A stretch of DNA of 64,000 nucleotides from Rubrivivax sp. (GTDB lineage: Bacteria > Pseudomonadota > Gammaproteobacteria > Burkholderiales > Burkholderiaceae_C): contig JAHBZS010000008.1 in NCBI GenBank assembly GCA_019635285.1, forward strand, positions 16,557 through 80,556, given 5' to 3'. The notes below the pieces were generated by a model, which worked only from the letters and a program-made list of their open reading frames with translations, had not been told where the DNA came from and ran no database searches. Made by a program: the position numbers and the translations under genes. Positions 1 to 64,000 of the stretch are shown here, piece by piece; positions within the stretch are counted from its first letter, which is position 1; each line of letters starts with the position of its first letter.

Positions 1-817
1 TATAGCCGGCGATCATGTCGCCGGTGGCGATGCCCACGCCGATGCGCAGCGCCGCCTTGCCCACGGCCTCGCGCTCGACATTCAGCAGCGCGATCAGCTC
101 GATCATCTCGCGCGCGGCACGCACCGCGCAGGCGCAGGGGTCCTCCAGCGGCAGCGGCGCGCCGAAGATCGACATCAGCCCATCGCCGACCATCTGGTTG
201 ACGACGCCGCCGCAGCCGGTGATGGCGTCGAACATCAGCGTGTAGAAGGTGTTCAGCAGCTCGATGGTTTCTTCCGGCGACTGCGATTCGGTGATCGAGG
301 TGAAGCCGCGGATGTCGCAGAACATCACCGTGCCGGCGATGCGCTTGCCGCCCAGCGCGAAGCCGCTGCGCTGCAGGTCCTCGGCCACCTCGCTGGTGGC
401 GAAGCGGCGCACCAGCTCCTTCTGCTGGTCGCGCAGGCGCTTCTTCTCCAGGCTGGAGCCGACGCGCGCCTTCAGTAGCACCGGGTTCACCGGCTTGGGC
501 AGGTAGTCGTCGGCGCCCAGCTCGATGCAGCGCGCGACATGGGTCACGCCTTCCAGCGAGCTGGTCACGATCACCGGCAGGTCGCGCAGCTGCAGGTCGG
601 CCACCAGGTGCTCCAGCAGTTCGAAGCCCGTCATCTCGGGCATCTCCATGTCCAGCAGCAGCAGGTCGAAGCTTTCGCGGCGCAGCATCTCCAGCGCGAC
701 GCGGCCGTTCTCGGCGCTGGCCACGCGGTGGCCCAGCTGCTCCAGGCTGCGCGACAGCAACAGCCGGTTGACCTTGTTGTCGTCGGCCACCAGCAGGTAG
801 GCGCCGCGCTCAGCCAC
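1..817 (-). CDS. Response regulator fused to class III adenylate/guanylate cyclase (partial)
   Basis: Output protein of the phosphorelay encoded just upstream; the 3' end lies outside the window. About 272 residues are visible. The N-terminal receiver domain (about residues 5-125) has the acidic pair near the start, a phospho-acceptor Asp in LLLLDMEMPEM and a late Lys in YLPKPVNP. A short helical linker follows, then a class III cyclase domain: the metal-binding Asp in MFCDIRGFT, a second in VGDGLMSIFG, and a GIATGDMIAG block at the edge. The start is GTG at 817, inside the last codons of the Hpt gene (8-base overlap), which implies translational coupling. The likely reaction is phosphorylation-controlled cAMP or cGMP synthesis in the cytoplasm. 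Which nucleotide is made cannot be decided because the substrate-specifying part is partly missing. Confidence 0.85.
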   Translation of the reverse strand, partial: MAERGAYLLVADDNKVNRLLLSRSLEQLGHRVASAENGRVALEMLRRESFDLLLLDMEMPEMTGFELLEHLVADLQLRDLPVIVTSSLEGVTHVARCIELGADDYLPKPVNPVLLKARVGSSLEKKRLRDQQKELVRRFATSEVAEDLQRSGFALGGKRIAGTVMFCDIRGFTSITESQSPEETIELLNTFYTLMFDAITGCGGVVNQMVGDGLMSIFGAPLPLEDPCACAVRAAREMIELIALLNVEREAVGKAALRIGVGIATGDMIAGY

Positions 818-1145
818 GGCAACGCTCCTGCAGCGCGGCGGCCGCGCGCTCGTATTCGGCCTGCAGCGCGTCGATGCGCGTGCCGTCGCTGACCAGCCCG
901 CCGAGTTCCAGCGCGCGGGCCATCTCGCCCAGGCGCAGCGCGCCGAAGGTCTGGCTGTTGGACTTGAGCGAATGCGCGGCGCGGCGGAAGCGCTCCGCCG
1001 AAGCCTCGGCCAGCGCACTGCGCAGCTCGGCCAGCATCTGCGGCGCCTCCTCGAGGAAGGTGCCCACCAGCTCGCCGACGAAGTCCGCGCCGGCGGTGTC
1101 CTGCAGTTCGGCAAAGGTGGCGGCGTCGATCGGGTCGTCGGTCAT
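810..1145 (-). CDS. Hpt (histidine phosphotransfer) domain protein
   Basis: Single-domain, 111-residue phosphotransfer protein. The Hpt signature [14 protein letters not shown] places the phospho-accepting His at residue 58, in the expected four-helix bundle with no membrane segment. It starts two bases after the hybrid kinase stop and overlaps the receiver-cyclase gene by 8 bases, so all three are probably translated from one mRNA. The expected role is to shuttle phosphate from the C-terminal receivers of the kinase to the receiver of the cyclase. The order kinase-receiver, Hpt, response regulator is a complete His-Asp-His-Asp relay in gene order. Partner specificity is inferred only from adjacency. 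Confidence 0.9.
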
Positions 1146-1146
1146 G

Positions 1147-7827
<6,681 letters not shown>

Positions 7828-7903
7828 CGTGGATCTCGGGCTTCGGCGGGGAACGCATGCTACAGGGGCTTGGCGCCAAAATGCGCGCCGTGGAGGACGC
7901 TGC

Positions 7904-8887
7904 ATGACCCCGATCCTGACCCGCCGTGGCGCGCTGCGTCTGGCCGCAGCCTGGCCGCTGGCCGGCACGCTGCCGTTGCGCGCACAAGCGGTTTTTCCCG
8001 AACGCCCGATCACCGTGATCGTGCCCTTCGGCCCCGGCGGCATCGCCGACCTGACGGCGCGTACCGTGACGCAGGCCATGAGCACGACGCTGAAGGTGCC
8101 GATGGTCGTCGACAACCGGCCCAGCGCCGGCAGCATCGTCGGCAGCGCGGCGGTGGCGCAGGCCGCGCCGGACGGCTACACGCTGCTGCTGATGAGCAAC
8201 GCCAACGCGGTGAGCGCGGGGCTGTTCAAGAAGCTGCCCTTCGACGTGCAGAAGGACTTTGCGCCGGTGGGCCTGCTGGGCGTGTTCGACCTGGCGCTGT
8301 TCGTCGCCGCGGATTCCAGGCTGAAGAGCGTGCGCGACGTGCTCGCCGAGGCCAAGGCCCGCCCGGGCAAGCTGACCATCGGTACCATCGCCGTGGGCAG
8401 CACGCAGCACCTGTCGGCGGAGCTGTTCAAGGCGCGCACCGGCATCGACGCGCTGATCGTGCCCTACAAGGGCTCGCCGGCGGTGCTGACCGCGCTGCGT
8501 GCCGGCGAGATCGACGTCGCCTTCGAGATCCTCGGCCCGATGCTGCCGCAGCTGCAGGCCAAGGTGGTGCGCGCGCTGGCCGTGACCTCCGACCGCCGCT
8601 TCGCCGCGCTGCCCGAGGTGCCGACGATGCGCGAGGCGGGGGTGGCCGACTACGAGGTGGCCTCATGGAACGCGCTGGCCGCGCCGGCAAAGACGCCGCC
8701 GGCGGTGATCGAGCGCCTCAACGCCGCCGCCAACGACGCGCTGAAGACCCCCGCGGTGCAAGAGCGGCTGCTGGCGTTGGGCGTGCGCGCGCAGGGCGGC
8801 ACGCCGCCGCAGCTGCAGCTGCTGCTGGCGCGCGAGCTGCGGCATTGGGGCGAGGTCATCCGCGCCGCAAAGATCGAGCCCGAATGA
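7904..8887 (+). CDS. Bug/TctC-family tripartite tricarboxylate transporter solute-binding protein
   Basis: Periplasmic solute-binding protein of 327 residues, the usual Bug length. The N-terminus [16 protein letters not shown] with RAQA cleavage looks like a twin-arginine-type signal peptide. The mature start [16 protein letters not shown] and the later [20 protein letters not shown] and [11 protein letters not shown] blocks are Bug hallmarks. A GGAGG stands 7 bases before ATG 7904. No TctA/TctB membrane genes are nearby, which is common for the many orphan Bug proteins of Burkholderiales. The LysR gene immediately downstream on the same strand may regulate it. Ligand unknown; carboxylates are typical of the family. 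Confidence 0.9.
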
Positions 8888-8923
8888 GCGCGCAGCGGGC
8901 CAGGCGTTGCGGGTGACGGTGGC

Positions 8924-9829
8924 ATGGACCTGAAGCAGCTCGAGTACTTCGTGCACGTGGCCGAGTTCGGCAGCTTCACGCTGTCGTCGCGTTTCCTGCG
9001 CGTGGCGCAGCCGGCGCTGAGCCGGCAGGTGCGCGCGCTGGAGGTGGAGCTGCGGCAGACGCTGTTCCAGCGCAACGGCCGCGGCGTCACGCTCACCGAG
9101 CCCGGCAAGCGGCTGCTGGAGCATGCGCGCGGCATCCTGCAGCAGGTGGAGCGCGCGCGCCACGACCTGGAACAGCAGCGCGGCGCGGTCACCGGCCGGC
9201 TGGTCATCGGCCTGCCGCCGAGCGTCAGCCGCACGCTCACCGGGCCGCTGGTGCGCACCTTCCGCGAGCGCTTTCCCGAGGCCAGCTTCGGCGTCGTCGA
9301 GGGCCTGTCGGACCATCTGCTGGAATGGCTGGCGGTGGGCCGGGTGGACTTTGCGCTGGTCTACAGCGGCAGCGCACCGGCGTCGATCGAGCTGGCGGCG
9401 CTGCGCGTCGAGCCGATGTACCTGGTGGGCGCGCGATCGGCGCGCGCCGGCGCCAAGCTGGTCGGCCCGGCGGTCAGCCTGGAGCAGGTGGCTGCCGCCG
9501 AGCTGGTGATCCCGCCACGGCCGCATTCGATCCGCATGCTGCTCGATTCGACCCTGGCCGACGCGGGCCTGAAGGCGCGTGTCGCGCTGGAGATCGAAAG
9601 CGTGCCGACGATCCTGGACCTGGTGCAGCACGAAGGCTTCCACGCGGTGCTGACGCTGAACGCCATCCGCCGCAGCGGCAACGAGGCCGGCTTCCAGGCG
9701 CGGCCGATCGGCAAACCGCGCCTGGCCGCGACGCTGCGCCTGGCGACCTCGGCGCAGCGCCCGGGCGGGCCGTTGATGGAGCAGGCGATCGCGCTGGTCA
9801 GGGCGCTGGTGGCGGCGCACTGGGCGTGA
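8924..9829 (+). CDS. LysR-family transcriptional regulator
   Basis: Standard-length LysR protein (301 residues). Residues 1-60 hold the winged helix-turn-helix (LKQLEYFVHVAEFGSFT, then RVAQPALSRQVRALEVEL), followed by a linker helix and a two-lobed effector-binding domain from about residue 90. It lies 36 bases after the Bug gene on the same strand, so it probably controls that gene and itself. Its last 32 bases overlap the 3' end of the convergent MFS gene. Family is certain; effector is not. Confidence 0.92.
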   Translation: MDLKQLEYFVHVAEFGSFTLSSRFLRVAQPALSRQVRALEVELRQTLFQRNGRGVTLTEPGKRLLEHARGILQQVERARHDLEQQRGAVTGRLVIGLPPSVSRTLTGPLVRTFRERFPEASFGVVEGLSDHLLEWLAVGRVDFALVYSGSAPASIELAALRVEPMYLVGARSARAGAKLVGPAVSLEQVAAAELVIPPRPHSIRMLLDSTLADAGLKARVALEIESVPTILDLVQHEGFHAVLTLNAIRRSGNEAGFQARPIGKPRLAATLRLATSAQRPGGPLMEQAIALVRALVAAHWA

Positions 9830-11030
9830 CCTCGCCCGGCGGCAGCCGCCGCTTCAACACGCCGAACAGGCCGAAGCACAGCGCCGCGCCGACGAGCAGC
9901 ACGACGGCGAAGCAGATCGGCACGAACGCGTCGTCACGCGCGTCGTAGAGCCAGCCGGCCAGCGGCGGCGCCAGCGACAGCAGCACGAAGTACAGGCTGA
10001 AGAACACGCCCATGCCGAAGGCGCGGCGCTGCGGCGCCATCGCCTCGCCGGTCAGCGCCATGATCACACCGGCCGGCGCGCCGCCGGCCAGGCCGAAGAC
10101 GAGGCTCAGCACCACCGCCCAGCCGGGTTCGCGCAGCAGCAGCAAGGCGCCGATGCCGACGACGGCGCACAGGTAGAACATCTGCGCGCCGCGGCCGCTG
10201 CGGTCGGCGATGCGGCCGCCGAGCACGCCGGAGACGATCATCGCCCAGCTCGCCAGGCTGATCACCGCCGCGGCCTGCGCCGGGCCGTAGCCGCCGGCCA
10301 CCAGCACGCGCGGCGCGAAGCTCAGGTAAACGATGTAGGCGGCGTTGTACAGGCCCCAGCAGGTGGCGGCCACCAGCGTCAACAGCCATTCGCGGCGCGG
10401 CAGGCCCGCCGGCCCGGCCTGCGGTCGCACCAGCCCCGGCGGCGGCCGGTACAGCAGCCACAGCGCCGCGCCGGCGGCGGCGCTGTAGAGCGCGGCGACG
10501 CCGAACACCGCGGGCCAGCCGTGGTGCAGGTCGATCCACACCTGCCCAACCTGCGCCACCGCGATGCCCAGCGGCCAGCTCATCACCAGCACCCCCAGCG
10601 CGGTGGCCAGCTCCTTGCCGGCGAACCAGTCCGCGGTCATCTTCGTCAGGTAGATGGTGCCGAAGACGAAGCCGGCGCCACTGGCCAGCCGGCCCAGCGC
10701 CAGCTGGCCGAAGCCCTGGGCCAGCGCGGCGAGCGCGCCGCCGCCGGCCATGCAGAAGAAGGCCAGGCTGACCAGCTGGCGGTCGCCGACGAAGCGCCCC
10801 AGCATGCCCGCCGGCAGCGCCAGCAGCAGGCCGGGCAGCGTGAACAGCCCGATCAGCGTGCCGATCTGGGCGTAGCTGAACCCGAGCGCCGAGACCAGCG
10901 AATCGGACACCGACCCCAGCGTCTGGAACTGGAAACCCAGCGCGGCGCGGCAGGCGAACAGCAGGCCGAGGATCCACCAGCGTGTCGCGCTGGCGGGGTG
11001 GGCGATCACGGTGCCGGTGCTCAAGGACAC
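9798..11030 (-). CDS. Major facilitator superfamily transporter
   Basis: 410-residue integral membrane protein with about twelve hydrophobic helices and the two-halves layout of MFS carriers. The helix 2-3 loop carries a LPAGMLGRFVGDRQL stretch, a variant of the family A motif, and a GGRIADRSGRGAQ stretch follows the central loop. Substrate is not readable from sequence; nitrate, cyanate and organic acid carriers look similar at this level. Its 3' end overlaps the convergent LysR gene by 32 bases. Confidence 0.85.
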   Translation of the reverse strand: MSLSTGTVIAHPASATRWWILGLLFACRAALGFQFQTLGSVSDSLVSALGFSYAQIGTLIGLFTLPGLLLALPAGMLGRFVGDRQLVSLAFFCMAGGGALAALAQGFGQLALGRLASGAGFVFGTIYLTKMTADWFAGKELATALGVLVMSWPLGIAVAQVGQVWIDLHHGWPAVFGVAALYSAAAGAALWLLYRPPPGLVRPQAGPAGLPRREWLLTLVAATCWGLYNAAYIVYLSFAPRVLVAGGYGPAQAAAVISLASWAMIVSGVLGGRIADRSGRGAQMFYLCAVVGIGALLLLREPGWAVVLSLVFGLAGGAPAGVIMALTGEAMAPQRRAFGMGVFFSLYFVLLSLAPPLAGWLYDARDDAFVPICFAVVLLVGAALCFGLFGVLKRRLPPGEVTPSAPPPAP

Positions 11031-11169
11031 CCCGCGCGGTCGCGGCGATGCGGCCCATGCCGCGCAATCGACGACGTCATCCGGAAACTGGTCTTGTAGG
11101 GCTCCAGCGTCGATTATTGAGGCGGCTCTCCCGAACCGAGGTTCAGGTTTCCACCACTGGTCGGCGAAC

Positions 11170-11499
11170 TCAGAAAGGGATCTTGCCGGTCCAGATGTCC
11201 TTGTACATGACCCAGTCGCCCATCAGGCTGTACAGCGGGCGCTTGAAGGTGGCCGGCCGGTTCTTCTCGAACACGAAGTGGCCCGCCCAGGCAAAGCCGT
11301 AGCCGCACAGCAGCGCCAGCAGCAGGTACTGCGGGTGGCCGGTGGCCACCCGCATCGCCAGGCACACCAGCACCAGGGTCGAACCCACGAAATGCAGCCG
11401 CCGGCAGCTGCGGTTGCGGTGCTCACCCAGGTAGTATGGATAGAACGCGGCGAAGGTCTTCAGGGCCCGCAGATCGGTGCCCGGGGTGCTGGTGCTCAT
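11170..11499 (-). CDS. DUF962/Mpo1-like small membrane protein
   Basis: 109-residue protein of the DUF962 family, related to yeast Mpo1. The core FYPYYLGEHRNRSCRRLHFVG followed by two hydrophobic segments and a GYGFAWAGHFVFEKNRPATF block is characteristic, with conserved His residues that bind iron in the yeast 2-hydroxy fatty acid dioxygenase. The start at ATG 11499 has an AGAAGGA ribosome site. Bacterial members have no settled function, so the dioxygenase role is only an analogy. Divergent from mnmD. Confidence 0.85.
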   Translation of the reverse strand: MSTSTPGTDLRALKTFAAFYPYYLGEHRNRSCRRLHFVGSTLVLVCLAMRVATGHPQYLLLALLCGYGFAWAGHFVFEKNRPATFKRPLYSLMGDWVMYKDIWTGKIPF

Positions 11500-11601
11500 G
11501 GCACATCCTTCTTGTGGGAATCGGCATTGTCCATCGGGCGACCGTGGCCCTGAGTGCAGCGCCGTGGGCGCAGAATCACGAACCTTGTTTCGGGGATCAG
11601 C

Positions 11602-12435
11602 GTGCGCGTAGAAGCGGCTTCGACAGCGATGGGCCAGCCCGCGCCCGGCGGCGGCGTGGCGTCCGACGGCGCAGCTGCGGCGCCCGCCGTCGCAGCGCCG
11701 AGGCGCCCGGTTGAGCCGACCCTGCAGTGGCGCGAAGGCGTGCCCTGGTCGGCGCGCTTCGACGATCGCTATTTCTCGTCCGACGCGGGCCTGGACGAGA
11801 CGTGCCACGTCTTCCTGCACGGCAACCGGCTGCCCGAGCGCTTTGCGGCGCTGCGGGCCGGGGATGTCTTCCGTGTGGGCGAGACCGGCTTCGGCACGGG
11901 GCTCAACTTCCTGGGCTGCCGGCGGCTGTTCGAGCGGTGCGCGCCGGCCGGCGCACGGCTGGTCTTCCGCAGCGTCGAGGCCTGGCCGCTGGCGCCGCAG
12001 GAGCTGCGTGCGGCGCTGGCGCTGTGGCTGACGCTGCAGCAGGCGGCCGGCGAACTGCTCGGCCGCTGGCCGCCGGCGCCGGGGCAGGCCATCGACTTCG
12101 GCGCGGTACGCCTCGAGCTCGACCTCGCCGACGTGGCCGACGCCTTGCCGACCTGGCCCGAGGCGCAGATCGACGCCTGGTTCCTGGACGGCTTTGCGCC
12201 GGCGAAGAATCCGCAGATGTGGAGCGACGCGGTGCTGGCGCAGGTGGCGCGCGCGTCGCGGCCGGGTGCCACCGTGGCCACCTACACCAGCGCGGGCCAT
12301 GTCCGGCGGGGGCTGCAGGCGGTGGGCTTCACGATGCGCCGCGTGCCCGGCCACGGCCGCAAGCGCGAGATGCTGACCGGTGAGCGCGCGCCGGGGAGTC
12401 TGGGCGGCAAACCTCGGCTGACGCGTGGAGGCTGA
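11602..12435 (+). CDS. mnmD: MnmD-type tRNA 5-methylaminomethyl-2-thiouridine methyltransferase (MnmC N-terminal half only)
   Basis: SAM-dependent methyltransferase matching the N-terminal (MnmD) half of bifunctional MnmC, which methylates the aminomethyl group on wobble uridine of certain tRNAs. Visible blocks are LQWREGVPWSARFDDRYFS, the SAM-binding GETGFGTGLNFLG, FLDGFAPAKNPQMW and a C-terminal GHVRRGLQAVGF. The FAD oxidase half (MnmC1) is absent: the protein ends with a short basic tail. The start is uncertain: GTG 11602 follows a GGGGAT, while ATG 11629 lacks a clear ribosome site; homology only begins about 40 residues in. A stand-alone MnmD implies either a separate oxidase elsewhere or the MnmEG pathway that yields the aminomethyl form directly. 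Confidence 0.85.
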   Translation: MRVEAASTAMGQPAPGGGVASDGAAAAPAVAAPRRPVEPTLQWREGVPWSARFDDRYFSSDAGLDETCHVFLHGNRLPERFAALRAGDVFRVGETGFGTGLNFLGCRRLFERCAPAGARLVFRSVEAWPLAPQELRAALALWLTLQQAAGELLGRWPPAPGQAIDFGAVRLELDLADVADALPTWPEAQIDAWFLDGFAPAKNPQMWSDAVLAQVARASRPGATVATYTSAGHVRRGLQAVGFTMRRVPGHGRKREMLTGERAPGSLGGKPRLTRGG

Positions 12436-12531
12436 TTCGGGATGCAGGCAAGGCGCAGCGCGCAGCCCGGGCTCGCCGCCCGGGCCAGCGCTGAAACGCG
12501 GCATGCGCGCGAAATAGCCCCAACCGAATGG

Positions 12532-12554
12532 CCGAGGTGCCTTGGCCACCTCGG
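12532..12554. terminator. Hairpin between convergent genes
   Basis: Perfect 8-bp inverted repeat CCGAGGTG / CACCTCGG with a 7-base loop, lying between convergent mnmD and the PAP2-like gene. No T-run follows on either side, so it may be a weak bidirectional terminator or an mRNA 3' stabiliser. Confidence 0.45.
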
Positions 12555-12584
12555 TGCGGGTGCCGAAGGCTGCCACCCAGGCTC

Positions 12585-13160
12585 CTAGGTCGCCAGCAGG
12601 TTGAAGGCCAGGCCGGCCAGCGCGCCGACGCCCAGGCCGACGACCACCTCGCGCGGCGTGTGGCGGCGCAGTTGCAGGCGCGACCAGCCGACGGCCAGCG
12701 CCAGCAGCGCCACACCGGCCACGGCCGGCAGCACGGGCCACAGCAGCGCCGCGGCATAGCTGGCGAAGGCGCAATGCAGCGACAGCTTCATGCGCCGGCG
12801 CAGCGCCAGCGCGGCCAGCACGATCAGCGCCGAACTGGCGAGCCCGGCCGCCAGCACCAGCGAGCGCGCTCCCAGCCCCAGGGCGGCGGCCGCGGCCAGC
12901 AGCGCGCCGACGAGCAACAGGTTCAGGTGCAGGCGTTCCGCCGGCTGCGATGCATCCATGTGCAACCAGCGCCTGGCGCGCACCTGGCGCAGGCTGTACA
13001 GCCCGACCAGCAGGGCGACCGCCACCGCAGCCGCAGCGGCCAGCCAGGTGTCGCGCGCCGGTGAGCCGCGCAGCCGCGCGGCCAGCGTCACGGCCACCGG
13101 CATCAGCAGCGCCGGGTGGCCGACGAGGGACAGCACGCGGGCGGTGGTGGTGGATCTCAT
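12585..13160 (-). CDS. PAP2-superfamily-like integral membrane protein
   Basis: 191 residues with about six hydrophobic helices. The C-terminal part holds a SRLQLRRHTPREVVVGLGVG stretch that fits the third phosphatase motif of PAP2 enzymes (SRxxxxxHxxxD-like, with E for D), and SLHCAFASYAAA fits the second motif. The first motif (KxxxxxxRP) is not evident. The family hydrolyses lipid phosphates at the membrane; the degenerate motifs leave activity uncertain. Confidence 0.65.
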   Translation of the reverse strand: MRSTTTARVLSLVGHPALLMPVAVTLAARLRGSPARDTWLAAAAAVAVALLVGLYSLRQVRARRWLHMDASQPAERLHLNLLLVGALLAAAAALGLGARSLVLAAGLASSALIVLAALALRRRMKLSLHCAFASYAAALLWPVLPAVAGVALLALAVGWSRLQLRRHTPREVVVGLGVGALAGLAFNLLAT

Positions 13161-13200
13161 CGGTGGCGCGCCCCGCGGCAGCCGCGGGGCACGGGGGTCG

Positions 13201-13614
13201 TCAGCGTTGGCCCTGCGCGGTGTCGAAGGCCGGGTCCAGCGGCACCTGCAGGCCCGTGGCCAGGTGGTTGGTGCGCGCGGCCAGCGCGACGAGGGCCAGC
13301 AACTCGGCGTGTTGCGCGTCCGTCATGCCCTTGGCGCGCGCCGCCGCGGTGTGCGAATGCACGCAATAGCCGCAGGCGTTGGCGATGGACACGGCGATGT
13401 AGACCATCTCCTTGGTCAGCGGGTCGATCTGCGTGGGCGAGGCCATCAGCGCCTTGACGTCGGCCCAGGTGCGTTCCAGCAGCGTCGGGTCGAAGGCCAG
13501 CGCGCGCCACAGGTTGTTGACGAAGTCGGTGCGGCGCGTGCGGCGGATGTCGTCGAAGACCGCCTTGACGCGCGGGTCGGCTTCGGGGTCTGCGGGGACG
13601 GGAGCGGTGGCCAT
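13201..13614 (-). CDS. AhpD-like / carboxymuconolactone decarboxylase family protein
   Basis: 137-residue all-helical protein with the AhpD redox signature NACGYCVHSHTAAA: the CxxC pair and following His form the thiol relay of this fold. Upstream helices (LTKEMVYIAVSIA) match the CMD family. In AhpD the pair reduces peroxiredoxin; many relatives are uncharacterised peroxidase-like proteins. It lies 18 bases after a small membrane protein gene on the same strand. Confidence 0.85.
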   Translation of the reverse strand: MATAPVPADPEADPRVKAVFDDIRRTRRTDFVNNLWRALAFDPTLLERTWADVKALMASPTQIDPLTKEMVYIAVSIANACGYCVHSHTAAARAKGMTDAQHAELLALVALAARTNHLATGLQVPLDPAFDTAQGQR

Positions 13615-13632
13615 GGGTCGTTGCGGTGGACG

Positions 13633-14055
13633 CTACAGCCTGAAGGTCGTCAGACTCCAGACGATGAGGACGAGCTGCAGCAGGTTGATCAGGATGGCCG
13701 TGGCGTGCACGCGGCGAAACCGGCGCACGGCGTCGTCGCGGCTGGACGGGATTTCGGCGCGCAGCTGGTCCATCGCGGACAGGACCTTGCGGCGCAGCAC
13801 GGCCGCCGCCAGCGCGATCGCCGCCGCGCCGAGCGCGAACGCGGCGCGACCCCACAGCGCATAGCTGGCGGCTGCGGGAATCGCGACCCCCATCGCCGCC
13901 AGGTAGCTGGTGTTGAAGAAGCCGCGGATGAAGCGCGCGTCCACCGGCGTGTCGTGCTTCAGGATCAGCAGCGGCAGCGAGCCCATCATGAAGTAGGCGG
14001 TGGTGACGAGCAGCGCCACGGTGAAGAACAGCGCGAAATAGACGACCGGCGACAT
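13633..14055 (-). CDS. Small integral membrane protein of unknown function
   Basis: 140 residues with four hydrophobic helices (starting SPVVYFALFFTVALLV, then around residues 45, 65 and 115). A charged stretch with RRKVLSAMDQLRAEIP sits between helices 3 and 4. I do not recognise the family. The start at ATG 14055 gives a first helix right at the N-terminus; an upstream ATG (14103) would add a basic low-complexity leader. Probably cotranscribed with the AhpD-like gene downstream. Confidence 0.65.
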   Translation of the reverse strand: MSPVVYFALFFTVALLVTTAYFMMGSLPLLILKHDTPVDARFIRGFFNTSYLAAMGVAIPAAASYALWGRAAFALGAAAIALAAAVLRRKVLSAMDQLRAEIPSSRDDAVRRFRRVHATAILINLLQLVLIVWSLTTFRL

Positions 14056-14187
14056 GGTCCGCCGGCTAGGCCGCGCCGTGCGCCCCGACGGACGCGGGAC
14101 CACGGCCGGCCGCCTGGGCGAAGGCCTGTCCGGGCGCGGCCGCCAGGCGCCCGGGGCGCATGTGCGCGCGGTCTTCGACGCCGTGCA

Positions 14188-14991
14188 TCAGCGCCCCAGC
14201 GCGACGCGCAGGCCGGCCAGCACGGCATCCGGCGCCTCGGCCATCAGGTGGTGGCCGCTGGCCACGTTCACCACCTGCGCCTTCAGCGCCGCGACCAGTT
14301 CCTTGGTGGCCTTCGGCGGTGTCATCTGGTCGCGCGTGCCGGTGATCAGCGTGGTCGGGCAGCTCACCTTGGCCATCGCCGCGGCGCCGCCCGCGTAGGC
14401 GTCGCACAGCCGGAAGTCGTGCTCGAACAGGTTCAGGTCCTTCGACAGCGCCTGCTGGTTGCGCATCAGCGCGCGGTTGCTGCCGTGCACCCACATGCCT
14501 GGGCCGGGATAGCTGGGCTTGCTGGCCAGCGTGCTGATGGACAGCGCGTTGACCATGTCGATGGCCGTCGACGGCGCGTCGCGCGCGGTGCCCAGCAGCG
14601 CGTCGCTGACCTTCATCGGGTAGGCCGCGCCCAGCAGCACCAGCCTCGTGATGCGTTCGGGCGCGCGTGCCGCGGCCTCCAGCGCGATCAGCGTGCCCAT
14701 GCTGTGGCCGACCAGCGTGGCCTGCGGCGCGCCGGCGGCGCTCATCAGCGCCAGCGTCCAGTCGGCCAGCGCCTCGACGCTGGCCAGCGGCGGCCCGTCG
14801 CTGCGGCCGTGGCCGGGCTGGTTGACGGCCAGCACGCCGAAGCCGTGGTGCGCGCACCAGCGTGCCAGCAGCGTCCAGCCGCTGTGGTCGTTGAGCGCAC
14901 CGTGGATGAAAACCACGCAGGGCAGGGCCGCGTCAAAGGGCTTGCCGCCGGTGTAGGCATAGGCCGTGCGGCCGTCGACTTGGAACTTCAT
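14188..14991 (-). CDS. Alpha/beta hydrolase
   Basis: 267-residue alpha/beta hydrolase fold. Oxyanion-hole region VVFIHGALNDHSGW, nucleophile elbow VGHSMGT (Ser), catalytic Asp in LITGTRDQMTP and His in VASGHHLMAE. ATG overlaps the stop of the sulfhydrylase gene by four bases (ATGA), so the two are translationally coupled. A homoserine O-acetyltransferase (MetX) would be the natural partner, but this protein is shorter and lacks MetX features, so it is more likely an esterase or lactonase of unknown substrate. Confidence 0.85.
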   Translation of the reverse strand: MKFQVDGRTAYAYTGGKPFDAALPCVVFIHGALNDHSGWTLLARWCAHHGFGVLAVNQPGHGRSDGPPLASVEALADWTLALMSAAGAPQATLVGHSMGTLIALEAAARAPERITRLVLLGAAYPMKVSDALLGTARDAPSTAIDMVNALSISTLASKPSYPGPGMWVHGSNRALMRNQQALSKDLNLFEHDFRLCDAYAGGAAAMAKVSCPTTLITGTRDQMTPPKATKELVAALKAQVVNVASGHHLMAEAPDAVLAGLRVALGR

Positions 14992-16286
14992 GCCGCCTTC
15001 TCCGCGGCGCGCAGCGCGCGCTTCAGGTCGTCGATCAGGTCGTCCGCCTCTTCCAGGCCGATGCTCAGGCGGATGGTGCCGGGGCCGATGCCGGCCTGCC
15101 GCAGCGCCGCGTCGTCCATGCGGAAGTGCGTGGTGCTGGCGGGGTGGATGACCAGCGACCGGCAGTCGCCGACGTTGGCCAGGTGGCTGAAGAGCTTCAG
15201 CGCCTCGATGAAAGCCACGCCCTGCTGGCGGCTGCCCTTCAGGTCGAAGCTGAACACCGCGCCGCAGCCGCGCGGCAGCAGCTTCTTGGCCAGCGCCTGG
15301 CTCGGGTGGCCGTCGAGTTCGGGGTAGCCGACGCTGGCCACCATTGGCTGGCGGCTCAGGAACTGCACCACCTTGCGCGTGTTGGCCACGTGCCGCTCCA
15401 TGCGCAGCGGCAGGGTTTCGATGCCCTGCAGGATCAGCCACGCGGTGTGCGGGCTCATGCAGGCGCCGAAGTCGCGCAGGCCTTCGCGGCGCGCGCGCAG
15501 CAAGAAGGCGCCCACCGTGCTTTCTTCGCTGAACACCATGCCGTGGAAGCCGTCGTAGGGCTCGGTCAGCTCGGGGAAGCGGCCGCTGCGGTCCCAGTCG
15601 AAGCGGCCGCTGTCCACCAGCAGCCCGCCGATCACCGTGCCGTGGCCGCCCAGGAACTTGGTGGCCGAGTGGTAGACCAGGTCGGCGCCCAGTTCCATCG
15701 GCTTCATCAGCCAGGGTGTCGTGAAGGTGCTGTCCACCAGCAGCGGCAGGCCGGCGTCGTGCGCGATGGCGCTGACGGTGGGGATGTCCAGCACGTCCAG
15801 CCCGGGGTTGCCCAGCGTCTCGCCGAACAGCAGCCGGGTCTCGGGGCGGATGGCGCGGCGCCAGCCGTCGATGTCGCCGGGCTTGACGAAGGTGGTGGCG
15901 ACGCCGAAGCGCTTGAGCGTGTAGTGCAGCAGGTTGTGGCTGCCGCCGTAGAGCGCGCTGCTGGCGACGATGTGCGACCCCGCCCCGGCCAGCGTGCTGA
16001 TGGCCAGGTGCAGCGCCGCCTGCCCGCTGGCCACGGCGATGGCGCCGCTGCCGCCTTCGAGCGCGGCGATGCGCTCCTCAAGCACCGCATTGGTGGGATT
16101 GCTGATGCGGCTGTAGACGTGGCCCGAGCGCTCCATGTTGAACAGGCTGGCGGCGTGCTCGCTGTTCTCGAAGACGAAGCTGGTGCTCAGGTGCAGCGGC
16201 ACCGCACGGGCGCCGGTGGTGGGGTCGGGCACGGCGCCGGCGTGCAGCGCCAGCGTGTCGAAGCCGGGGTCGGCGTATCCGGGCAT
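14988..16286 (-). CDS. O-acetylhomoserine sulfhydrylase / Cys-Met metabolism PLP enzyme
   Basis: 432-residue PLP-dependent trans-sulfuration enzyme. The N-terminus DTLALHAGAVPDPTTGA, the YSRISNPTN block, SGQAALHLA and the PLP lysine in HSATKFLGGHG (about residue 210) identify the Cys/Met family. The length and the insertion around the middle fit O-acetylhomoserine sulfhydrylase (MetY) rather than cystathionine gamma-synthase. It makes homocysteine from O-acetylhomoserine and sulfide in the cytoplasm. I start at ATG 16286 (MPGYADPG); ten codons upstream there is another ATG with no better support. Confidence 0.88.
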   Translation of the reverse strand: MPGYADPGFDTLALHAGAVPDPTTGARAVPLHLSTSFVFENSEHAASLFNMERSGHVYSRISNPTNAVLEERIAALEGGSGAIAVASGQAALHLAISTLAGAGSHIVASSALYGGSHNLLHYTLKRFGVATTFVKPGDIDGWRRAIRPETRLLFGETLGNPGLDVLDIPTVSAIAHDAGLPLLVDSTFTTPWLMKPMELGADLVYHSATKFLGGHGTVIGGLLVDSGRFDWDRSGRFPELTEPYDGFHGMVFSEESTVGAFLLRARREGLRDFGACMSPHTAWLILQGIETLPLRMERHVANTRKVVQFLSRQPMVASVGYPELDGHPSQALAKKLLPRGCGAVFSFDLKGSRQQGVAFIEALKLFSHLANVGDCRSLVIHPASTTHFRMDDAALRQAGIGPGTIRLSIGLEEADDLIDDLKRALRAAEKAA

Positions 16287-16410
16287 GGTGGTCTCGTGAA
16301 GATGGTCGCAGTGCATTGTGGCGCGTACGCCGCCCGGGCAGGGCGGTGCTCAAGGCGGGGCTGCGGCGGGCCGATATGCCGGGCTGCCACCCGTGCTTGC
16401 CGCCGTCCCC

Positions 16411-17403
16411 ATGCCTGAAGAACCCACTCCCCCAAGCACGCCGCCCGCCGAGCCGGAGGCCTTGCCCGGCTGGGGCCCCTGGACCCCCGGGGTGCGGCTG
16501 ATGCGGCGGATGTCGCCGGGGCTGCGGCTGGCCTTGTCGCCAGCGCTGGTGCTGCTGCCCATCCTGCCGTGGCTGCTGCCCGCCGCACGCCTGTGGCAGG
16601 CCTGGGTGCCGCTGCTGGTGCTGGCGCTGTACGGCGGGGTCTGCGCCGTGCTCGCGGCACGCGAGGACACGCCGGCGCTGGCCTTGGCCGCGGCGCCGGC
16701 GTCCCCGGCCGCCCCGGTGGCTGCGCCGCCACGGGCCGAAGCGCCGCCCGCCGCGCCCGAGCCCCCGGCGGAGCCGCCGGCACCCGAAGCGCAGATGGAG
16801 CCGGAGCCCGCATCCGAGCCGGAGGCGGAGCCCGAGCCTGCACCCGAGCCGGCCGGCAGCCTGCCGGACCCGGACGACTTTCGCGTCGGCCATGCCGAAC
16901 TGCGTGGCGCCACCGACGAGATCGCGCGGCGCGTGGTCGGCGCCAGCGGCCTGCTGGACGCCAGTGCCAAGGCGGCCGCCGACGCCTTGGCCGACATCGA
17001 GGCGCTGCACGACGAAGACCGGCACGCGCGCAAGCTGCTGTCGGCGCTGCGCGGCCGGGTGCTGCAGCTGGAGCAGCGCAGCCATGCGCTCGTGCGCGAG
17101 GCGCAGCAGTCGGCGCCCGGCGATGACGGCGCCTCGCCGCTGCACAAGCAGCTGCAGGCGGTGGAAGCGTTGCTGCTGCACGTGCACCAGCTGGCCGAAC
17201 GCCTGGGCGCTGCCGAGCACACCCACGGCGCGCGCCTGGAATCGCTGCGGCGCAGCGTCGAGCGCGTCGACGGCTACGCCGAGCGCGGCCTGCGCGAAGC
17301 GCAGCAGATCATGCAGCTGACGCGCCGCGTCTTCAGCACGCTGGACGCCGCCGAGCAGGACCTGAAGCGGGTCGAAGCCGGCGGCGGCGCGGCCGGCGCC
17401 TAA
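16411..17403 (+). CDS. Membrane-anchored coiled-coil protein of unknown function
   Basis: 330 residues. A short Pro-rich cytoplasmic start is followed by two adjacent transmembrane helices (about residues 45-60 and 68-85). Next comes a Pro/Glu/Ala-rich linker of about 80 residues with repeated EPEPAPE-type motifs, then a 170-residue helical region with heptad-like spacing (LRGRVLQLEQRSHALVREA and onward). The layout resembles the membrane-plus-signalling-helix part of chemoreceptors, but no MCP hairpin tip is seen. It may be a structural or envelope-linked factor. It sits 74 bases before aroC on the same strand. Confidence 0.7.
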   Translation: MPEEPTPPSTPPAEPEALPGWGPWTPGVRLMRRMSPGLRLALSPALVLLPILPWLLPAARLWQAWVPLLVLALYGGVCAVLAAREDTPALALAAAPASPAAPVAAPPRAEAPPAAPEPPAEPPAPEAQMEPEPASEPEAEPEPAPEPAGSLPDPDDFRVGHAELRGATDEIARRVVGASGLLDASAKAAADALADIEALHDEDRHARKLLSALRGRVLQLEQRSHALVREAQQSAPGDDGASPLHKQLQAVEALLLHVHQLAERLGAAEHTHGARLESLRRSVERVDGYAERGLREAQQIMQLTRRVFSTLDAAEQDLKRVEAGGGAAGA

Positions 17404-17477
17404 GCGCGGCGGCGCGCGTCGCAGCCTTGCGCGGCCAGCGTCCGCGCCGGTGCGGCCGGCGCTCCTAGAATCGGCGC

Positions 17478-18578
17478 ATGTCCGGTTCCACTTTCGGCAC
17501 GCTGTTGCGCGTCACCAATTTCGGCGAAAGCCACGGCCCGGCCATCGGCTGCGTCATCGACGGCTGCCCGCCGGGCATGGCGCTCACCGAGGCCGACATC
17601 CAGGGCGACCTGGACCGCCGCCGCCCCGGCACCAGCCGCCACGTCACGCAGCGCAACGAGGCCGACGCGGTGGAGATCCTGTCGGGTGTCTACGAAGGCC
17701 AGACCACCGGTACGCCGATCGCGCTGCTCATCCGCAACACCGACCAGCGCAGCCGCGACTACGGCAACCTCCTCGACACCTTCCGCCCCGGCCACGCCGA
17801 CTACACCTACTGGCAGAAGTACGGCCTGCGCGACCCGCGCGGCGGCGGCCGGGCCTCGGCGCGGCTGACCGCGCCCACCGTCGCCGCCGGCGCGGTGGCC
17901 AAGAAGTGGCTGGCACAGCAGTACGGCACAAGCTTCGTCGGCTGGATGACGCAGATCGGCGACGTGGTCATTCCCTTCGAGGACGAGGCGCAGATCCCGC
18001 TGAACCCGTTCTTCGCGCCGAATGCGGGCGTCGTGCCCGCGCTCGAGGCCTACATGGACGCGCTGCGCAAGGCCGGCGACTCCTGCGGCGCGCGCCTCAC
18101 CGTCACCGCGCGCGGCATGCCGGTGGGGCTGGGCGAGCCGCTGTACGACAAGCTCGACGCCGACATCGCCTACGCCATGATGGGCCTCAACGCCGTCAAG
18201 GGCGTGGAGATCGGCGCCGGCTTCGGCTGCGTCACGCAAAAGGGCAGCGAGCACGGCGACGAGCTGACGCCGCAGGGCTTCCGCAGCAACCACGCCGGCG
18301 GCGTGCTGGGCGGCATCTCCAGCGGGCAGGACCTGGTGGTCAGCATTGCCATCAAGCCCACCAGCTCGATCCGCATCCCGCGCGCGTCGATCGACCGCGC
18401 CGGCCAGCCCACCGTGGTCGAGACCTTCGGCCGCCACGACCCGTGCGTGGGCATCCGCGCCACGCCCATCGCCGAAGCGCTGCTGGCGCTGGTGGTGATG
18501 GACCACGCGCTGCGCCACCGCGCGCAGTGCGGCGACGTGCAGCCGCCGCTGCCGCCGATCCCGGGCGCGGTGTCCTGA
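17478..18578 (+). CDS. aroC: Chorismate synthase
   Basis: Final enzyme of the shikimate pathway: converts EPSP to chorismate using reduced FMN. 366 residues, the normal length. Signatures are [16 protein letters not shown] near the N-terminus, [20 protein letters not shown] in the middle and [17 protein letters not shown] plus the closing [15 protein letters not shown] block. Its stop region overlaps the start of the following MFS gene, so the two are probably coupled. Confidence 0.97.
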
Positions 18579-19810
18579 GCACCACCTTCCGCGCGGCGCC
18601 CTTCGCGGCGCTGTGGCTGGCGTACTACGGCGCGATCGGGCTGTTCAACCCGTACTTCCCGCTGTGGCTCAACCACCTGGGCTACTCCACGCTGGTCATC
18701 GGCGCCTTCGCCTCGCTGCAGAGCTGGACGCGCATCGTCGCGCCCTACGGCTGGGGCTGGCTGGCCGACCACGGCGGGCGCCGCGTGGCGCTGCTGCGCC
18801 TGGCCTGCACGCTCAGCGCTCTGGCCGCAGCGGCGCTGTGGCTGGTGCGCGATGCCGGCGTGTGGCCGCTGGCGGCGGTGGTGGCGGGGCTGTTCCTGGC
18901 CAACGGCGCGGTCACGCCCATCGGCGAAGCGCTGCTGCTCAAACAACTGCACGGTGCCCACGGGCTGGACACGCGGCGCTACGGGCGCGTGCGCATGTGG
19001 GGCTCGGTGGGTTTCATCGTGTCGGTGCTGGCCTTCGGCGTGCTGCTGGAGCTGGCCGGCATCCAGACGCTGCCGCTGTTCACCGGCGCGCTGTTCGCGC
19101 TGCTGGCCTGGGCGGCGTGGGCGCTGCCGCGGCAGCACGAGGCCGGCCCTGCGGCAGCGCAGCCGCGTGCCGACATCCGGCCGGTGCTGCGCCGGCCGGA
19201 GCTGCGCTGGTTCTTCGCCGGCGTGATGCTCACCGTGCTGGCGCACACCGCGCTGTACGCCTTCTTCTCGCTGTACCTGCGCCAGCTGGGCTACGACAAG
19301 CCGGCGGTGGGGCTGCTGTGGGCCGTGTCGGTGGCGGGGGAGATCGCCTTCTTCGCGCTCGCCGGCCGGCACTTCGGCCGGCTGGACGACTACCGCTGGC
19401 TGGTGCTGGCGGCCCTGGTGACGGCCGTGCGCTTCGCCGCCACCGCGGCCTTCGGTGACGTGCCGGCCGTGCTGGTGGCGGCGCAGCTGACGCACGTCGT
19501 CACCTTCGCGGCGCAGCACATGGCCTGCACCAGCGTCATCGCACGGCACTTTCCCGACCGGCTGCGCACGCGCGGCTCGGCGCTGTACACCACGCTGGGC
19601 TACGGCGTGCCCGGCGTGGTGGGCGGCTTCGCCGGCGGCCTGCTCAGCCAGGCCTTCGGCCTGGCGGCGGTGTTCTGGGCGGCGTCGCTGGTGGCGCTGG
19701 CCAGCGCCGGCTGCTGCGTGATGGCCGCGCGTGCTGCCGCCCGCGACAGGGCGGCGGCGCAACGCGGGCCGCACAGCGGCTGGCAGACGGCGCCCGCCGA
19801 CTTGCCGTAG
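18527..19810 (+). CDS. MFS transporter, HcaT/PPP-like family
   Basis: About 411-427 residues with twelve hydrophobic helices. The opening [28 protein letters not shown] and [14 protein letters not shown] match the phenylpropionate-permease (HcaT)-like MFS branch, whose substrates are mostly unproven. The start is problematic. The homologous N-terminus begins at LSTTFR, whose first codon is CTG 18575, overlapping the aroC stop as CTGA. The nearest conventional start is GTG 18527, which adds an odd basic leader inside aroC. I give the GTG coordinate as the outer limit. Confidence 0.8.
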
Positions 19811-19919
19811 CCAGCACGCTGGGGTGTCGGCGCAGGGCGCATCTCGCGGCCGCGGCGTGCAGGCGGCCCTGGCCGCCGTTGCCGTCGCCACCCCGGCTGC
19901 GTGGCCATAATCCGCCGCC

Positions 19920-21344
19920 ATGAAGATCCTCATCCTCGGCGCGGGGCGCGTGGGCGAGAGCGTGGCCGAGAGCCTGGTGTCGGAGCAGAACGACATCACC
20001 GTCATCGACACCGACGCGCACCGCCTGTCGCTGCTGCAGGACCGGCTGGACCTTCGCGGCGTGGTCGGCAACGGCATCGAGCCGTCGGTGCTGCGCGACG
20101 CCGGCGCCGAGGACGCCGACATGCTGATCGCCTGCGCGCCGCTGGACGAGACCAACCTGGTGGCCTGCAAGATCGCGCACGACCTGTTCCACATCCAGAC
20201 GCGCATCGCGCGGGTGCGCAGCACGGAGTTCAGCGACGGCAGCCCGCTGATGGGTCCCGAGGGCTTTGCGGTCGACGAGCTGATCTGCCCCGAAGCCAGC
20301 CTGACCACCTACATCCGCAAGCTGATCGAATTTCCCGAGGCGCTGCAGGTGCTGGAGTTCTCGCAGCAGCGCGTCAGCCTGATTGCCGTGCGGGCCATGG
20401 AAGGCGGCGTGATGGTGCGGCACGTCATCTCCGAGCTGCCGGCGCTGGTGCCGGGGCTGCCGATGCGCATCGTGGCCATCTACCGGCGCGACGCGCAGGG
20501 CTTCGACCGGCAGGTGGTGTGCGACGGCAGCACGCGCATCCAGCCCGGCGACGAGCTGTTCGTGCTGGCGGCCAGCGAGCACGTGCGCGGCGTGCTGGAC
20601 GCGCTGCACCAGCGCGACGAGCCGGTGAAGCGCGTGATCATCGCCGGCGGCGGGCGCGTCGGGCTGCGCCTGGCGCGGCAGATCGCCGACACCTGCCACG
20701 TCAAGCTGATCGAGGCCAGCGAGCCGCGCTGCCAGTACCTGAGCACGCAGCTGGCCGGCCGCGGGCTGGTGCTGCACGGCGACAGCACCGACGAAGAGCT
20801 GCTGGAGCACGAGAACGTGCAGGAGGCCGACCTGTTCCTGGCGCTGACCAACGACGACGAGGACAACATCATGGCCTGCCTGCTGGCCAAGCGCATGGGC
20901 GCGCAGCGTGTGCTGGCGCTGATCAACCGCCGCGCCTATGCCGACCTGGTGCAGGGGCAGGGCACGCAGATCGACATCGCCATCTCGCCGGCGCAGACCA
21001 TCATCGGCGAGCTGCTGGCGCATGTGCGCCGTGGCGACGTGGCCGCGGTCTACAGCCTGCGCCGCGGCGATGCCGAGGCGCTGGAGGCGGTGGCGCGCGG
21101 CGACGAGAAGAGCTCGAAGGTGGTGGGCAAGCGCATCGACCAGCTGCCGCTGCCGCCGGGCGCGATGATCGGCGCCATCGTGCGCGACGGCCCCGGCGCC
21201 GACCTGAAACCGGCCAAGGAGGTGATCATCGCGCACCACGACACGGTCATCCGCAGCGGCGACCACGTCATCGTCTTCCTGCCGCGCAAGCGCATGGTGC
21301 GGCAGATCGAGAAGCTGTTCCAGGTCGGCGCGACCTTCTTCTAG
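19920..21344 (+). CDS. trkA: Trk system potassium uptake protein TrkA
   Basis: Cytoplasmic NAD-binding regulator of Trk potassium uptake. 474 residues with two tandem RCK units: a Rossmann motif at the start (ILGAGRVGESVAESL) and a second near residue 240 (IIAGGGRVGLRLARQI), each followed by a TrkA_C domain. The gene ends two bases before the trkH start, giving a trkAH operon. Confidence 0.95.
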   Translation: MKILILGAGRVGESVAESLVSEQNDITVIDTDAHRLSLLQDRLDLRGVVGNGIEPSVLRDAGAEDADMLIACAPLDETNLVACKIAHDLFHIQTRIARVRSTEFSDGSPLMGPEGFAVDELICPEASLTTYIRKLIEFPEALQVLEFSQQRVSLIAVRAMEGGVMVRHVISELPALVPGLPMRIVAIYRRDAQGFDRQVVCDGSTRIQPGDELFVLAASEHVRGVLDALHQRDEPVKRVIIAGGGRVGLRLARQIADTCHVKLIEASEPRCQYLSTQLAGRGLVLHGDSTDEELLEHENVQEADLFLALTNDDEDNIMACLLAKRMGAQRVLALINRRAYADLVQGQGTQIDIAISPAQTIIGELLAHVRRGDVAAVYSLRRGDAEALEAVARGDEKSSKVVGKRIDQLPLPPGAMIGAIVRDGPGADLKPAKEVIIAHHDTVIRSGDHVIVFLPRKRMVRQIEKLFQVGATFF

Positions 21345-21346
21345 AC

Positions 21347-22804
21347 ATGAACTCGCCGCTGGCCGTCACGGCCCTGGTCGGGCGCATGCTGGTGCTGTTC
21401 TCGCTGCTGATGGCGGTGCCGCTGGCGTTTTCGCTGGTGGCGCACGACCCGGCCGAGGACGCCTTCCTGATCTCGATCGGCGTGACCTTCGCGGCCGGCG
21501 TGGCGCTCACGCTGGCGACGCGGCGTTTCCGCCGCGAGCTGCAGCTGCGCGACGGCTTCGTGCTGGTGACCTTGATCTGGCTGGTGCTGCCGGCCTTCGC
21601 GGCGCTGCCGCTGTGGCTGGCCATCCCGGGCCTCAGCGTCACCGATGCGTACTTCGAGGCGATGTCCGGCTTCAGCGCCACCGGCGCCACGCTGCTCAAG
21701 GGGCTGGACGAGCTGCCGCTGTCGGTGAACGTGTGGCGCTGCTTCCTGCAGCTGGTGGGCGGGCTGGGCATCATCGTGCTGGCGGTAGCCATCCTGCCGC
21801 TGCTGGGCGTGGGCGGTGCGCAGCTGTTCAAGACTGAGATGACCGGGCCGATGAAGGACGCGCGCCTGACGCCGCGCATCGCCGAGACGGCGCGCGGGCT
21901 GTGGACGGTGTATTTCGTCGGCTGCGTGGCCTGCTTCTTTGCCTACCACTGGGCCGGCATGAGCTGGTCCGATGCCTTCATGCACATGTGCAGCACCATG
22001 AGCCTGGCCGGCTTTTCGTCGCACGACGCCAGCTTCGGCTACTGGGACTCGCCAGTCATCGAGGCGGTGGCGGTGGTCTTCATGCTGCTGGCCGGCATCA
22101 GCGTGGCGCTGTACTTCGTCGCCTGGCGGCAGCGCTCGCTGCGGCCGCTGTGGCGCAACGTCGAGGCGCAGGCCTTCGCCTTCGTCATGGCGGGGTCGGT
22201 GCTGGTGATCTCGCTGTACCTGTGGTTGACCGGCACCTACGTCGACTACCCGGTGGCGTTGCGCCACACGGTCTTTCACGTGGTGTCGGTGGGCACGACC
22301 ACCGGCTACGCCAGCCAGGACTACGCGCAATGGCCGCAGTTTGCGCCGCTGCTGCTGCTGCTGCTGGGCTGCTTTGCCACCTGTGCGGGCTCCACCGGCG
22401 GCGGCATCAAGATGATGCGCATGCTGCTGCTGCTGAAGCAGGCGCAGCACGAGCTGGTGCGCATCGTGCACCCGGCCGTGGTCAACCCGGTGGTCATCGC
22501 GGGGCAGGTGATTCCGCAGCGCGTGATGCAGAACATCATCGCCTTCATGATGGTCTACGGCGCGATGCTGGTGGTGCTGACGATGCTGATGGTCTTCAGC
22601 GGCGCCGACGTGGTGACGGCCTTCACCGCGGTGGTGGCCTGCCTGAACAACATCGGCCCCGGCCTCGGCACCGTCGGGCCGGCGCTCAACTACGCCAGCC
22701 TCAACGACTTCCAGACCTGGGTCTGCACCTTCGCCATGGTGCTGGGCCGGCTGGAGCTGTTGTCGCTGCTGGTGCTGTTCACGCCGCAGTTCTGGCGGGG
22801 TTAG
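21347..22804 (+). CDS. trkH: Trk system potassium uptake membrane protein TrkH
   Basis: 485-residue potassium-translocating subunit with about ten to twelve membrane helices and the repeated selectivity-filter loops of the TrkH/KtrB family: MSGFSATGATLL, CSTMSLAGFSSH, VVSVGTTTGYASQ and a last loop ACLNNIGPGLGTVGP. The GSTGGGIKMMRMLLLLK segment is also typical. Cotranscribed with trkA upstream and probably with the membrane protein gene six bases downstream. Confidence 0.95.
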   Translation: MNSPLAVTALVGRMLVLFSLLMAVPLAFSLVAHDPAEDAFLISIGVTFAAGVALTLATRRFRRELQLRDGFVLVTLIWLVLPAFAALPLWLAIPGLSVTDAYFEAMSGFSATGATLLKGLDELPLSVNVWRCFLQLVGGLGIIVLAVAILPLLGVGGAQLFKTEMTGPMKDARLTPRIAETARGLWTVYFVGCVACFFAYHWAGMSWSDAFMHMCSTMSLAGFSSHDASFGYWDSPVIEAVAVVFMLLAGISVALYFVAWRQRSLRPLWRNVEAQAFAFVMAGSVLVISLYLWLTGTYVDYPVALRHTVFHVVSVGTTTGYASQDYAQWPQFAPLLLLLLGCFATCAGSTGGGIKMMRMLLLLKQAQHELVRIVHPAVVNPVVIAGQVIPQRVMQNIIAFMMVYGAMLVVLTMLMVFSGADVVTAFTAVVACLNNIGPGLGTVGPALNYASLNDFQTWVCTFAMVLGRLELLSLLVLFTPQFWRG

Positions 22805-22810
22805 GAGCTG

Positions 22811-24016
22811 ATGATGCCGTTGGATGAGGTGGATGCCGCGCGGCTGGCCGCACTGTCCTTCAACCGCAGCGGGCCGTTCTACCGGCTGCAGTGCCGGCTG
22901 GGGTTGATCGACGAACGCAACCTGAACGTCGGCCGCCGCGCGCTGTTGCTGGCCGCGCTGGCCTGGCTGCCGGCGCTGGGGCTGGCGGCGCTGCAGGGCC
23001 TGGCCTGGGGCGGGGCGGCCGAGCGCACGCTGCTGCTGGACTTCCGCCTGCATGCGTTCGCCATCGCCATCGCCGCGTTCATCGTCATGGAGCGCGCCGC
23101 CGACCAGCGCCTGGGCTGGCTGCTGAGCCAGTTCGTGGCGCGCGGCATCGTCTCCGAAGCGTCAAGGCCGGGCCTGGTGGCCACGCACCAGGCCAGCCTG
23201 CGGCGCAGCGGCAGTGCCCTGGCCGAGGGCGTGATGCTGCTGGCGGCCTATGCGATGAGCTGGCTGTGGCTGAGCCACGCGGCGCTGCAGTCCCCCGGCG
23301 GCAGCTGGGTCGGCCAGGTGGTGGACGGCGCCTGGCAGCCCAGCGCGGCCGGCGGGTGGGTGCTGCTGGTGACGGTGCCGCTGTACGGCTTCCTGCTGCT
23401 GCGCTGGCTGTGGCGCTTCGGCTGCTGGGCGCTGATGCTGCGCGACCTGGCGCGCTGCCGGCTGCAACTGGTGGCCACGCATGCCGACCGCTGCGGCGGC
23501 CTGTCCTTCATCGGCCTGTACCCGGGCACGTACACCTTGTTCGTGTTTGCGCTGAGCACGGTGGTCTCGGCCGGCGTGCTGCGGCAGATCGTGCACCACG
23601 GTGCCGGCCTGACGAGCTTCAAGTTCGAGGCGATCGGCCTGATCCTGTTCCTGCTGGTGGCCTTTGTGCTGCCGCTGTGCGCCTTCACGCCGCTGCTGCT
23701 GGGGCTGAAGCGGCGCGGCCTGGCCGACTACGGCGCGCTGGTCAGCCGCCACAACTTGGCCTTCGAGTCGCGCTGGATCGGCGGCCCGGCGGCGGACACG
23801 GACGGCGCGGCCGCGCTGGGGTCGCCGGACGTGTCGTCGCTGGCCGACCTGGCGGCCGGCTACGAACTCGTCACGCGCATCAAGCCGGTGCCGGTGAGCC
23901 GCGCGAGCCTGGCGCCGCTGCTGCTGGCCGCGCTGCTGCCCATCGTCGTGGTGGCGGCCACGCAGATGCCCTTCAAGCAGATCTTCGGTGCGTTGAAGGG
24001 GTTGCTGGTGGTTTGA
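22811..24016 (+). CDS. Polytopic membrane protein of unknown function, downstream of trkH
   Basis: 401 residues with about six to seven hydrophobic helices and basic connecting loops; ends in a helix PLLLAALLPIVVVAATQMPF. I do not recognise the family. The tight spacing to trkH suggests cotranscription. Notable: 189 bases from the middle of this gene (23139-23327) recur almost unchanged at 32282-32470, next to the IS3-family element, so this locus has been copied in part. Confidence 0.75.
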   Translation: MMPLDEVDAARLAALSFNRSGPFYRLQCRLGLIDERNLNVGRRALLLAALAWLPALGLAALQGLAWGGAAERTLLLDFRLHAFAIAIAAFIVMERAADQRLGWLLSQFVARGIVSEASRPGLVATHQASLRRSGSALAEGVMLLAAYAMSWLWLSHAALQSPGGSWVGQVVDGAWQPSAAGGWVLLVTVPLYGFLLLRWLWRFGCWALMLRDLARCRLQLVATHADRCGGLSFIGLYPGTYTLFVFALSTVVSAGVLRQIVHHGAGLTSFKFEAIGLILFLLVAFVLPLCAFTPLLLGLKRRGLADYGALVSRHNLAFESRWIGGPAADTDGAAALGSPDVSSLADLAAGYELVTRIKPVPVSRASLAPLLLAALLPIVVVAATQMPFKQIFGALKGLLVV

Positions 24017-24311
24017 GGGGCTGAGGCGCGACCGAGGGGACGAAGCCTGAGGAGGCTGTCAGCGCGACTCGCTCATCCACCAGACTCTGAGCGAGACGCT
24101 GGGGTTGGCTTGCGGCCAGCTCCGGTCGTACGCGGCCGGCCGCTTCAGGGTATCTCGCCTGGTCATGCTGACGCCAGCGGTGGCATGGCGGTAGCCACCC
24201 GAAGGTAGGCACCCGCACGCTGGCACGGGTAGGTGGGCGGCGCCCGACAGGGCGATTGCGACGCCGTGCGCGGCTTGAGACCTTCCGAGCTCACCACCTC
24301 GGGAGCCTCGC
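24017..24311. other. Gene-free stretch before IS91 stump
   Basis: About 300 bases with no convincing gene. It has several short GC-rich inverted repeats and a run containing GGTAGCCACCCGAAGGTAGG. It may be the left flank of the former IS91-like element. No origin motif, tRNA or clear terminator is seen. Confidence 0.4.
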
Positions 24312-24782
24312 GTGCAAGCTGTTGGCCGACCGCCCCGGAGCGCGCCGGATGGCGCCCCGCTGCACTACGAGCGCCACCGCCCGGAGCAGACCGCCCTGTA
24401 CCGCCTGGTGCAGCAGCATGCGGCCGGCTTCATCGCCCACACCAAGGCCAGCACCGGGGGCGAGCTGCCGCGATTCATCAAGGACGAGTTCGACGCCTTC
24501 CTGGAGTGCGGCATCCTGGCCCACGGCTTCCTGCGGCTGCGCTGCGGCGACTGCAGCCACGACAAGCTGCTGGCGTTCAGCTGCAAGCGCCGGGGATTCT
24601 GCCCCTCGTGCGGCGCGCGGCGGATGTCGCAGACCGCGGCGCACCTGCTCGACCACGTCATCCCGCGCGTGCCGGTGCGGCAATGGGTGCTGTCGCTGCC
24701 GATTCCGCTGCGCGTGCTGTTGGCCGCGCAGCCCGAGCGGGTCACGCCGGTATTGCAGGTGGTCGACCCCGCGGGCGTTTGA
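24312..24782 (+). pseudogene. IS91-family transposase, N-terminal remnant
   Basis: 156 residues matching the first third of IS91-type transposases. The entry segment (ERHRPEQTALYRLVQQHA, then LPRFIKDEFDAFLECGILAHG) leads into the zinc-binding region LRCGDCSHDKLLAFSCKRR and GFCPSCGARRM, then VRQWVLSLPIPLRVLLAAQPE. Intact proteins are several hundred residues long and continue with the HUH/tyrosine rolling-circle domain. Here the match stops at about 24770 and the frame ends in a TGA shortly after. The catalytic part is gone, so it cannot transpose. It marks the left edge of the accessory zone. Confidence 0.8.
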
Positions 24783-24950
24783 AACTACTATGCTCTTGCC
24801 CGAGCCCACCGGCCCGCCGACGCGCCCACGCGCAGCGGCAGTGACTTGCTGCTGCCGGGAGTCGTATGGAGGCGGGGCACGGTGCGGTTCATGGCGGCGC
24901 ATGATGCACGAAGCGGGCGGCCCGGCCGCCCGCCGGAGGATGCCGCCGCG

Positions 24951-25907
24951 CTACTCGGCCTGGATGCCGGCGTTCTGGACCGCGGTGCGCCACACCTCCT
25001 GCTGCGCATTCACGAACTGCACGAACTCGGGTCCGACCATCGGCGCCGGCTCCATGCCGATCGCGTTCAGCTTCTCCTGAATCTTGGGCGATGCCAACGT
25101 GGTCTTGACCTGGGCCGACCACCAGTCGATCACCTCCGCCGGCAGCTTGGCCGGCCCGTCGACGCCGATCCACCCTTCGAGCACGGCACCGTGGTAGCCG
25201 AGCTCAGCCGCCGTCGGCACCTTGGGCAACAGCGTGGAGCGCTTGTCCGACAGCACCGCCAGCGCCGACAGGCTGCCCTGCTTCAGGAACGGCAGCAGCA
25301 CGCCGACGTCGGCCGCGACGAAGTCGATCTGCCCGCCCAGCAGATCGGTGATCGCCGGCGGCTGGCCCTTGTAGGGAATCGAACGCACGTGCATGCCGGT
25401 GGCCTTGGCGAAGGCCGCAGCGCCCACCTGGCCGGTGCCGGAGCCATAGCCGTAGGTCAACGAATCGCCGCTGCGCCGGCCGGCGCTCACCAGCGCCTCG
25501 GCGGTCTTGTACGGGCCCGAGGTTCGGGCGACGACGGCCACGCCGAACCGCACCCAGCGCGCCACGTGCGCGGTGTTCTTCAGCGGATCGAGCCGCTGCA
25601 ATGCCTTCGACAGCGACGGCCCGGACGAATGCGTCGCACTCGAACTCGGCATCATGGTGTAGCCGTCGGCCGGCGCGGCGAGCACTTCCGACAGGCCGAT
25701 CGCGCCCAGCGCGCCCGACTTGTTCTCGACGACGATGGTGGCGCCGGTGCGCTCACGGATGTCGTCCAGCACGATGCGCGACACCACGTCGATGCTGCTG
25801 CCGGCCGGAAAGCCGATCACGAAGTCGATGGGCTTGGACGGGTAAGCTTGCGCCCAGGCGCCGGCACTCACGGTCAGGGCCACGAGCGACCCAAGTAGCT
25901 TCTTCAT
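24951..25907 (-). CDS. Bug/TctC-family solute-binding protein of the CoA-ester operon
   Basis: 318 residues. Sec-type signal peptide MKKLLGSLVALTVSAGAWAQ, then the Bug start YPSKPIDFVIGFPAGSSIDV and later ADGYTMMPSS, IPYKGQPPAITDLLGGQIDF and LLPKVPTAAELGY. I start at ATG 25907; an upstream ATG in frame would put extra residues before the signal peptide. It is the last gene of the MaoC-CitE-CoA-transferase operon, 19 bases after the transferase. It probably captures the acid that the three enzymes degrade. Confidence 0.9.
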   Translation of the reverse strand: MKKLLGSLVALTVSAGAWAQAYPSKPIDFVIGFPAGSSIDVVSRIVLDDIRERTGATIVVENKSGALGAIGLSEVLAAPADGYTMMPSSSATHSSGPSLSKALQRLDPLKNTAHVARWVRFGVAVVARTSGPYKTAEALVSAGRRSGDSLTYGYGSGTGQVGAAAFAKATGMHVRSIPYKGQPPAITDLLGGQIDFVAADVGVLLPFLKQGSLSALAVLSDKRSTLLPKVPTAAELGYHGAVLEGWIGVDGPAKLPAEVIDWWSAQVKTTLASPKIQEKLNAIGMEPAPMVGPEFVQFVNAQQEVWRTAVQNAGIQAE

Positions 25908-25926
25908 CACGATCTCCACGAAAAGG

Positions 25927-27075
25927 TCAGGCCCAGGGGTGGGCCAGGAATTCGGCGGTGTGTTCGCCGAGCGCGGGCGCATGCCGGCGCACGTCCGGCG
26001 GCGTGGCGGAAAAGTGGATCGGCAGGCCGGCCTGCTTGAGGCGGCCTTCGGTCGGGTGATCCACGTCGCGCCAGAAGCCGACCGCTTTTAGATGCGGGTC
26101 ATTTAGCAGGTCGGCAATTGAGTTGACCGGCGCAAACGGAATGTCCGCATCGCGCAGCAGGTCGGTCCATTCGGCATTGGTGTGGCGCTTCACGGTCGCT
26201 TCGACGAATGCATACAACTCACCGAAGTGGCCGCTGCGCGCCGATTGGGTGCGATACCGTTCGTCGGTGGCCATCTCGGGTGCACCGGCCAGCGTGAAGA
26301 AGCGCCGCCACTGCGCGTCTGTGTAAGGCACCACGCTCAGGTAGCCGTCGCAGGTCTGGAACGGTCGGCGGAATTCGTTCATCAGGCGCGAATAGCCCGC
26401 CGGCCCGACCGGCGGCACGAAGGTCATTCCGGCCAGGTGCTCGGGCACTACGAAGGCCGCCATGCACTCGAACATCGGCACCTCGATCGACTGCCCCATG
26501 CCGCTGCGCTCGCGTGAGAACAAGGCCGCGGTGATCGCATTGGCCACATACAGCGCGACCACCTTGTCGGCCACGACCGACTTCACATAGGTGGGCGGCG
26601 CCTCGCCGGCATCGCCCTGCAGCCAGGCCAGGCCGCATGCCGCCTGGATAGTGTCGTCCAGCGCCGGCCGGCCCGCATAAGGGCCTTGTTCGGAGTAGCC
26701 GTAGCAACTGCAATGGATGAGCCGCGGCCGGCCCTTGAGCAGCGTGTCGGCATCCAGGCCCACGCGCCGCATCGCGGGCGCGCGCATGTTGGTGACGAAC
26801 GCGTCGGCGCCATCGATGATCTGCAGCAGCGCGGCGCGCTGCGCCGCATCCTTCATGTCGAGCACCACGCTACGCTTGTTGCGGTTCAGGTTCAGGTACG
26901 CGTGGCTCATGCCATCGTGACGCCGCGGGGTCACGTGCCGGAACACGTCGCCTTCGGCCGATTCGAACTTCACCACGTCGGCACCCAGATCAGCCAGCAG
27001 CTGCGTGGCCATCGGGCCCATGCCGACGCTCGTCATGTCGACGATGCGAATCCCATCAATTGCGCCGGCCATCAT
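25927..27075 (-). CDS. Class III (CaiB/BaiF) CoA-transferase
   Basis: 382 residues. Class III CoA-transferase features: IRIVDMTSVGMGPMATQLLADLGADVVKFE at the start (shown in two parts as IRIVDMT and LLADLGADVVKFE), LNRNKRSVVLDMKD, and an Asp-containing region near residue 165 where the catalytic aspartate lies in the family. It moves CoA from a donor thioester to a carboxylic acid in the cytoplasm. ATG overlaps the stop of the CitE-type lyase by four bases. With a MaoC hydratase and a CitE lyase alongside, the set resembles the Ict-Ich-Ccl itaconate pathway known from Pseudomonas, where Ict is a class III transferase. Mesaconate or citramalate use is also possible. Confidence 0.88.
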   Translation of the reverse strand: MMAGAIDGIRIVDMTSVGMGPMATQLLADLGADVVKFESAEGDVFRHVTPRRHDGMSHAYLNLNRNKRSVVLDMKDAAQRAALLQIIDGADAFVTNMRAPAMRRVGLDADTLLKGRPRLIHCSCYGYSEQGPYAGRPALDDTIQAACGLAWLQGDAGEAPPTYVKSVVADKVVALYVANAITAALFSRERSGMGQSIEVPMFECMAAFVVPEHLAGMTFVPPVGPAGYSRLMNEFRRPFQTCDGYLSVVPYTDAQWRRFFTLAGAPEMATDERYRTQSARSGHFGELYAFVEATVKRHTNAEWTDLLRDADIPFAPVNSIADLLNDPHLKAVGFWRDVDHPTEGRLKQAGLPIHFSATPPDVRRHAPALGEHTAEFLAHPWA

Positions 27076-27926
27076 GCCTCCTCGTTCAGAACGCGTTGGG
27101 CCAGCCGCATATGCGGACGGTCGATCATCTTGCCGTCCAGACTCACCGCACCGCTGTCGGGTGCCGCGGCGAATGCGGCCACCACGCGACGTGCCCATTC
27201 GCGCTGCGCATCGCTGTAGGTGAAGGCCGCGTTGATCGGCGCCAGCTGCGCCGGATGAATGGCCATCTTGCCGACGAAGCCGTCGCGGCAGGCATCGCGT
27301 GCCTCGAGCGCGACGCGATCGACAGCCTGGATCGATACGCACACCGCATCGATCGGCCGCACGCCCGCGGCCGCTGCGGCCAGCAGGCACATCGAGCGAA
27401 CCTGCTGGTAAGGCGCGGTGTAGACCGAACCCTCGCTGTTGCTGAACGAGCCGACATCGGCGGCCAGGTCTTCGGCGCCCCAGGCCAAGCCCCAGAGCCG
27501 GGGCGTGCTGCCGACGTACTCATGCAGATGGAACATCGAGCGCGCCGTCTCGGTGGCGATGGCGAGGATCTTGATCTGACCCTGCGGCAAGCCGTTGGCC
27601 GCCTCCAAGGCATCGAGATAGTGGGCCACCGGCAGCAGCGACTCGCGCCCGCAGCACTTGGGCACGACGATGCCGAAGGGCCGTGCCGGGACGGCGCTGA
27701 CCAGATCGTCGAGCAGCATGCCGCTCGACAAGTCGTTGACGCGCACCCAGACCGGCTTGTCGCGCGGCCCGGCGAGCAGGGCCGGCAGGCTCGCACGCGC
27801 CGCGGCCTTGGCGCCGGGTGCGACCGAATCCTCGAGGTCGACGATCAGCGCCGCGGCCTCGGTGGCCAGCGCCTTGCGGTACTTGTCCGGCGCCGATGCC
27901 GGAACGAACATCATCGACGCAGTCAT
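27072..27926 (-). CDS. HpcH/HpaI aldolase/citrate lyase family (CitE-like) CoA-ester lyase
   Basis: 284 residues. CitE-type beta-barrel lyase: the N-terminus MMFVPASAPDKYRKAL, the motif ALIVDLEDSVAPGAK with the metal-binding Asp/Glu, VRVNDL, and a GLAWGAEDLAADVG block with the second acidic ligand. Family members cleave citramalyl-, malyl- or 3-methylmalyl-CoA into an acyl-CoA and pyruvate or glyoxylate, using Mg. Coupled by ATGA overlaps to both neighbours. The context favours a citramalyl-CoA-type substrate, but this is inferred. Confidence 0.88.
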   Translation of the reverse strand: MTASMMFVPASAPDKYRKALATEAAALIVDLEDSVAPGAKAAARASLPALLAGPRDKPVWVRVNDLSSGMLLDDLVSAVPARPFGIVVPKCCGRESLLPVAHYLDALEAANGLPQGQIKILAIATETARSMFHLHEYVGSTPRLWGLAWGAEDLAADVGSFSNSEGSVYTAPYQQVRSMCLLAAAAAGVRPIDAVCVSIQAVDRVALEARDACRDGFVGKMAIHPAQLAPINAAFTYSDAQREWARRVVAAFAAAPDSGAVSLDGKMIDRPHMRLAQRVLNEEA

Positions 27927-28384
27927 GACGTCTTTCGCGGCTGCTTGTGCATCAGCGCCGCGCGCCGGCAGCGGCAGATCACCTCGTCGTTCTGGTTGTA
28001 GCCGACGTGTTCGAACTCGACGATGCCGGCGTTCGGGCGCGACTTGCTGGCGCGCGTGGAGATCACGGTCGTGACCACGTGGATCGTGTCGCCCGCGAAC
28101 ACCGGTGCGGGGAAGTTGGTGTCGCTCATGCCGAGGTTGGCAACCGTGGTGCGGAAGGTGGTGTCGTTGACGCTCATGCCGATCACCAGGCCGAGCGTGA
28201 ACAGGCTGTTGACCAGCGGGCGCTTGAACTCGGTCTGCGCCGAGAAGTGCGCATCGATGTGCAGCGGCTGCACGTTCATCGTCAAGGTGCTGAACAGCAC
28301 GTTGTCCATCTCGGTGACGGTGCGCGTCCACTCATGTGGAAAGCGCTGACCCACTTCAAACTGCTCAAAGTACAAACCTGCCAT
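27923..28384 (-). CDS. MaoC-like (hot-dog fold) acyl-CoA hydratase
   Basis: 153 residues. MaoC-type start FEQFEVGQRFPHEWTRTVTE and the hydratase motif NVQPLHIDAHFSAQTEFKRP with the Asp/His pair of R-specific enoyl-CoA hydratases. First gene of the operon, about 80 bases after the predicted transcription start of the consensus promoter. In the itaconate pathway a MaoC protein (Ich) hydrates itaconyl-CoA to citramalyl-CoA; a mesaconyl-CoA hydratase is the other close possibility. I start at ATG 28384; an upstream ATG would add residues without homology. Confidence 0.88.
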   Translation of the reverse strand: MAGLYFEQFEVGQRFPHEWTRTVTEMDNVLFSTLTMNVQPLHIDAHFSAQTEFKRPLVNSLFTLGLVIGMSVNDTTFRTTVANLGMSDTNFPAPVFAGDTIHVVTTVISTRASKSRPNAGIVEFEHVGYNQNDEVICRCRRAALMHKQPRKTS

Positions 28385-28452
28385 GACTGCGACTCCGTTT
28401 ACTTCCGACCCAACGCGACACCGGCGATGCATCCGCACCTCAATTCGGCATC

Positions 28453-28488
28453 GTTCATGTATGTGAATAATAAATTATATGTGTGAAC
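28453..28488. promoter_or_regulatory. Candidate IclR operator overlapping the -10 box
   Basis: A 36-base AT-rich stretch bounded by GTTCA (28453-28457) and TGAAC (28484-28488). It contains two similar direct units, ATGTATGTGAA and ATATGTGTGAA. It covers the -10 hexamer and the start point, where a repressor would block polymerase. Binding by the neighbouring IclR protein is inferred from position and symmetry. Confidence 0.6.
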
Positions 28489-28502
28489 AGATGATCTGTC
28501 AA
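28474..28502 (-). promoter_or_regulatory. Perfect-consensus sigma70 promoter for the MaoC operon
   Basis: On the minus strand, TTGACA at 28502-28497 and TATAAT at 28479-28474 are separated by exactly 17 bases. Both hexamers match the sigma70 consensus at every position. The surrounding AT-rich patch is exceptional in this GC-rich window. It points at the MaoC gene, with a leader of about 80 bases. A promoter this strong is expected to need a repressor, and an IclR gene lies directly upstream. Confidence 0.88.
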
Positions 28503-28584
28503 TGCCTTTGGCCGGGCGCGCCCGCGCGGGCCGGCAAGGCGTGGGCCGCGGCCATGCGACGTGTGTCGCGGCGATGCAGGAAGG

Positions 28585-28631
28585 CACAGCGCGCGCAGCG
28601 CTGTGTGGGGGGAGTCACCGCAGCGGGTGAC
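28585..28631. terminator. Two hairpins downstream of the IclR gene
   Basis: CACAGCGC / GCGCTGTG (28585-28605, 5-base loop) and GTCACC / GGTGAC (28614-28631) lie between the IclR stop and the operon promoter. No T-run is present. They probably end or protect the IclR transcript and separate it from the strong downstream promoter. The rest of 28503-28707 shows no gene. Confidence 0.45.
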
Positions 28632-28707
28632 GATGTGAGTCAGCGGCCGGATGGGCGCCCAGCCGTGCTCCGCCGCGCCGACGCGCAAGCGTCAGCGCAC
28701 GGCCGGC

Positions 28708-29436
28708 TCAGGACTCGCGCAGGTTCGCGGTGGCCCGCGCGAGTTCGCGGCCGATGCGGTCCACGTGCTTGGCGGCGCGGCTCATCGGTGCGCCGACCAC
28801 GAATGCCACCGGCACGCCGCCCACCCGCGCCGGCACGGCCACCGAGAGGGTGTCGGCCTCGAACTCGCCGAGGTTGACGTGCCAGCCGCGGCGCCGGCCT
28901 TCGCCGATCAGCTCCAGCAGCGCCGCGGGCGAGGTCAGCGTGGCGGCGGTGAAGCGCTCGAAGTCCATCGCCCGCGTCAGCGCGCCGATCTCCGCATCGG
29001 GCAGCACGCTGAGCAGCGCGCGGCCCGACGCGCTGGCGTGCGCGGGCTTGACCTGGCCGACGTGGGCGGAAAAGCGCAGCACGTGGTCGGCCTCGACCAC
29101 ATCGAGGTACACGACCTTGGTGCCGGCCAGCTTGGCCAGGATCACCGTCTCGCCCAGCGTCTGCTGCAGCTTCTCCAGCACCGGCCGCAAGCGCTGCGCC
29201 AGCGGGTCGTGCGCGGTCACCGCCTCGGCCTCATGCAACCAGCGCGCGGTGAGGTAGTAGCGCCCATCGACCTGGTAGGCATAGCCCTCGGCCATCAGCG
29301 TCTCGAGCAACGCCAGGCAGCTCGATTTGGGAAAGCTCAGCGCTGCCGACACCCGGGCCAGCGATGCCGGTGACCTCTCTTGCGCGAAGAAGCGCAGGAT
29401 TTCCAGGACCCGCTTGGCGCTCTTGACCTCGCTCAC
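28708..29436 (-). CDS. IclR-family transcriptional regulator
   Basis: 242 residues. The N-terminal winged helix-turn-helix (KSAKRVLEILRFFAQERSPASLARVSAALSFPKSSCLALL, read in parts) is followed by the IclR effector-binding domain, with the hallmark HASASGRALLSVL near residue 135 and SVAVPARVGG late. It lies upstream of, and in the same direction as, the MaoC-CitE-CoA-transferase-Bug operon and almost certainly controls it, probably as a repressor of the consensus promoter. The effector is expected to be the pathway acid or its CoA ester. Confidence 0.92.
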   Translation of the reverse strand: MSEVKSAKRVLEILRFFAQERSPASLARVSAALSFPKSSCLALLETLMAEGYAYQVDGRYYLTARWLHEAEAVTAHDPLAQRLRPVLEKLQQTLGETVILAKLAGTKVVYLDVVEADHVLRFSAHVGQVKPAHASASGRALLSVLPDAEIGALTRAMDFERFTAATLTSPAALLELIGEGRRRGWHVNLGEFEADTLSVAVPARVGGVPVAFVVGAPMSRAAKHVDRIGRELARATANLRES

Positions 29437-29506
29437 GAGAGCCAGCCCGCGCCGACGCGCAGGTGCGATGGCCGCTCGTTGTGGTGGCCGATCACCGATG
29501 GCAGGT

Positions 29507-29540
29507 TCGAATGCAGTCTTGAATGGGGTCTCGAATGCAG
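29507..29540. repeat. Direct repeat upstream of the IclR gene
   Basis: TCGAATGCAG occurs at 29507-29516 and 29531-29540, 24 bases apart, in the short gap before the IclR start. Spacing of about two helical turns fits a dimeric regulator, possibly autoregulation. Not similar in sequence to the putative operator at 28453. Confidence 0.4.
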
Positions 29541-29594
29541 CTTCATGGCGGCATCATGCCCGATGCCGCCGCTGCGCCGCCTGCGCAGCGCCAG

Positions 29595-30155
29595 CTAGCG
29601 CATCGTGTAGCCGCGGCCGTCCATGCAGGCTTCCACCGCGCGCTGGAACACCGATGCATCGGCCAGCGCGGCCTGCTGCGCGGTGGCCCAGCGGTTGCAC
29701 TCCTGCCGGTCGATCTCGGTCTGCTGCGCGCTCTGGCCGTTGCGCGGGTAGATCACCGGATCGGGCCGCGCGGGTGCCGCGTTCACCACCACCGGGTTGA
29801 CCACCACCGGCGGCGGCGGCGGTGCCGGCTCGGCCGCCGCGGCGGCGGCGGCCACCACCGTGGCGCCGACGATCAGCGGCGGCGCGATCACCCACGCCGG
29901 CCCCCACCAGCCGCCATACCAGCCATAGGGCCGATAGCCATAGCCGCGCACGCGCAGCGCGCCGAAGCGGCCTTCGAGCGCCAACTCGGTCTCGTAGCCG
30001 GGCGAGCGGCGCGCCAGCACGGCCAGTTGGCCGGCCTGGCCTTCGAGGGCGGTGGCCGAGGGCGTGAAGCGCCGATCCAGGTCGCCGCGCTTGGCGGTGA
30101 ACTCGCAAAGGCTCCAGACCGAGACGGTGCAGGTCCAGGCGGGGGCGTCGGTCAT
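29595..30155 (-). CDS. Chimeric ORF: helicase-type N-terminus joined to lipoprotein-type C-terminus
   Basis: 186 residues with a composite look. Residues 1-71 (SVWSLCEFTAKRGDLDRRF, ALEGQAGQLAVLARRSPGYE, FGALRVRG) match the N-terminal nuclease-like region of DinG/Rad3-type DNA repair helicases of Burkholderiales; intact proteins have hundreds more residues. Residues 72-186 start abruptly with YGYRPYGWYGGWW, have a hydrophobic segment, a Pro-rich spacer and a tail QQTEIDRQECNRWATAQQAA typical of small Gly/Tyr-rich envelope proteins that normally carry their own signal peptide. The junction is near 29945. It starts at TGATG, overlapping the end of the dinB remnant. Probably a deletion scar; expression and function doubtful. 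Confidence 0.6.
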   Translation of the reverse strand: MTDAPAWTCTVSVWSLCEFTAKRGDLDRRFTPSATALEGQAGQLAVLARRSPGYETELALEGRFGALRVRGYGYRPYGWYGGWWGPAWVIAPPLIVGATVVAAAAAAAEPAPPPPPVVVNPVVVNAAPARPDPVIYPRNGQSAQQTEIDRQECNRWATAQQAALADASVFQRAVEACMDGRGYTMR

Positions 30156-31313
30156 CAGAAGAGCGGGAGGTTTTCCCGCTCGGGCTCCGTGGCGCGCGCG
30201 GCGGCGGGCGGCGTGGCCGGCACTTCGCTCGCGTGCACGAGGTTGCCGATGCGCACGCCCATCAGCCGCAGCCGCTTGTCGAACTTGACCCGCTTCAGGC
30301 ACAGGCCGACCGCGCGTCGGATGTCGGCGGCGCCGGCGATGGCGGCCTTGAGCGTCTGGTCGCGCGTGACGATCACGAAGCCCTCGAAGCGCAGCTTGAT
30401 GCCCACCGTCTTGCCCGCGTAGCGCTTGCGCGCGAGGTCGCTGGCCAGGCTCTCGCAGAGCTCGTCCATGATGCGGCCGAGCAGGGCGCGGTCGTGCACG
30501 GCGTGCAGGTCGCGCTCGAAGGTGGTCTCGCGGCTGATGGACATGGGCTCGCTGTGGGTGACGACGGGGCGCGAGTCGCGGCCATGCGAGGCGTTGTGCA
30601 GCCAGTGGCCGTAGCTGTCTCCGAACTGCTCGACCAGCCAGCGCGGATCGGCCGCCGCGATGTCGCCCACCGTCGCGAGGCCCAGCCGCGCGAGCCGGTC
30701 GCCGGCCTTGGGGCCGATGCCGTTGATCTTGCGCACGGCCAGCGGCCAGATGCGCGCGGGGATGTCGTCCAGCGTCAGCACCGTGATGGCGTCGGGCTTG
30801 TCCAGCTCGCTGGCGATCTTGCTGAGCAGCTTGTTGGGCGCGATGCCGATGGAGCAACTCAGGCCGGTGGCGCGGCCCACCGAGTTCTTGATCTCGCGCG
30901 CCACCGCCTTCACGCCGCCCAGCGGGTCGTGGCCGACGGCGTCGCGCACGCCGGGCACGTCGGTCAGGTCGATGTAGATCTCGTCGATGCCGCGGTCCTC
31001 GATGACCGGGGTGACCTCGGCCACCGCGGCCTTGAAGAGGCGCGAGTACTTGCGGTAGCTGTCGAAGTCGGCCGGCAGCAGGACGGCGTCGGGCAGCGCG
31101 CAGCGCGGCCTTCATCAGGCCCATGGCCGAGAACACGCCGAGATCGCGGGCCGCGTAGGTGCTGGTCGTGACGACGCCGCGGCCGGTGTAGTCGCGCAGC
31201 CTGGCGTAGCGCCAGCTGCCGTCTTCCAGCTGCCGCCGCGCATCGGCCCGCCGCCCGCCGATGACGACGGCCTCGCCGCGCAGCTGGACAGGCCGGGGCA
31301 GCAGGGCGCCGCC
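30155..31313 (-). pseudogene. dinB: DNA polymerase IV (dinB), truncated and frameshifted
   Basis: Y-family translesion polymerase remnant. Reading from about 31313, one frame gives LRGEAVVIGGRRADAR and GVVTTSTYAARDLGVFSAMGL; near 31095-31105 the match jumps to a second frame (PDAVLLPADFDSYRKYSR). That frame continues as VIEDRGIDEIYIDLT with the catalytic acidic pair, SCSIGIAPNKLLSKIASE, and the helix-hairpin-helix KINGIGPKAGDRLARLG, to the end. A net one-base gain there breaks the gene. The first 20-25 residues, including the catalytic LDMDxF segment, are also missing; sequence upstream of 31313 is unrelated. A 289-residue ORF from ATG 31024 survives but lacks the N-terminal palm. Confidence 0.8.
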
Positions 31314-31544
31314 GCCGCGCGATGGCTGCCGACGGCGCCAATTCGGGTTCTCACGATGTCGGAATCTCTGCCATCGGCAACGAGCCGCTGGCCGGCGCAG
31401 ACGTCGGCAGCGGGCCGACCTACTGGAGCCGTCGCCAAATTGTCGCCAAGCGGTACGACTTTTGTATTGACTGACCCGCGGTGACCGCGGTCGGCGTTGG
31501 CTGACCACCGGCACCTGCATCCATCGTCAAAACTGGAAGGAGCA

Positions 31545-32186
31545 ATGATCAAGAAGACGGTAGCCGGGTTGGCGCTTGCAGGCGCCGCGCTTTCCGCCCA
31601 TGCGGGGTTGACGACGCTCACCGCGCCGTGGGCGCCGGCCGGCAGCTCGGGGCTGGAGGGGGTGCTGTTCAACGTCCAGGCCAACGGCGACCAATGGGTC
31701 GCCATGGGCGCCCACGCCTACAAGAACGGCGCCACGATGCCGAACGACGGCACCTCGGTCTTCACCGGCCAGTCCGGGCTCTACCTGCCCGACGGCAAGG
31801 GCTATGCGAACTGGAGCTTCGACTTCGCCTGGGCCCTGAACCCCAACTGCAACGGCTGCACGGTCATGCTGCACGTGGATCAGGATCCCAGCGCGGCCGT
31901 CGACATGCTTGGCAGCGACATCACCTCGTTCGCGACCAACGGCCGCTACGCCGAAACGTGGAATATGAAGATGTCCTTCATCCCGTTCAGCTTCGACGCC
32001 TTCGCGGACAGCATCACCGACTTCACCATCACGGCGCGCAGCGCCACGGGCGCCGTCATCGCTTCGTCGTCCATCCAGGTGGTCGTCAACGCCAACGGCC
32101 CCGGCACCGTGCCCGAGCCGATGACGCTGGCCCTGGTGGGCACCGCGCTGGCCGGCCTCGGCGTGGCGCGCCGCCTCCGCCTCTGA
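31545..32186 (+). CDS. PEP-CTERM sorting-domain exoprotein
   Basis: 213 residues. Sec signal peptide (IKKTVAGLALAGAALSAHAG), a beta-rich secreted body with two nearby Cys (NPNCNGCTV), and a C-terminal PEP-CTERM signal: VPEPMTLALVGTALAGLGVARRLRL read as VPEP, hydrophobic helix, Arg cluster. Such proteins are handled by exosortase EpsH/XrtA-type systems and linked to exopolysaccharide. No exosortase gene is in the window. GGAAGGAG lies about 5 bases before ATG 31545, and a hairpin follows the stop. Confidence 0.9.
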   Translation: MIKKTVAGLALAGAALSAHAGLTTLTAPWAPAGSSGLEGVLFNVQANGDQWVAMGAHAYKNGATMPNDGTSVFTGQSGLYLPDGKGYANWSFDFAWALNPNCNGCTVMLHVDQDPSAAVDMLGSDITSFATNGRYAETWNMKMSFIPFSFDAFADSITDFTITARSATGAVIASSSIQVVVNANGPGTVPEPMTLALVGTALAGLGVARRLRL

Positions 32187-32219
32187 GCGCTGGCCACAGC
32201 GGACGGGTGGCCCTGCGGG

Positions 32220-32239
32220 GCCGGCATTTTTTTGCCGGC
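32220..32239 (+). terminator. Hairpin after the PEP-CTERM gene
   Basis: GCCGGCA / TGCCGGC with a loop of six T, 33 bases after the stop codon. The T-run is in the loop rather than after the stem, so it is not a classical intrinsic terminator, but its position suggests a 3' end. Confidence 0.55.
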
Positions 32240-32281
32240 GGCGGTGTGCCGCCTGTGGACAATCGCGGCGCCGATCGTGGC

Positions 32282-32470
32282 CGCGCGGCATCGTCTCCGA
32301 AGCGTCAAGGCCGGGGCTGGTGGCCACGCACCAGGCCAGCCTGCGGCTTAGCGGCAGCGCCCTGGCCGAGGGCGTGATGCTGCTGGCGGCGTATGCGATG
32401 AGCTGGCTGTGGCTGAGCCACGCGGCGCTGCAGTCCCCCGGCGGCAGCTGGGTCGGCCAGGTGGTGAACG
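32282..32470 (+). repeat. 189-bp duplicate fragment of the 22811-24016 membrane-protein gene
   Basis: Bases 32282-32470 align without gaps to 23139-23327, with 6 mismatches counted by eye. They encode the same segment (IVSEASRPGLVATHQASLR and GVMLLAAYAMSWLWLSHAAL) but have no start or stop of their own. The copy is in the same orientation as the parent, 9143 bases away, and ends exactly at the first base of the IS3-family element. A gene remnant created by rearrangement. Confidence 0.9.
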
Positions 32471-32497
32471 TGCGCTGCCCCCGGAGATTCGTAGCAG
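32471..32497 (+). repeat. Left terminal inverted repeat of the IS3-family element
   Basis: Starts TGCGCTGCCCCC and ends TTCGTAGCAG; pairs with 33684-33709 with a short mismatched middle and one-base length difference. Confidence 0.85.
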
Positions 32498-32538
32498 GAA
32501 GTTCTAGAGTCCGATCAACCGAGACGGAGATCGGACCG

Positions 32539-32799
32539 ATGAAGAAGAGATACAGCGAGGAACAGATCATTGGCTTCCTGCGCGAGGCCGACGCTGGGCT
32601 GCCGGTCAAGGAGCTGTGCAGGAAGCACGGCTTCAGCGAGCCGAGCTACTACGCCTGGAAGGCCAAGTTCGGAGGCATGAAGGTGTCGGACGCACAGCGT
32701 CTGAAGGCGCTGGAAGCCGAGAACGGCAAGCTCAAGCGGCTGCTGGCCAACTCGATGCTCGAAGTCGACGCGATGCGCGAGGTGCTGAAGGGAAAATAG
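32539..32799 (+). CDS. IS3-family OrfA (helix-turn-helix)
   Basis: 86 residues. MKKRYSEEQIIGFLREADAG, ELCRKHGFSEPSYYAWKAKF and the leucine-zipper-like ALEAENGKLKRLLAN identify an IS407-like OrfA, which binds the element ends. It stops at TAG 32797-32799, which overlaps the first base of orfB. An AAAA run just before the stop (32793-32796) is where a -1 shift would yield the OrfAB fusion transposase. Confidence 0.92.
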   Translation: MKKRYSEEQIIGFLREADAGLPVKELCRKHGFSEPSYYAWKAKFGGMKVSDAQRLKALEAENGKLKRLLANSMLEVDAMREVLKGK

Positions 32800-33677
32800 T
32801 GGCCGTGGCGGCGCGTCGCGAGGTCGTGCGGCAGTTGCAGGACAGGGGCTTGAGCGAACGCCAGGCCTTGAAGCTGGTGGGCATGAGCGCCAGCACCCTG
32901 CGCTACGAACCCCGCGACGACGGCAACGGCCGGCTGCGCGAGCGCCTGACGGAGCTCGCCGGCCAGCACCGCCGCCACGGCTACCGGATGCTGCACAGCC
33001 GATTGCGCATTGACGGCTGGGCGATCAACGTCAAGCGCACCTACCGGGTCTACCGGGAGGAAGGCTTGATGGTGCGCAAGCGTCGGCGCAAGAAGCTGCC
33101 CGTGCCCGAGCGGCAACCCCTGGTGCGACCCATCCAACCCAACGAGGTGTGGAGCATGGACTTCGTGTTCGACGAGCTGGCCAACGGCCGGCGGGTCAAG
33201 ACGCTGACGGTCGTGGACGACTGCAGCAAGGAGGCGGTGCAGATCGCCGTGGACACTTCGATCCCGGCGCTGTACGTGACCCGCGTGCTCGACCAGGTCA
33301 AGGCCGAGCGCGGACTGCCCAAGGTGATCCGCACCGACAACGGCCCGGAGTTCGCCGGCAGGACGATGCAGACCTGGGCGGCCAGCAACGGCATCGAGCT
33401 GCGCTTCATCCAGCCAGGCAAGCCGGTGCAGAACGCCTACATCGAGAGCTTCAACAGCCGCTTCCGCGACGAGTGCCTATCGCAGCACTGGTTCGCGAGT
33501 CTCAGCCACATGCGCAGCGTCATCGACAACTGGCGCGAGGACTACAACCACCACCGGCCGCACAGCACCCTCGGGTACGTGCCGCCGGCCGTGTTCGCCG
33601 CGCGTTGCCGCCAGCATGCTGGCGGCAACGCGCCAAACCCCGCATCAACGACTACGATGCAAACTCCCGGGCTCTAG
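32799..33677 (+). CDS. IS3-family OrfB transposase (DDE integrase fold)
   Basis: 292 residues read from GTG 32799, or made as a -1 frameshift fusion with OrfA. It has the HTH_21 region (HRRHGYRMLHSRLRIDGW) and the rve integrase core: WSMDFVFD (first Asp), VIRTDNGPEFAG (second Asp) and NAYIESFNSRFRDECL (Glu), then the HRPHSTLGYVPPAVF tail. All three catalytic residues are present and the frame is intact, so the element may still be active. Confidence 0.93.
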   Translation: MAVAARREVVRQLQDRGLSERQALKLVGMSASTLRYEPRDDGNGRLRERLTELAGQHRRHGYRMLHSRLRIDGWAINVKRTYRVYREEGLMVRKRRRKKLPVPERQPLVRPIQPNEVWSMDFVFDELANGRRVKTLTVVDDCSKEAVQIAVDTSIPALYVTRVLDQVKAERGLPKVIRTDNGPEFAGRTMQTWAASNGIELRFIQPGKPVQNAYIESFNSRFRDECLSQHWFASLSHMRSVIDNWREDYNHHRPHSTLGYVPPAVFAARCRQHAGGNAPNPASTTTMQTPGL

Positions 33678-33683
33678 ATCGGA

Positions 33684-33709
33684 CTGCTACGAAACCTGGG
33701 GGCAGCGCA
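33684..33709 (-). repeat. Right terminal inverted repeat of the IS3-family element
   Basis: Inverted copy of the left end; outermost 12 bases identical to the left repeat. Confidence 0.85.
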
Positions 33710-33838
33710 TGCCGGCACCACGATGACTGACCCCGGAGGTAGGGCGATGGCCTGATTGGGAGTTGCAGGGGCTGACTTCGGGGCCAACTGGGCGACCGCG
33801 ATGCAAGGAAGGAGCAAGATCGCACCTGCAAGCTTCAT
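33710..33838 (-). pseudogene. 5' end of a secreted-protein gene cut by the IS element
   Basis: From ATG 33838 the frame encodes a signal peptide (MKLAGAILLLPCIAVAQ) and about 26 further residues rich in Pro and Ala before running into the right end of the IS element, where it continues only to a chance stop at 33674. The remainder of the gene is not found in the window. Weakly supported, but the signal peptide is convincing. Bases 33839-33989 show nothing recognisable. Confidence 0.45.
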
Positions 33839-33989
33839 TGTGGTGTCCTGGTAAGTGTCCGAAGACATTGCAGCATGCCACCACCAACAACCGCCACAGG
33901 TTGCGTCCCGAGAAAGCCAGATGTCGTCGTCAGTATTGATGACGAATTTGGCGGTGCGGTGATGGTCTACGTGAATCGCACCGGGTTGC

Positions 33990-34220
33990 CTAGACACCGG
34001 CGAGCCTCGGGGAATGGCGCTGCTCGAACTCTACCGGCGATATGCCGGCAATGGTCGAGTGGCACCGCGTTGGGTTGCGGAACAGTTCGATGTAGTTGAA
34101 GACGTCCGATCGGGCGTCCTGCCGCGTGTCGTAGATCCGGCGCGTGATGCGTTCGCGCTTGTGCAACTGGAAGAAGCTATCGGCCACCGCGTTGTCGTGG
34201 CAGTTGCCGCGCCGACTCAT
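33990..34220 (-). pseudogene. IS3-family OrfB, C-terminal remnant
   Basis: 76 residues: MSRRGNCHDNAVADSFFQLHKRE, an ARSDVFNYIELFRNPTRCHS stretch and GISPVEFEQRH at the end. This is the tail of a second, different IS3-group transposase. The residue in the usual Glu position is Asp (AVADSFF). The core upstream is missing beyond 34220. A dead fragment from an older insertion. Confidence 0.8.
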
Positions 34221-34318
34221 GGACTTGGACTTCAGTCGTCAATTCACTCCAGGCGCTTCTCCGACATATGCTTCGCACCTTCGGTGCCCTTGCTTGGAGT
34301 CCACCAAATGCTTAGAAG

Positions 34319-35257
34319 TTAGCCGATCAGGAGTTGCACGTCGAGGCTCGTGCACACGCGCTGAGCTGACATGGCTGTCGTGAGGAGGCTACCTTGCATA
34401 GGCGGCCTGACCTCTCCGCGCGCATGAAGCGCAGCAGCCCGGCCGTCAGCGGTCACCCAGAGCATTCCGCTGTCCCCCTGAAACGTTCCAGGGCGCTGGA
34501 CATCGACCACGAGGTCGCTGCGTTCGCCAAGTACTTGCGCTTCGACTCCGATGACGAGTGCCCGGCGCTTCGGTTCCGGCACGTCGGGTGCGCGCAGTGC
34601 GCTCATTCCGAACAATGGCCGATGAAGAAGCGTTCTGATGTCCGTCACGACTTGGATTGGTGTTCCACCAGCGGCCCGAGCGAAGAGGGTGGGGTGTCGC
34701 AAGTCGAACAGCCCGCAGTCCAGATAGCCGTAGTTGCCCTTGACGCCGGTTCCTGGGGAGTAGGAGAGATAGACGCTCTGACCCGCCGGGTCATACCGGC
34801 TTTGCTGCGGCATCCATACACTTACGGAAGTTGGCGTTGCGGGGTTGTCGTCGGCGCCGACTAGGCAGTGCGCGCAAGACACTCCGAAGCGGCCGAACTG
34901 TGATACCGCAAAGCAAGTCAGCGTACCCTGCAATTGACCATCGGAAATGATCGAGGAGGGCGGCAGCGCGTGCTCAACCATCTTCGGCCATTCGATAACG
35001 TCAGTGCTAACGATCTCATTGCGAGCCTTCAGCGAAACAGGTATGCGCTTCTTTGGGCTGACCTCCGACTTGGGCAACTTCTTGCGGACGAAATAGGTGA
35101 TCACGAACTGGCCCGTAGGCTGTCCGCCGCGGAGCTTCACCCCCAGCATCGAGCCGATGATGTCCGTCTTGCTCCCGACCCGGTCGTCGAGCTCGGGACG
35201 CAAGTTGGCGAGCGCCTTGATCTGCTGCGCTCGCGTGCGCTTCTTGGCGTTGGTCAC
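34319..35257 (-). CDS. Trypsin-fold serine protease, no signal peptide
   Basis: 312 residues. A triad in chymotrypsin order is visible: His130 in GVSCAHCLVG, an Asp at 180 or 185 in YGYLDCGLFDL, and Ser263 in TFQGDSGMLWV with the classical GDSG. The N-terminal 110 residues are a basic domain (RTRAQQIKALANLRPELDD, then QFVITYFVRKKLP) that I do not recognise. There is no signal peptide or membrane segment, so it appears cytoplasmic. ATG overlaps the stop of the lipoprotein gene by four bases. The cassette is visibly AT-richer than the surroundings and lies beside IS debris, which suggests transfer. Target unknown; a role in a conflict or stress system is only a guess. Confidence 0.75.
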   Translation of the reverse strand: MTNAKKRTRAQQIKALANLRPELDDRVGSKTDIIGSMLGVKLRGGQPTGQFVITYFVRKKLPKSEVSPKKRIPVSLKARNEIVSTDVIEWPKMVEHALPPSSIISDGQLQGTLTCFAVSQFGRFGVSCAHCLVGADDNPATPTSVSVWMPQQSRYDPAGQSVYLSYSPGTGVKGNYGYLDCGLFDLRHPTLFARAAGGTPIQVVTDIRTLLHRPLFGMSALRAPDVPEPKRRALVIGVEAQVLGERSDLVVDVQRPGTFQGDSGMLWVTADGRAAALHARGEVRPPMQGSLLTTAMSAQRVCTSLDVQLLIG

Positions 35258-36123
35258 GGCACCTGGACTCGACGCAGGACAGTTGGCTTGCCTGGTGTCT
35301 GAACGATTTCGTAGAGTTCAAAGGTCGCCTGCGGCGGCTTTTCTTCCTTCGGCGCGCTCTCGTCCAACACCTTACCCAACTCGGAGCCCCAGGTGTGGAC
35401 GATCCTGAGCGAGTTGTCGCGCGCCGTGCTGGCCGTCGCAGCCTCGAAGTCGTCGAGAATCTTCTTCTGAGCCTTGACTGCGTCGTACTGTTTTGGGGCG
35501 GTTGTGGCCTGTTCAGCGTCAACCAGCGCCTTCGCAGCTGCGCTTAGTGCCTGCGCGACCGATTTAAGTTGAGTGATCTCGCCGGAACTCAGACCAGGTA
35601 GATCCGCGGCCCGTGCGCCAATGTCTTTGGCGATGGCTTCGACCTTCTTGCCGGCCTCGATCGCTGTGCTTGCTGCCTGCTTCGTTGTGATCTCGGAGCG
35701 GATCTTGTCAGCTTCGGCCGCGGCCTTGTCGGCGGCGCCTCGAGCGGTGATCAGTCCAGCTACTTGGCCCATGATCTCGGGTATCTTGGTGTCGACCTGC
35801 TGCCCGAAGGCGGTGAGTTGTCCATTGACCAGGGACATGGTGAGGTTGGACGAGCCAAAGCCAGACTTAGGCTTCGCGTAGACGACCTTTGACTCGTCTG
35901 TCAAGTAGACGACGGACACGTCGACCGGCTTGTCTTTCGCCCCAGTGCGCGTTACGAGCACATACGGCTTGGGTCCATAGTAGACGGGGATGCCAGTCTC
36001 CGAGCTGAGTCCTGCGTCCTTGTAGAACGTGACGCCAGCACATCCGCTGAGCACAATGACGCCAGCTATCGTGAAGCCAAACACTACTGAGCGGCTTTCC
36101 ATCTTCATACCCATCGCTGTCAT
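35254..36123 (-). CDS. Predicted lipoprotein with helical stalk
   Basis: 289 residues. The N-terminal hydrophobic segment ends in the lipobox VLSGC, so Cys28 should be lipidated. A short beta-rich part (PVYYGPKPYVLVTRTG, VSVVYLTDESK) is followed from about residue 115 by a long Ala/Lys/Glu-rich helix with coiled-coil character (AADKAAAEADKIRSEI, ASTAIEAGKKVEAIAKDI) and a small C-terminal beta part. I do not recognise the family. Translationally coupled to the protease gene. Start among several nearby ATGs is uncertain; 36123 is the outermost. Confidence 0.7.
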   Translation of the reverse strand: MTAMGMKMESRSVVFGFTIAGVIVLSGCAGVTFYKDAGLSSETGIPVYYGPKPYVLVTRTGAKDKPVDVSVVYLTDESKVVYAKPKSGFGSSNLTMSLVNGQLTAFGQQVDTKIPEIMGQVAGLITARGAADKAAAEADKIRSEITTKQAASTAIEAGKKVEAIAKDIGARAADLPGLSSGEITQLKSVAQALSAAAKALVDAEQATTAPKQYDAVKAQKKILDDFEAATASTARDNSLRIVHTWGSELGKVLDESAPKEEKPPQATFELYEIVQTPGKPTVLRRVQVP

Positions 36124-36366
36124 CTCATGGACCGCGGCGAGTGTCGCATCCGGGGCCAGGGATGCGCATCCTCAACAGTAGGGAGTCAAGATCGGCGCGA
36201 TCAACGCCCAAGTGGAGACGCTGCGCGGCTGGCCGATCAGGGCGACACGCAAGGCATCTCGCCATCGACCGCTATGCGCCCGGATTCTGCGGGCGAATGT
36301 TGGTAGAGGATCGCAAGCGGCAATGGGTCACCGGCAAGTGGCGCTGGCCTGACCCAACCCAATGCC
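36124..36366. other. Gene-free stretch at the right edge of the accessory zone
   Basis: About 240 bases with no supported gene, repeat or terminator. Base composition returns toward the GC-rich background. It would contain the promoter of the lipoprotein/protease pair; no good -10/-35 pair was found by eye. Confidence 0.4.
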
Positions 36367-37590
36367 TCAATCCCGCGCCGGCGCCTTCGGCAGCCAAGCG
36401 AAGGCCAGCGCCCCGATGGCCAGCAGCGAGGCAATGGTCAGCAGCACGGCGCCGAAGATGTCGCTGCCTTGCGCCTTGGCCAATGACGCCACCAGGCCGG
36501 TGAACCACTGCATCAGCGCCACGCCCATGAACATGGCCATCGTGAACAGGCCCATCGCGCGGCCGACGAGGGCGGCCGGGTAGGCGCTGCGCACCTCGGA
36601 ATACTGCAGGATCATGTAGCCCGACAGCAGGCCGATGGCCAGCGACACGCCGACGTCGACGGCCGCGCTGTGCGCCAGCGCCATGGCCACGAACAGCCCG
36701 GCCAGCAGCAGCGAAAAACCCACCAGCCGCCGCTGCCGCGCCGTGCCGCCGGGGTCGAAGCGGCCGAACAGCGCCGGGCCAACCAGCGAGACGGCCGACA
36801 CCGCCAGCGCGACGTTGCCGCTCTGCACCAGCGAGAAGCCGTGCCGCTCGATCAGCAGCGGCCCCAGCCACAGGCCGCGCAGGGTGATGAAGGACGCATA
36901 GCAGACGAAGGACAGCACGATGATGCCGGCGGTGTGCGGCAGCTTCAGCAGCGCCAGGAAGGCCAGCGCGGCCTGGCCCAGGCTTTCGCGCGGCGCGTCG
37001 TCGGGCCGCGCCACCGGCGGTTCATGCACCTTCCAGGCGATCAACATCCAGGCCGCCACCGAGCAGCCGGCCAGCACGAAGAAGCCGACGCGCCAGGATG
37101 TCGCCTCCACCAGCCAGGCCAGCGGCGTGCCGGTGGCCAGCAGGCCGATGCCGCCCAGGCTCATGATCGTGCCCGACAGCGCGGTGAAGCGCGCCGGCGG
37201 GAAGTGGCGCGCGATGAAGATGGTGCACACCAGGAAGGCGGGCGCGCAGCCGACGCCGATGAGCACCTGGCCCAGCATCAGCGTGGGGTAGTCGGGCGCC
37301 AGCCCCGACACCAGCGCGCCGGCGATGGCCAGCGGAAAGCTGCTCAGCAGCGTGCGCCGCACGCCGTACAGGTCGATGCCGATGCCCATGAAGAGCTGCA
37401 TCGCGCCGAAGGCGAAGTGGAAGGCGCCGGCAAAGCTGCCCAGCTGCTGTGGCGACAGGCCAAACTCGGCCTGCAGCGGCGCCGCCAGGATGGCGGCCAC
37501 CGTGCGGAAGGCCTGGCTCATGGCGAACGCCGCCGTCAGGGCCAGCAGCATGACCCGGGGCGAGGCGCGCGCCGGGCCGTGCATGGTCAT
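36367..37590 (-). CDS. Major facilitator superfamily transporter
   Basis: 407 residues, twelve predicted helices. The first helix AFAMSQAFRTVAAILAAPLQ, the motif A-like loop MGIGIDLYGVRRTLL and the second-half loop LFGRFDPGGTARQRRL are MFS features. ATG overlaps the transglutaminase-fold gene stop by four bases. Probably cotranscribed with the acyl-CoA synthetase upstream. It could import the substrate of that pathway, but the sequence gives no direct clue. Confidence 0.85.
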   Translation of the reverse strand: MTMHGPARASPRVMLLALTAAFAMSQAFRTVAAILAAPLQAEFGLSPQQLGSFAGAFHFAFGAMQLFMGIGIDLYGVRRTLLSSFPLAIAGALVSGLAPDYPTLMLGQVLIGVGCAPAFLVCTIFIARHFPPARFTALSGTIMSLGGIGLLATGTPLAWLVEATSWRVGFFVLAGCSVAAWMLIAWKVHEPPVARPDDAPRESLGQAALAFLALLKLPHTAGIIVLSFVCYASFITLRGLWLGPLLIERHGFSLVQSGNVALAVSAVSLVGPALFGRFDPGGTARQRRLVGFSLLLAGLFVAMALAHSAAVDVGVSLAIGLLSGYMILQYSEVRSAYPAALVGRAMGLFTMAMFMGVALMQWFTGLVASLAKAQGSDIFGAVLLTIASLLAIGALAFAWLPKAPARD

Positions 37591-38267
37591 CGCGCGGCGC
37601 GTTCGGCGGCGGCGTCGGCGGCGAAGTCGCCCTCCTGCACGCTGTTCTGCAGCGGCATCTTCGGGTAGTGCACGGCAAAAGCATCCAGGATGCGCTGCAG
37701 CGGCACGTCGTCGAAGGCGCCGTGCATCGCCACGTATTCCATGTGGCGGTTGCCGGCCTTGTCGAAGGGGTGGTAGATCGAGTCGGCGCGGCCGTCGAAT
37801 TCCAGCGGCAGCAGCCCGAAGCGGTCGCACAGCTCGATGTTGAAGGCCGGCGTGGCCTTGATCCACTGGCCGTCCAGCCACAGGTCGGTGTAGCCGTGCC
37901 AGACGAACAGGTCGCTGCCCATGCTCTGGCGCAGCCGCTCGGTGCTCATGTGGTTGCGCACGTCGGCGTAGCCCACGCGCGCCGGGATGCCGGCGGCACG
38001 CGCCACCGCCGCCAGCAGCGCGGCCTTGGGCACGCACCAGCCGTAGCCGATGTCCAGCACAGTGCTGCCCTTCATGCCGTGCACGCTCAGGTCGATGCGG
38101 TAAGGGTCGTAGCGAAAGCCGTCGCGCACCGCGTAATACAGCGCCACCGCGCGCTCGCGGTCGTTGCTGCCTTGTGCGTGCTGCTGGGCGAAGGCGATGA
38201 CCGCCGGATGGTCACTGTCCACCATCGAGGCGGGTTGCAGGCTCGTCGGGGCGGGGGTCGTGTCCAT
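37587..38267 (-). CDS. Transglutaminase-like domain protein
   Basis: 226 residues. Papain-like triad: Cys in GYGWCVPKAALLAAVARAAG, His in DLFVWHGYTDLWLDGQW and Asp/Asn in the following KATPAFN. A preceding segment RAVALYYAVRDGFRYDPY is typical of bacterial transglutaminase-core proteins. Cytoplasmic, no signal. These are mostly uncharacterised proteases or amidases. It sits 3 bases after the acyl-CoA synthetase gene stop. Confidence 0.85.
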   Translation of the reverse strand: MDTTPAPTSLQPASMVDSDHPAVIAFAQQHAQGSNDRERAVALYYAVRDGFRYDPYRIDLSVHGMKGSTVLDIGYGWCVPKAALLAAVARAAGIPARVGYADVRNHMSTERLRQSMGSDLFVWHGYTDLWLDGQWIKATPAFNIELCDRFGLLPLEFDGRADSIYHPFDKAGNRHMEYVAMHGAFDDVPLQRILDAFAVHYPKMPLQNSVQEGDFAADAAAERAAR

Positions 38268-38270
38268 GGC

Positions 38271-39872
38271 TCAGGGGTTCGTGGCTTCGGGTTCGGCGTC
38301 GAGCATACGTCGCAGCTCGGCCTTCGCGATCTTCTCCAGCGTCGAGCGCGGGAAGTCCTTGACGAGGCGCAACTCGCGCGGGCGCTTGAAATCGGCCAGC
38401 TGCGCACTGCAGGCGGCGGCCACGCGGTCCAGCAGGTCGATGTCGGCATGCGCGGCCGGCAGCACGAAGAGCACCGGGATCTCGTCCAGCATCGGGTGCT
38501 TGCGGGCGACCACCGCACATTCGTGCACGCCGGCCACCTGCAGCACCACGCGCTCGATCTCGCTGGCGGCGACGTTCTCGCCGCCCACCTTGAGCATGTC
38601 CTTGGTTCGGTCGCCGAACTGCAGGCTGCCGTCGTCGAGGATGTTGACGCGGTCGCCGGTGCGGAACCAGCCGTCGGCGTCGAAGCTGTCGGCGGTGGCG
38701 CGCGGGTTGGCCAGGTATTCGTGGAACAGCGACAGCCCGCGCACGCCGCGGATCAGCAGCTGGCCGCTGCCGCCGGGGCCGACGTGGCGCGCGTCGCGCA
38801 CCGGCACCGCATCGTCCTCGACGACGGCGATGCCGTATTCGGGCGCCGGCCGGCCGATGCTCAGCGGCCGGTTGGGCAGGTGCGGGCTGCCGACGATGCC
38901 GTGCGTGATGGTCTCGGTCATGCCCCACCAGCCGATGGTCTTGACGCGGAAATGCGCGTCGGTGGGCGGCTCGTTGATGGCGCTGCCCCACAGCCGGTAG
39001 TGGTGCGCCGGCACCTCGTGCTCCATCAGCGCCTTGACGCAGAAGGGCACCAGCGAGGTCCAGGTGCAGCGGTGGGCCAGCGACACCGGCCAGAAGCGGC
39101 TGGCCGAAAAACGCGGCATGACCACCGCGGTGGCGCCCGCCCACAGGCAGGCCAGCACCGAATAGGCCTGCGCGTTGGTGTGGAACAGCGGCAGGTGCAC
39201 CAGGTGCACGTCCTCGGGGCGCAGGTCCTCGTGCAGCGCGTTGATGCGCGCGCCCCACAGCGCGTTGGCATGGGTCCACAGCACGCCCTTGGGCCGCGAC
39301 GTGGTGCCCGAGGTGTACTGCACGCTGCATGGCGCCAGCGGGTCGGGCGCATGCCGCGGCGGCGGCTCGGCATCCAGCGCATCGAACAACAGGCCGCGCT
39401 CCACCGGATGCTCGGGCGGCACGCCGTTGTCGTCCAGCGTCACGGCCAGCCACTTCAGCCCGGTGCAGGACTTGGCCACCAGCTCGGCGAAGCGCGGCTG
39501 CGTGATGCCGGCCACGGCCTCGCTGTGCTCGGCGTAGTAGGCCAGCTCGTCGCCCACGGCGCGCGCGTTGGTGGTCACCGCCACCGCGCCCAGCCAGGCG
39601 CAGGCATACCAGGCCAGCAGCGCTTCGGCGCAGTTGTCCAGGTGGATCAGCACACGCTCGCCGCGGCGCACGCCGCGCTGGTGCAGGCCGCCGGCAATGC
39701 GCTGCACACGCGCCAGAAACTCGCCGTAGCTGTAGCGCTTCGCGGGCCCGTCGAAGGGCACCCAGACGATGAACGCATGGTCGCGGCGCGTGGCCGCGCG
39801 CTGTTCCAGCAGCCAGGGCAGGTCCATGCCCAGGAAGGGGTGGGCATCCTGGGGCGTCAGCAGCAGCGACAT
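38271..39872 (-). CDS. AMP-binding acyl-CoA synthetase
   Basis: 533 residues. The adenylate-forming signature VQYTSGTTSRPKGVLWTH, the GWWGMTETI motif, GWFRTGDRVNI and a C-terminal Lys motif SRSTLEKIAKAELR-like region (PRSTLEKIAK) all fit acyl-CoA ligases. It activates a carboxylic acid to a CoA thioester via acyl-AMP. Substrate undetermined; carnitine- or crotonobetaine-like and medium-chain acids are possible for this branch. Upstream on the same strand is a thioesterase, and the divergent gene is feruloyl-CoA synthase. Confidence 0.9.
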   Translation of the reverse strand: MSLLLTPQDAHPFLGMDLPWLLEQRAATRRDHAFIVWVPFDGPAKRYSYGEFLARVQRIAGGLHQRGVRRGERVLIHLDNCAEALLAWYACAWLGAVAVTTNARAVGDELAYYAEHSEAVAGITQPRFAELVAKSCTGLKWLAVTLDDNGVPPEHPVERGLLFDALDAEPPPRHAPDPLAPCSVQYTSGTTSRPKGVLWTHANALWGARINALHEDLRPEDVHLVHLPLFHTNAQAYSVLACLWAGATAVVMPRFSASRFWPVSLAHRCTWTSLVPFCVKALMEHEVPAHHYRLWGSAINEPPTDAHFRVKTIGWWGMTETITHGIVGSPHLPNRPLSIGRPAPEYGIAVVEDDAVPVRDARHVGPGGSGQLLIRGVRGLSLFHEYLANPRATADSFDADGWFRTGDRVNILDDGSLQFGDRTKDMLKVGGENVAASEIERVVLQVAGVHECAVVARKHPMLDEIPVLFVLPAAHADIDLLDRVAAACSAQLADFKRPRELRLVKDFPRSTLEKIAKAELRRMLDAEPEATNP

Positions 39873-39883
39873 CGGCGGGCCTT

Positions 39884-40369
39884 TCAGGGTTTGGCGAAGG
39901 CCTGGGCCGCGGGCCCGGGCGCGTCGCCGAAGCGCGGGCCGATCTTGAAGACGCCGCTGGCACGTGCCACCGGCTCGCCGTCGGCCGTGACCAGGCCCTG
40001 CATGAACACCAGGCTGCGCGTGCTGCGCAGCAGCTGGCCTTCGCCCTGCACCCAGGCGCCTTTGGGCGACGGCGCCAGGTAGTCGACCTGCAGGCTGATG
40101 GTCGGCAGGAAACGCTCGCTCAAGGCGTCCGACAGGTGGTGCGCCGAGATCGGCAGCAGCATGTCGCAGAAGGTGGCGATCATGCCGCCGTGACAGATGC
40201 CCATCGGGTTGCAATGGCGCGGCTCGACGCGAAAGCCCAGCAGCACGCCGTGCTCGAGCTTCTTCTGGTACAGCGGGCCGTTGCCGGCGATGAAGCCGTC
40301 GCCGAAGCGACGCGGCTTGAAGCCTTCGGGGATCTTCGGTTCGGTGTCGGCAGACATGCAAGAGTCCAT
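39884..40369 (-). CDS. PaaI-like hot-dog thioesterase
   Basis: 161 residues. Hot-dog fold with the helix motif NPMGICHGGMIATFCDML, the usual HGG-containing thioesterase signature, and a strand SLQVDYLAPSPKGAWV. Hydrolyses acyl-CoA esters, often aromatic, in the cytoplasm. Eleven bases before the acyl-CoA synthetase gene on the same strand. Start at 40369 or 40357 cannot be settled. Confidence 0.88.
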   Translation of the reverse strand: MDSCMSADTEPKIPEGFKPRRFGDGFIAGNGPLYQKKLEHGVLLGFRVEPRHCNPMGICHGGMIATFCDMLLPISAHHLSDALSERFLPTISLQVDYLAPSPKGAWVQGEGQLLRSTRSLVFMQGLVTADGEPVARASGVFKIGPRFGDAPGPAAQAFAKP

Positions 40370-40419
40370 GAGCAGCGATCCCTATTCTGCGTGAAGCCGT
40401 TCGAAGTCAGACTGCGTGC

Positions 40420-42279
40420 ATGAATGAAACCCCACTCCCGCCATTCAAGAAGCTGAACTGGCTGCGTCGCGACATCGAGCTGACGCGGCGCGCCGACGGC
40501 AGCATGATCCTGCGCTCGCGCGTGCCGCTGGGCCGCAGCGCGCCGCACATCCCGAGCCTGCTGCGCCATTGGGCCGCGCAGCGGCCGCAGCAGACCTGGC
40601 TGGCGCAGCGGCGCGGGGCTGACGGCGCGTGGTCGGAGCTGAGCTACGCGCAGGCGCGGCAGACGGTGGATGCGCTGACGCAGGCGCTGCTGGACCGTGG
40701 CCTGGGGCCCGAGCGGCCGGTGGCCATCCTCAGCGGCAATTCGCTGGAGCATGCGCTGATGACCTTCGCCGCGATGCAGGCCGGCGCGCCGGCCGCGCCG
40801 GTGTCGCCGGCCTATTCGCTGATGAGCCAGGACCATGCCAAGCTGCGCTACATCTTCGAGCTCATCCGCCCCGGCCTGGTGATGGTGCAGGACGGCCCGA
40901 GCTTCGCCAAGGCGCTGGCCGCGCTGGACCTGCGCGGCGTCACCCTGGTGCACGTGCAGCGCGCGCCCGAGGGCCTGCCCAGCGTGCCCTATGCCGAGCT
41001 GGCGGCCACCGCGGTGACGCCGCAGGTGGATGCGGCGCTGGCGCGGCTGACGCACGACAGCGTCGGCAAGCTGCTGTTCACGTCCGGCTCCACCGGCATG
41101 CCCAAGGCGGTGATCAACACCCAGCGCATGATGTGCGCCAACCTGGCGATGGCCCTGCAGACGCGCGAGGCCGGCCCGGACGACCCGCCGCCGGTGTACC
41201 TGGACTGGCTGCCGTGGAACCACACCATGGGCGGCAATGCCACCTTCCACACGCTGCTGGGCCATGGCGGCACGCTGTACATCGACGAAGGCCGCCCGCT
41301 GCCGGGGCTGTTCGACACCACGCTGCGCAACCTGCGCGACGTGTCGCCCACCACCTTCTCCAACGTGCCCGCGGGCTACGCCATGCTGGCCAGCGCGCTG
41401 GAGCAGGACGAGGCGCTGGCGCGCAAGTTCTTCGCGCGGCTCAACCTGCTCAGCTACGGCGGCGCCACGCTCAGCGACGACCTGTACCGGCGCATGCAGG
41501 CGCTGGCCGTCAAGCACACCGGCCGGCGCATCGTCTTCTTCACCGGCTGGGGCTCCACCGAGACCGCGCCCACCGCCACGTCCACCTACTGGGAGACCGA
41601 GCGCGTGGGCCTGATCGGTCTGCCGCATCCGGGCGTGGAGCTGAAGCTGGTGCCGGCCGGGCCGAAGTACGAGCTGCGCCTGCGCGGCAGCATCGTCACG
41701 CCCGGCTACCACCGCCAGCCGGAGCTGACGCAGGCCGCCTTCGACGACGAAGGCTTCTACAAGATCGGCGACGCCGGCGTCTTTGTCGACCCGGACGATC
41801 CGTCGCAGGGTCTGATCTTCGCCGGTCGCGTGGTCGAGGACTTCAAGCTCGAATCGGGCACCTTCGTGCACGTGGGCACCCTGCGCGTGGCGGCCATCGC
41901 CGCGGCGTCGCCGGTGATCCAGGACGCGCTGGTCGCCGGGCAGGACAAGCCCTACGTGGCGCTGCTGGCCTGGCCCAACCTGCTAGCCTGCCGGCAGCTG
42001 GCCGGCCGGCCCGAGGCCACGCTCGACGAGCTGATGCGCGAGCCGGCGGTGCGCGAGCGCGTGCGCGCAGGCCTGGCGGCGCACAACGCGGCGCAGACCG
42101 GCAGCAGCCAGCGCATCCATCGGGTGCTGCTGATGAGCGAACCGCCGTCCATCGACGGCAACGAGCTCACCGACAAGGGCTACATCAACCAGCGCGCGGC
42201 GCTGCAGCGGCGCGCGGGCCTGGTGCAGGCGCTGTATGCCGACCCGCCGGGGCCCGAGGTGATCGTCGTCGAGGCCTGA
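40420..42279 (+). CDS. fcs: Feruloyl-CoA synthase
   Basis: 619 residues, the length usual for this enzyme. Adenylate-forming motif LFTSGSTGMPKAVINT, the family-typical WLPWNHTMGGNATFH, FFTGWGSTETAPTATSTYW and FKLESGTFVHVGTLR near the end. It activates ferulate, coumarate or caffeate as CoA esters, the first step of lignin-monomer degradation. The next enzymes (feruloyl-CoA hydratase/lyase and vanillin dehydrogenase) are not adjacent. Divergent from the thioesterase/acyl-CoA synthetase genes. Confidence 0.92.
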   Translation: MNETPLPPFKKLNWLRRDIELTRRADGSMILRSRVPLGRSAPHIPSLLRHWAAQRPQQTWLAQRRGADGAWSELSYAQARQTVDALTQALLDRGLGPERPVAILSGNSLEHALMTFAAMQAGAPAAPVSPAYSLMSQDHAKLRYIFELIRPGLVMVQDGPSFAKALAALDLRGVTLVHVQRAPEGLPSVPYAELAATAVTPQVDAALARLTHDSVGKLLFTSGSTGMPKAVINTQRMMCANLAMALQTREAGPDDPPPVYLDWLPWNHTMGGNATFHTLLGHGGTLYIDEGRPLPGLFDTTLRNLRDVSPTTFSNVPAGYAMLASALEQDEALARKFFARLNLLSYGGATLSDDLYRRMQALAVKHTGRRIVFFTGWGSTETAPTATSTYWETERVGLIGLPHPGVELKLVPAGPKYELRLRGSIVTPGYHRQPELTQAAFDDEGFYKIGDAGVFVDPDDPSQGLIFAGRVVEDFKLESGTFVHVGTLRVAAIAAASPVIQDALVAGQDKPYVALLAWPNLLACRQLAGRPEATLDELMREPAVRERVRAGLAAHNAAQTGSSQRIHRVLLMSEPPSIDGNELTDKGYINQRAALQRRAGLVQALYADPPGPEVIVVEA

Positions 42280-42280
42280 C

Positions 42281-42934
42281 TCAGCCGGGCGGCTCGACCC
42301 CGGCCGACCAGCCAGGCAGCCGCAGGCCGCTGAGCATGGCGGCGGCGCGCAGCCCGCTGCCGACCGCGGCGCCGACCAGCAGGCTCAGGCTGTCCGACAG
42401 GCCTGCTGCCTGCGCGCCCACCACCGCCCAGCCGCCGGCGAAGGCGCACACCGCATACGGCTGCCGGTCCTTGAAGGCACGCGGGATCTCGTTGACGACG
42501 ATGTCGCGCAGCACGCCGCCGAAGGCCGCGGTGACCACGCCCATCAGCACCGCCACGATGGCCGGTAGGCCCTGCGCCAGCGCGAGCTGCGTGCCGCTGG
42601 CGCTGAAGAGTCCCAGGCCCAGCGCATCGGGCCACTGCATCGCGCGCTCGGTGGGCCTGAAGTGGCGCGCACGCAGCACGAACATGGCCGCGATGCACAA
42701 CCCCAGCAGCGCCCACAGCCAGCTGGCGTGCTCCACCCAGAAGAAGGGCCGCCGGTCCAGCAGCACGTCGCGCAGCGTGCCGCCGCCGAAAGCGGTGAGG
42801 CCGGCGACCACGCACACGCCCACCGCATCGAGCCGCTTGCGCGCTGCTTCCAGCAACCCCGACAGCGCGAAGGCCAAGGTCGCGACGGCCTCCACCACGG
42901 TCATCAGCAGCGTGTAGAGCGTGTGGTCGGGCAT
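42281..42934 (-). CDS. TRIC/UPF0126-type membrane protein (YadS/YicG-like)
   Basis: 217 residues with seven hydrophobic helices in two similar halves. Each half has a glycine-rich turn and arginine motif: AFGGGTLRDVLLDRRPF and AFGGVLRDIVVNEIPRAF. This duplicated pattern is the hallmark of UPF0126, now linked to trimeric cation channels and glycine transport. Its stop is one base from the convergent feruloyl-CoA synthase stop. Confidence 0.88.
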   Translation of the reverse strand: MPDHTLYTLLMTVVEAVATLAFALSGLLEAARKRLDAVGVCVVAGLTAFGGGTLRDVLLDRRPFFWVEHASWLWALLGLCIAAMFVLRARHFRPTERAMQWPDALGLGLFSASGTQLALAQGLPAIVAVLMGVVTAAFGGVLRDIVVNEIPRAFKDRQPYAVCAFAGGWAVVGAQAAGLSDSLSLLVGAAVGSGLRAAAMLSGLRLPGWSAGVEPPG

Positions 42935-42942
42935 GGCCGCGC

Positions 42943-43401
42943 TCAGCCGCCGCGCGCCCAGGCGGCCAGCACGAACACCAGCGTGCCGAGCACGAGATTC
43001 AGCACGACGCGCTGCCGGATCGCGTCCAGCGGCGCGGCGGCGAGCGGCCAGGTCTGCGCGGCCACGGCGCGTTGCAGCCGCGGATACAAGGCCAGCCGGA
43101 TGTGCAGGTAGATGGCGGTCATCAGCAGGCCGAGCGCCAGCATGCCGTGCACGCCCCAGGGCGCGGCGGCCAGGCCACCGCCCAGGTGCAACATCGCCAG
43201 GCCGCTGGCCCAGAGCACGGCGATGGCGATGTTCACCGCGGCAAAGAAACGGCCCAGTGCGGCCGCCATCAGCGGCAGGCGCTGCGGCGGCGGCAGCGTC
43301 TGCACGGCAGCGGGACGCACCGCGAAGTGCATCGTCGCCATGCCACCGACCCACAGCGCGGCGGCCAGCAGATGCAGGCAGAGCAGAAGGGCGAAGAGCA
43401 T
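42943..43401 (-). CDS. CopD-family copper-resistance-like membrane protein
   Basis: 152 residues with four hydrophobic helices. HLLAAALWVGGMATMHFAVRP at the N-terminus and the later HIRLALYPRL fit the CopD domain. I start at ATG 43401, which puts the first helix at the N-terminus; an in-frame ATG at 43452 would add a basic leader. Eight bases separate it from the TRIC-like gene. Confidence 0.75.
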   Translation of the reverse strand: MLFALLLCLHLLAAALWVGGMATMHFAVRPAAVQTLPPPQRLPLMAAALGRFFAAVNIAIAVLWASGLAMLHLGGGLAAAPWGVHGMLALGLLMTAIYLHIRLALYPRLQRAVAAQTWPLAAAPLDAIRQRVVLNLVLGTLVFVLAAWARGG

Positions 43402-43816
43402 CGTCAGCGGCCGCGCGGCGGCCCGGAGTGGCGCTGGGGCGGAGTGTCGCACCTAGGCCGCCGGTCCACCGATGTGCGGCAGGGCGCCTTCATACGAGAG
43501 AGACGTTGTTGACCGCCATCGGCGCATAGCGGTCGGCGGCAACAGCCACCCCTGCGAGAGTTCAGCGCATCGCGCCAGGCGGCACCTGCCACGGGCTCAT
43601 GCTGCGGCGGTCGCCGCTTCGCGACGACTGCACTGTGGTGCTCACCCCGGCAGGCGCCTGCGCGCTGGTTTCGCAGCGCCCAGAAATAGCCTCGCGGGGC
43701 CAACGGCAATTCGGCGCGCGGTGCTGGTTGTCTTCGCGGCTCGGCAGTGATATGGCGGCAGCAAGCCGAGGCTGGTGGGCGAGCGCATCCGGGAAGTAAA
43801 GACACCGTTCTGAGAG
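43402..43816. other. Gene-free stretch
   Basis: About 400 bases in which open frames exist but none has recognisable domains or plausible composition. No tRNA, terminator or repeat seen. Confidence 0.4.
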
Positions 43817-44851
<1,035 letters not shown>

Positions 44852-44889
44852 CTAGTACGCAAGGTCATCACCGCCAATACAAGGGCCCT

Positions 44890-44912
44890 GTGGTGTTCGC
44901 GGCGAACACCAC
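44890..44912. other. Strong hairpin upstream of the IS110 transposase remnant
   Basis: GTGGTGTTC / GAACACCAC, 9-bp perfect stem with loop GCGGC, about 90 bases 5' of the transposase start. In IS110-group elements the non-coding end 5' of the gene makes the bridge RNA, so this may be a remnant of it, but no guide loops can be assigned. Confidence 0.35.
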
Positions 44913-44925
44913 GTGCGCCGGCCCA

Positions 44926-45156
44926 GGCCGCGGGCGGATCGCCGGCTGGGCGCCTATGCGACGCCGAGAAGCGCAGCGCCCATGGCCAGCGCGCGCAGCG
45001 CGCCACAACCTCTGACTTCGTCGCGACTGTTTGAACGGAGCGGACATAGTCCGCGCAGTGAGTTGGCGACGAGGCCATGGGCGCGAGCATCGCAGGGGAC
45101 CCCGCCCACCGGGCGGGGCGTCGCATCGAAGCCCTGACGGCGATCCGCCCGCGGCC
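44926..45156. repeat. Large imperfect palindromic element (MITE-like)
   Basis: 231-bp stretch whose ends are inverted repeats: 44926-44965 pairs with 45117-45156, 35 of 40 bases matching by eye with the outer 19 perfect. Further inverted pairs nest inside: GCGCCCATGGCC (44976) with its complement at 45073, and a central palindrome GCGGAC-ATA-GTCCGC at 45040-45054. A separate perfect hairpin CCCCGCCC / GGGCGGGG lies at 45100-45118. No coding capacity is convincing. It looks like a miniature inverted-repeat element or a structured RNA gene. Confidence 0.65.
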
Positions 45157-45249
45157 TCGCGCGACGGTTTGCACGCACGAAGTCAACGAGCGACCGCAAT
45201 GCGCCGCGAGCCGCCGCCTGATGGCCATGCGCTTGATCGGTAAGTGGTA

Positions 45250-45528
45250 TCAGTAGGTCGGCCACTGCTCGAAAGAGTTGAAGCGGCCTTCCGCGGCGAA
45301 GCTGTCCACGCTGTGCACGATCGCGGCCGGTGGGCCGCGGCGCGACCAGTCCAGCAGGTGCTGCACCGCGTCGGGTGGTCCGGCCACCATGGCCTCGACC
45401 GAGCCGTCGCGCCGGTTGCGCACCCAGCCGCGCAGGTCCAGCCGGCGCGCCTGGTCCACCAGGGCCGCGCGATAGCCCACGCCTTGCACGCGGCCGCGGA
45501 TTTCCAGCCGCAGGGTGGTTTCAGCCAT
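45250..45528 (-). CDS. Acylphosphatase
   Basis: 92 residues, normal length. The signature [16 protein letters not shown] contains the catalytic Arg, and [19 protein letters not shown] contains the catalytic Asn. It hydrolyses acyl phosphates such as carbamoyl or acetyl phosphate in the cytoplasm. Divergent from nasT. Confidence 0.95.
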
Positions 45529-45603
45529 GGAGGTGGGACGGGCGCATGCCCGAGCCTAGCCGATGACGGCAGGTGGGGCACGGAACTTGCGCGGGTCGGA
45601 AGC

Positions 45604-46242
45604 ATGTCTCTCCGGTCCAAGATGGCGGCCCAGGGCGCCGTTGATGGGGTGGCAGCACCGTTGCGCGTGCTGCTCATCGACGACGGCGCGCGGCGCGTCA
45701 GCCTGATCCACGACGAGCTGTCGCGCCAGGGCCACCTGGTGGTGGGCGTGCTCGATTCGGCGCTGCTCATCCACGACTGCGTGCTGCGCCTGCAACCCGA
45801 CGTGGTCATCGTCGACAGCGAATCGCCATCGCGCGACACGCTGGAGCATCTGTCGGTGGTGTCCGCCAGCAGCCCGCGACCGGTGGTGGTGTTCAGCGAA
45901 GACCCGGCCCAGGCGCCGATGAAGCAGGCGCTGCAGGCCGGCGTCAGCGCCTATGTGATCGCCGGGTTGCAGCCGGCGCGACTGCTGCCGGTGCTGCAGG
46001 TGGCCATCGCGCGCTTCGAGCAGGACCGGGCACTGCGCGGCCAGCTGGAGTCGGCGCAGGCGCAGCTGTCGGAACGCAAGCTGATCGAACGCGCCAAGGG
46101 CTTGCTGATGGACGAGATCGGCCTGTCGGAAGAGCAGGCCTATGGCCACCTGCGCAAGCTGGCGATGGACCGCGGCCAGCGGCTGTCGCAGGTGGCCGAG
46201 CGGGTGATCGAGGCGCGCGACCTGCTCAAACCCCGTGCCTGA
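45604..46242 (+). CDS. nasT: NasT-type ANTAR antiterminator
   Basis: 212 residues. A receiver-like domain (VLLIDDGARRVSLIHDEL, then VVIVDSES) is followed by a coiled-coil linker (EQDRALRGQLESAQAQLSERK) and a C-terminal ANTAR RNA-binding three-helix domain (LIERAKGLLMDEIGLSEEQAYGHLRKLA, read in parts). It binds paired hexaloop hairpins in nascent mRNA and prevents termination. Its evident target is the leader before nrtA, only 140 bases downstream. In known systems NasT is held by the nitrate sensor NasS, but no separate nasS gene is adjacent. Start ATG 45604 has a GGAAG upstream. Confidence 0.93.
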   Translation: MSLRSKMAAQGAVDGVAAPLRVLLIDDGARRVSLIHDELSRQGHLVVGVLDSALLIHDCVLRLQPDVVIVDSESPSRDTLEHLSVVSASSPRPVVVFSEDPAQAPMKQALQAGVSAYVIAGLQPARLLPVLQVAIARFEQDRALRGQLESAQAQLSERKLIERAKGLLMDEIGLSEEQAYGHLRKLAMDRGQRLSQVAERVIEARDLLKPRA

Positions 46243-46268
46243 CCCGGTCCCCGTGTTGGGTGCTGCAC

Positions 46269-46306
46269 TGCACCAAGCACAGGCGCAAACGGTTGCAGAT
46301 GGTGCG
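46269..46306. promoter_or_regulatory. Possible NtrC-type half-sites
   Basis: TGCACCA (46269-46275) and TGGTGCG (46300-46306) are inverted and lie 40-80 bases upstream of the -24 element, where NtrC enhancers sit. Spacing is longer than a standard single NtrC site, so this is tentative. Confidence 0.35.
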
Positions 46307-46347
46307 CGCCGGGCCCGCCGGACCCCGACTTCCCTGGGTGAGACGCC

Positions 46348-46363
46348 TGGCACGCGCATTGCG
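46348..46363 (+). promoter_or_regulatory. Sigma54 (RpoN) promoter for the nitrate operon
   Basis: TGGCACGCGCATTGCG matches the RpoN consensus TGGCACG-N4-TTGC, with GG (46349-46350) and GC (46361-46362) ten bases apart as required. The predicted start near 46374 is just upstream of the ANTAR leader. It implies nitrogen-limitation control on top of nitrate-responsive antitermination. Confidence 0.82.
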
Positions 46364-46382
46364 TAGGTCTTTTCAAGGTTGG

Positions 46383-46429
46383 CGCACAACGGCGTGCGTG
46401 CAAGCGATGGATTCGGGCAAAGGCGTCCG
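46383..46429 (+). ncRNA. ANTAR-target leader: two hexaloop hairpins
   Basis: P1: stem CGCAC (46383-46387) / GTGCG (46394-46398) around loop AACGGC. P2: stem CGGGC (46414-46418) / GTCCG (46425-46429, one G-U pair) around loop AAAGGC. Both loops have six bases with A at position 1 and G at position 4, the defining feature of ANTAR substrates, with a 15-base linker. P2 shares bases 46419-46427 with the terminator stem, so the two structures exclude each other. NasT binding should stabilise P1/P2 and allow read-through into nrtA. Confidence 0.88.
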
Positions 46430-46494
46430 GCTCGTCGGCTCCGGGTTGTTGTCCCTGGCGCCGGCAGTCGAGACGCCTTTTCTGTTCTTGTCTT
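46419..46494 (+). terminator. Conditional terminator in the nitrate-operon leader
   Basis: AAAGGCGTC (46419-46427) pairs with GACGCCTTT (46472-46480), followed by a T-rich tail TTTTCTGTTCTTGTCTT. The 44-base loop can itself fold. Its 5' arm is part of the P2 antiterminator hairpin. Confidence 0.8.
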
Positions 46495-46529
46495 CGGGGG
46501 AGTGGGTCATGTGCGAGCGCGAGGGTCTG

Positions 46530-47759
46530 ATGAGTCATCCACGCCGGCAGTTCATCAAGGGGTCGGCGGCGCTGGCCGCCGGGTCGGCGCTGACGGGGGC
46601 CTGGGCCGCCGGCTCCGACGCGCCGGAGAAGAAGGAGGTGCGCATCGGCTTCATCCCGCTGACCGATTGCGCCTCGGTGGTCATGGCCTCGGTGATGAAG
46701 TTCGACGAGAAGTACGGCATCAAGATCATCCCCACCAAGGAAGCGTCGTGGGCGGGGGTGCGCGACAAGCTGGTCAACGGCGAGCTCGACATGGCGCACG
46801 TGCTGTACGGGCTGGTCTACGGGGTGCACCTGGGCATCGGCGGGCCGAAGAAGGACATGGCCGTGCTGATGACGCTGAACAACAACGGCCAGGCGATCAC
46901 GTTGAGCAAGAAGCTCGCCGACAAGGGCGCGGTCGATGCGGCGTCATTGTCCAAGGCGATGGCCGCGGAGAAGCGTGACTACACCTTCGCGCAGACCTTT
47001 CCCACCGGCACGCACGCGATGTGGCTGTACTACTGGCTGGCCAGCGCGGGCGTCAACCCGATGAAGGACGCCAAGGTGATCACCGTGCCGCCGCCGCAGA
47101 TGGTGGCCAACATGCGCGTGGGCAACATGGACGGCTTCTGCGTCGGCGAGCCGTGGAACCACCGCGCCATCCTCGACGGCATCGGCATCACCGCGGTGAC
47201 CACGCAGGACATCTGGAAGGACCACCCCGAGAAGGTGCTGGGCAGCACCGCCGACTTCGTCAAGGCCCACCCCAATACCGCGCGCGCCGCGATCATGGCC
47301 GTGATGGAGGCCGGCCGCTGGATCGACGCCAGCCTGAACAACAAGATGAAGATGGCCGAGGTCATTGCCGAGAAGTCCTACGTCAACACCAGCGTCGACG
47401 CCATCAACCAGCGCATCCTGGGCCGCCACCAGAACGGCTTGGGGCGCACCTGGGACGACCCGAACTACATGAAGTTCTTCAACGACGGTGCGGTGACCTA
47501 TCCGTACCTCAGCGACGGCATGTGGTTCCTGACGCAGCACAAGCGCTGGGGCCTGGTGAAGAGCCATCCGGACTACCTGGCCGTGGCCAGGCAGATCAAC
47601 CAGACCGAGCTCTACAAGCAGGCCGCGGCGCAGCTGAAGGTCAGCGTGCCGAAGAGCGAACTGCGCGCCAGCAAGCTCATCGACGGCGTGGTCTGGGACG
47701 GCAAGGACCCGGTGAAGTACGCCGACAGCTTCAAGATCAACGCCGTCACGGCGGGCTGA
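46530..47759 (+). CDS. nrtA: Nitrate/nitrite ABC transporter substrate-binding protein
   Basis: 409 residues. Twin-arginine signal PRRQFIKGSAALAAGSALTG, then KEVRIGFIPLTDCASVVMA, the standard start of NrtA/CmpA binding proteins, with later GTHAMWLYYWLASAGVNP and DGFCVGEPWNHRAI. Captures nitrate in the periplasm for NrtBD. I choose ATG 46530 (MSHPRRQ) after GAGGG; ATG 46509 is possible. NasS sensors are homologous but lack export signals; the signal here argues for the transporter role. Confidence 0.92.
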   Translation: MSHPRRQFIKGSAALAAGSALTGAWAAGSDAPEKKEVRIGFIPLTDCASVVMASVMKFDEKYGIKIIPTKEASWAGVRDKLVNGELDMAHVLYGLVYGVHLGIGGPKKDMAVLMTLNNNGQAITLSKKLADKGAVDAASLSKAMAAEKRDYTFAQTFPTGTHAMWLYYWLASAGVNPMKDAKVITVPPPQMVANMRVGNMDGFCVGEPWNHRAILDGIGITAVTTQDIWKDHPEKVLGSTADFVKAHPNTARAAIMAVMEAGRWIDASLNNKMKMAEVIAEKSYVNTSVDAINQRILGRHQNGLGRTWDDPNYMKFFNDGAVTYPYLSDGMWFLTQHKRWGLVKSHPDYLAVARQINQTELYKQAAAQLKVSVPKSELRASKLIDGVVWDGKDPVKYADSFKINAVTAG

Positions 47760-47769
47760 GGGAGCGACG

Positions 47770-48684
47770 ATGAACAGTGCCGTGTTCAACCCCAGCGCCG
47801 CAGCCTCCACGGCCTCGACGGCCGCCGAGCCGCCGCGATTGGCCGCCGCGGCGCCGGCCGCGCCACGCGCTGCCGCATCGTCGCCGGCGCGTGCACCGCG
47901 CCCGCCGATCGACTGGCGCGGCGTCTGGCTGGCCGTGCTGCCGCCGCTGCTGGGCATCGGCCTGCTGGTCGGCATCTGGGCCGTCGCCACCGCGGGCAGC
48001 AGCAGCCTGCCCACGCCGGCCGCCACCTTCGAGGCCGCGGTCAAGCTCTTCGCCGACCCGTTCTACCGCAACGGCCCCAACGACGTGGGGCTGGGCTGGA
48101 ACGTGCTCAACTCGCTGCAGCGCGTGGCCATCGGCTTCGGCCTGGCGGCGGCGGTGGGCATTCCGCTGGGCTTCGTCATCGGCCGCTTCGACTTCGTCGG
48201 CCGCATGTTCGGGCCGCTGATCAGCCTGCTCAAACCCGTGTCGCCGCTGGCCTGGCTGCCGATCGGCCTGCTGGTCTTCAAGCGCGCCGACCCGGCGGCC
48301 ATCTGGACCATCTTCATCTGCTCGATCTGGCCGATGGTGGTGAACACCGCGGTGGGCGTGCAGCGCGTACCGCAGGACTACCTGAACGTGGCGCGCGTGC
48401 TCAACCTGAACGAGTGCAAGGTCATCACGCGCATCCTCTTCCCGGCGGTGCTGCCGTACATGCTGACCGGCGTGCGGCTGTCGGTGGGCACGGCCTGGCT
48501 GGTGATCGTTGCCGCCGAGATGCTGACCGGCGGCGTGGGCATCGGCTTCTGGGTGTGGGACGAGTGGAACAACCTCAACGTCAAGCACATCATCGTGGCG
48601 ATCTTCGTCATCGGCATCGTCGGCCTGGCGCTGGAGCAGTTGCTGATCGCCATTGCCCGCCGCTTCAGCTACGAGGAGCGGTGA
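47770..48684 (+). CDS. nrtB: Nitrate ABC transporter permease
   Basis: 304 residues. An Ala/Pro-rich cytoplasmic N-terminus of about 45 residues precedes six membrane helices of the NrtB/SsuC type. The ABC-permease coupling loop is NVARVLNLNECKVITRILFPAVLP (seen as VARVLNLNECK and FPAVLPYMLTG). Ten bases after nrtA and two before nrtD. Confidence 0.94.
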   Translation: MNSAVFNPSAAASTASTAAEPPRLAAAAPAAPRAAASSPARAPRPPIDWRGVWLAVLPPLLGIGLLVGIWAVATAGSSSLPTPAATFEAAVKLFADPFYRNGPNDVGLGWNVLNSLQRVAIGFGLAAAVGIPLGFVIGRFDFVGRMFGPLISLLKPVSPLAWLPIGLLVFKRADPAAIWTIFICSIWPMVVNTAVGVQRVPQDYLNVARVLNLNECKVITRILFPAVLPYMLTGVRLSVGTAWLVIVAAEMLTGGVGIGFWVWDEWNNLNVKHIIVAIFVIGIVGLALEQLLIAIARRFSYEER

Positions 48685-48686
48685 CC

Positions 48687-49484
48687 ATGAAGAGCTTCAT
48701 CGACATCCAGGGCGTGGAGATGGTGTTCGCCACGCGCAAGGGGCGCTTCCATGCGCTGCGCGAGATCGACCTCGACGTGGCGCAAGGCGAGTTCGTCACG
48801 CTGATCGGCCATTCCGGCTGCGGCAAGAGCACGCTGCTCAACCTGATCGCCGGGCTGACGCTGCCCACCGACGGCGTGCTGCTGTGCGACAACCGCGAGA
48901 TCGCCGCGCCGGGGCCGGAACGCGCGGTGGTGTTCCAGAACCATTCGCTGCTGCCCTGGCTGAGCGCTTTCGAGAACGTACACCTGGCGGTGGAGCGCGT
49001 GTTCGCGGCCACCGAATCGCGTGCGCAGCTGAAGCAGCGCACCGAGGCGGCGCTGGCCCTGGTCGGCATGGACCACGCGCTGGGCAAGCGCCCGCACGAG
49101 ATCTCCGGCGGCATGAAGCAGCGCGTGGGCATCGCCCGTGCGCTGGCCATGGAGCCGAAGGTGCTGCTGATGGACGAACCCTTCGGCGCGCTGGACGCGC
49201 TGACGCGCGCCAGGCTGCAGGACGAGCTGCTGAAGATCGTCGCGCGCACGCGCAGCACGGTGGTCATGGTGACGCACGACGTCGACGAGGCGGTGCTGCT
49301 GTCCGACCGCATCGTGATGATGACCAACGGCCCGGCCGCGACCATCGGCCAGATCCTGCGCGTGGACATTCCGCGGCCGCGCGAGCGCGTCGCGCTGGCC
49401 GAGGACCGGCATTACGTGCAGTGCCGCAAGGAGGTGCTGGACTTCCTCTACACGCGGCAGGGCCACGTCGAGAAAGCCGCATGA
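48687..49484 (+). CDS. nrtD: Nitrate ABC transporter ATP-binding protein
   Basis: 265 residues. Walker A GHSGCGKST, Q-loop FQNHSLLPWL, signature ISGGMKQRVGIARAL, Walker B VLLMDEPFGALDA and switch His in VTHDVDEAVLL. It energises nitrate uptake through NrtB. There is no fused NrtA-like sensor domain as in cyanobacterial NrtC. ATGA overlap with the GAF gene. Confidence 0.95.
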   Translation: MKSFIDIQGVEMVFATRKGRFHALREIDLDVAQGEFVTLIGHSGCGKSTLLNLIAGLTLPTDGVLLCDNREIAAPGPERAVVFQNHSLLPWLSAFENVHLAVERVFAATESRAQLKQRTEAALALVGMDHALGKRPHEISGGMKQRVGIARALAMEPKVLLMDEPFGALDALTRARLQDELLKIVARTRSTVVMVTHDVDEAVLLSDRIVMMTNGPAATIGQILRVDIPRPRERVALAEDRHYVQCRKEVLDFLYTRQGHVEKAA

Positions 49485-50416
49485 GCACCACCTTCATCCG
49501 CGCCGTCGAAACCTGGGTGCCCGGCGTCGACCGCAGCCCGCTCGAATTCGGCGGCGGCCTGTATGGCGAAGCGCGGCGCTTCGGCAACGCCAGCCGCGGC
49601 CTGTGCTTCGGCTTCGGCGAGGGCCTGCCCGGCCAGGCCTGGGAAGCCGGCCGCCCGGTGGTGCTGAAGGACCTGTCCGGCGGCAACTTCCGCCGCAGCG
49701 GCGCCGCCATGGCCGACGGCCTGAGCTGCGGCATCGCGTTGCCGATCTTCGCCGGCGAGGTGTTGACCTCGGTGCTGGTGATCTTCTGCGGCGACGACGA
49801 GGCGCATGCCGGCGCCATCGAGCTGTGGCACAACGACTCGGCCGCATCGAAGGACATGACGCTGGTCGACGGCTACTACGGCACGACCGGCGAGGCCTTC
49901 GAATACAGCTCGCGCCGCACCGCCTTTCGCCGTGGCCACGGCCTCCCCGGCATGGCCTGGGACAGCGGGCTGCCGGTGTTCATGGACGACCTGGGCCACG
50001 GCAGCCGCTTCCTGCGCGCCGATAGCGCTTTGCAGGTGGGCATCAACCGCGGCTTCGCGCTGCCGTGCAGCAGCCTGGGCGCCGGGCAGTACGTGATGAC
50101 CTTCCTGTCGGCGCTGGCGACACCGTTGGTGCGCCGCTTCGAGATCTGGCTGCCCGACGCCAGCCGCACGCGGCTGCAGCGCAGCTACGGCTTCAGCGAA
50201 GGCGAGGGCGTTCTGCAGGGTGGCGCGCCGCTGATCGAGCGCGGCCAGGGCTGCATCGGCCGCAGCTTCGCCACCGGCGCGCCGGCCTTGAGCGACGAAG
50301 CCGGTAGCGAGCCGCGGGTCGGTGCGGCCGCCGCGGCCGCGGGGCTGGAGCAGCTGGTGGCGGTGCCGCTGCTGCAGCAGGGCCGGCTGATGGCCAGCGT
50401 GGCCTGGTACTTCTGA
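49481..50416 (+). CDS. GAF-domain protein inside the nitrate operon
   Basis: 311 residues, cytoplasmic. A recurring GAF motif appears three times: GEGLPGQAWEAGRPVVLKDL (about 47), GHGLPGMAWDSGLPVFMDDL (about 152) and a weaker GQGCIGRSFATGAPALSDEA (about 254). Each is followed by hydrophobic strands such as CGIALPIFAGEVLTSVLVIF and LVAVPLLQQGRLMASVAWYF. There is no output domain, so it must act through a partner. Coupled to nrtD by ATGA and 16 bases before nirB. It may be a nitrate, nitrite or redox sensor, or an accessory of NirB/NasA. Confidence 0.8.
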   Translation: MSTTFIRAVETWVPGVDRSPLEFGGGLYGEARRFGNASRGLCFGFGEGLPGQAWEAGRPVVLKDLSGGNFRRSGAAMADGLSCGIALPIFAGEVLTSVLVIFCGDDEAHAGAIELWHNDSAASKDMTLVDGYYGTTGEAFEYSSRRTAFRRGHGLPGMAWDSGLPVFMDDLGHGSRFLRADSALQVGINRGFALPCSSLGAGQYVMTFLSALATPLVRRFEIWLPDASRTRLQRSYGFSEGEGVLQGGAPLIERGQGCIGRSFATGAPALSDEAGSEPRVGAAAAAAGLEQLVAVPLLQQGRLMASVAWYF

Positions 50417-50432
50417 TTCCCCAGGGGCAAGC

Positions 50433-52889
50433 ATGCAAAAGATGAAACTGGTGATGGTGGGCAACGGCATGGCCGGCGTGCGCACGCTGGAAGAGCTGCT
50501 GAAGATTGCGCCCGATCTATACGACATCACCGTGTTCGGCGCCGAGCCGCACCCCAACTACAACCGCATCCTGCTGAGCCCGGTGCTGGCCGGCGAGCAG
50601 ACGGTGGACGAGATCATCCTCAACCCGCTGGCCTGGTACGACGAGCACGGCATCCGCCTGCACCTGGGCCGGAAGGTGACGCGCATCGACCGCGTCAAGC
50701 GCCTGGTGCATGCCGAGGACGGCACCGCCGCGGCCTACGACCGGCTGCTGCTGGCCACCGGCTCCAGCCCCTTCATCCTGCCGGTGCCCGGCAAGGACCT
50801 GCCGGGCGTGGTTGCCTACCGCGACATCGCCGACACGCAGGCGATGATCGACGCGGCCAGCCGCTACCAGCACGCGGTGGTCATCGGCGGTGGCCTGCTC
50901 GGGCTGGAGGCGGCCAACGGCCTGATGCGCCGCGGCATGCAGGTGACGGTGGTGCACCTGATGCCGTGGCTGATGGAGCGCCAGCTCGACGAGGTGGCCG
51001 GCGGGCTGCTGCGCCAGTCGTTGCAAGAGCGCGGCATCCGCTTCGAGCTGGGCGCGCAGACGGCCGAGCTGGTGGCCGGCAGCGCAGGACGGGTCGCCGC
51101 GGTGCGCTTCAAGGACGGCCGCGAGATCCCCGCCGACCTGGTGGTGATGGCGGCCGGCATCCGCCCGAACACCGCGCTGGCCGAGAGCGCCGGCCTGCAC
51201 TGCCACCGCGGCATCGTCGTCAACGACACGCTGCAGACCGTGACCGACCCGCGCATCTATGCGGTGGGCGAATGCGCGGCGCACCGCGGCATCGCCTACG
51301 GCCTGGTGGCGCCGCTGTTCGAGCAGGGCAAGGTCTGCGCGACGCACCTGGCGCACTTCGGCATCGGCCGCTACACCGGCAGCCAGACCAGCACCAAGCT
51401 CAAGGTGACCGGCATCGACCTGTTTTCGGCCGGCGACTTCATGGCCGGCGAGGGCAGCGAGGAGATCGTGCTCAGCGACCCCTATGCCGGCGTCTACAAG
51501 AAGCTGGTCATCAAGGACGACAAGCTGGTGGGCGCCTGCCTGTACGGCGACACGGTGGACGGCAGCTGGTACTTCAAGCTGCTGCGCGAAGGCCGCACCG
51601 TGGCCGACATCCGCGACAAGCTGATGTTCGGCGAATCCAGCCTGGGCGATACCGGCCACCAAGGCCACAGCAAGGCCGCGGCGATGGCCGACGGCGACGA
51701 GGTCTGCGGCTGCAACGGTGTGACCAAGGGCACGATCTGCAAGGCCATCAAGGACAAGGGGCTGTTCACCTTGGACGAGGTGCGCAAGCACACCAAGGCC
51801 AGCGCCAGCTGCGGCTCGTGCACCGGGCTGGTCGAGCAGCTGCTGATGGCCACCGCCGGCGGCGACTACAGCGCCACGCCCAAGACCAAGGCGATGTGCG
51901 GCTGCACCGACCACGGCCACCAGGCGGTGCGCGACGCCATCCGCGAGATGCACCTGCTGAGCATCGACGAGGTCTACCGCACGCTGGACTGGCGCACGCC
52001 CAACGGCTGTGCCAGCTGCCGGCCGGCGGTCAACTACTACCTGATCAGCAGCTGGCCCAAGGAAGCGCGCGACGACCCGCAGAGCCGTTTCATCAACGAA
52101 CGCAGCCACGCCAACATCCAGAAGGACGGCAGCTACAGCGTGATCCCGCGCATGTGGGGCGGCGTGACCAGCGCCGACGAGCTGCGCCGCATCGCCGACG
52201 CGGTGGACAAGTACAAGATCCCGACCGTCAAGGTCACCGGCGGCCAGCGCATCGACCTGCTGGGCGTGAAGAAGGAAGACCTGCCCGGCGTGTGGCAGGA
52301 CATCGGCATGCCCAGCGGCCATGCCTACGCCAAGGCGCTGCGCACGGTGAAGACCTGCGTGGGCAGCGAGTGGTGCCGCTTCGGCACGCAGGACTCGACC
52401 AAGATGGGCCAGGACCTGGAGCGCGCGCTGTGGCGCATGTACGCGCCGCACAAGGTCAAGCTGGCGGTGAGCGGCTGCCCGCGCAACTGCGCCGAGGCCG
52501 GCATCAAGGACGTGGGCGTGGTCGGCGTCGATTCGGGCTGGGAGATCCACATCGCGGGCAACGCCGGCATCAAGACCGAGGTGGCGCAGTTCCTCGTCAA
52601 GGTGAAGACGGCGGACGAGGTGCTGGAAGTCAGCGGCGCCTTCCTGCAGCTGTACCGCGAGGAAGGCTGGTACCTGGAGCGCACCGTGCACTACGTGCAG
52701 CGCGTCGGCATGGACCACGTGAAGCAGCGTGTGCTGGACGATGCCGCCGGCCGCCGCGCGCTGTGGGAGCGGCTGCAGTTCAGCCTGGATGGCGAGCCGG
52801 ACCCGTGGTTCGAGTTCGACAAGGCGCAGGTCGACCTGCGCCAGTTCCAGCCGCTGCGGCCGGTGATCCAGATCGAGGAGACAGCATGA
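50433..52889 (+). CDS. nirB: Assimilatory nitrite reductase [NAD(P)H], large subunit
   Basis: 818 residues. N-terminal FAD/NAD pyridine-nucleotide oxidoreductase (VMVGNGMAGVRTLEEL, then AVVIGGGLLGLEAANGL), two BFD-like [2Fe-2S] regions (VCGCNGVTKGTICKA with SCGSCTGL, and a second Cys cluster with NGCASCRPAV). The C-terminal sulfite/nitrite reductase domains have the siroheme/[4Fe-4S] ligands in TCVGSEWCRFGTQDS and SGCPRNCAEAGIKD. Reduces nitrite to ammonium in the cytoplasm. Confidence 0.96.
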   Translation: MQKMKLVMVGNGMAGVRTLEELLKIAPDLYDITVFGAEPHPNYNRILLSPVLAGEQTVDEIILNPLAWYDEHGIRLHLGRKVTRIDRVKRLVHAEDGTAAAYDRLLLATGSSPFILPVPGKDLPGVVAYRDIADTQAMIDAASRYQHAVVIGGGLLGLEAANGLMRRGMQVTVVHLMPWLMERQLDEVAGGLLRQSLQERGIRFELGAQTAELVAGSAGRVAAVRFKDGREIPADLVVMAAGIRPNTALAESAGLHCHRGIVVNDTLQTVTDPRIYAVGECAAHRGIAYGLVAPLFEQGKVCATHLAHFGIGRYTGSQTSTKLKVTGIDLFSAGDFMAGEGSEEIVLSDPYAGVYKKLVIKDDKLVGACLYGDTVDGSWYFKLLREGRTVADIRDKLMFGESSLGDTGHQGHSKAAAMADGDEVCGCNGVTKGTICKAIKDKGLFTLDEVRKHTKASASCGSCTGLVEQLLMATAGGDYSATPKTKAMCGCTDHGHQAVRDAIREMHLLSIDEVYRTLDWRTPNGCASCRPAVNYYLISSWPKEARDDPQSRFINERSHANIQKDGSYSVIPRMWGGVTSADELRRIADAVDKYKIPTVKVTGGQRIDLLGVKKEDLPGVWQDIGMPSGHAYAKALRTVKTCVGSEWCRFGTQDSTKMGQDLERALWRMYAPHKVKLAVSGCPRNCAEAGIKDVGVVGVDSGWEIHIAGNAGIKTEVAQFLVKVKTADEVLEVSGAFLQLYREEGWYLERTVHYVQRVGMDHVKQRVLDDAAGRRALWERLQFSLDGEPDPWFEFDKAQVDLRQFQPLRPVIQIEETA

Positions 52890-52951
52890 ACGCGCATGGC
52901 CGTGACGAAGCGGGTAGGGCGGAGCGCGCCGCGCGCAGGAGTGTCGAATGA
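52886..52951 (+). CDS. 21-codon mini-ORF coupling nirB to nirD
   Basis: MNAHGRDEAGRAERAARRSVE. Its ATG overlaps the nirB stop (ATGA) and its TGA overlaps the nirD start (ATGA), so ribosomes could re-initiate twice in a row across an otherwise 58-base gap. The peptide is Arg/Ala-rich with no motif. It may serve only as a coupling device; product stability is unknown. Confidence 0.45.
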   Translation: MNAHGRDEAGRAERAARRSVE

Positions 52952-53298
52952 ACGACTGGGTCTACGTCTGCCGTGTCGAGGACATTCCGCTGCTCGGCGC
53001 CCGCCGCGTGGCACGCGAACGCGGCGCCGCGGTGGCGGTGTTCCGCGCCGCTGGTGACCGCGTGTTCGCGCTGCTGGACCGCTGCCCGCACAAGGGCGGG
53101 CCGCTGTCGCAGGGCATCGTCACCGCCGACGGCGTGGCCTGCCCGCTGCACAACTGGACGATCGGCTTCAGCGACGGCTGCGCCCGCGCGCCGGACCAGG
53201 GCTGCACGCCGACCTTCGCGGTGCAGGTGACGGACGGGCGTGTGCACCTGGATGCCCGCGAGCTGCTGGCGCATGCGGTGGAGCCGTTGGCCGTCTGA
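52948..53298 (+). CDS. nirD: Nitrite reductase small subunit, Rieske type
   Basis: 116 residues. Rieske [2Fe-2S] ligands are complete: DRCPHKGGPLS (Cys-x-His) and ACPLHNWTIGF (Cys-x2-His). This matches assimilatory NirD forms that keep the cluster, unlike the enterobacterial subunit, which lacks the ligands. Partner of NirB. Confidence 0.94.
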   Translation: MNDWVYVCRVEDIPLLGARRVARERGAAVAVFRAAGDRVFALLDRCPHKGGPLSQGIVTADGVACPLHNWTIGFSDGCARAPDQGCTPTFAVQVTDGRVHLDARELLAHAVEPLAV

Positions 53299-53309
53299 AC
53301 GCCCCGACG

Positions 53310-56084
53310 ATGGCCGAGACCCGCTCCACCTGTCCGTATTGCGGCGTGGGCTGCGGCGTGATCATTCAAAGCGAAGGCACGCAGATCACCGGCGTGCGCG
53401 GTGACCCCGCGCATCCGGCCAACTTCGGGCGGCTGTGCACCAAGGGCAGCACGCTGCACCTGACGGCCGCGGCGCATGTGACGCGCCAGGTGCGCGCGCT
53501 GCAGCCGCTGCGCCGGGCGGTGCGCGGCGCGCCGCTGCAGCCGGTGGGCTGGGAGGCGGCACTGGACGAGGTGGCCGGGCGCTTTGCCGACATTGTGCAA
53601 CGCGACGGCCCCGACGCGGTGGGGCTGTACCTGTCGGGCCAGCTGCTCACCGAGGACTACTACGTCTTCAACAAGCTGGCCAAGGGCCTGCTGGGCACCA
53701 ACAACGTCGACACCAACTCGCGGCTTTGCATGAGCAGCGCGGTCTCCGGCTACAAGCGCAGCCTGGGTGCCGACGCGCCGCCGGCCTGCTACGACGACTT
53801 GGGGACCGCGCAGACGGTGCTGATCACCGGCTCCAACATGGCGTGGGCACATCCGGTGCTGTTCCGCCGCTTGGAGGACGCACGCGCCGCCAACCCGGCG
53901 CAGAAGTGGATCGTCATCGACCCGCGCCGCACCGAGACGGCCGCGGTGGCCGACCTGCACCTGCAACTGCAGCCGGGGACGGACGTCGTGCTGCACCATG
54001 CGCTGCTGCACCTGATGCTGTGGGAGGGGCTGACCGATATCGCCTACATCGCCGCGCACACCACTGGCTTCGAGGCCTTGCGCGACCGCGTGCGCGAGTT
54101 CACGCCGGCGCATGCCGCCAAGGTCTGCGGCCTGAAGATCGACGACATCGTGCAGGCGGCGCGCTGGTTCGCCGGTGTGCAGCCCGATGGCACGCGCACG
54201 CCGACGCTGTCGCTGTGGTGCCAGGGGTTGAACCAGAGCAGCAGCGGCACCGACAACAACGCCACGCTGATCAACCTGCACCTGGCCACCGGGCAGATCG
54301 GCCGGCCCGGTGCCGGACCGCTGTCGCTGACCGGCCAGCCGAATGCGATGGGCGGCCGCGAAGTCGGCGGCCTGGCCACGCAGCTCAGCGCGCATCGCGA
54401 CCTGGACAACCCGCTGCACCGTGCCGAAGTGGCGGCGCTGTGGGGCGTGCCCGAGGTGCCCGCCACGCCGGGCAAGGCGGCGGTACGCATGTTCGAGGCC
54501 GCGGCGGACGGCGAGATCAAGGCGCTGTGGATCGCCTGCACCAACCCGGCACAGTCGCTGCCCGACCAGGCCACCGTGCGCCGTGCGCTGCAGCGTGCCG
54601 AGTTCGTCGTGCTGCAGGAGGCGTACACCCATACCGCGACCGCGGCCTATGCCGACCTGCTGCTGCCGGCCAGCAGCTGGGGCGAGAAGCAGGGCACGGT
54701 GACCAACAGCGAGCGCCGTATCAGCCGCGTGCGCGCCGCCATTGCGCCGCCCGGCGAAGCGCGCGCCGACTGGGCCATCGCGGTGGCCGTGGCACGGCGC
54801 CTTGAGGCGCGGCTGCGCCCGGGGCAACCGACGCTGTTCCCGTACGACACGCCCGAGCAGGTGTGGAACGAGCACCGCGACAGCACGCGCGGCCGCGACC
54901 TCGACATCACCGGACTCAGCTACGCCGCGCTGGAACGGCAGCCGCAGCAGTGGCCCTTTGCCGCCGATGTGGCCGAAGGCACGGCGCGGCTTTATGCCGA
55001 CGGCCGCTTCGCCACCGCCGACGGCCGTGCGCGTTTTGTCGCGCCGGCCTGGCGCGGCGTGGCCGAGGCACGCGACGCGCGCTTTCCCGTCGCGCTGAAC
55101 ACCGGCCGCCACCGCGACCAGTGGCACGGCCTGAGCCGCACCGGCACGCTGGGCCGGCTGTTCGCGCATGCCGGCGAGCCGGCGGTGGAGATGCATCCGC
55201 AGGAGCTGGCGCGGCGGCGGCTGGGCGCGGGCGACCTGGTGCGCATCAGCTCGCGCCGCGCGTCGCTGGTGCTGCCGGTGCAGCCCAGCGAGGCGGTAGC
55301 ACCGGCGCAGGCCTTCATCGCCATGCACTGGGGCAGCGAGTTCCTCAGCGGCCAGGGCGTCAACGCGCTCACCAGCCCGGCGACCTGCCCGCAGTCGCAG
55401 CAGCCCGAGCTGAAGCACGCGGCGGTGCGCATCGAGCGCGCCGAGCTGCCCTGGCAGATCGCCGCCGCGGCCTGGCTGCCGGCCGACGAGGCGCTGGTGC
55501 TGCGCGAGCGCCTGCGCGCGCTGTTCGACCGTTTCGACTACGCCAGCTGCGTGCCCTTCGGCCGCGAGCCCGACGAGCTGCTCGGCCTGCGCTTGCGCGC
55601 CGCGTTGCCGGCCACCGCCGAGCCGGGCCTGCTGCGCGAGGTCGGCGCCGCGCTGGGCCTGGCCGATGGCCCGGTGCTGCGTTATGCCGATGCGCGCAGC
55701 GGCCAGAGCCGGGCGATGGCGCTGGGGGCGGACGGTGCCTTGCGCGCCTTCCTGCTGGCCGGCGACATCGCCGCCGACGCGTGGGTGCTGGAGCTGCTGC
55801 GCGAACGCGCGCCGGCGGCCGCCTTCGGCCGCGCGCTGCTGGCCGCCAGCCGCCTGCCGCCGCAGGCGCTGGCGCCGCGCAGCCCGCAGGTCTGCGCCTG
55901 CCACGACGTCAGCGAAGCGCGCATCCTGCAGGTGCTGGCCGCATCGGCCGGCGGCCCCGACCAACGCCTGCAGGCGCTGCAGCAGCAGTTGCGCTGCGGC
56001 ACGCAATGCGGCTCCTGCCTGCCGGCGCTGCGCGGGCTGGTGCAGCGCCAGGCCGCGCTGGAGCCCGCCGTGGGAACCGTATGA
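53310..56084 (+). CDS. nasA: Assimilatory nitrate reductase catalytic subunit
   Basis: 924 residues. N-terminal [4Fe-4S] motif CPYCGVGCGV...RLCTKG, followed by the molybdopterin oxidoreductase domain (TNNVDTNSRLCMSSAVSGYK, GTDNNATLINLHLATGQIGRPG, LTGQPNAMGGREVGG) and the C-terminal dinucleotide-binding domain (FPVALNTGRHRDQWHGLSRTG). The last 70 residues are a BFD-like [2Fe-2S] domain (VCACHDVSEARI, CGTQCGSCLPAL) as in Klebsiella-type NasA. Reduces nitrate to nitrite in the cytoplasm. ATGA overlap with the SUMT gene. Confidence 0.96.
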   Translation: MAETRSTCPYCGVGCGVIIQSEGTQITGVRGDPAHPANFGRLCTKGSTLHLTAAAHVTRQVRALQPLRRAVRGAPLQPVGWEAALDEVAGRFADIVQRDGPDAVGLYLSGQLLTEDYYVFNKLAKGLLGTNNVDTNSRLCMSSAVSGYKRSLGADAPPACYDDLGTAQTVLITGSNMAWAHPVLFRRLEDARAANPAQKWIVIDPRRTETAAVADLHLQLQPGTDVVLHHALLHLMLWEGLTDIAYIAAHTTGFEALRDRVREFTPAHAAKVCGLKIDDIVQAARWFAGVQPDGTRTPTLSLWCQGLNQSSSGTDNNATLINLHLATGQIGRPGAGPLSLTGQPNAMGGREVGGLATQLSAHRDLDNPLHRAEVAALWGVPEVPATPGKAAVRMFEAAADGEIKALWIACTNPAQSLPDQATVRRALQRAEFVVLQEAYTHTATAAYADLLLPASSWGEKQGTVTNSERRISRVRAAIAPPGEARADWAIAVAVARRLEARLRPGQPTLFPYDTPEQVWNEHRDSTRGRDLDITGLSYAALERQPQQWPFAADVAEGTARLYADGRFATADGRARFVAPAWRGVAEARDARFPVALNTGRHRDQWHGLSRTGTLGRLFAHAGEPAVEMHPQELARRRLGAGDLVRISSRRASLVLPVQPSEAVAPAQAFIAMHWGSEFLSGQGVNALTSPATCPQSQQPELKHAAVRIERAELPWQIAAAAWLPADEALVLRERLRALFDRFDYASCVPFGREPDELLGLRLRAALPATAEPGLLREVGAALGLADGPVLRYADARSGQSRAMALGADGALRAFLLAGDIAADAWVLELLRERAPAAAFGRALLAASRLPPQALAPRSPQVCACHDVSEARILQVLAASAGGPDQRLQALQQQLRCGTQCGSCLPALRGLVQRQAALEPAVGTV

Positions 56085-56863
56085 ACGGGCCGCAGAGGCA
56101 TCCGGTGGTGCTGGTCGGCGCCGGCCCGGGCGATCCGGAGCTGCTGACCCTGAAGGCGATCCGGGCGCTGCGCCGTGCCACGGTGGCGCTGGTCGATGAC
56201 CTGGTGCAGCCGGGCGTGCTGCGTTTTCTGCGGCGCTCGGCAAGAGTCGTACACGTCGGCAAGCGCGGCGGCTGCGCGAGTACGCCTCAGGCCTTCATCC
56301 ACAAGCTGATGGTGGCCGAGGCGCAGCGCGGCGAGCGGGTGGTGCGGCTGAAGGGCGGCGACCCCTTCGTGTTCGGCCGCGGCGGCGAAGAATGCGACGC
56401 GCTGCGCGCCGCCGGCCTCGAGGTCGAGGTCATCAGCGGCCTGAGTGCGGGGCTGGCGGGCCCGGCCAGCATCGGCGTACCGGTGACCGACCGGCGCCAC
56501 ACCCGCGGCGTGGCCTTGGTCACCGGCCACGCCGGCGAGGGCGGCGAGGGCAGCGACGAGCCGGACTGGGCCGCGCTGGCGCAGAGCGGCCTGACCCTGG
56601 TGGTCTACATGGGGGTGGCGCGGGTGCGCACCATCGCCTCTGCGCTGGCCGCCGCCGGCATGGACGCGGCCACGCCCGCGGCGGTGGTCAGCCAGGCGCA
56701 CACGCCGCAGCAGCGGCACGCGCTGTGCACACTCGGCACCCTGGCCGAGGTGGTGCAAGCCAAAGCGCTGGGCAGCCCGGCGATCCTGGTCATCGGCGAC
56801 GTGGTGCGCGTGTCGGCGCAATGGGCGGTGGCGCAGCAGGACCTGGCGGTGCGCCGCGCTTGA
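56081..56863 (+). CDS. cobA: Uroporphyrinogen-III C-methyltransferase (SUMT)
   Basis: 260 residues. SUMT blocks VVLVGAGPGDPELLTLKA, LVDDLVQPGVL, VVRLKGGDPFVFGRGGEE and GVPVTDRRHTRGVALVTGH. Makes precorrin-2, the precursor of siroheme needed by NirB; this explains its place as the last gene of the operon. It lacks the CysG-type N-terminal dehydrogenase/ferrochelatase domain, so the later steps must come from elsewhere. Stop is 3 bases from the convergent esterase stop. Confidence 0.93.
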   Translation: MNGPQRHPVVLVGAGPGDPELLTLKAIRALRRATVALVDDLVQPGVLRFLRRSARVVHVGKRGGCASTPQAFIHKLMVAEAQRGERVVRLKGGDPFVFGRGGEECDALRAAGLEVEVISGLSAGLAGPASIGVPVTDRRHTRGVALVTGHAGEGGEGSDEPDWAALAQSGLTLVVYMGVARVRTIASALAAAGMDAATPAAVVSQAHTPQQRHALCTLGTLAEVVQAKALGSPAILVIGDVVRVSAQWAVAQQDLAVRRA

Positions 56864-56866
56864 ATC

Positions 56867-57568
56867 TCAGGGCGGCCCCAGGAAGAAGTCGATCGCCCGG
56901 CCCACCACCCACGGCACGATGACGTGGTCGCCGTCGAAGGGCTGCAGCGTCAGGTCGTAGCCGCTGTCCAGCAGGCGGCGCGCGTGCTGGTGCGCGCTGG
57001 TCTCGATGGGCAGCTGTCGGTCCGATCGCCCGTGGCCGAGGAAGAAGCGTGGTGTGCCGGTCTGCTTGAAGCAGTTCATGAAGCCGGCCGACAGGCCGAT
57101 CACGTGGCTGGCCACGTCGCCGTTGGTCAGCCCCATCGACAGCGCATAACTGCCGCCGTCGGAAAAGCCGGCGAAGGCCAGCCGCGTGGGGTCGAGCGGG
57201 AAGTGCGCCGCCACCGTGGCCAGCGCGCGGTCCAGGCGCTGCAGGTCCGGGCCGTGGCCGCCGATGACGATGTCCCAGGTGACGAACATCGACTGCGGCG
57301 CCAGCAGCAGGAAGCGGCGCGCGCGCGCATGCGGCACCAGGTGCGGCAGCACGCGGTTGGCTTCGCCGCCGGCGCCGTGGAACATCACGCACAGCGGCAG
57401 CGGCTTATCCGCGGGCAGGCCTTCGGGCACCACCAGCACCGCGTCGCGGCCTTCGTCGAAGCCGAGTTCGTGGCGCCCCGGCGGCAGCGGCGCGGCCTGC
57501 GGCGGCGCGCCCGGCCTGAAGCTCATGCGGCCGGCCAGCGCGCCGCCCAGCAGGCTGGGGTCGATCAT
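56867..57568 (-). CDS. Phospholipase/carboxylesterase-like alpha/beta hydrolase
   Basis: 233 residues. Oxyanion region LCVMFHGAGGEANRV, nucleophile AGFSDGGSYALSMG (Ser), Asp in FFLGHGRSDRQLP and His in FDGDHVIVPW. It resembles the carboxylesterase/PHB-depolymerase-like group. Cytoplasmic. ATG overlaps the AAA ATPase gene by four bases, an unusual pairing. Last gene of the minus-strand operon. Confidence 0.85.
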   Translation of the reverse strand: MIDPSLLGGALAGRMSFRPGAPPQAAPLPPGRHELGFDEGRDAVLVVPEGLPADKPLPLCVMFHGAGGEANRVLPHLVPHARARRFLLLAPQSMFVTWDIVIGGHGPDLQRLDRALATVAAHFPLDPTRLAFAGFSDGGSYALSMGLTNGDVASHVIGLSAGFMNCFKQTGTPRFFLGHGRSDRQLPIETSAHQHARRLLDSGYDLTLQPFDGDHVIVPWVVGRAIDFFLGPP

Positions 57569-59208
57569 GTCGCGGCCCGGCTCAGGCCACGGAATACCGC
57601 GCATTGCGCAAAGGCCTCGGCCGACAGCGGCAGCCCCTTGCGCCGGCAGAACTTGCTGGTGAGCTTGAGCAGCTCCTTGATGTCGCGGCCGCTGGCGCCG
57701 GCGTAGTCGGCCGCCAGGCGCTCGGCCAGCCCCGGTGGCAGCTCGGCGCCCAGCTGCGTGGCCAGCGCCTGCCACAGCCGGCACGCATCGTCCGGGCCGG
57801 GTGGCTGGTAGTCGATGATGGCGATGCAGCGCGACAGGATGGCGTCGTCGATGTCGCCGACGCGGTTGGTGGTCATGAACAGCAGGCCGGTGAAGTATTC
57901 CAGCGTGCGCAGGAACTCGGCGACGATGGCGTTGTGCTGCAGGTCGTTGTCGCGGCGGCGGATGTAGACGTCGGCTTCATCCAGCAGCAGCACGCAGTCC
58001 CAGCGCGCGGCGCGCTGCAGGATCTTCGTCAGGCTGGCCTCCACCGAGCTGGCGGTGACGCCCAACTGGCCCGAATGCACGCGATACAGCGGCTTGCCCA
58101 CCACCTCGGCATAGACCTCGGCGGTGAGCGTCTTGCCCAGGCCCGGCGCGCCGCGGCACAAGATGGTGGTGCCGCCGGATTTGCCCGGCACCACGTCCTG
58201 CACCAGGAAGTTGCGGTCGGCGGTGAGGATGTCGATGAGGTCGCGCTGCGCCTGCGGCAGCACCAGCCGCTCGCGCAGTTGCGGCTGGTAGACGTAGTCC
58301 TGCACGTGCTGCGCATGCACCCAGACGTGGCGGTGCCATTCCAGGTGGAACAGGTGCAGGTAGCAGTGTTGCGGAATGCGGTCGAAGCCGCTGGCGATGC
58401 CGCTCTCGCGCCAGTAGTGCGGGTCGGCCAGCAGGTCGAAGCGGCGCGGCAACAGCTCCTCGTCGTTGACGCAGCGCGCGCTCGTGCCCGCGGGCAGGCG
58501 CAGGCACTCCAAGGGGGCGCGCGGGCTCTCGCCGGCGCGCCAGGCGAAGCCGCCGATGGTGACCTGCGCGCCGAAGCGCGGCTGCAGCGCCATGAAGCGC
58601 TGCACCTGCGCCTCGTACTCCTGCTTGAACTCCGGGCATTCCTTGTGGAAGCCCTGGTCGGCGAACAGGTCGGCCAGCGTGCGGCCCGGCAGGTCCTCGG
58701 CGTAGAAGCTCAGGCCCCAGGTCATGCCGGTGAAACGCAGGCGCGGGTCGGTGGGCGGTTCGCGGCTGGCGGCATGCAGCGTGTTGGCCAGCAGCCCCAC
58801 CACCACGTAGGCCGCGCCCTCCGGCGGCCGGACCAGCCGCACCGTGTGCACCAGCCAGGCCAGCAGCGCGCCGTCCTTGCTGCGCTGGTACAGCCAGCCG
58901 TCGATCAGGTCGCGCGCCAGCCAGTCAATCAGCGCCGGCACTAGCAGTTCCAGGCTGGGGATCGGCCGCAGCTGCGTCTCGCCGTTCAGGTTGTCCAGCG
59001 CCAGCAGCTGGAACACCAGGTCGCGCGCGCCGCTGTTGCGGCCCAGCTGGTACAGCAGCGTCAGCGAATGGCCGTCGAAATAGTTGCTGGACACCAGCCG
59101 CGTGCCGCTGCCGGTGCCCTGCGCGCCGAGGCACTGCCCCAACGGCGACTGGGCGCCGACCAGGCCCTGCAAGGCCGTGGCCAGCGCGTCGGGGATCTCC
59201 AGATCCAT
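57565..59208 (-). CDS. AAA ATPase with uncharacterised N-terminal region
   Basis: 547 residues. The first 330 residues are unrecognised (LVSSNYFDGHSLTLLYQLG, a probe-like WVHAQHVQDYVYQPQLRERL). Then an AAA module: Walker A CRGAPGLGKTLTAEVYAE (about 352-360), Walker B CVLLLDEADVYI (about 405-411), sensor 1 LLFMTTNRVGDIDDAILSRC and a C-terminal lid. Likely a remodelling ATPase or chaperone acting on an unknown client. Translationally coupled to the esterase, 13 bases after the Bug gene. Confidence 0.85.
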   Translation of the reverse strand: MDLEIPDALATALQGLVGAQSPLGQCLGAQGTGSGTRLVSSNYFDGHSLTLLYQLGRNSGARDLVFQLLALDNLNGETQLRPIPSLELLVPALIDWLARDLIDGWLYQRSKDGALLAWLVHTVRLVRPPEGAAYVVVGLLANTLHAASREPPTDPRLRFTGMTWGLSFYAEDLPGRTLADLFADQGFHKECPEFKQEYEAQVQRFMALQPRFGAQVTIGGFAWRAGESPRAPLECLRLPAGTSARCVNDEELLPRRFDLLADPHYWRESGIASGFDRIPQHCYLHLFHLEWHRHVWVHAQHVQDYVYQPQLRERLVLPQAQRDLIDILTADRNFLVQDVVPGKSGGTTILCRGAPGLGKTLTAEVYAEVVGKPLYRVHSGQLGVTASSVEASLTKILQRAARWDCVLLLDEADVYIRRRDNDLQHNAIVAEFLRTLEYFTGLLFMTTNRVGDIDDAILSRCIAIIDYQPPGPDDACRLWQALATQLGAELPPGLAERLAADYAGASGRDIKELLKLTSKFCRRKGLPLSAEAFAQCAVFRGLSRAAT

Positions 59209-59221
59209 GGGCGCCGCGCGC

Positions 59222-60187
59222 TCAGTCCAGCGTGATGCCGGCGGCGCGGATGATCGGCCCCCAGCGCTTGGATTCGCTGCGCGCGAAGGCGCGGAACTGC
59301 TCGGGCGTGCCGGGCATCGTTTCCATGCCGAAGTCGAGGAAGCGCTTCAGCACCGCGGTGTCGGCCAGGGCCTTGTTGAGTTCGCCGTTGAGCCGCTGCA
59401 CCGTGGCCGGCGCCATGCCGGCGGGGCCGAGCAGGCCCTGGAAGGCGAAGACCTCGACCTCGCGCACGTTCTCCTCGATGAGCGTGGGCACGCCCGGCAG
59501 CAGCGGCGTGCGCGCCTTGCCGCCGAAGGCCAGCACGCGCACCTTGCCGCTCTGCATGATCGGCAGGCCGGAGGCCAGGTCGAGGAACATCACCGGCACC
59601 TGGCCGGCCATCACGTCCTGCATGGCCGGCGCGGCGCCGCGGTAGGGGATGTGCACCAGGTAGGTCCCGGTGCGGTTCTTGAACATCTCCATCGCCAGGT
59701 GGTGCGGCGAGCCGTTGCCCGGCGACGCGTAGTTCACCTTGCCGGGGTTGGCGCGCACGTAGGCCATGAACTCCTTGAAGGTCTTGGCCGGAAAGTCCGG
59801 GTGCACCACCAGCGCCAGCGGGAACTTGCCGATGCCGCCGATGTAGGTGAAGTCCTTCTCGGGGTCGACCGGCAGCTTCTTGAACAGGTGTTCGTTGAAG
59901 GCCATCAGCGCGTTGTCGGCCTGCAGCACCGTGTGGCCGTCGGGCGCGGAACGCGCGACGTCCTGGGCGCCGATGTTGGTCGACGCGCCGGGCTTGTTCT
60001 CGACGATGATGGTCATGCCCAGCGGGCCGCGCATGTGCTCGGCCAGCGTGCGACCCAGCACATCGGTGCCGCCGCCGGGTGGGTAGGGCACCACCCAGCG
60101 CAGCGTGTTGGCCTGCGCGCGGGCGCTCAGGCTCGGCAGCAGGGTGGTGGCGGCGGTGGCGGCGAGGAAGCTGCGGCGTGAACTCAA
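59222..60187 (-). CDS. Bug/TctC-family solute-binding protein of the monooxygenase operon
   Basis: 321 residues from TTG 60187, preceded by GAAGGAGA. Twin-arginine-like signal SSRRSFLAATAATTLLPSLSARAQA, then RWVVPYPPGGGTDVLGR, IVENKPGASTNIG and IPYRGAAPAMQDVMAGQVPV, all Bug hallmarks. Probably binds the compound metabolised by the neighbouring monooxygenase. Confidence 0.9.
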   Translation of the reverse strand: MSSRRSFLAATAATTLLPSLSARAQANTLRWVVPYPPGGGTDVLGRTLAEHMRGPLGMTIIVENKPGASTNIGAQDVARSAPDGHTVLQADNALMAFNEHLFKKLPVDPEKDFTYIGGIGKFPLALVVHPDFPAKTFKEFMAYVRANPGKVNYASPGNGSPHHLAMEMFKNRTGTYLVHIPYRGAAPAMQDVMAGQVPVMFLDLASGLPIMQSGKVRVLAFGGKARTPLLPGVPTLIEENVREVEVFAFQGLLGPAGMAPATVQRLNGELNKALADTAVLKRFLDFGMETMPGTPEQFRAFARSESKRWGPIIRAAGITLD

Positions 60188-60216
60188 GGTCTGTCTCCTT
60201 CTCGTGCGGGTCGGTT

Positions 60217-62109
60217 TCAGTAGGTGGCGTCCGGCGCCGACAGCGACGGCTCCGGCAGTTGATGCAAGGCCGCGGTGATGGCGGCACCGGCCGCGGCTTC
60301 GTCGTCGAGCCGCTCGCACAGCAGCAGCGCCAGCCGCGCCAGGAACAGCGTCTCGCGGCTTTGGCCGGCTTCGCTGACGCCCAGCGCCAGCCGAGTGTAG
60401 AGCCGATCGCGCGCCGACCCGGCGCCGGCCGGCTCGGGGGTGGCCGCGGGCGCCGCGTGGCCGTGGCCCAGCGCGCGCTGCAGCGCGGCGCGCACCGCTG
60501 GAGCGGCGGCCTGCTTCCAGCGCGCCGCCACATGGCCGTCGGGACGCAGCAGGTAGGCGCTGCCGGGTGGCGCGTCGAAGGCGCGCGCCAGCCGGGCGTC
60601 GGTGTCGATCAGCGCCTGCGGCCAGCGTGCGTCGGCCTGAGCCAGCACCGGCACGATGCGCAGGCCGCCGGCGACGTCGGCCGCCGGCGGGGCGCCGAAG
60701 TGCAGCAGCACGAAGCCGGGGCCGACGGCCTGGGTGACATGCGTCAGCGGCCCGGCCACCGGCACCTCGGGCAGCACCTCGCCGGGGGCGGGGCCGCCCG
60801 CCCAGGCGTCGGCATCGGGCGTGGACAGCGGCGAGTCCGCGTAGGCCACGGCCGCGGTCTGCCGCGGATTGATCAGCTCGGCGATGTCGCGATGCTCGGC
60901 GGCCAGCGACAGCGCGGCCTCGCGCAGCACGTCGAAGCCGCGCGACGGCGGCGACATGAATTCGGTGCTGCGCCGTGCGCTTTCGGCGTTGACGTGGAAG
61001 GCCTGCACGCGCTCGCGGCTGTAGCTGTCGAGCAGCGCATCGGCGCCATCGCCGCGCAGCACCGCGGCCAGCTTCCAGGCCAGGTTGTCGGCGTCGTCGA
61101 GGCCGGAGTTGAGCCCGCGCACGCCGAAGATCGGCATGGCATGCGCGGCATTGCCGGCAAAGAGCACGCGGCCGTGGCGGTAGCTCTGCAGCGTCATCGC
61201 GCCGGCGCGGTAGACCGAGCTCCACGCCGGCTTCCAGGGCAGGTGGCCCTCGCCGATGGCGTCCAGGTGGCTCTGCACGAAGCGGCGCACGTTCTCGGGC
61301 CGCATCGCCTCTTCGGTGTGGTCGCCGTGGCGCAGCTGCCAGTCGATGCGCCACAGGTCGTCGGGCTGGCGGTGCATCAGCACGGTGGCGCCGCGGTGCC
61401 ACGGCGGGTCGAACCAGGCGCGGCGCTCGGTGGGGTGCTGGCTGGGCAGTTCGATGTCGACGATGACGTAGCGCCCGGTGTAGGCGGTGCCTTCCAGCGC
61501 CAGGCCCAGCGCATTGCGCACGAAGCTCTGGCCGCCGTCGCAGGCCAGCACCCAGTCGGCCTGCAGGCTGCCGCGGCCCAGGCCGTTGACCAGCCCCAGG
61601 CTCACGCCCTGCGCGCCGCTTTCCAGCGTGTCGACGCGCGTCGCCCAGCGCAGGTCGATGGTGCCCGGCCGTTCGGCGTTGACCCGCTGCACCGCGGCGA
61701 GCAGCGCGTCTTCGATGTAGTACTGCTGCAGGTTGATCATCGGCGGCAGCCGCTGGCCTTCGTAGACCGGCATCGAGAAGCGGAACACCTCCTGTTGCTG
61801 CCAGAAGCTGCGCCCGCCGGACCAGGGCAGGCCGCGTTCCATCATCTCGGGCAGCGCGTCCAGCCGGCCGCAGATTTCCAGGCTGCGGCGCGAGATGCAG
61901 GCCGCGCGGCTGCCCATGCAGACGCTGTCGTCGGCTTCGATGACCACGCTGCTGACGCCCTGCCGCGCCAGCCCCAGCGCCGTGGCCAGGCCCACCGGAC
62001 CGCCGCCGACGATGGCCACGCCCACCTGCTGCTGCGCGGGCAGGCGCGGCGGGTCGAAATGGCGGTAGACGTAGGGGCCGATGCGTTCGAGGGCGGTGTC
62101 GTCGGGCAT
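60217..62109 (-). CDS. FAD-dependent aromatic monooxygenase fused to a DUF2783-like domain
   Basis: 630 residues. N-terminal FAD Rossmann motif VAIVGGGPVGLATALGLARQ, DG motif WVLACDGGQSFVRNALG and GD-type motif VLFAGNAAHAMPIFGVRGLNSGLDDADNLAWKL (seen as GNAAHAMPIFGVRG and NSGLDDADNLAWK) define a class A flavoprotein hydroxylase of the MhpA/phenol hydroxylase group. After a thioredoxin-like region, the last about 60 residues (RDRLYTRLALGVSEAGQSRE, then ARLALLLCERLDD) match DUF2783, normally a separate small protein beside such enzymes. Hydroxylates an aromatic ring with NAD(P)H and O2. Two bases after the hydrolase gene. Confidence 0.9.
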   Translation of the reverse strand: MPDDTALERIGPYVYRHFDPPRLPAQQQVGVAIVGGGPVGLATALGLARQGVSSVVIEADDSVCMGSRAACISRRSLEICGRLDALPEMMERGLPWSGGRSFWQQQEVFRFSMPVYEGQRLPPMINLQQYYIEDALLAAVQRVNAERPGTIDLRWATRVDTLESGAQGVSLGLVNGLGRGSLQADWVLACDGGQSFVRNALGLALEGTAYTGRYVIVDIELPSQHPTERRAWFDPPWHRGATVLMHRQPDDLWRIDWQLRHGDHTEEAMRPENVRRFVQSHLDAIGEGHLPWKPAWSSVYRAGAMTLQSYRHGRVLFAGNAAHAMPIFGVRGLNSGLDDADNLAWKLAAVLRGDGADALLDSYSRERVQAFHVNAESARRSTEFMSPPSRGFDVLREAALSLAAEHRDIAELINPRQTAAVAYADSPLSTPDADAWAGGPAPGEVLPEVPVAGPLTHVTQAVGPGFVLLHFGAPPAADVAGGLRIVPVLAQADARWPQALIDTDARLARAFDAPPGSAYLLRPDGHVAARWKQAAAPAVRAALQRALGHGHAAPAATPEPAGAGSARDRLYTRLALGVSEAGQSRETLFLARLALLLCERLDDEAAAGAAITAALHQLPEPSLSAPDATY

Positions 62110-62111
62110 GA

Positions 62112-63254
62112 TCAGAGGCCTTGTGCGAATGCGGCGATATGGTCGGCGACGGCTTCGACCAGCGCCGGCTGCCCCGCAAGATAGTGGTTGCCGCCGCGGA
62201 TGTCGACCGAGCGCACGCGACCGGCGGCCGCGCCCAGCCAGGCGTCGCGCGTGCTGGGGAAGGTGCTCTGGTCGGCGGTGTAGTTGAGCAGCAGCACCGG
62301 GTGCGTGGCGCGCGCCAGGTTGGCCGGGCCGTCGGCCGGCGAGCGCGACGACCATTGCGACAGGAAGGCGGTGAGCGAGCTGACCCGGCCCATCGCATAG
62401 GCACTGGCATTGACGGTCCGCGGGTCGCCCCAGACGCTGCCCAAGGCACGGTCGTTGGCGTCCAGGCTCAGGTCCAGGCAGCGCGGGTCGGCATGGGTGC
62501 GGTGCACGGTGAACACCTGGTCGGCGGCCGGCGAGCCGGCACCGTAGGCGGCGCGCAAGGTGGCCAGCCGCTCGTCCACCCAGGCCTCGATGCGCGCCAG
62601 GCGCGCCGCCTGCGCGGCGCGGAAGCGCTGCAGGAACGCGGCGTCGTAGGGCGGCTGCACGCGGCCGGCGTACAGGTCCAGTGACGGGTCGGTGGTCAGC
62701 GGGTCGTGCTCGTCGACCACGGCGGGGTCGATCCAGCGGGCCAGCAGGCGCGAGCGGCCTTCGTGCGCGGCGCACAGCGCCAGGCCGTCGACGGGTGGCA
62801 GGTCGGTGGCCACCAGGTGCGTCGGGTCGCCATGCACGAACTCGGTGGCGGTGATGCGCTGCGACTGCGCGGCGTAGAAGGCGCTGAGCGCCGCGCCGCC
62901 CGAGTTGCCGATGAGCAGCACCTTGGCATAGCCCTGCGCGCGCAGGAAGGCCACGCCGGCGCCCAGGTCCTGGATCACGCGCTCCATCAGCAGCAGGGTG
63001 TCGTTGCCGGCGTAGCGGCTGTTCAGCCCCATGCAGCCCACGCCGCGCGCGGCCAGCGGCGCGATCAGGTAGTGGCCCATGAAGTTGCTGGCCGGGTGCA
63101 TGACGATGGCGGCGACGCGGCCGCGTGCCGCCGGCTCGCGCCACGCGCCCCAGATGCGCGGACGCAGCATCTGCAGCCCGGACTGGCTTTCCAGCGCCGC
63201 GCCGGGTTTGACGTCGATGGCCGCCAGGCGCAAGTCGCCGATGCCGCTGCTCAT
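62112..63254 (-). CDS. Alpha/beta hydrolase
   Basis: 380 residues. AIVMHPASNFMGHYLIAPLA precedes the nucleophile elbow LLIGNSGGAALSAFY (Ser), with His in IRGGNHYLAGQ near the end. It has a large cap region in the middle. Probably hydrolyses a ring-cleavage product, lactone or ester in the pathway. ATGA overlap with the VOC gene. Confidence 0.85.
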   Translation of the reverse strand: MSSGIGDLRLAAIDVKPGAALESQSGLQMLRPRIWGAWREPAARGRVAAIVMHPASNFMGHYLIAPLAARGVGCMGLNSRYAGNDTLLLMERVIQDLGAGVAFLRAQGYAKVLLIGNSGGAALSAFYAAQSQRITATEFVHGDPTHLVATDLPPVDGLALCAAHEGRSRLLARWIDPAVVDEHDPLTTDPSLDLYAGRVQPPYDAAFLQRFRAAQAARLARIEAWVDERLATLRAAYGAGSPAADQVFTVHRTHADPRCLDLSLDANDRALGSVWGDPRTVNASAYAMGRVSSLTAFLSQWSSRSPADGPANLARATHPVLLLNYTADQSTFPSTRDAWLGAAAGRVRSVDIRGGNHYLAGQPALVEAVADHIAAFAQGL

Positions 63255-63763
63255 CGTGCGGTCCAGGCGGCCAGGTCGGCGTGCGCGCGCGTCGCCAGGC
63301 GCTGCATCTCGGCCTCGGGCACGGTGGGCACGGTGAGTTCCAGGCGCAGGCCGTTGGGGTCGAAGAAGTAGATCGACTGGATGATGTGGTGGTCGGTGGG
63401 CCCCAGCACCTCGACGCCCGCGGCGCGCAGGCGCGCCCGCGCGGCCCGCAGCGCCTCGACCGAGTCGACGCGCAGCGCGATGTGGTTGACCCAGGCCGGC
63501 GTGTTGGGCGACGGCGCCGCGGCCGTGCCGTCGCCCAGGTCGAAGAAGGCGATGTGCGAGCCGTCGCCCAGGCGGAAGAAGATGTGCACGTAGGGGCAGT
63601 ACTCGCCGGTGGACGGCACGTGGTCGGCACGGATCACGTGCACCAGTGGCAGGCCCAGCAGGTCTTCATAGAAGCGGCGCGTTTCCTCGGCATCGCGGCA
63701 GCGCCAGGCGAAGTGGTGCAGGCCGTGGACCGGCGGCGCGGGGGAGGAGGATTCGGCTTGCAT
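63251..63763 (-). CDS. VOC-family (glyoxalase/extradiol dioxygenase-like) protein
   Basis: 170 residues. Two beta-alpha-beta-beta-beta modules: GLHHFAWRCRDAEETRRFYEDLLG with the first His ligand, then VNHIALRVDSVEALRAARAR (His) and SIYFFDPNGLRLELTV (Glu). This fits an extradiol ring-cleavage dioxygenase or a glyoxalase-like isomerase with Fe or Mn. First gene of the operon. Confidence 0.88.
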   Translation of the reverse strand: MQAESSSPAPPVHGLHHFAWRCRDAEETRRFYEDLLGLPLVHVIRADHVPSTGEYCPYVHIFFRLGDGSHIAFFDLGDGTAAAPSPNTPAWVNHIALRVDSVEALRAARARLRAAGVEVLGPTDHHIIQSIYFFDPNGLRLELTVPTVPEAEMQRLATRAHADLAAWTAR

Positions 63764-63777
63764 GACCCGAATTTGAC

Positions 63778-63799
63778 TTGAATCAAACTCATGATTCAA
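63778..63799. promoter_or_regulatory. LysR operator between divergent genes
   Basis: Perfect inverted repeat TTGAATCA / TGATTCAA with a 6-base spacer, containing the T-N11-A pattern of LysR sites, in the AT-rich 70-base gap between the VOC gene and the divergent LysR gene. A second weaker pair GATTC/GAATC overlaps at 63794-63807. Confidence 0.75.
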
Positions 63800-63833
63800 T
63801 CGAATCCTTTTCATGCATTGATGAATTGAGAAC

Positions 63834-64000
63834 ATGAGTCGAAACCTCACGCTGCGCCAGCTGCGCGCGTTTGCCGCGGTGGCCGAGCAGGGCAGCTTCA
63901 CCGCCGCGGCGGCGCGCCTGCACCTGACGCAGAGCGCGCTGTCGGTGCTGGTGCGCGAGCTGGAACGCGAACTCGGCGCGCGGCTGTTCGACCGGCACAC
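63834..64000 (+). CDS. LysR-family regulator (5' part only)
   Basis: The first 55 residues are visible: LTLRQLRAFAAVAEQGSFTA, ARLHLTQSALSVLVRELERE and LGARLFDRHT, a standard LysR helix-turn-helix. Divergent from the monooxygenase operon, across a symmetric operator, so it should control that operon in response to a pathway compound. Confidence 0.92.
   Translation, partial: MSRNLTLRQLRAFAAVAEQGSFTAAAARLHLTQSALSVLVRELERELGARLFDRH

Follow-up and report, generated by a model that had tools for sequence, protein, structure and literature searches.

How can a nitrate assimilation operon that stands behind nasT respond to nitrate if no NasS is encoded with it? This question is raised by a 64,000-nucleotide stretch of DNA from Rubrivivax sp. 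(the whole analysed stretch, hereafter the window). In this window, a leader between nasT and genes for nitrate uptake and reduction (Table 1) had been described in an initial annotation as the textbook NasT mechanism behind a sigma54-type promoter, with dual control by nitrogen status and nitrate. According to the accessible part of the work on Paracoccus denitrificans, NasS is a cytoplasmic nitrate sensor that keeps NasT inactive until nitrate binds (PMC3795266). The missing sensor is the main question here.

Table 1. Features of the leader and the adjoining genes (positions in the window)
Feature	Position	Strand	Basis
nasT, receiver-like and ANTAR domains, 212 aa	45604..46242	+	Pfam ANTAR 69.8 bits, Response_reg 30.2 bits
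Inverted half-sites GCACCA-N24-TGGTGC	46270..46305	+	candidate NtrC enhancer, inference
Sigma54-type -24/-12 element	46348..46362	+	sequence; loose pattern in relatives; RpoN encoded
P1 hexaloop hairpin	46382..46399	+	sequence, folding, leader comparison, covariation
P2 hexaloop hairpin (antiterminator)	46413..46430	+	sequence, folding, leader comparison, covariation
Intrinsic terminator	46419..46489	+	sequence, folding, motif count vs shuffles (z -5.29)
nrtA-type nitrate-binding protein, twin-arginine signal	46530..47759	+	Pfam NMT1_2 343 bits, TAT_signal 25.1 bits
Nitrate ABC transporter permease	47770..48684	+	NCBIfam TIGR01183 245.5 bits (cut-off 209.05)
Nitrate ABC transporter ATPase	48672..49484	+	NCBIfam TIGR01184 340.3 bits (cut-off 291.8)
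GAF-domain protein	49481..50416	+	Pfam GAF_2 55.7 bits, searched from 49487
nirB, nitrite reductase large subunit	50433..52889	+	Pfam NIR_SIR, Fer2_BFD and others
nirD-like Rieske protein	52948..53298	+	Pfam Rieske 61.7 bits
Probable assimilatory nitrate reductase (nasC/nasA type)	53310..56084	+	Pfam Molybdopterin 224 bits; named from context

As the initial annotation stated, nasT lies directly upstream of the leader. Its product, which has an ANTAR and a receiver-like domain, shares 41-88% identity with its counterparts at 80 named loci discussed below. The first gene behind the leader encodes a binding protein whose closest solved structure is NrtA (2g29, E 1.1e-81). For this gene, the start at 46530 was preferred over an in-frame ATG at 46509; a ribosome-site-like GAGGG precedes the ATG at 46530, and likewise in the relatives L040, L043 and L044. 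Inspection by eye revealed no convincing internal start that would yield an unexported NrtA. The GAF gene sits between the transporter ATPase and nirB and occurs in few relatives only. The NCBIfam matches of the nitrate reductase all stay below their cut-offs (Fdh-alpha 506, NasA 479 and NasC 466 bits). An IS110-type transposase fragment (44144-44803, minus strand, Pfam 85.2 bits) is located upstream of nasT.

The leader itself can be read in detail. The promoter element consists of TGGCAC (46348-46353), a gcgca spacer and TTGC (46359-46362), and the spacing predicts a transcription start near 46374. P1 is formed by GCGCAC (46382-46387) and GTGCGT (46394-46399) around the loop AACGGC (46388-46393), P2 by TCGGGC (46413-46418) and GTCCGG (46425-46430) around AAAGGC (46419-46424). 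In both hairpins a C:G pair closes the loop, and both loops have A1 and G4. The terminator takes the P2 loop and its 3' stem as its 5' arm (AAAGGCGTC, 46419-46427), pairs it with a 3' arm (GACGCCTTT, 46472-46480) and ends in a modest U-tract (TTTTCTGTTCTT, 46478-46489). Since 46419-46427 is common to both, P2 and the terminator are mutually exclusive. Folding agrees with this anatomy: for RNA that stops after P2 (46374-46432), P1 and P2 are predicted (-19.8 kcal/mol), while for RNA 46374-46495, P1 and the terminator are predicted, with a z-score of -4.29 and equal stability in 0/200 shuffles. The terminator region folded alone (46412-46484) gave the z-score listed in Table 1. A simple terminator scan restricted to loops of 3-8 nt missed this terminator and returned one weak site in the window (46352-46364), which overlaps the promoter and compares with 0.5 expected by chance. 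The A1/G4 hexaloops ahead of a terminator, and the sharing of the second loop and 3' stem with the terminator, had both been claimed in the initial annotation, and their coordinates and sequences proved correct. Together with the U-tract and the nearby ANTAR gene, these are the features that mark ANTAR two-hairpin attenuators, so that 46348-46489 is confirmed as an ordinary, well-built attenuator of this known class, to which it adds one clear example.

Might the hairpins have arisen by chance beside an ordinary terminator, with no ANTAR regulation at all? The P1/P2 pair is not unusually stable (z -0.38 for RNA 46374-46432), and an Rfam search of the window at gathering scores gave no match, as such an origin would have it. 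For the chance estimate, the motif was defined as a pair of A1/G4 hexaloops, each closed by C:G and carried on a stem of 5 bp or more, at a distance of 20-70 nt from one another and followed by a downstream complement of the P2 loop and 3' arm in T-rich sequence. Counting both strands, the window contains one such motif, and 60 dinucleotide-shuffled windows contain none. Moreover, the stems covary: among 13 leaders, 92.8% of 139 stem cells are paired, the covariation score is 0.661 against 0.211 +/- 0.040 in 500 shuffles (none of which reached it) and at most 0.209 in slid controls, and 29 cells carry changes on both sides as compared with 10.8 in shuffles. As a leader is also found behind nasT in most relatives, we regard a chance origin as extremely improbable, the shuffled windows and the covariation ruling it out as a working candidate.

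A wider comparison covered the window and 22 relatives (P1 in 23 leaders; P2 in 22, with L051 left out; L047b was dropped as it had no sigma54 match). P1 pairs 1-3 are kept in 23/23 leaders, with up to six pair types. The constancy of A1 and G4 in the relatives is there by construction, because their hexaloops were selected for A1, G4 and a stem, either by rule or by eye (e.g. P1 of L045 and P2 of L052). A model (R2) built on the 13 leaders, the window being one training row, scored 55 bits at the window leader; the next best match in the genome reached 20.3 bits (E 1.27), so the R2 search found no second convincing leader copy there. At E up to 1, R2 matched 66/80 named nasT loci (at least three of the 80 are on the same contigs as training rows: L041/L093, L042/L094, L044/L097), and a scripted position check placed 63 of the 66 matches within 2.6 kb after nasT. 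The leaders vary in several ways. Three consecutive hexaloop hairpins are present in L049, L050 and L051, with loops exactly 25 nt apart in L050. L054-L059, which belong to the same genus and possess a different NasT (about 45% identical), have a second type of leader, in which some 58 nt separate the loops. In L047, one cluster holds two nasT copies (4351-4932 and 8444-9022), and behind either copy there is at least one hexaloop hairpin.

As for the sigma54-type promoter claimed in the initial annotation, it was borne out by the sequence, by the relatives and by the single RpoN match in the genome (216.7 bits). A -24/-12 element was present in 43/48 related leaders (from 48 of the 66 loci that R2 matched), as judged by a loose pattern that had no shuffled control. 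The nearest relatives L092-L096 and L098 have GTGC as their -12 element, and the window keeps TTGC. Upstream of the promoter lies the inverted pair of half-sites, which may be an NtrC site. The GCACCA/TGGTGC pair recurs with 24-25 nt spacing in the window, L093, L094, L095, L097 and L098 and with other spacings in L149, L161 and L147; it was not found in L092 and L096. The best NtrC match in the genome (C65, 2180-3551) is split over two frames with 388.7 and 281.1 bits, neither reaching 558.6, possibly owing to a real frameshift or to a sequencing or assembly error. A published sigma54 survey, in its accessible part, predicts sigma54 promoters for NasT-type genes (PMC12316311). In Acidovorax citrulli, a member of the same taxonomic order, the available text reports that deletion of ntrC abolished nitrate use, with the gene called nasS down and nasT up, a result that supports nitrogen control (PMC10052978). 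Of the predicted dual control, the nitrogen-status half, which would operate through sigma54/NtrC, is plausible; for the nitrate half, a textbook sensor is lacking.

The description as textbook NasT holds for the two-hairpin attenuator with nasT upstream and is not supported as regards NasS. Next to nasT, the window shows no NasS, and searches of the genome with a single NasS query (E up to 1e-15) and with a profile of 15 rows (E up to 1e-20) did not find one either. In both searches, the sole match was the operon's own Tat-signalled NrtA-type protein. The assembly is 94.5% complete in 89 contigs, so this absence is not proof. A textbook nasS might reside in its missing part or be too divergent for detection. 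Six weaker PF13379 matches at other places of the genome (scoring from 81.1 down to 20.7 bits, under the limits of the NasS searches) would fit the latter; of the two that were read, L005 has a signal peptide and L004 gave no clear call. Also, a Burkholderia paper lists nasS, by homology in the part available (PMC5524735). Several observations argue against a hidden nasS. NasT was detected in 25 of 61 genomes compared (E <1e-30), and only G039, the source of the query, had a strong NasS match among these 25. The complete relatives G043 (one contig, 100%) and G050 (100%) likewise lack NasS by profile, their only match being the binding protein that adjoins nasT. The profile gives the NasS of G039 380 bits, although this NasS is itself a profile row. 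Finally, more than half of the named nasT loci (see below) do without NasS in the fetched flanks. A hidden nasS is improbable in our estimate. More distant second binding proteins (34%-type) were considered as a hidden NasS as well and rejected, as 10/10 that were read in relatives carry Tat signals. In the literature on NasS/NasT of Betaproteobacteria, a limited set seen mainly as titles, we met no report of NasT without NasS.

We then classified the closest 80 of 593 named nasT loci by hand, from family matches, signals and tree. Classical NasS was assigned to 23 loci (16 gamma-, 4 alpha- and 2 betaproteobacterial, 1 unplaced), a signal-less protein grouping with NrtA to 12, and neither was seen in the fetched flanks of 45, of which 39 are labelled Betaproteobacteria. 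A binding protein with a twin-arginine signal is present in 40 of these 45; among the rest, L144, L148 and L152 are cut or masked, and L127 and L143 differ (L127 was scored as lacking RR, but RR is present further upstream). A member of the binding-protein family is in the fetched stretch of 79/80 loci, the exception, L152, ending soon after nasT. Tat export by itself does not mark a sensor, since some genomes with classical NasS use Tat-type NrtA too (10/15 signal-bearing NrtA with RR, 5 without). It appears that NasT operates without NasS in many Betaproteobacteria.

Which protein, then, could report nitrate to NasT? GAF domains often sense small ligands, and the GAF-domain gene (49481-50416) lies in the operon, which makes its product a conceivable partner. 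It was detected in only 3/24 compared loci (L041, L054 and L056; some loci are short) and in 1/80 named loci (L093, whose contig is that of L041), while nasT without NasS is common. This rarity rules it out as a general sensor, and even for the present operon we consider it very improbable. With no NasS found, the most likely source of the nitrate signal is the NrtA-type binding protein. Tat substrates are already folded when they leave the cytoplasm, and thus an exported NrtA may already serve NasT on its way out.

The signal-less relatives of this protein bear on the same point. In a tree of 108 binding domains, the 12 signal-less proteins (Massilia, Janthinobacterium, Pseudoduganella, Xanthomonas and others) group on a starred branch (98) that is nested within the clade of exported NrtA from Betaproteobacteria and separate from classical NasS. 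In the NasT tree, 7/12 NasT of signal-less loci fall among the NasS-less ones, and the other five (the Xanthomonas group and L141) take no resolved position. L098 goes with the window by its NasT and with Massilia by its binding protein. A check of 20 genomes found one copy of this protein in each of nine genomes with the signal-less form.

To this we added 60 further loci, hand-picked from 138 genomes (identity 39-64%, n=29; 66-74%, n=11; 75-86%, n=20), leaving out eight weak matches at 40-42% identity. They were found through the binding protein, so cases of its complete loss are not counted. Signals were called by rule and then reclassified by eye before tree and counts; the rule had missed the KR signals of L280, L282 and L283 as well as L297 (just below the hydrophobicity limit), and in L259, L269 and others it had scored an RR that belongs to the upstream text. 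An export signal (RR/KR) is present in 29/30 loci with ABC genes behind the protein and absent from 25/30 without them (Fisher p 1.2e-10, which overstates the evidence because the loci are related). L261, which ends 370 bases after the protein, and L263, with an unclear start, were both counted as signal-less without ABC genes. L246, L249, L253, L286 and L296 keep a twin-arginine signal with no ABC genes detected. A nasT gene lies within 1.6 kb of 25/26 signal-less proteins, and 13/34 signal-bearing loci show none within this distance.

L098 has nasT, a leader (R2 40.8 bits), the signal-less old protein and then a different Tat-type NrtA. In L273, nasT is followed by a sigma54 element, the signal-less old protein, a different exported NrtA and a permease; only the sigma54 element was scored there, and no C:G-closed hexaloop. 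In both loci, a different NrtA type has taken the place of the transporter, yet the old protein, now devoid of its signal, has kept its position behind nasT. For L251 and L257, the order is nasT, leader, signal-less protein, nirB, and the transporter is gone. An unexported protein that is kept by nasT after the transporter has gone would most simply have a cytoplasmic job with NasT. Residues of the Tat cleavage region (G[S/T]DxPE) are retained in 14/26 and 3/12 signal-less rows, in 52/54 Tat-type rows (including L143, the same locus as L277) and in 0/25 rows taken as classical NasS. That signal-less proteins so often keep them points to loss of the signal rather than gain. A tree of 126 rows requires at least six changes of signal state, or four if only starred branches are counted; it is rooted at the midpoint with the main signal-less group across the root, which leaves the direction of change open for that group. 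Only L248, L273, L143 and L254/L257 are signal-less among signal-bearing rows. In both trees of the binding protein the signal-less rows have long branches, for which false joins are to be reckoned with.

Based on these observations, a model can be proposed. Under nitrogen limitation, the sigma54 promoter, presumably driven by NtrC, would start the leader RNA, which by default would fold into P1 and the terminator, stopping transcription before nrtA. Free NasT would bind the A1/G4 loops of P1 and P2 and hold P2 as an antiterminator, allowing read-through into nrtA, the permease, ATPase, GAF, nirB, nirD and nitrate reductase genes. The nitrate-free NrtA precursor would hold NasT inactive in the cytoplasm, and nitrate binding would release it. 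Anatomy, covariation and gene order of the attenuator are direct observations; NasT binding and read-through are expected here by analogy with NasR, EutV and NasT studied elsewhere. The whole reading, i.e. this attenuator with the folded Tat precursor of the NrtA-type protein as the nitrate sensor of NasT, seems to us about as probable as not, if slightly below even, its sensor step being deduced from sequence comparison. Against NrtA as a sensor speaks that the mature protein would be mostly periplasmic. The broader proposal is more tentative still: in many Betaproteobacteria, the sensor of NasT might be the transporter's Tat-exported binding protein, acting in the cytoplasm as a folded precursor, from which signal-less sensors arose repeatedly on transporter swap or loss, so that NasS would have originated a second time. 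Should the transport protein indeed double as the sensor, a single gene would couple uptake to regulation, and its signal-less derivatives would show a part of a transporter turning into a regulator.

The main rival holds that NasT is active whenever it is made, that nitrogen status, via sigma54/NtrC, is the only signal to which the operon responds, and that the hairpins serve as a brake tuned by the amount of NasT. In its favour, no NasS was found in the genome; the Paracoccus nasS mutant, in the text available, expresses the genes without nitrate (PMC3795266), and the inability of the Acidovorax ntrC deletion to use nitrate mentioned above is in line with it. Yet the conservation of two hairpins and a terminator across many genera argues for a variable signal, and a signal-less protein of the nitrate-binding type next to nasT in many loci argues that a sensor is wanted. 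We consider a constantly active NasT rather unlikely.

Two Rfam families matched the window below their gathering scores, namely narK RNA (RF03032; 23 bits, E 0.021, gathering 43.2) and P11 (RF00625; 18.2 bits, E 0.056, gathering 70). The consensus sequences of both contain a -24/-12 element and a hexaloop sequence. For narK RNA, matches occurred in 15/150 genomes and 12 loci (L216-L227) were read: the six on the scanned strand had at least two scored hexaloops, and the six on the minus strand, unscored, show the reverse-complement pattern by eye. These loci adjoin nasT/nrtA or nasC, or precede an MFS transporter gene (L227) or an EAL-domain gene (L224). In L224, the EAL-domain gene (1504-2880, Pfam 138.6 bits) directly follows a leader with a sigma54 element and two hexaloops, so nitrate control of c-di-GMP breakdown is possible there. 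P11 matches were obtained in 12/369 genomes; a sigma54 element and a P2 hexaloop are present in 11/12 loci (L232-L242, at about 1501-1640), before nirB (4) or an NrtA-type gene (7), while P1 was scored in fewer and L243 shows none. Only L232 exceeds the gathering score, and it is directly followed by nirB. In two papers, as far as their accessible text goes, P11 is described as an sRNA by which P. aeruginosa PA14 induces inherited avoidance in C. elegans, and one of them has it regulate the nirB-nirD-nasC operon (PMC10977744, PMC12080996). Judged by their sequences, the loci matched by either family mostly look like the same sigma54-plus-ANTAR leader, and the simplest reading would equate P11 with the attenuated leader; the literature searched yielded no paper that connects the two. 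Two Rfam families would thereby receive a simple reading as sigma54-plus-ANTAR leaders, one of them being the sRNA of the C. elegans avoidance response.

Among known systems, the nasF leader with NasR and the eut leaders with EutV, as described in the parts available, likewise have two A1/G4 hexaloops with C:G closing pairs and a second hairpin that competes with the terminator (PMC3369931, PMC7496416, PMC3369936). The regulator differs: it is NasT with a receiver-like domain here, whereas the nasF leader uses NasR with a NIT domain. The NasS-NasT system of Paracoccus denitrificans, according to the accessible text, similarly has nasT by the nitrate operon and a hairpin leader before the structural genes (PMC3795266, PMC5424462). 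In contrast to Paracoccus, no cytoplasmic NasS was found here, and the leader has nasT on one side and the gene of the nitrate-binding transport protein on the other. The NasS-NasT system is also present in Azotobacter vinelandii. A precedent for an NrtA-like domain that is used for regulation in the cytoplasm is provided by the ATPase NrtC, and the binding protein of the operon aligns both with NrtA (2g29) and with the NrtA-like domain of NrtC (8w9m, 8wm7). Unlike these, it is Tat-signalled, and the role proposed for it would be exerted on an RNA-binding regulator.
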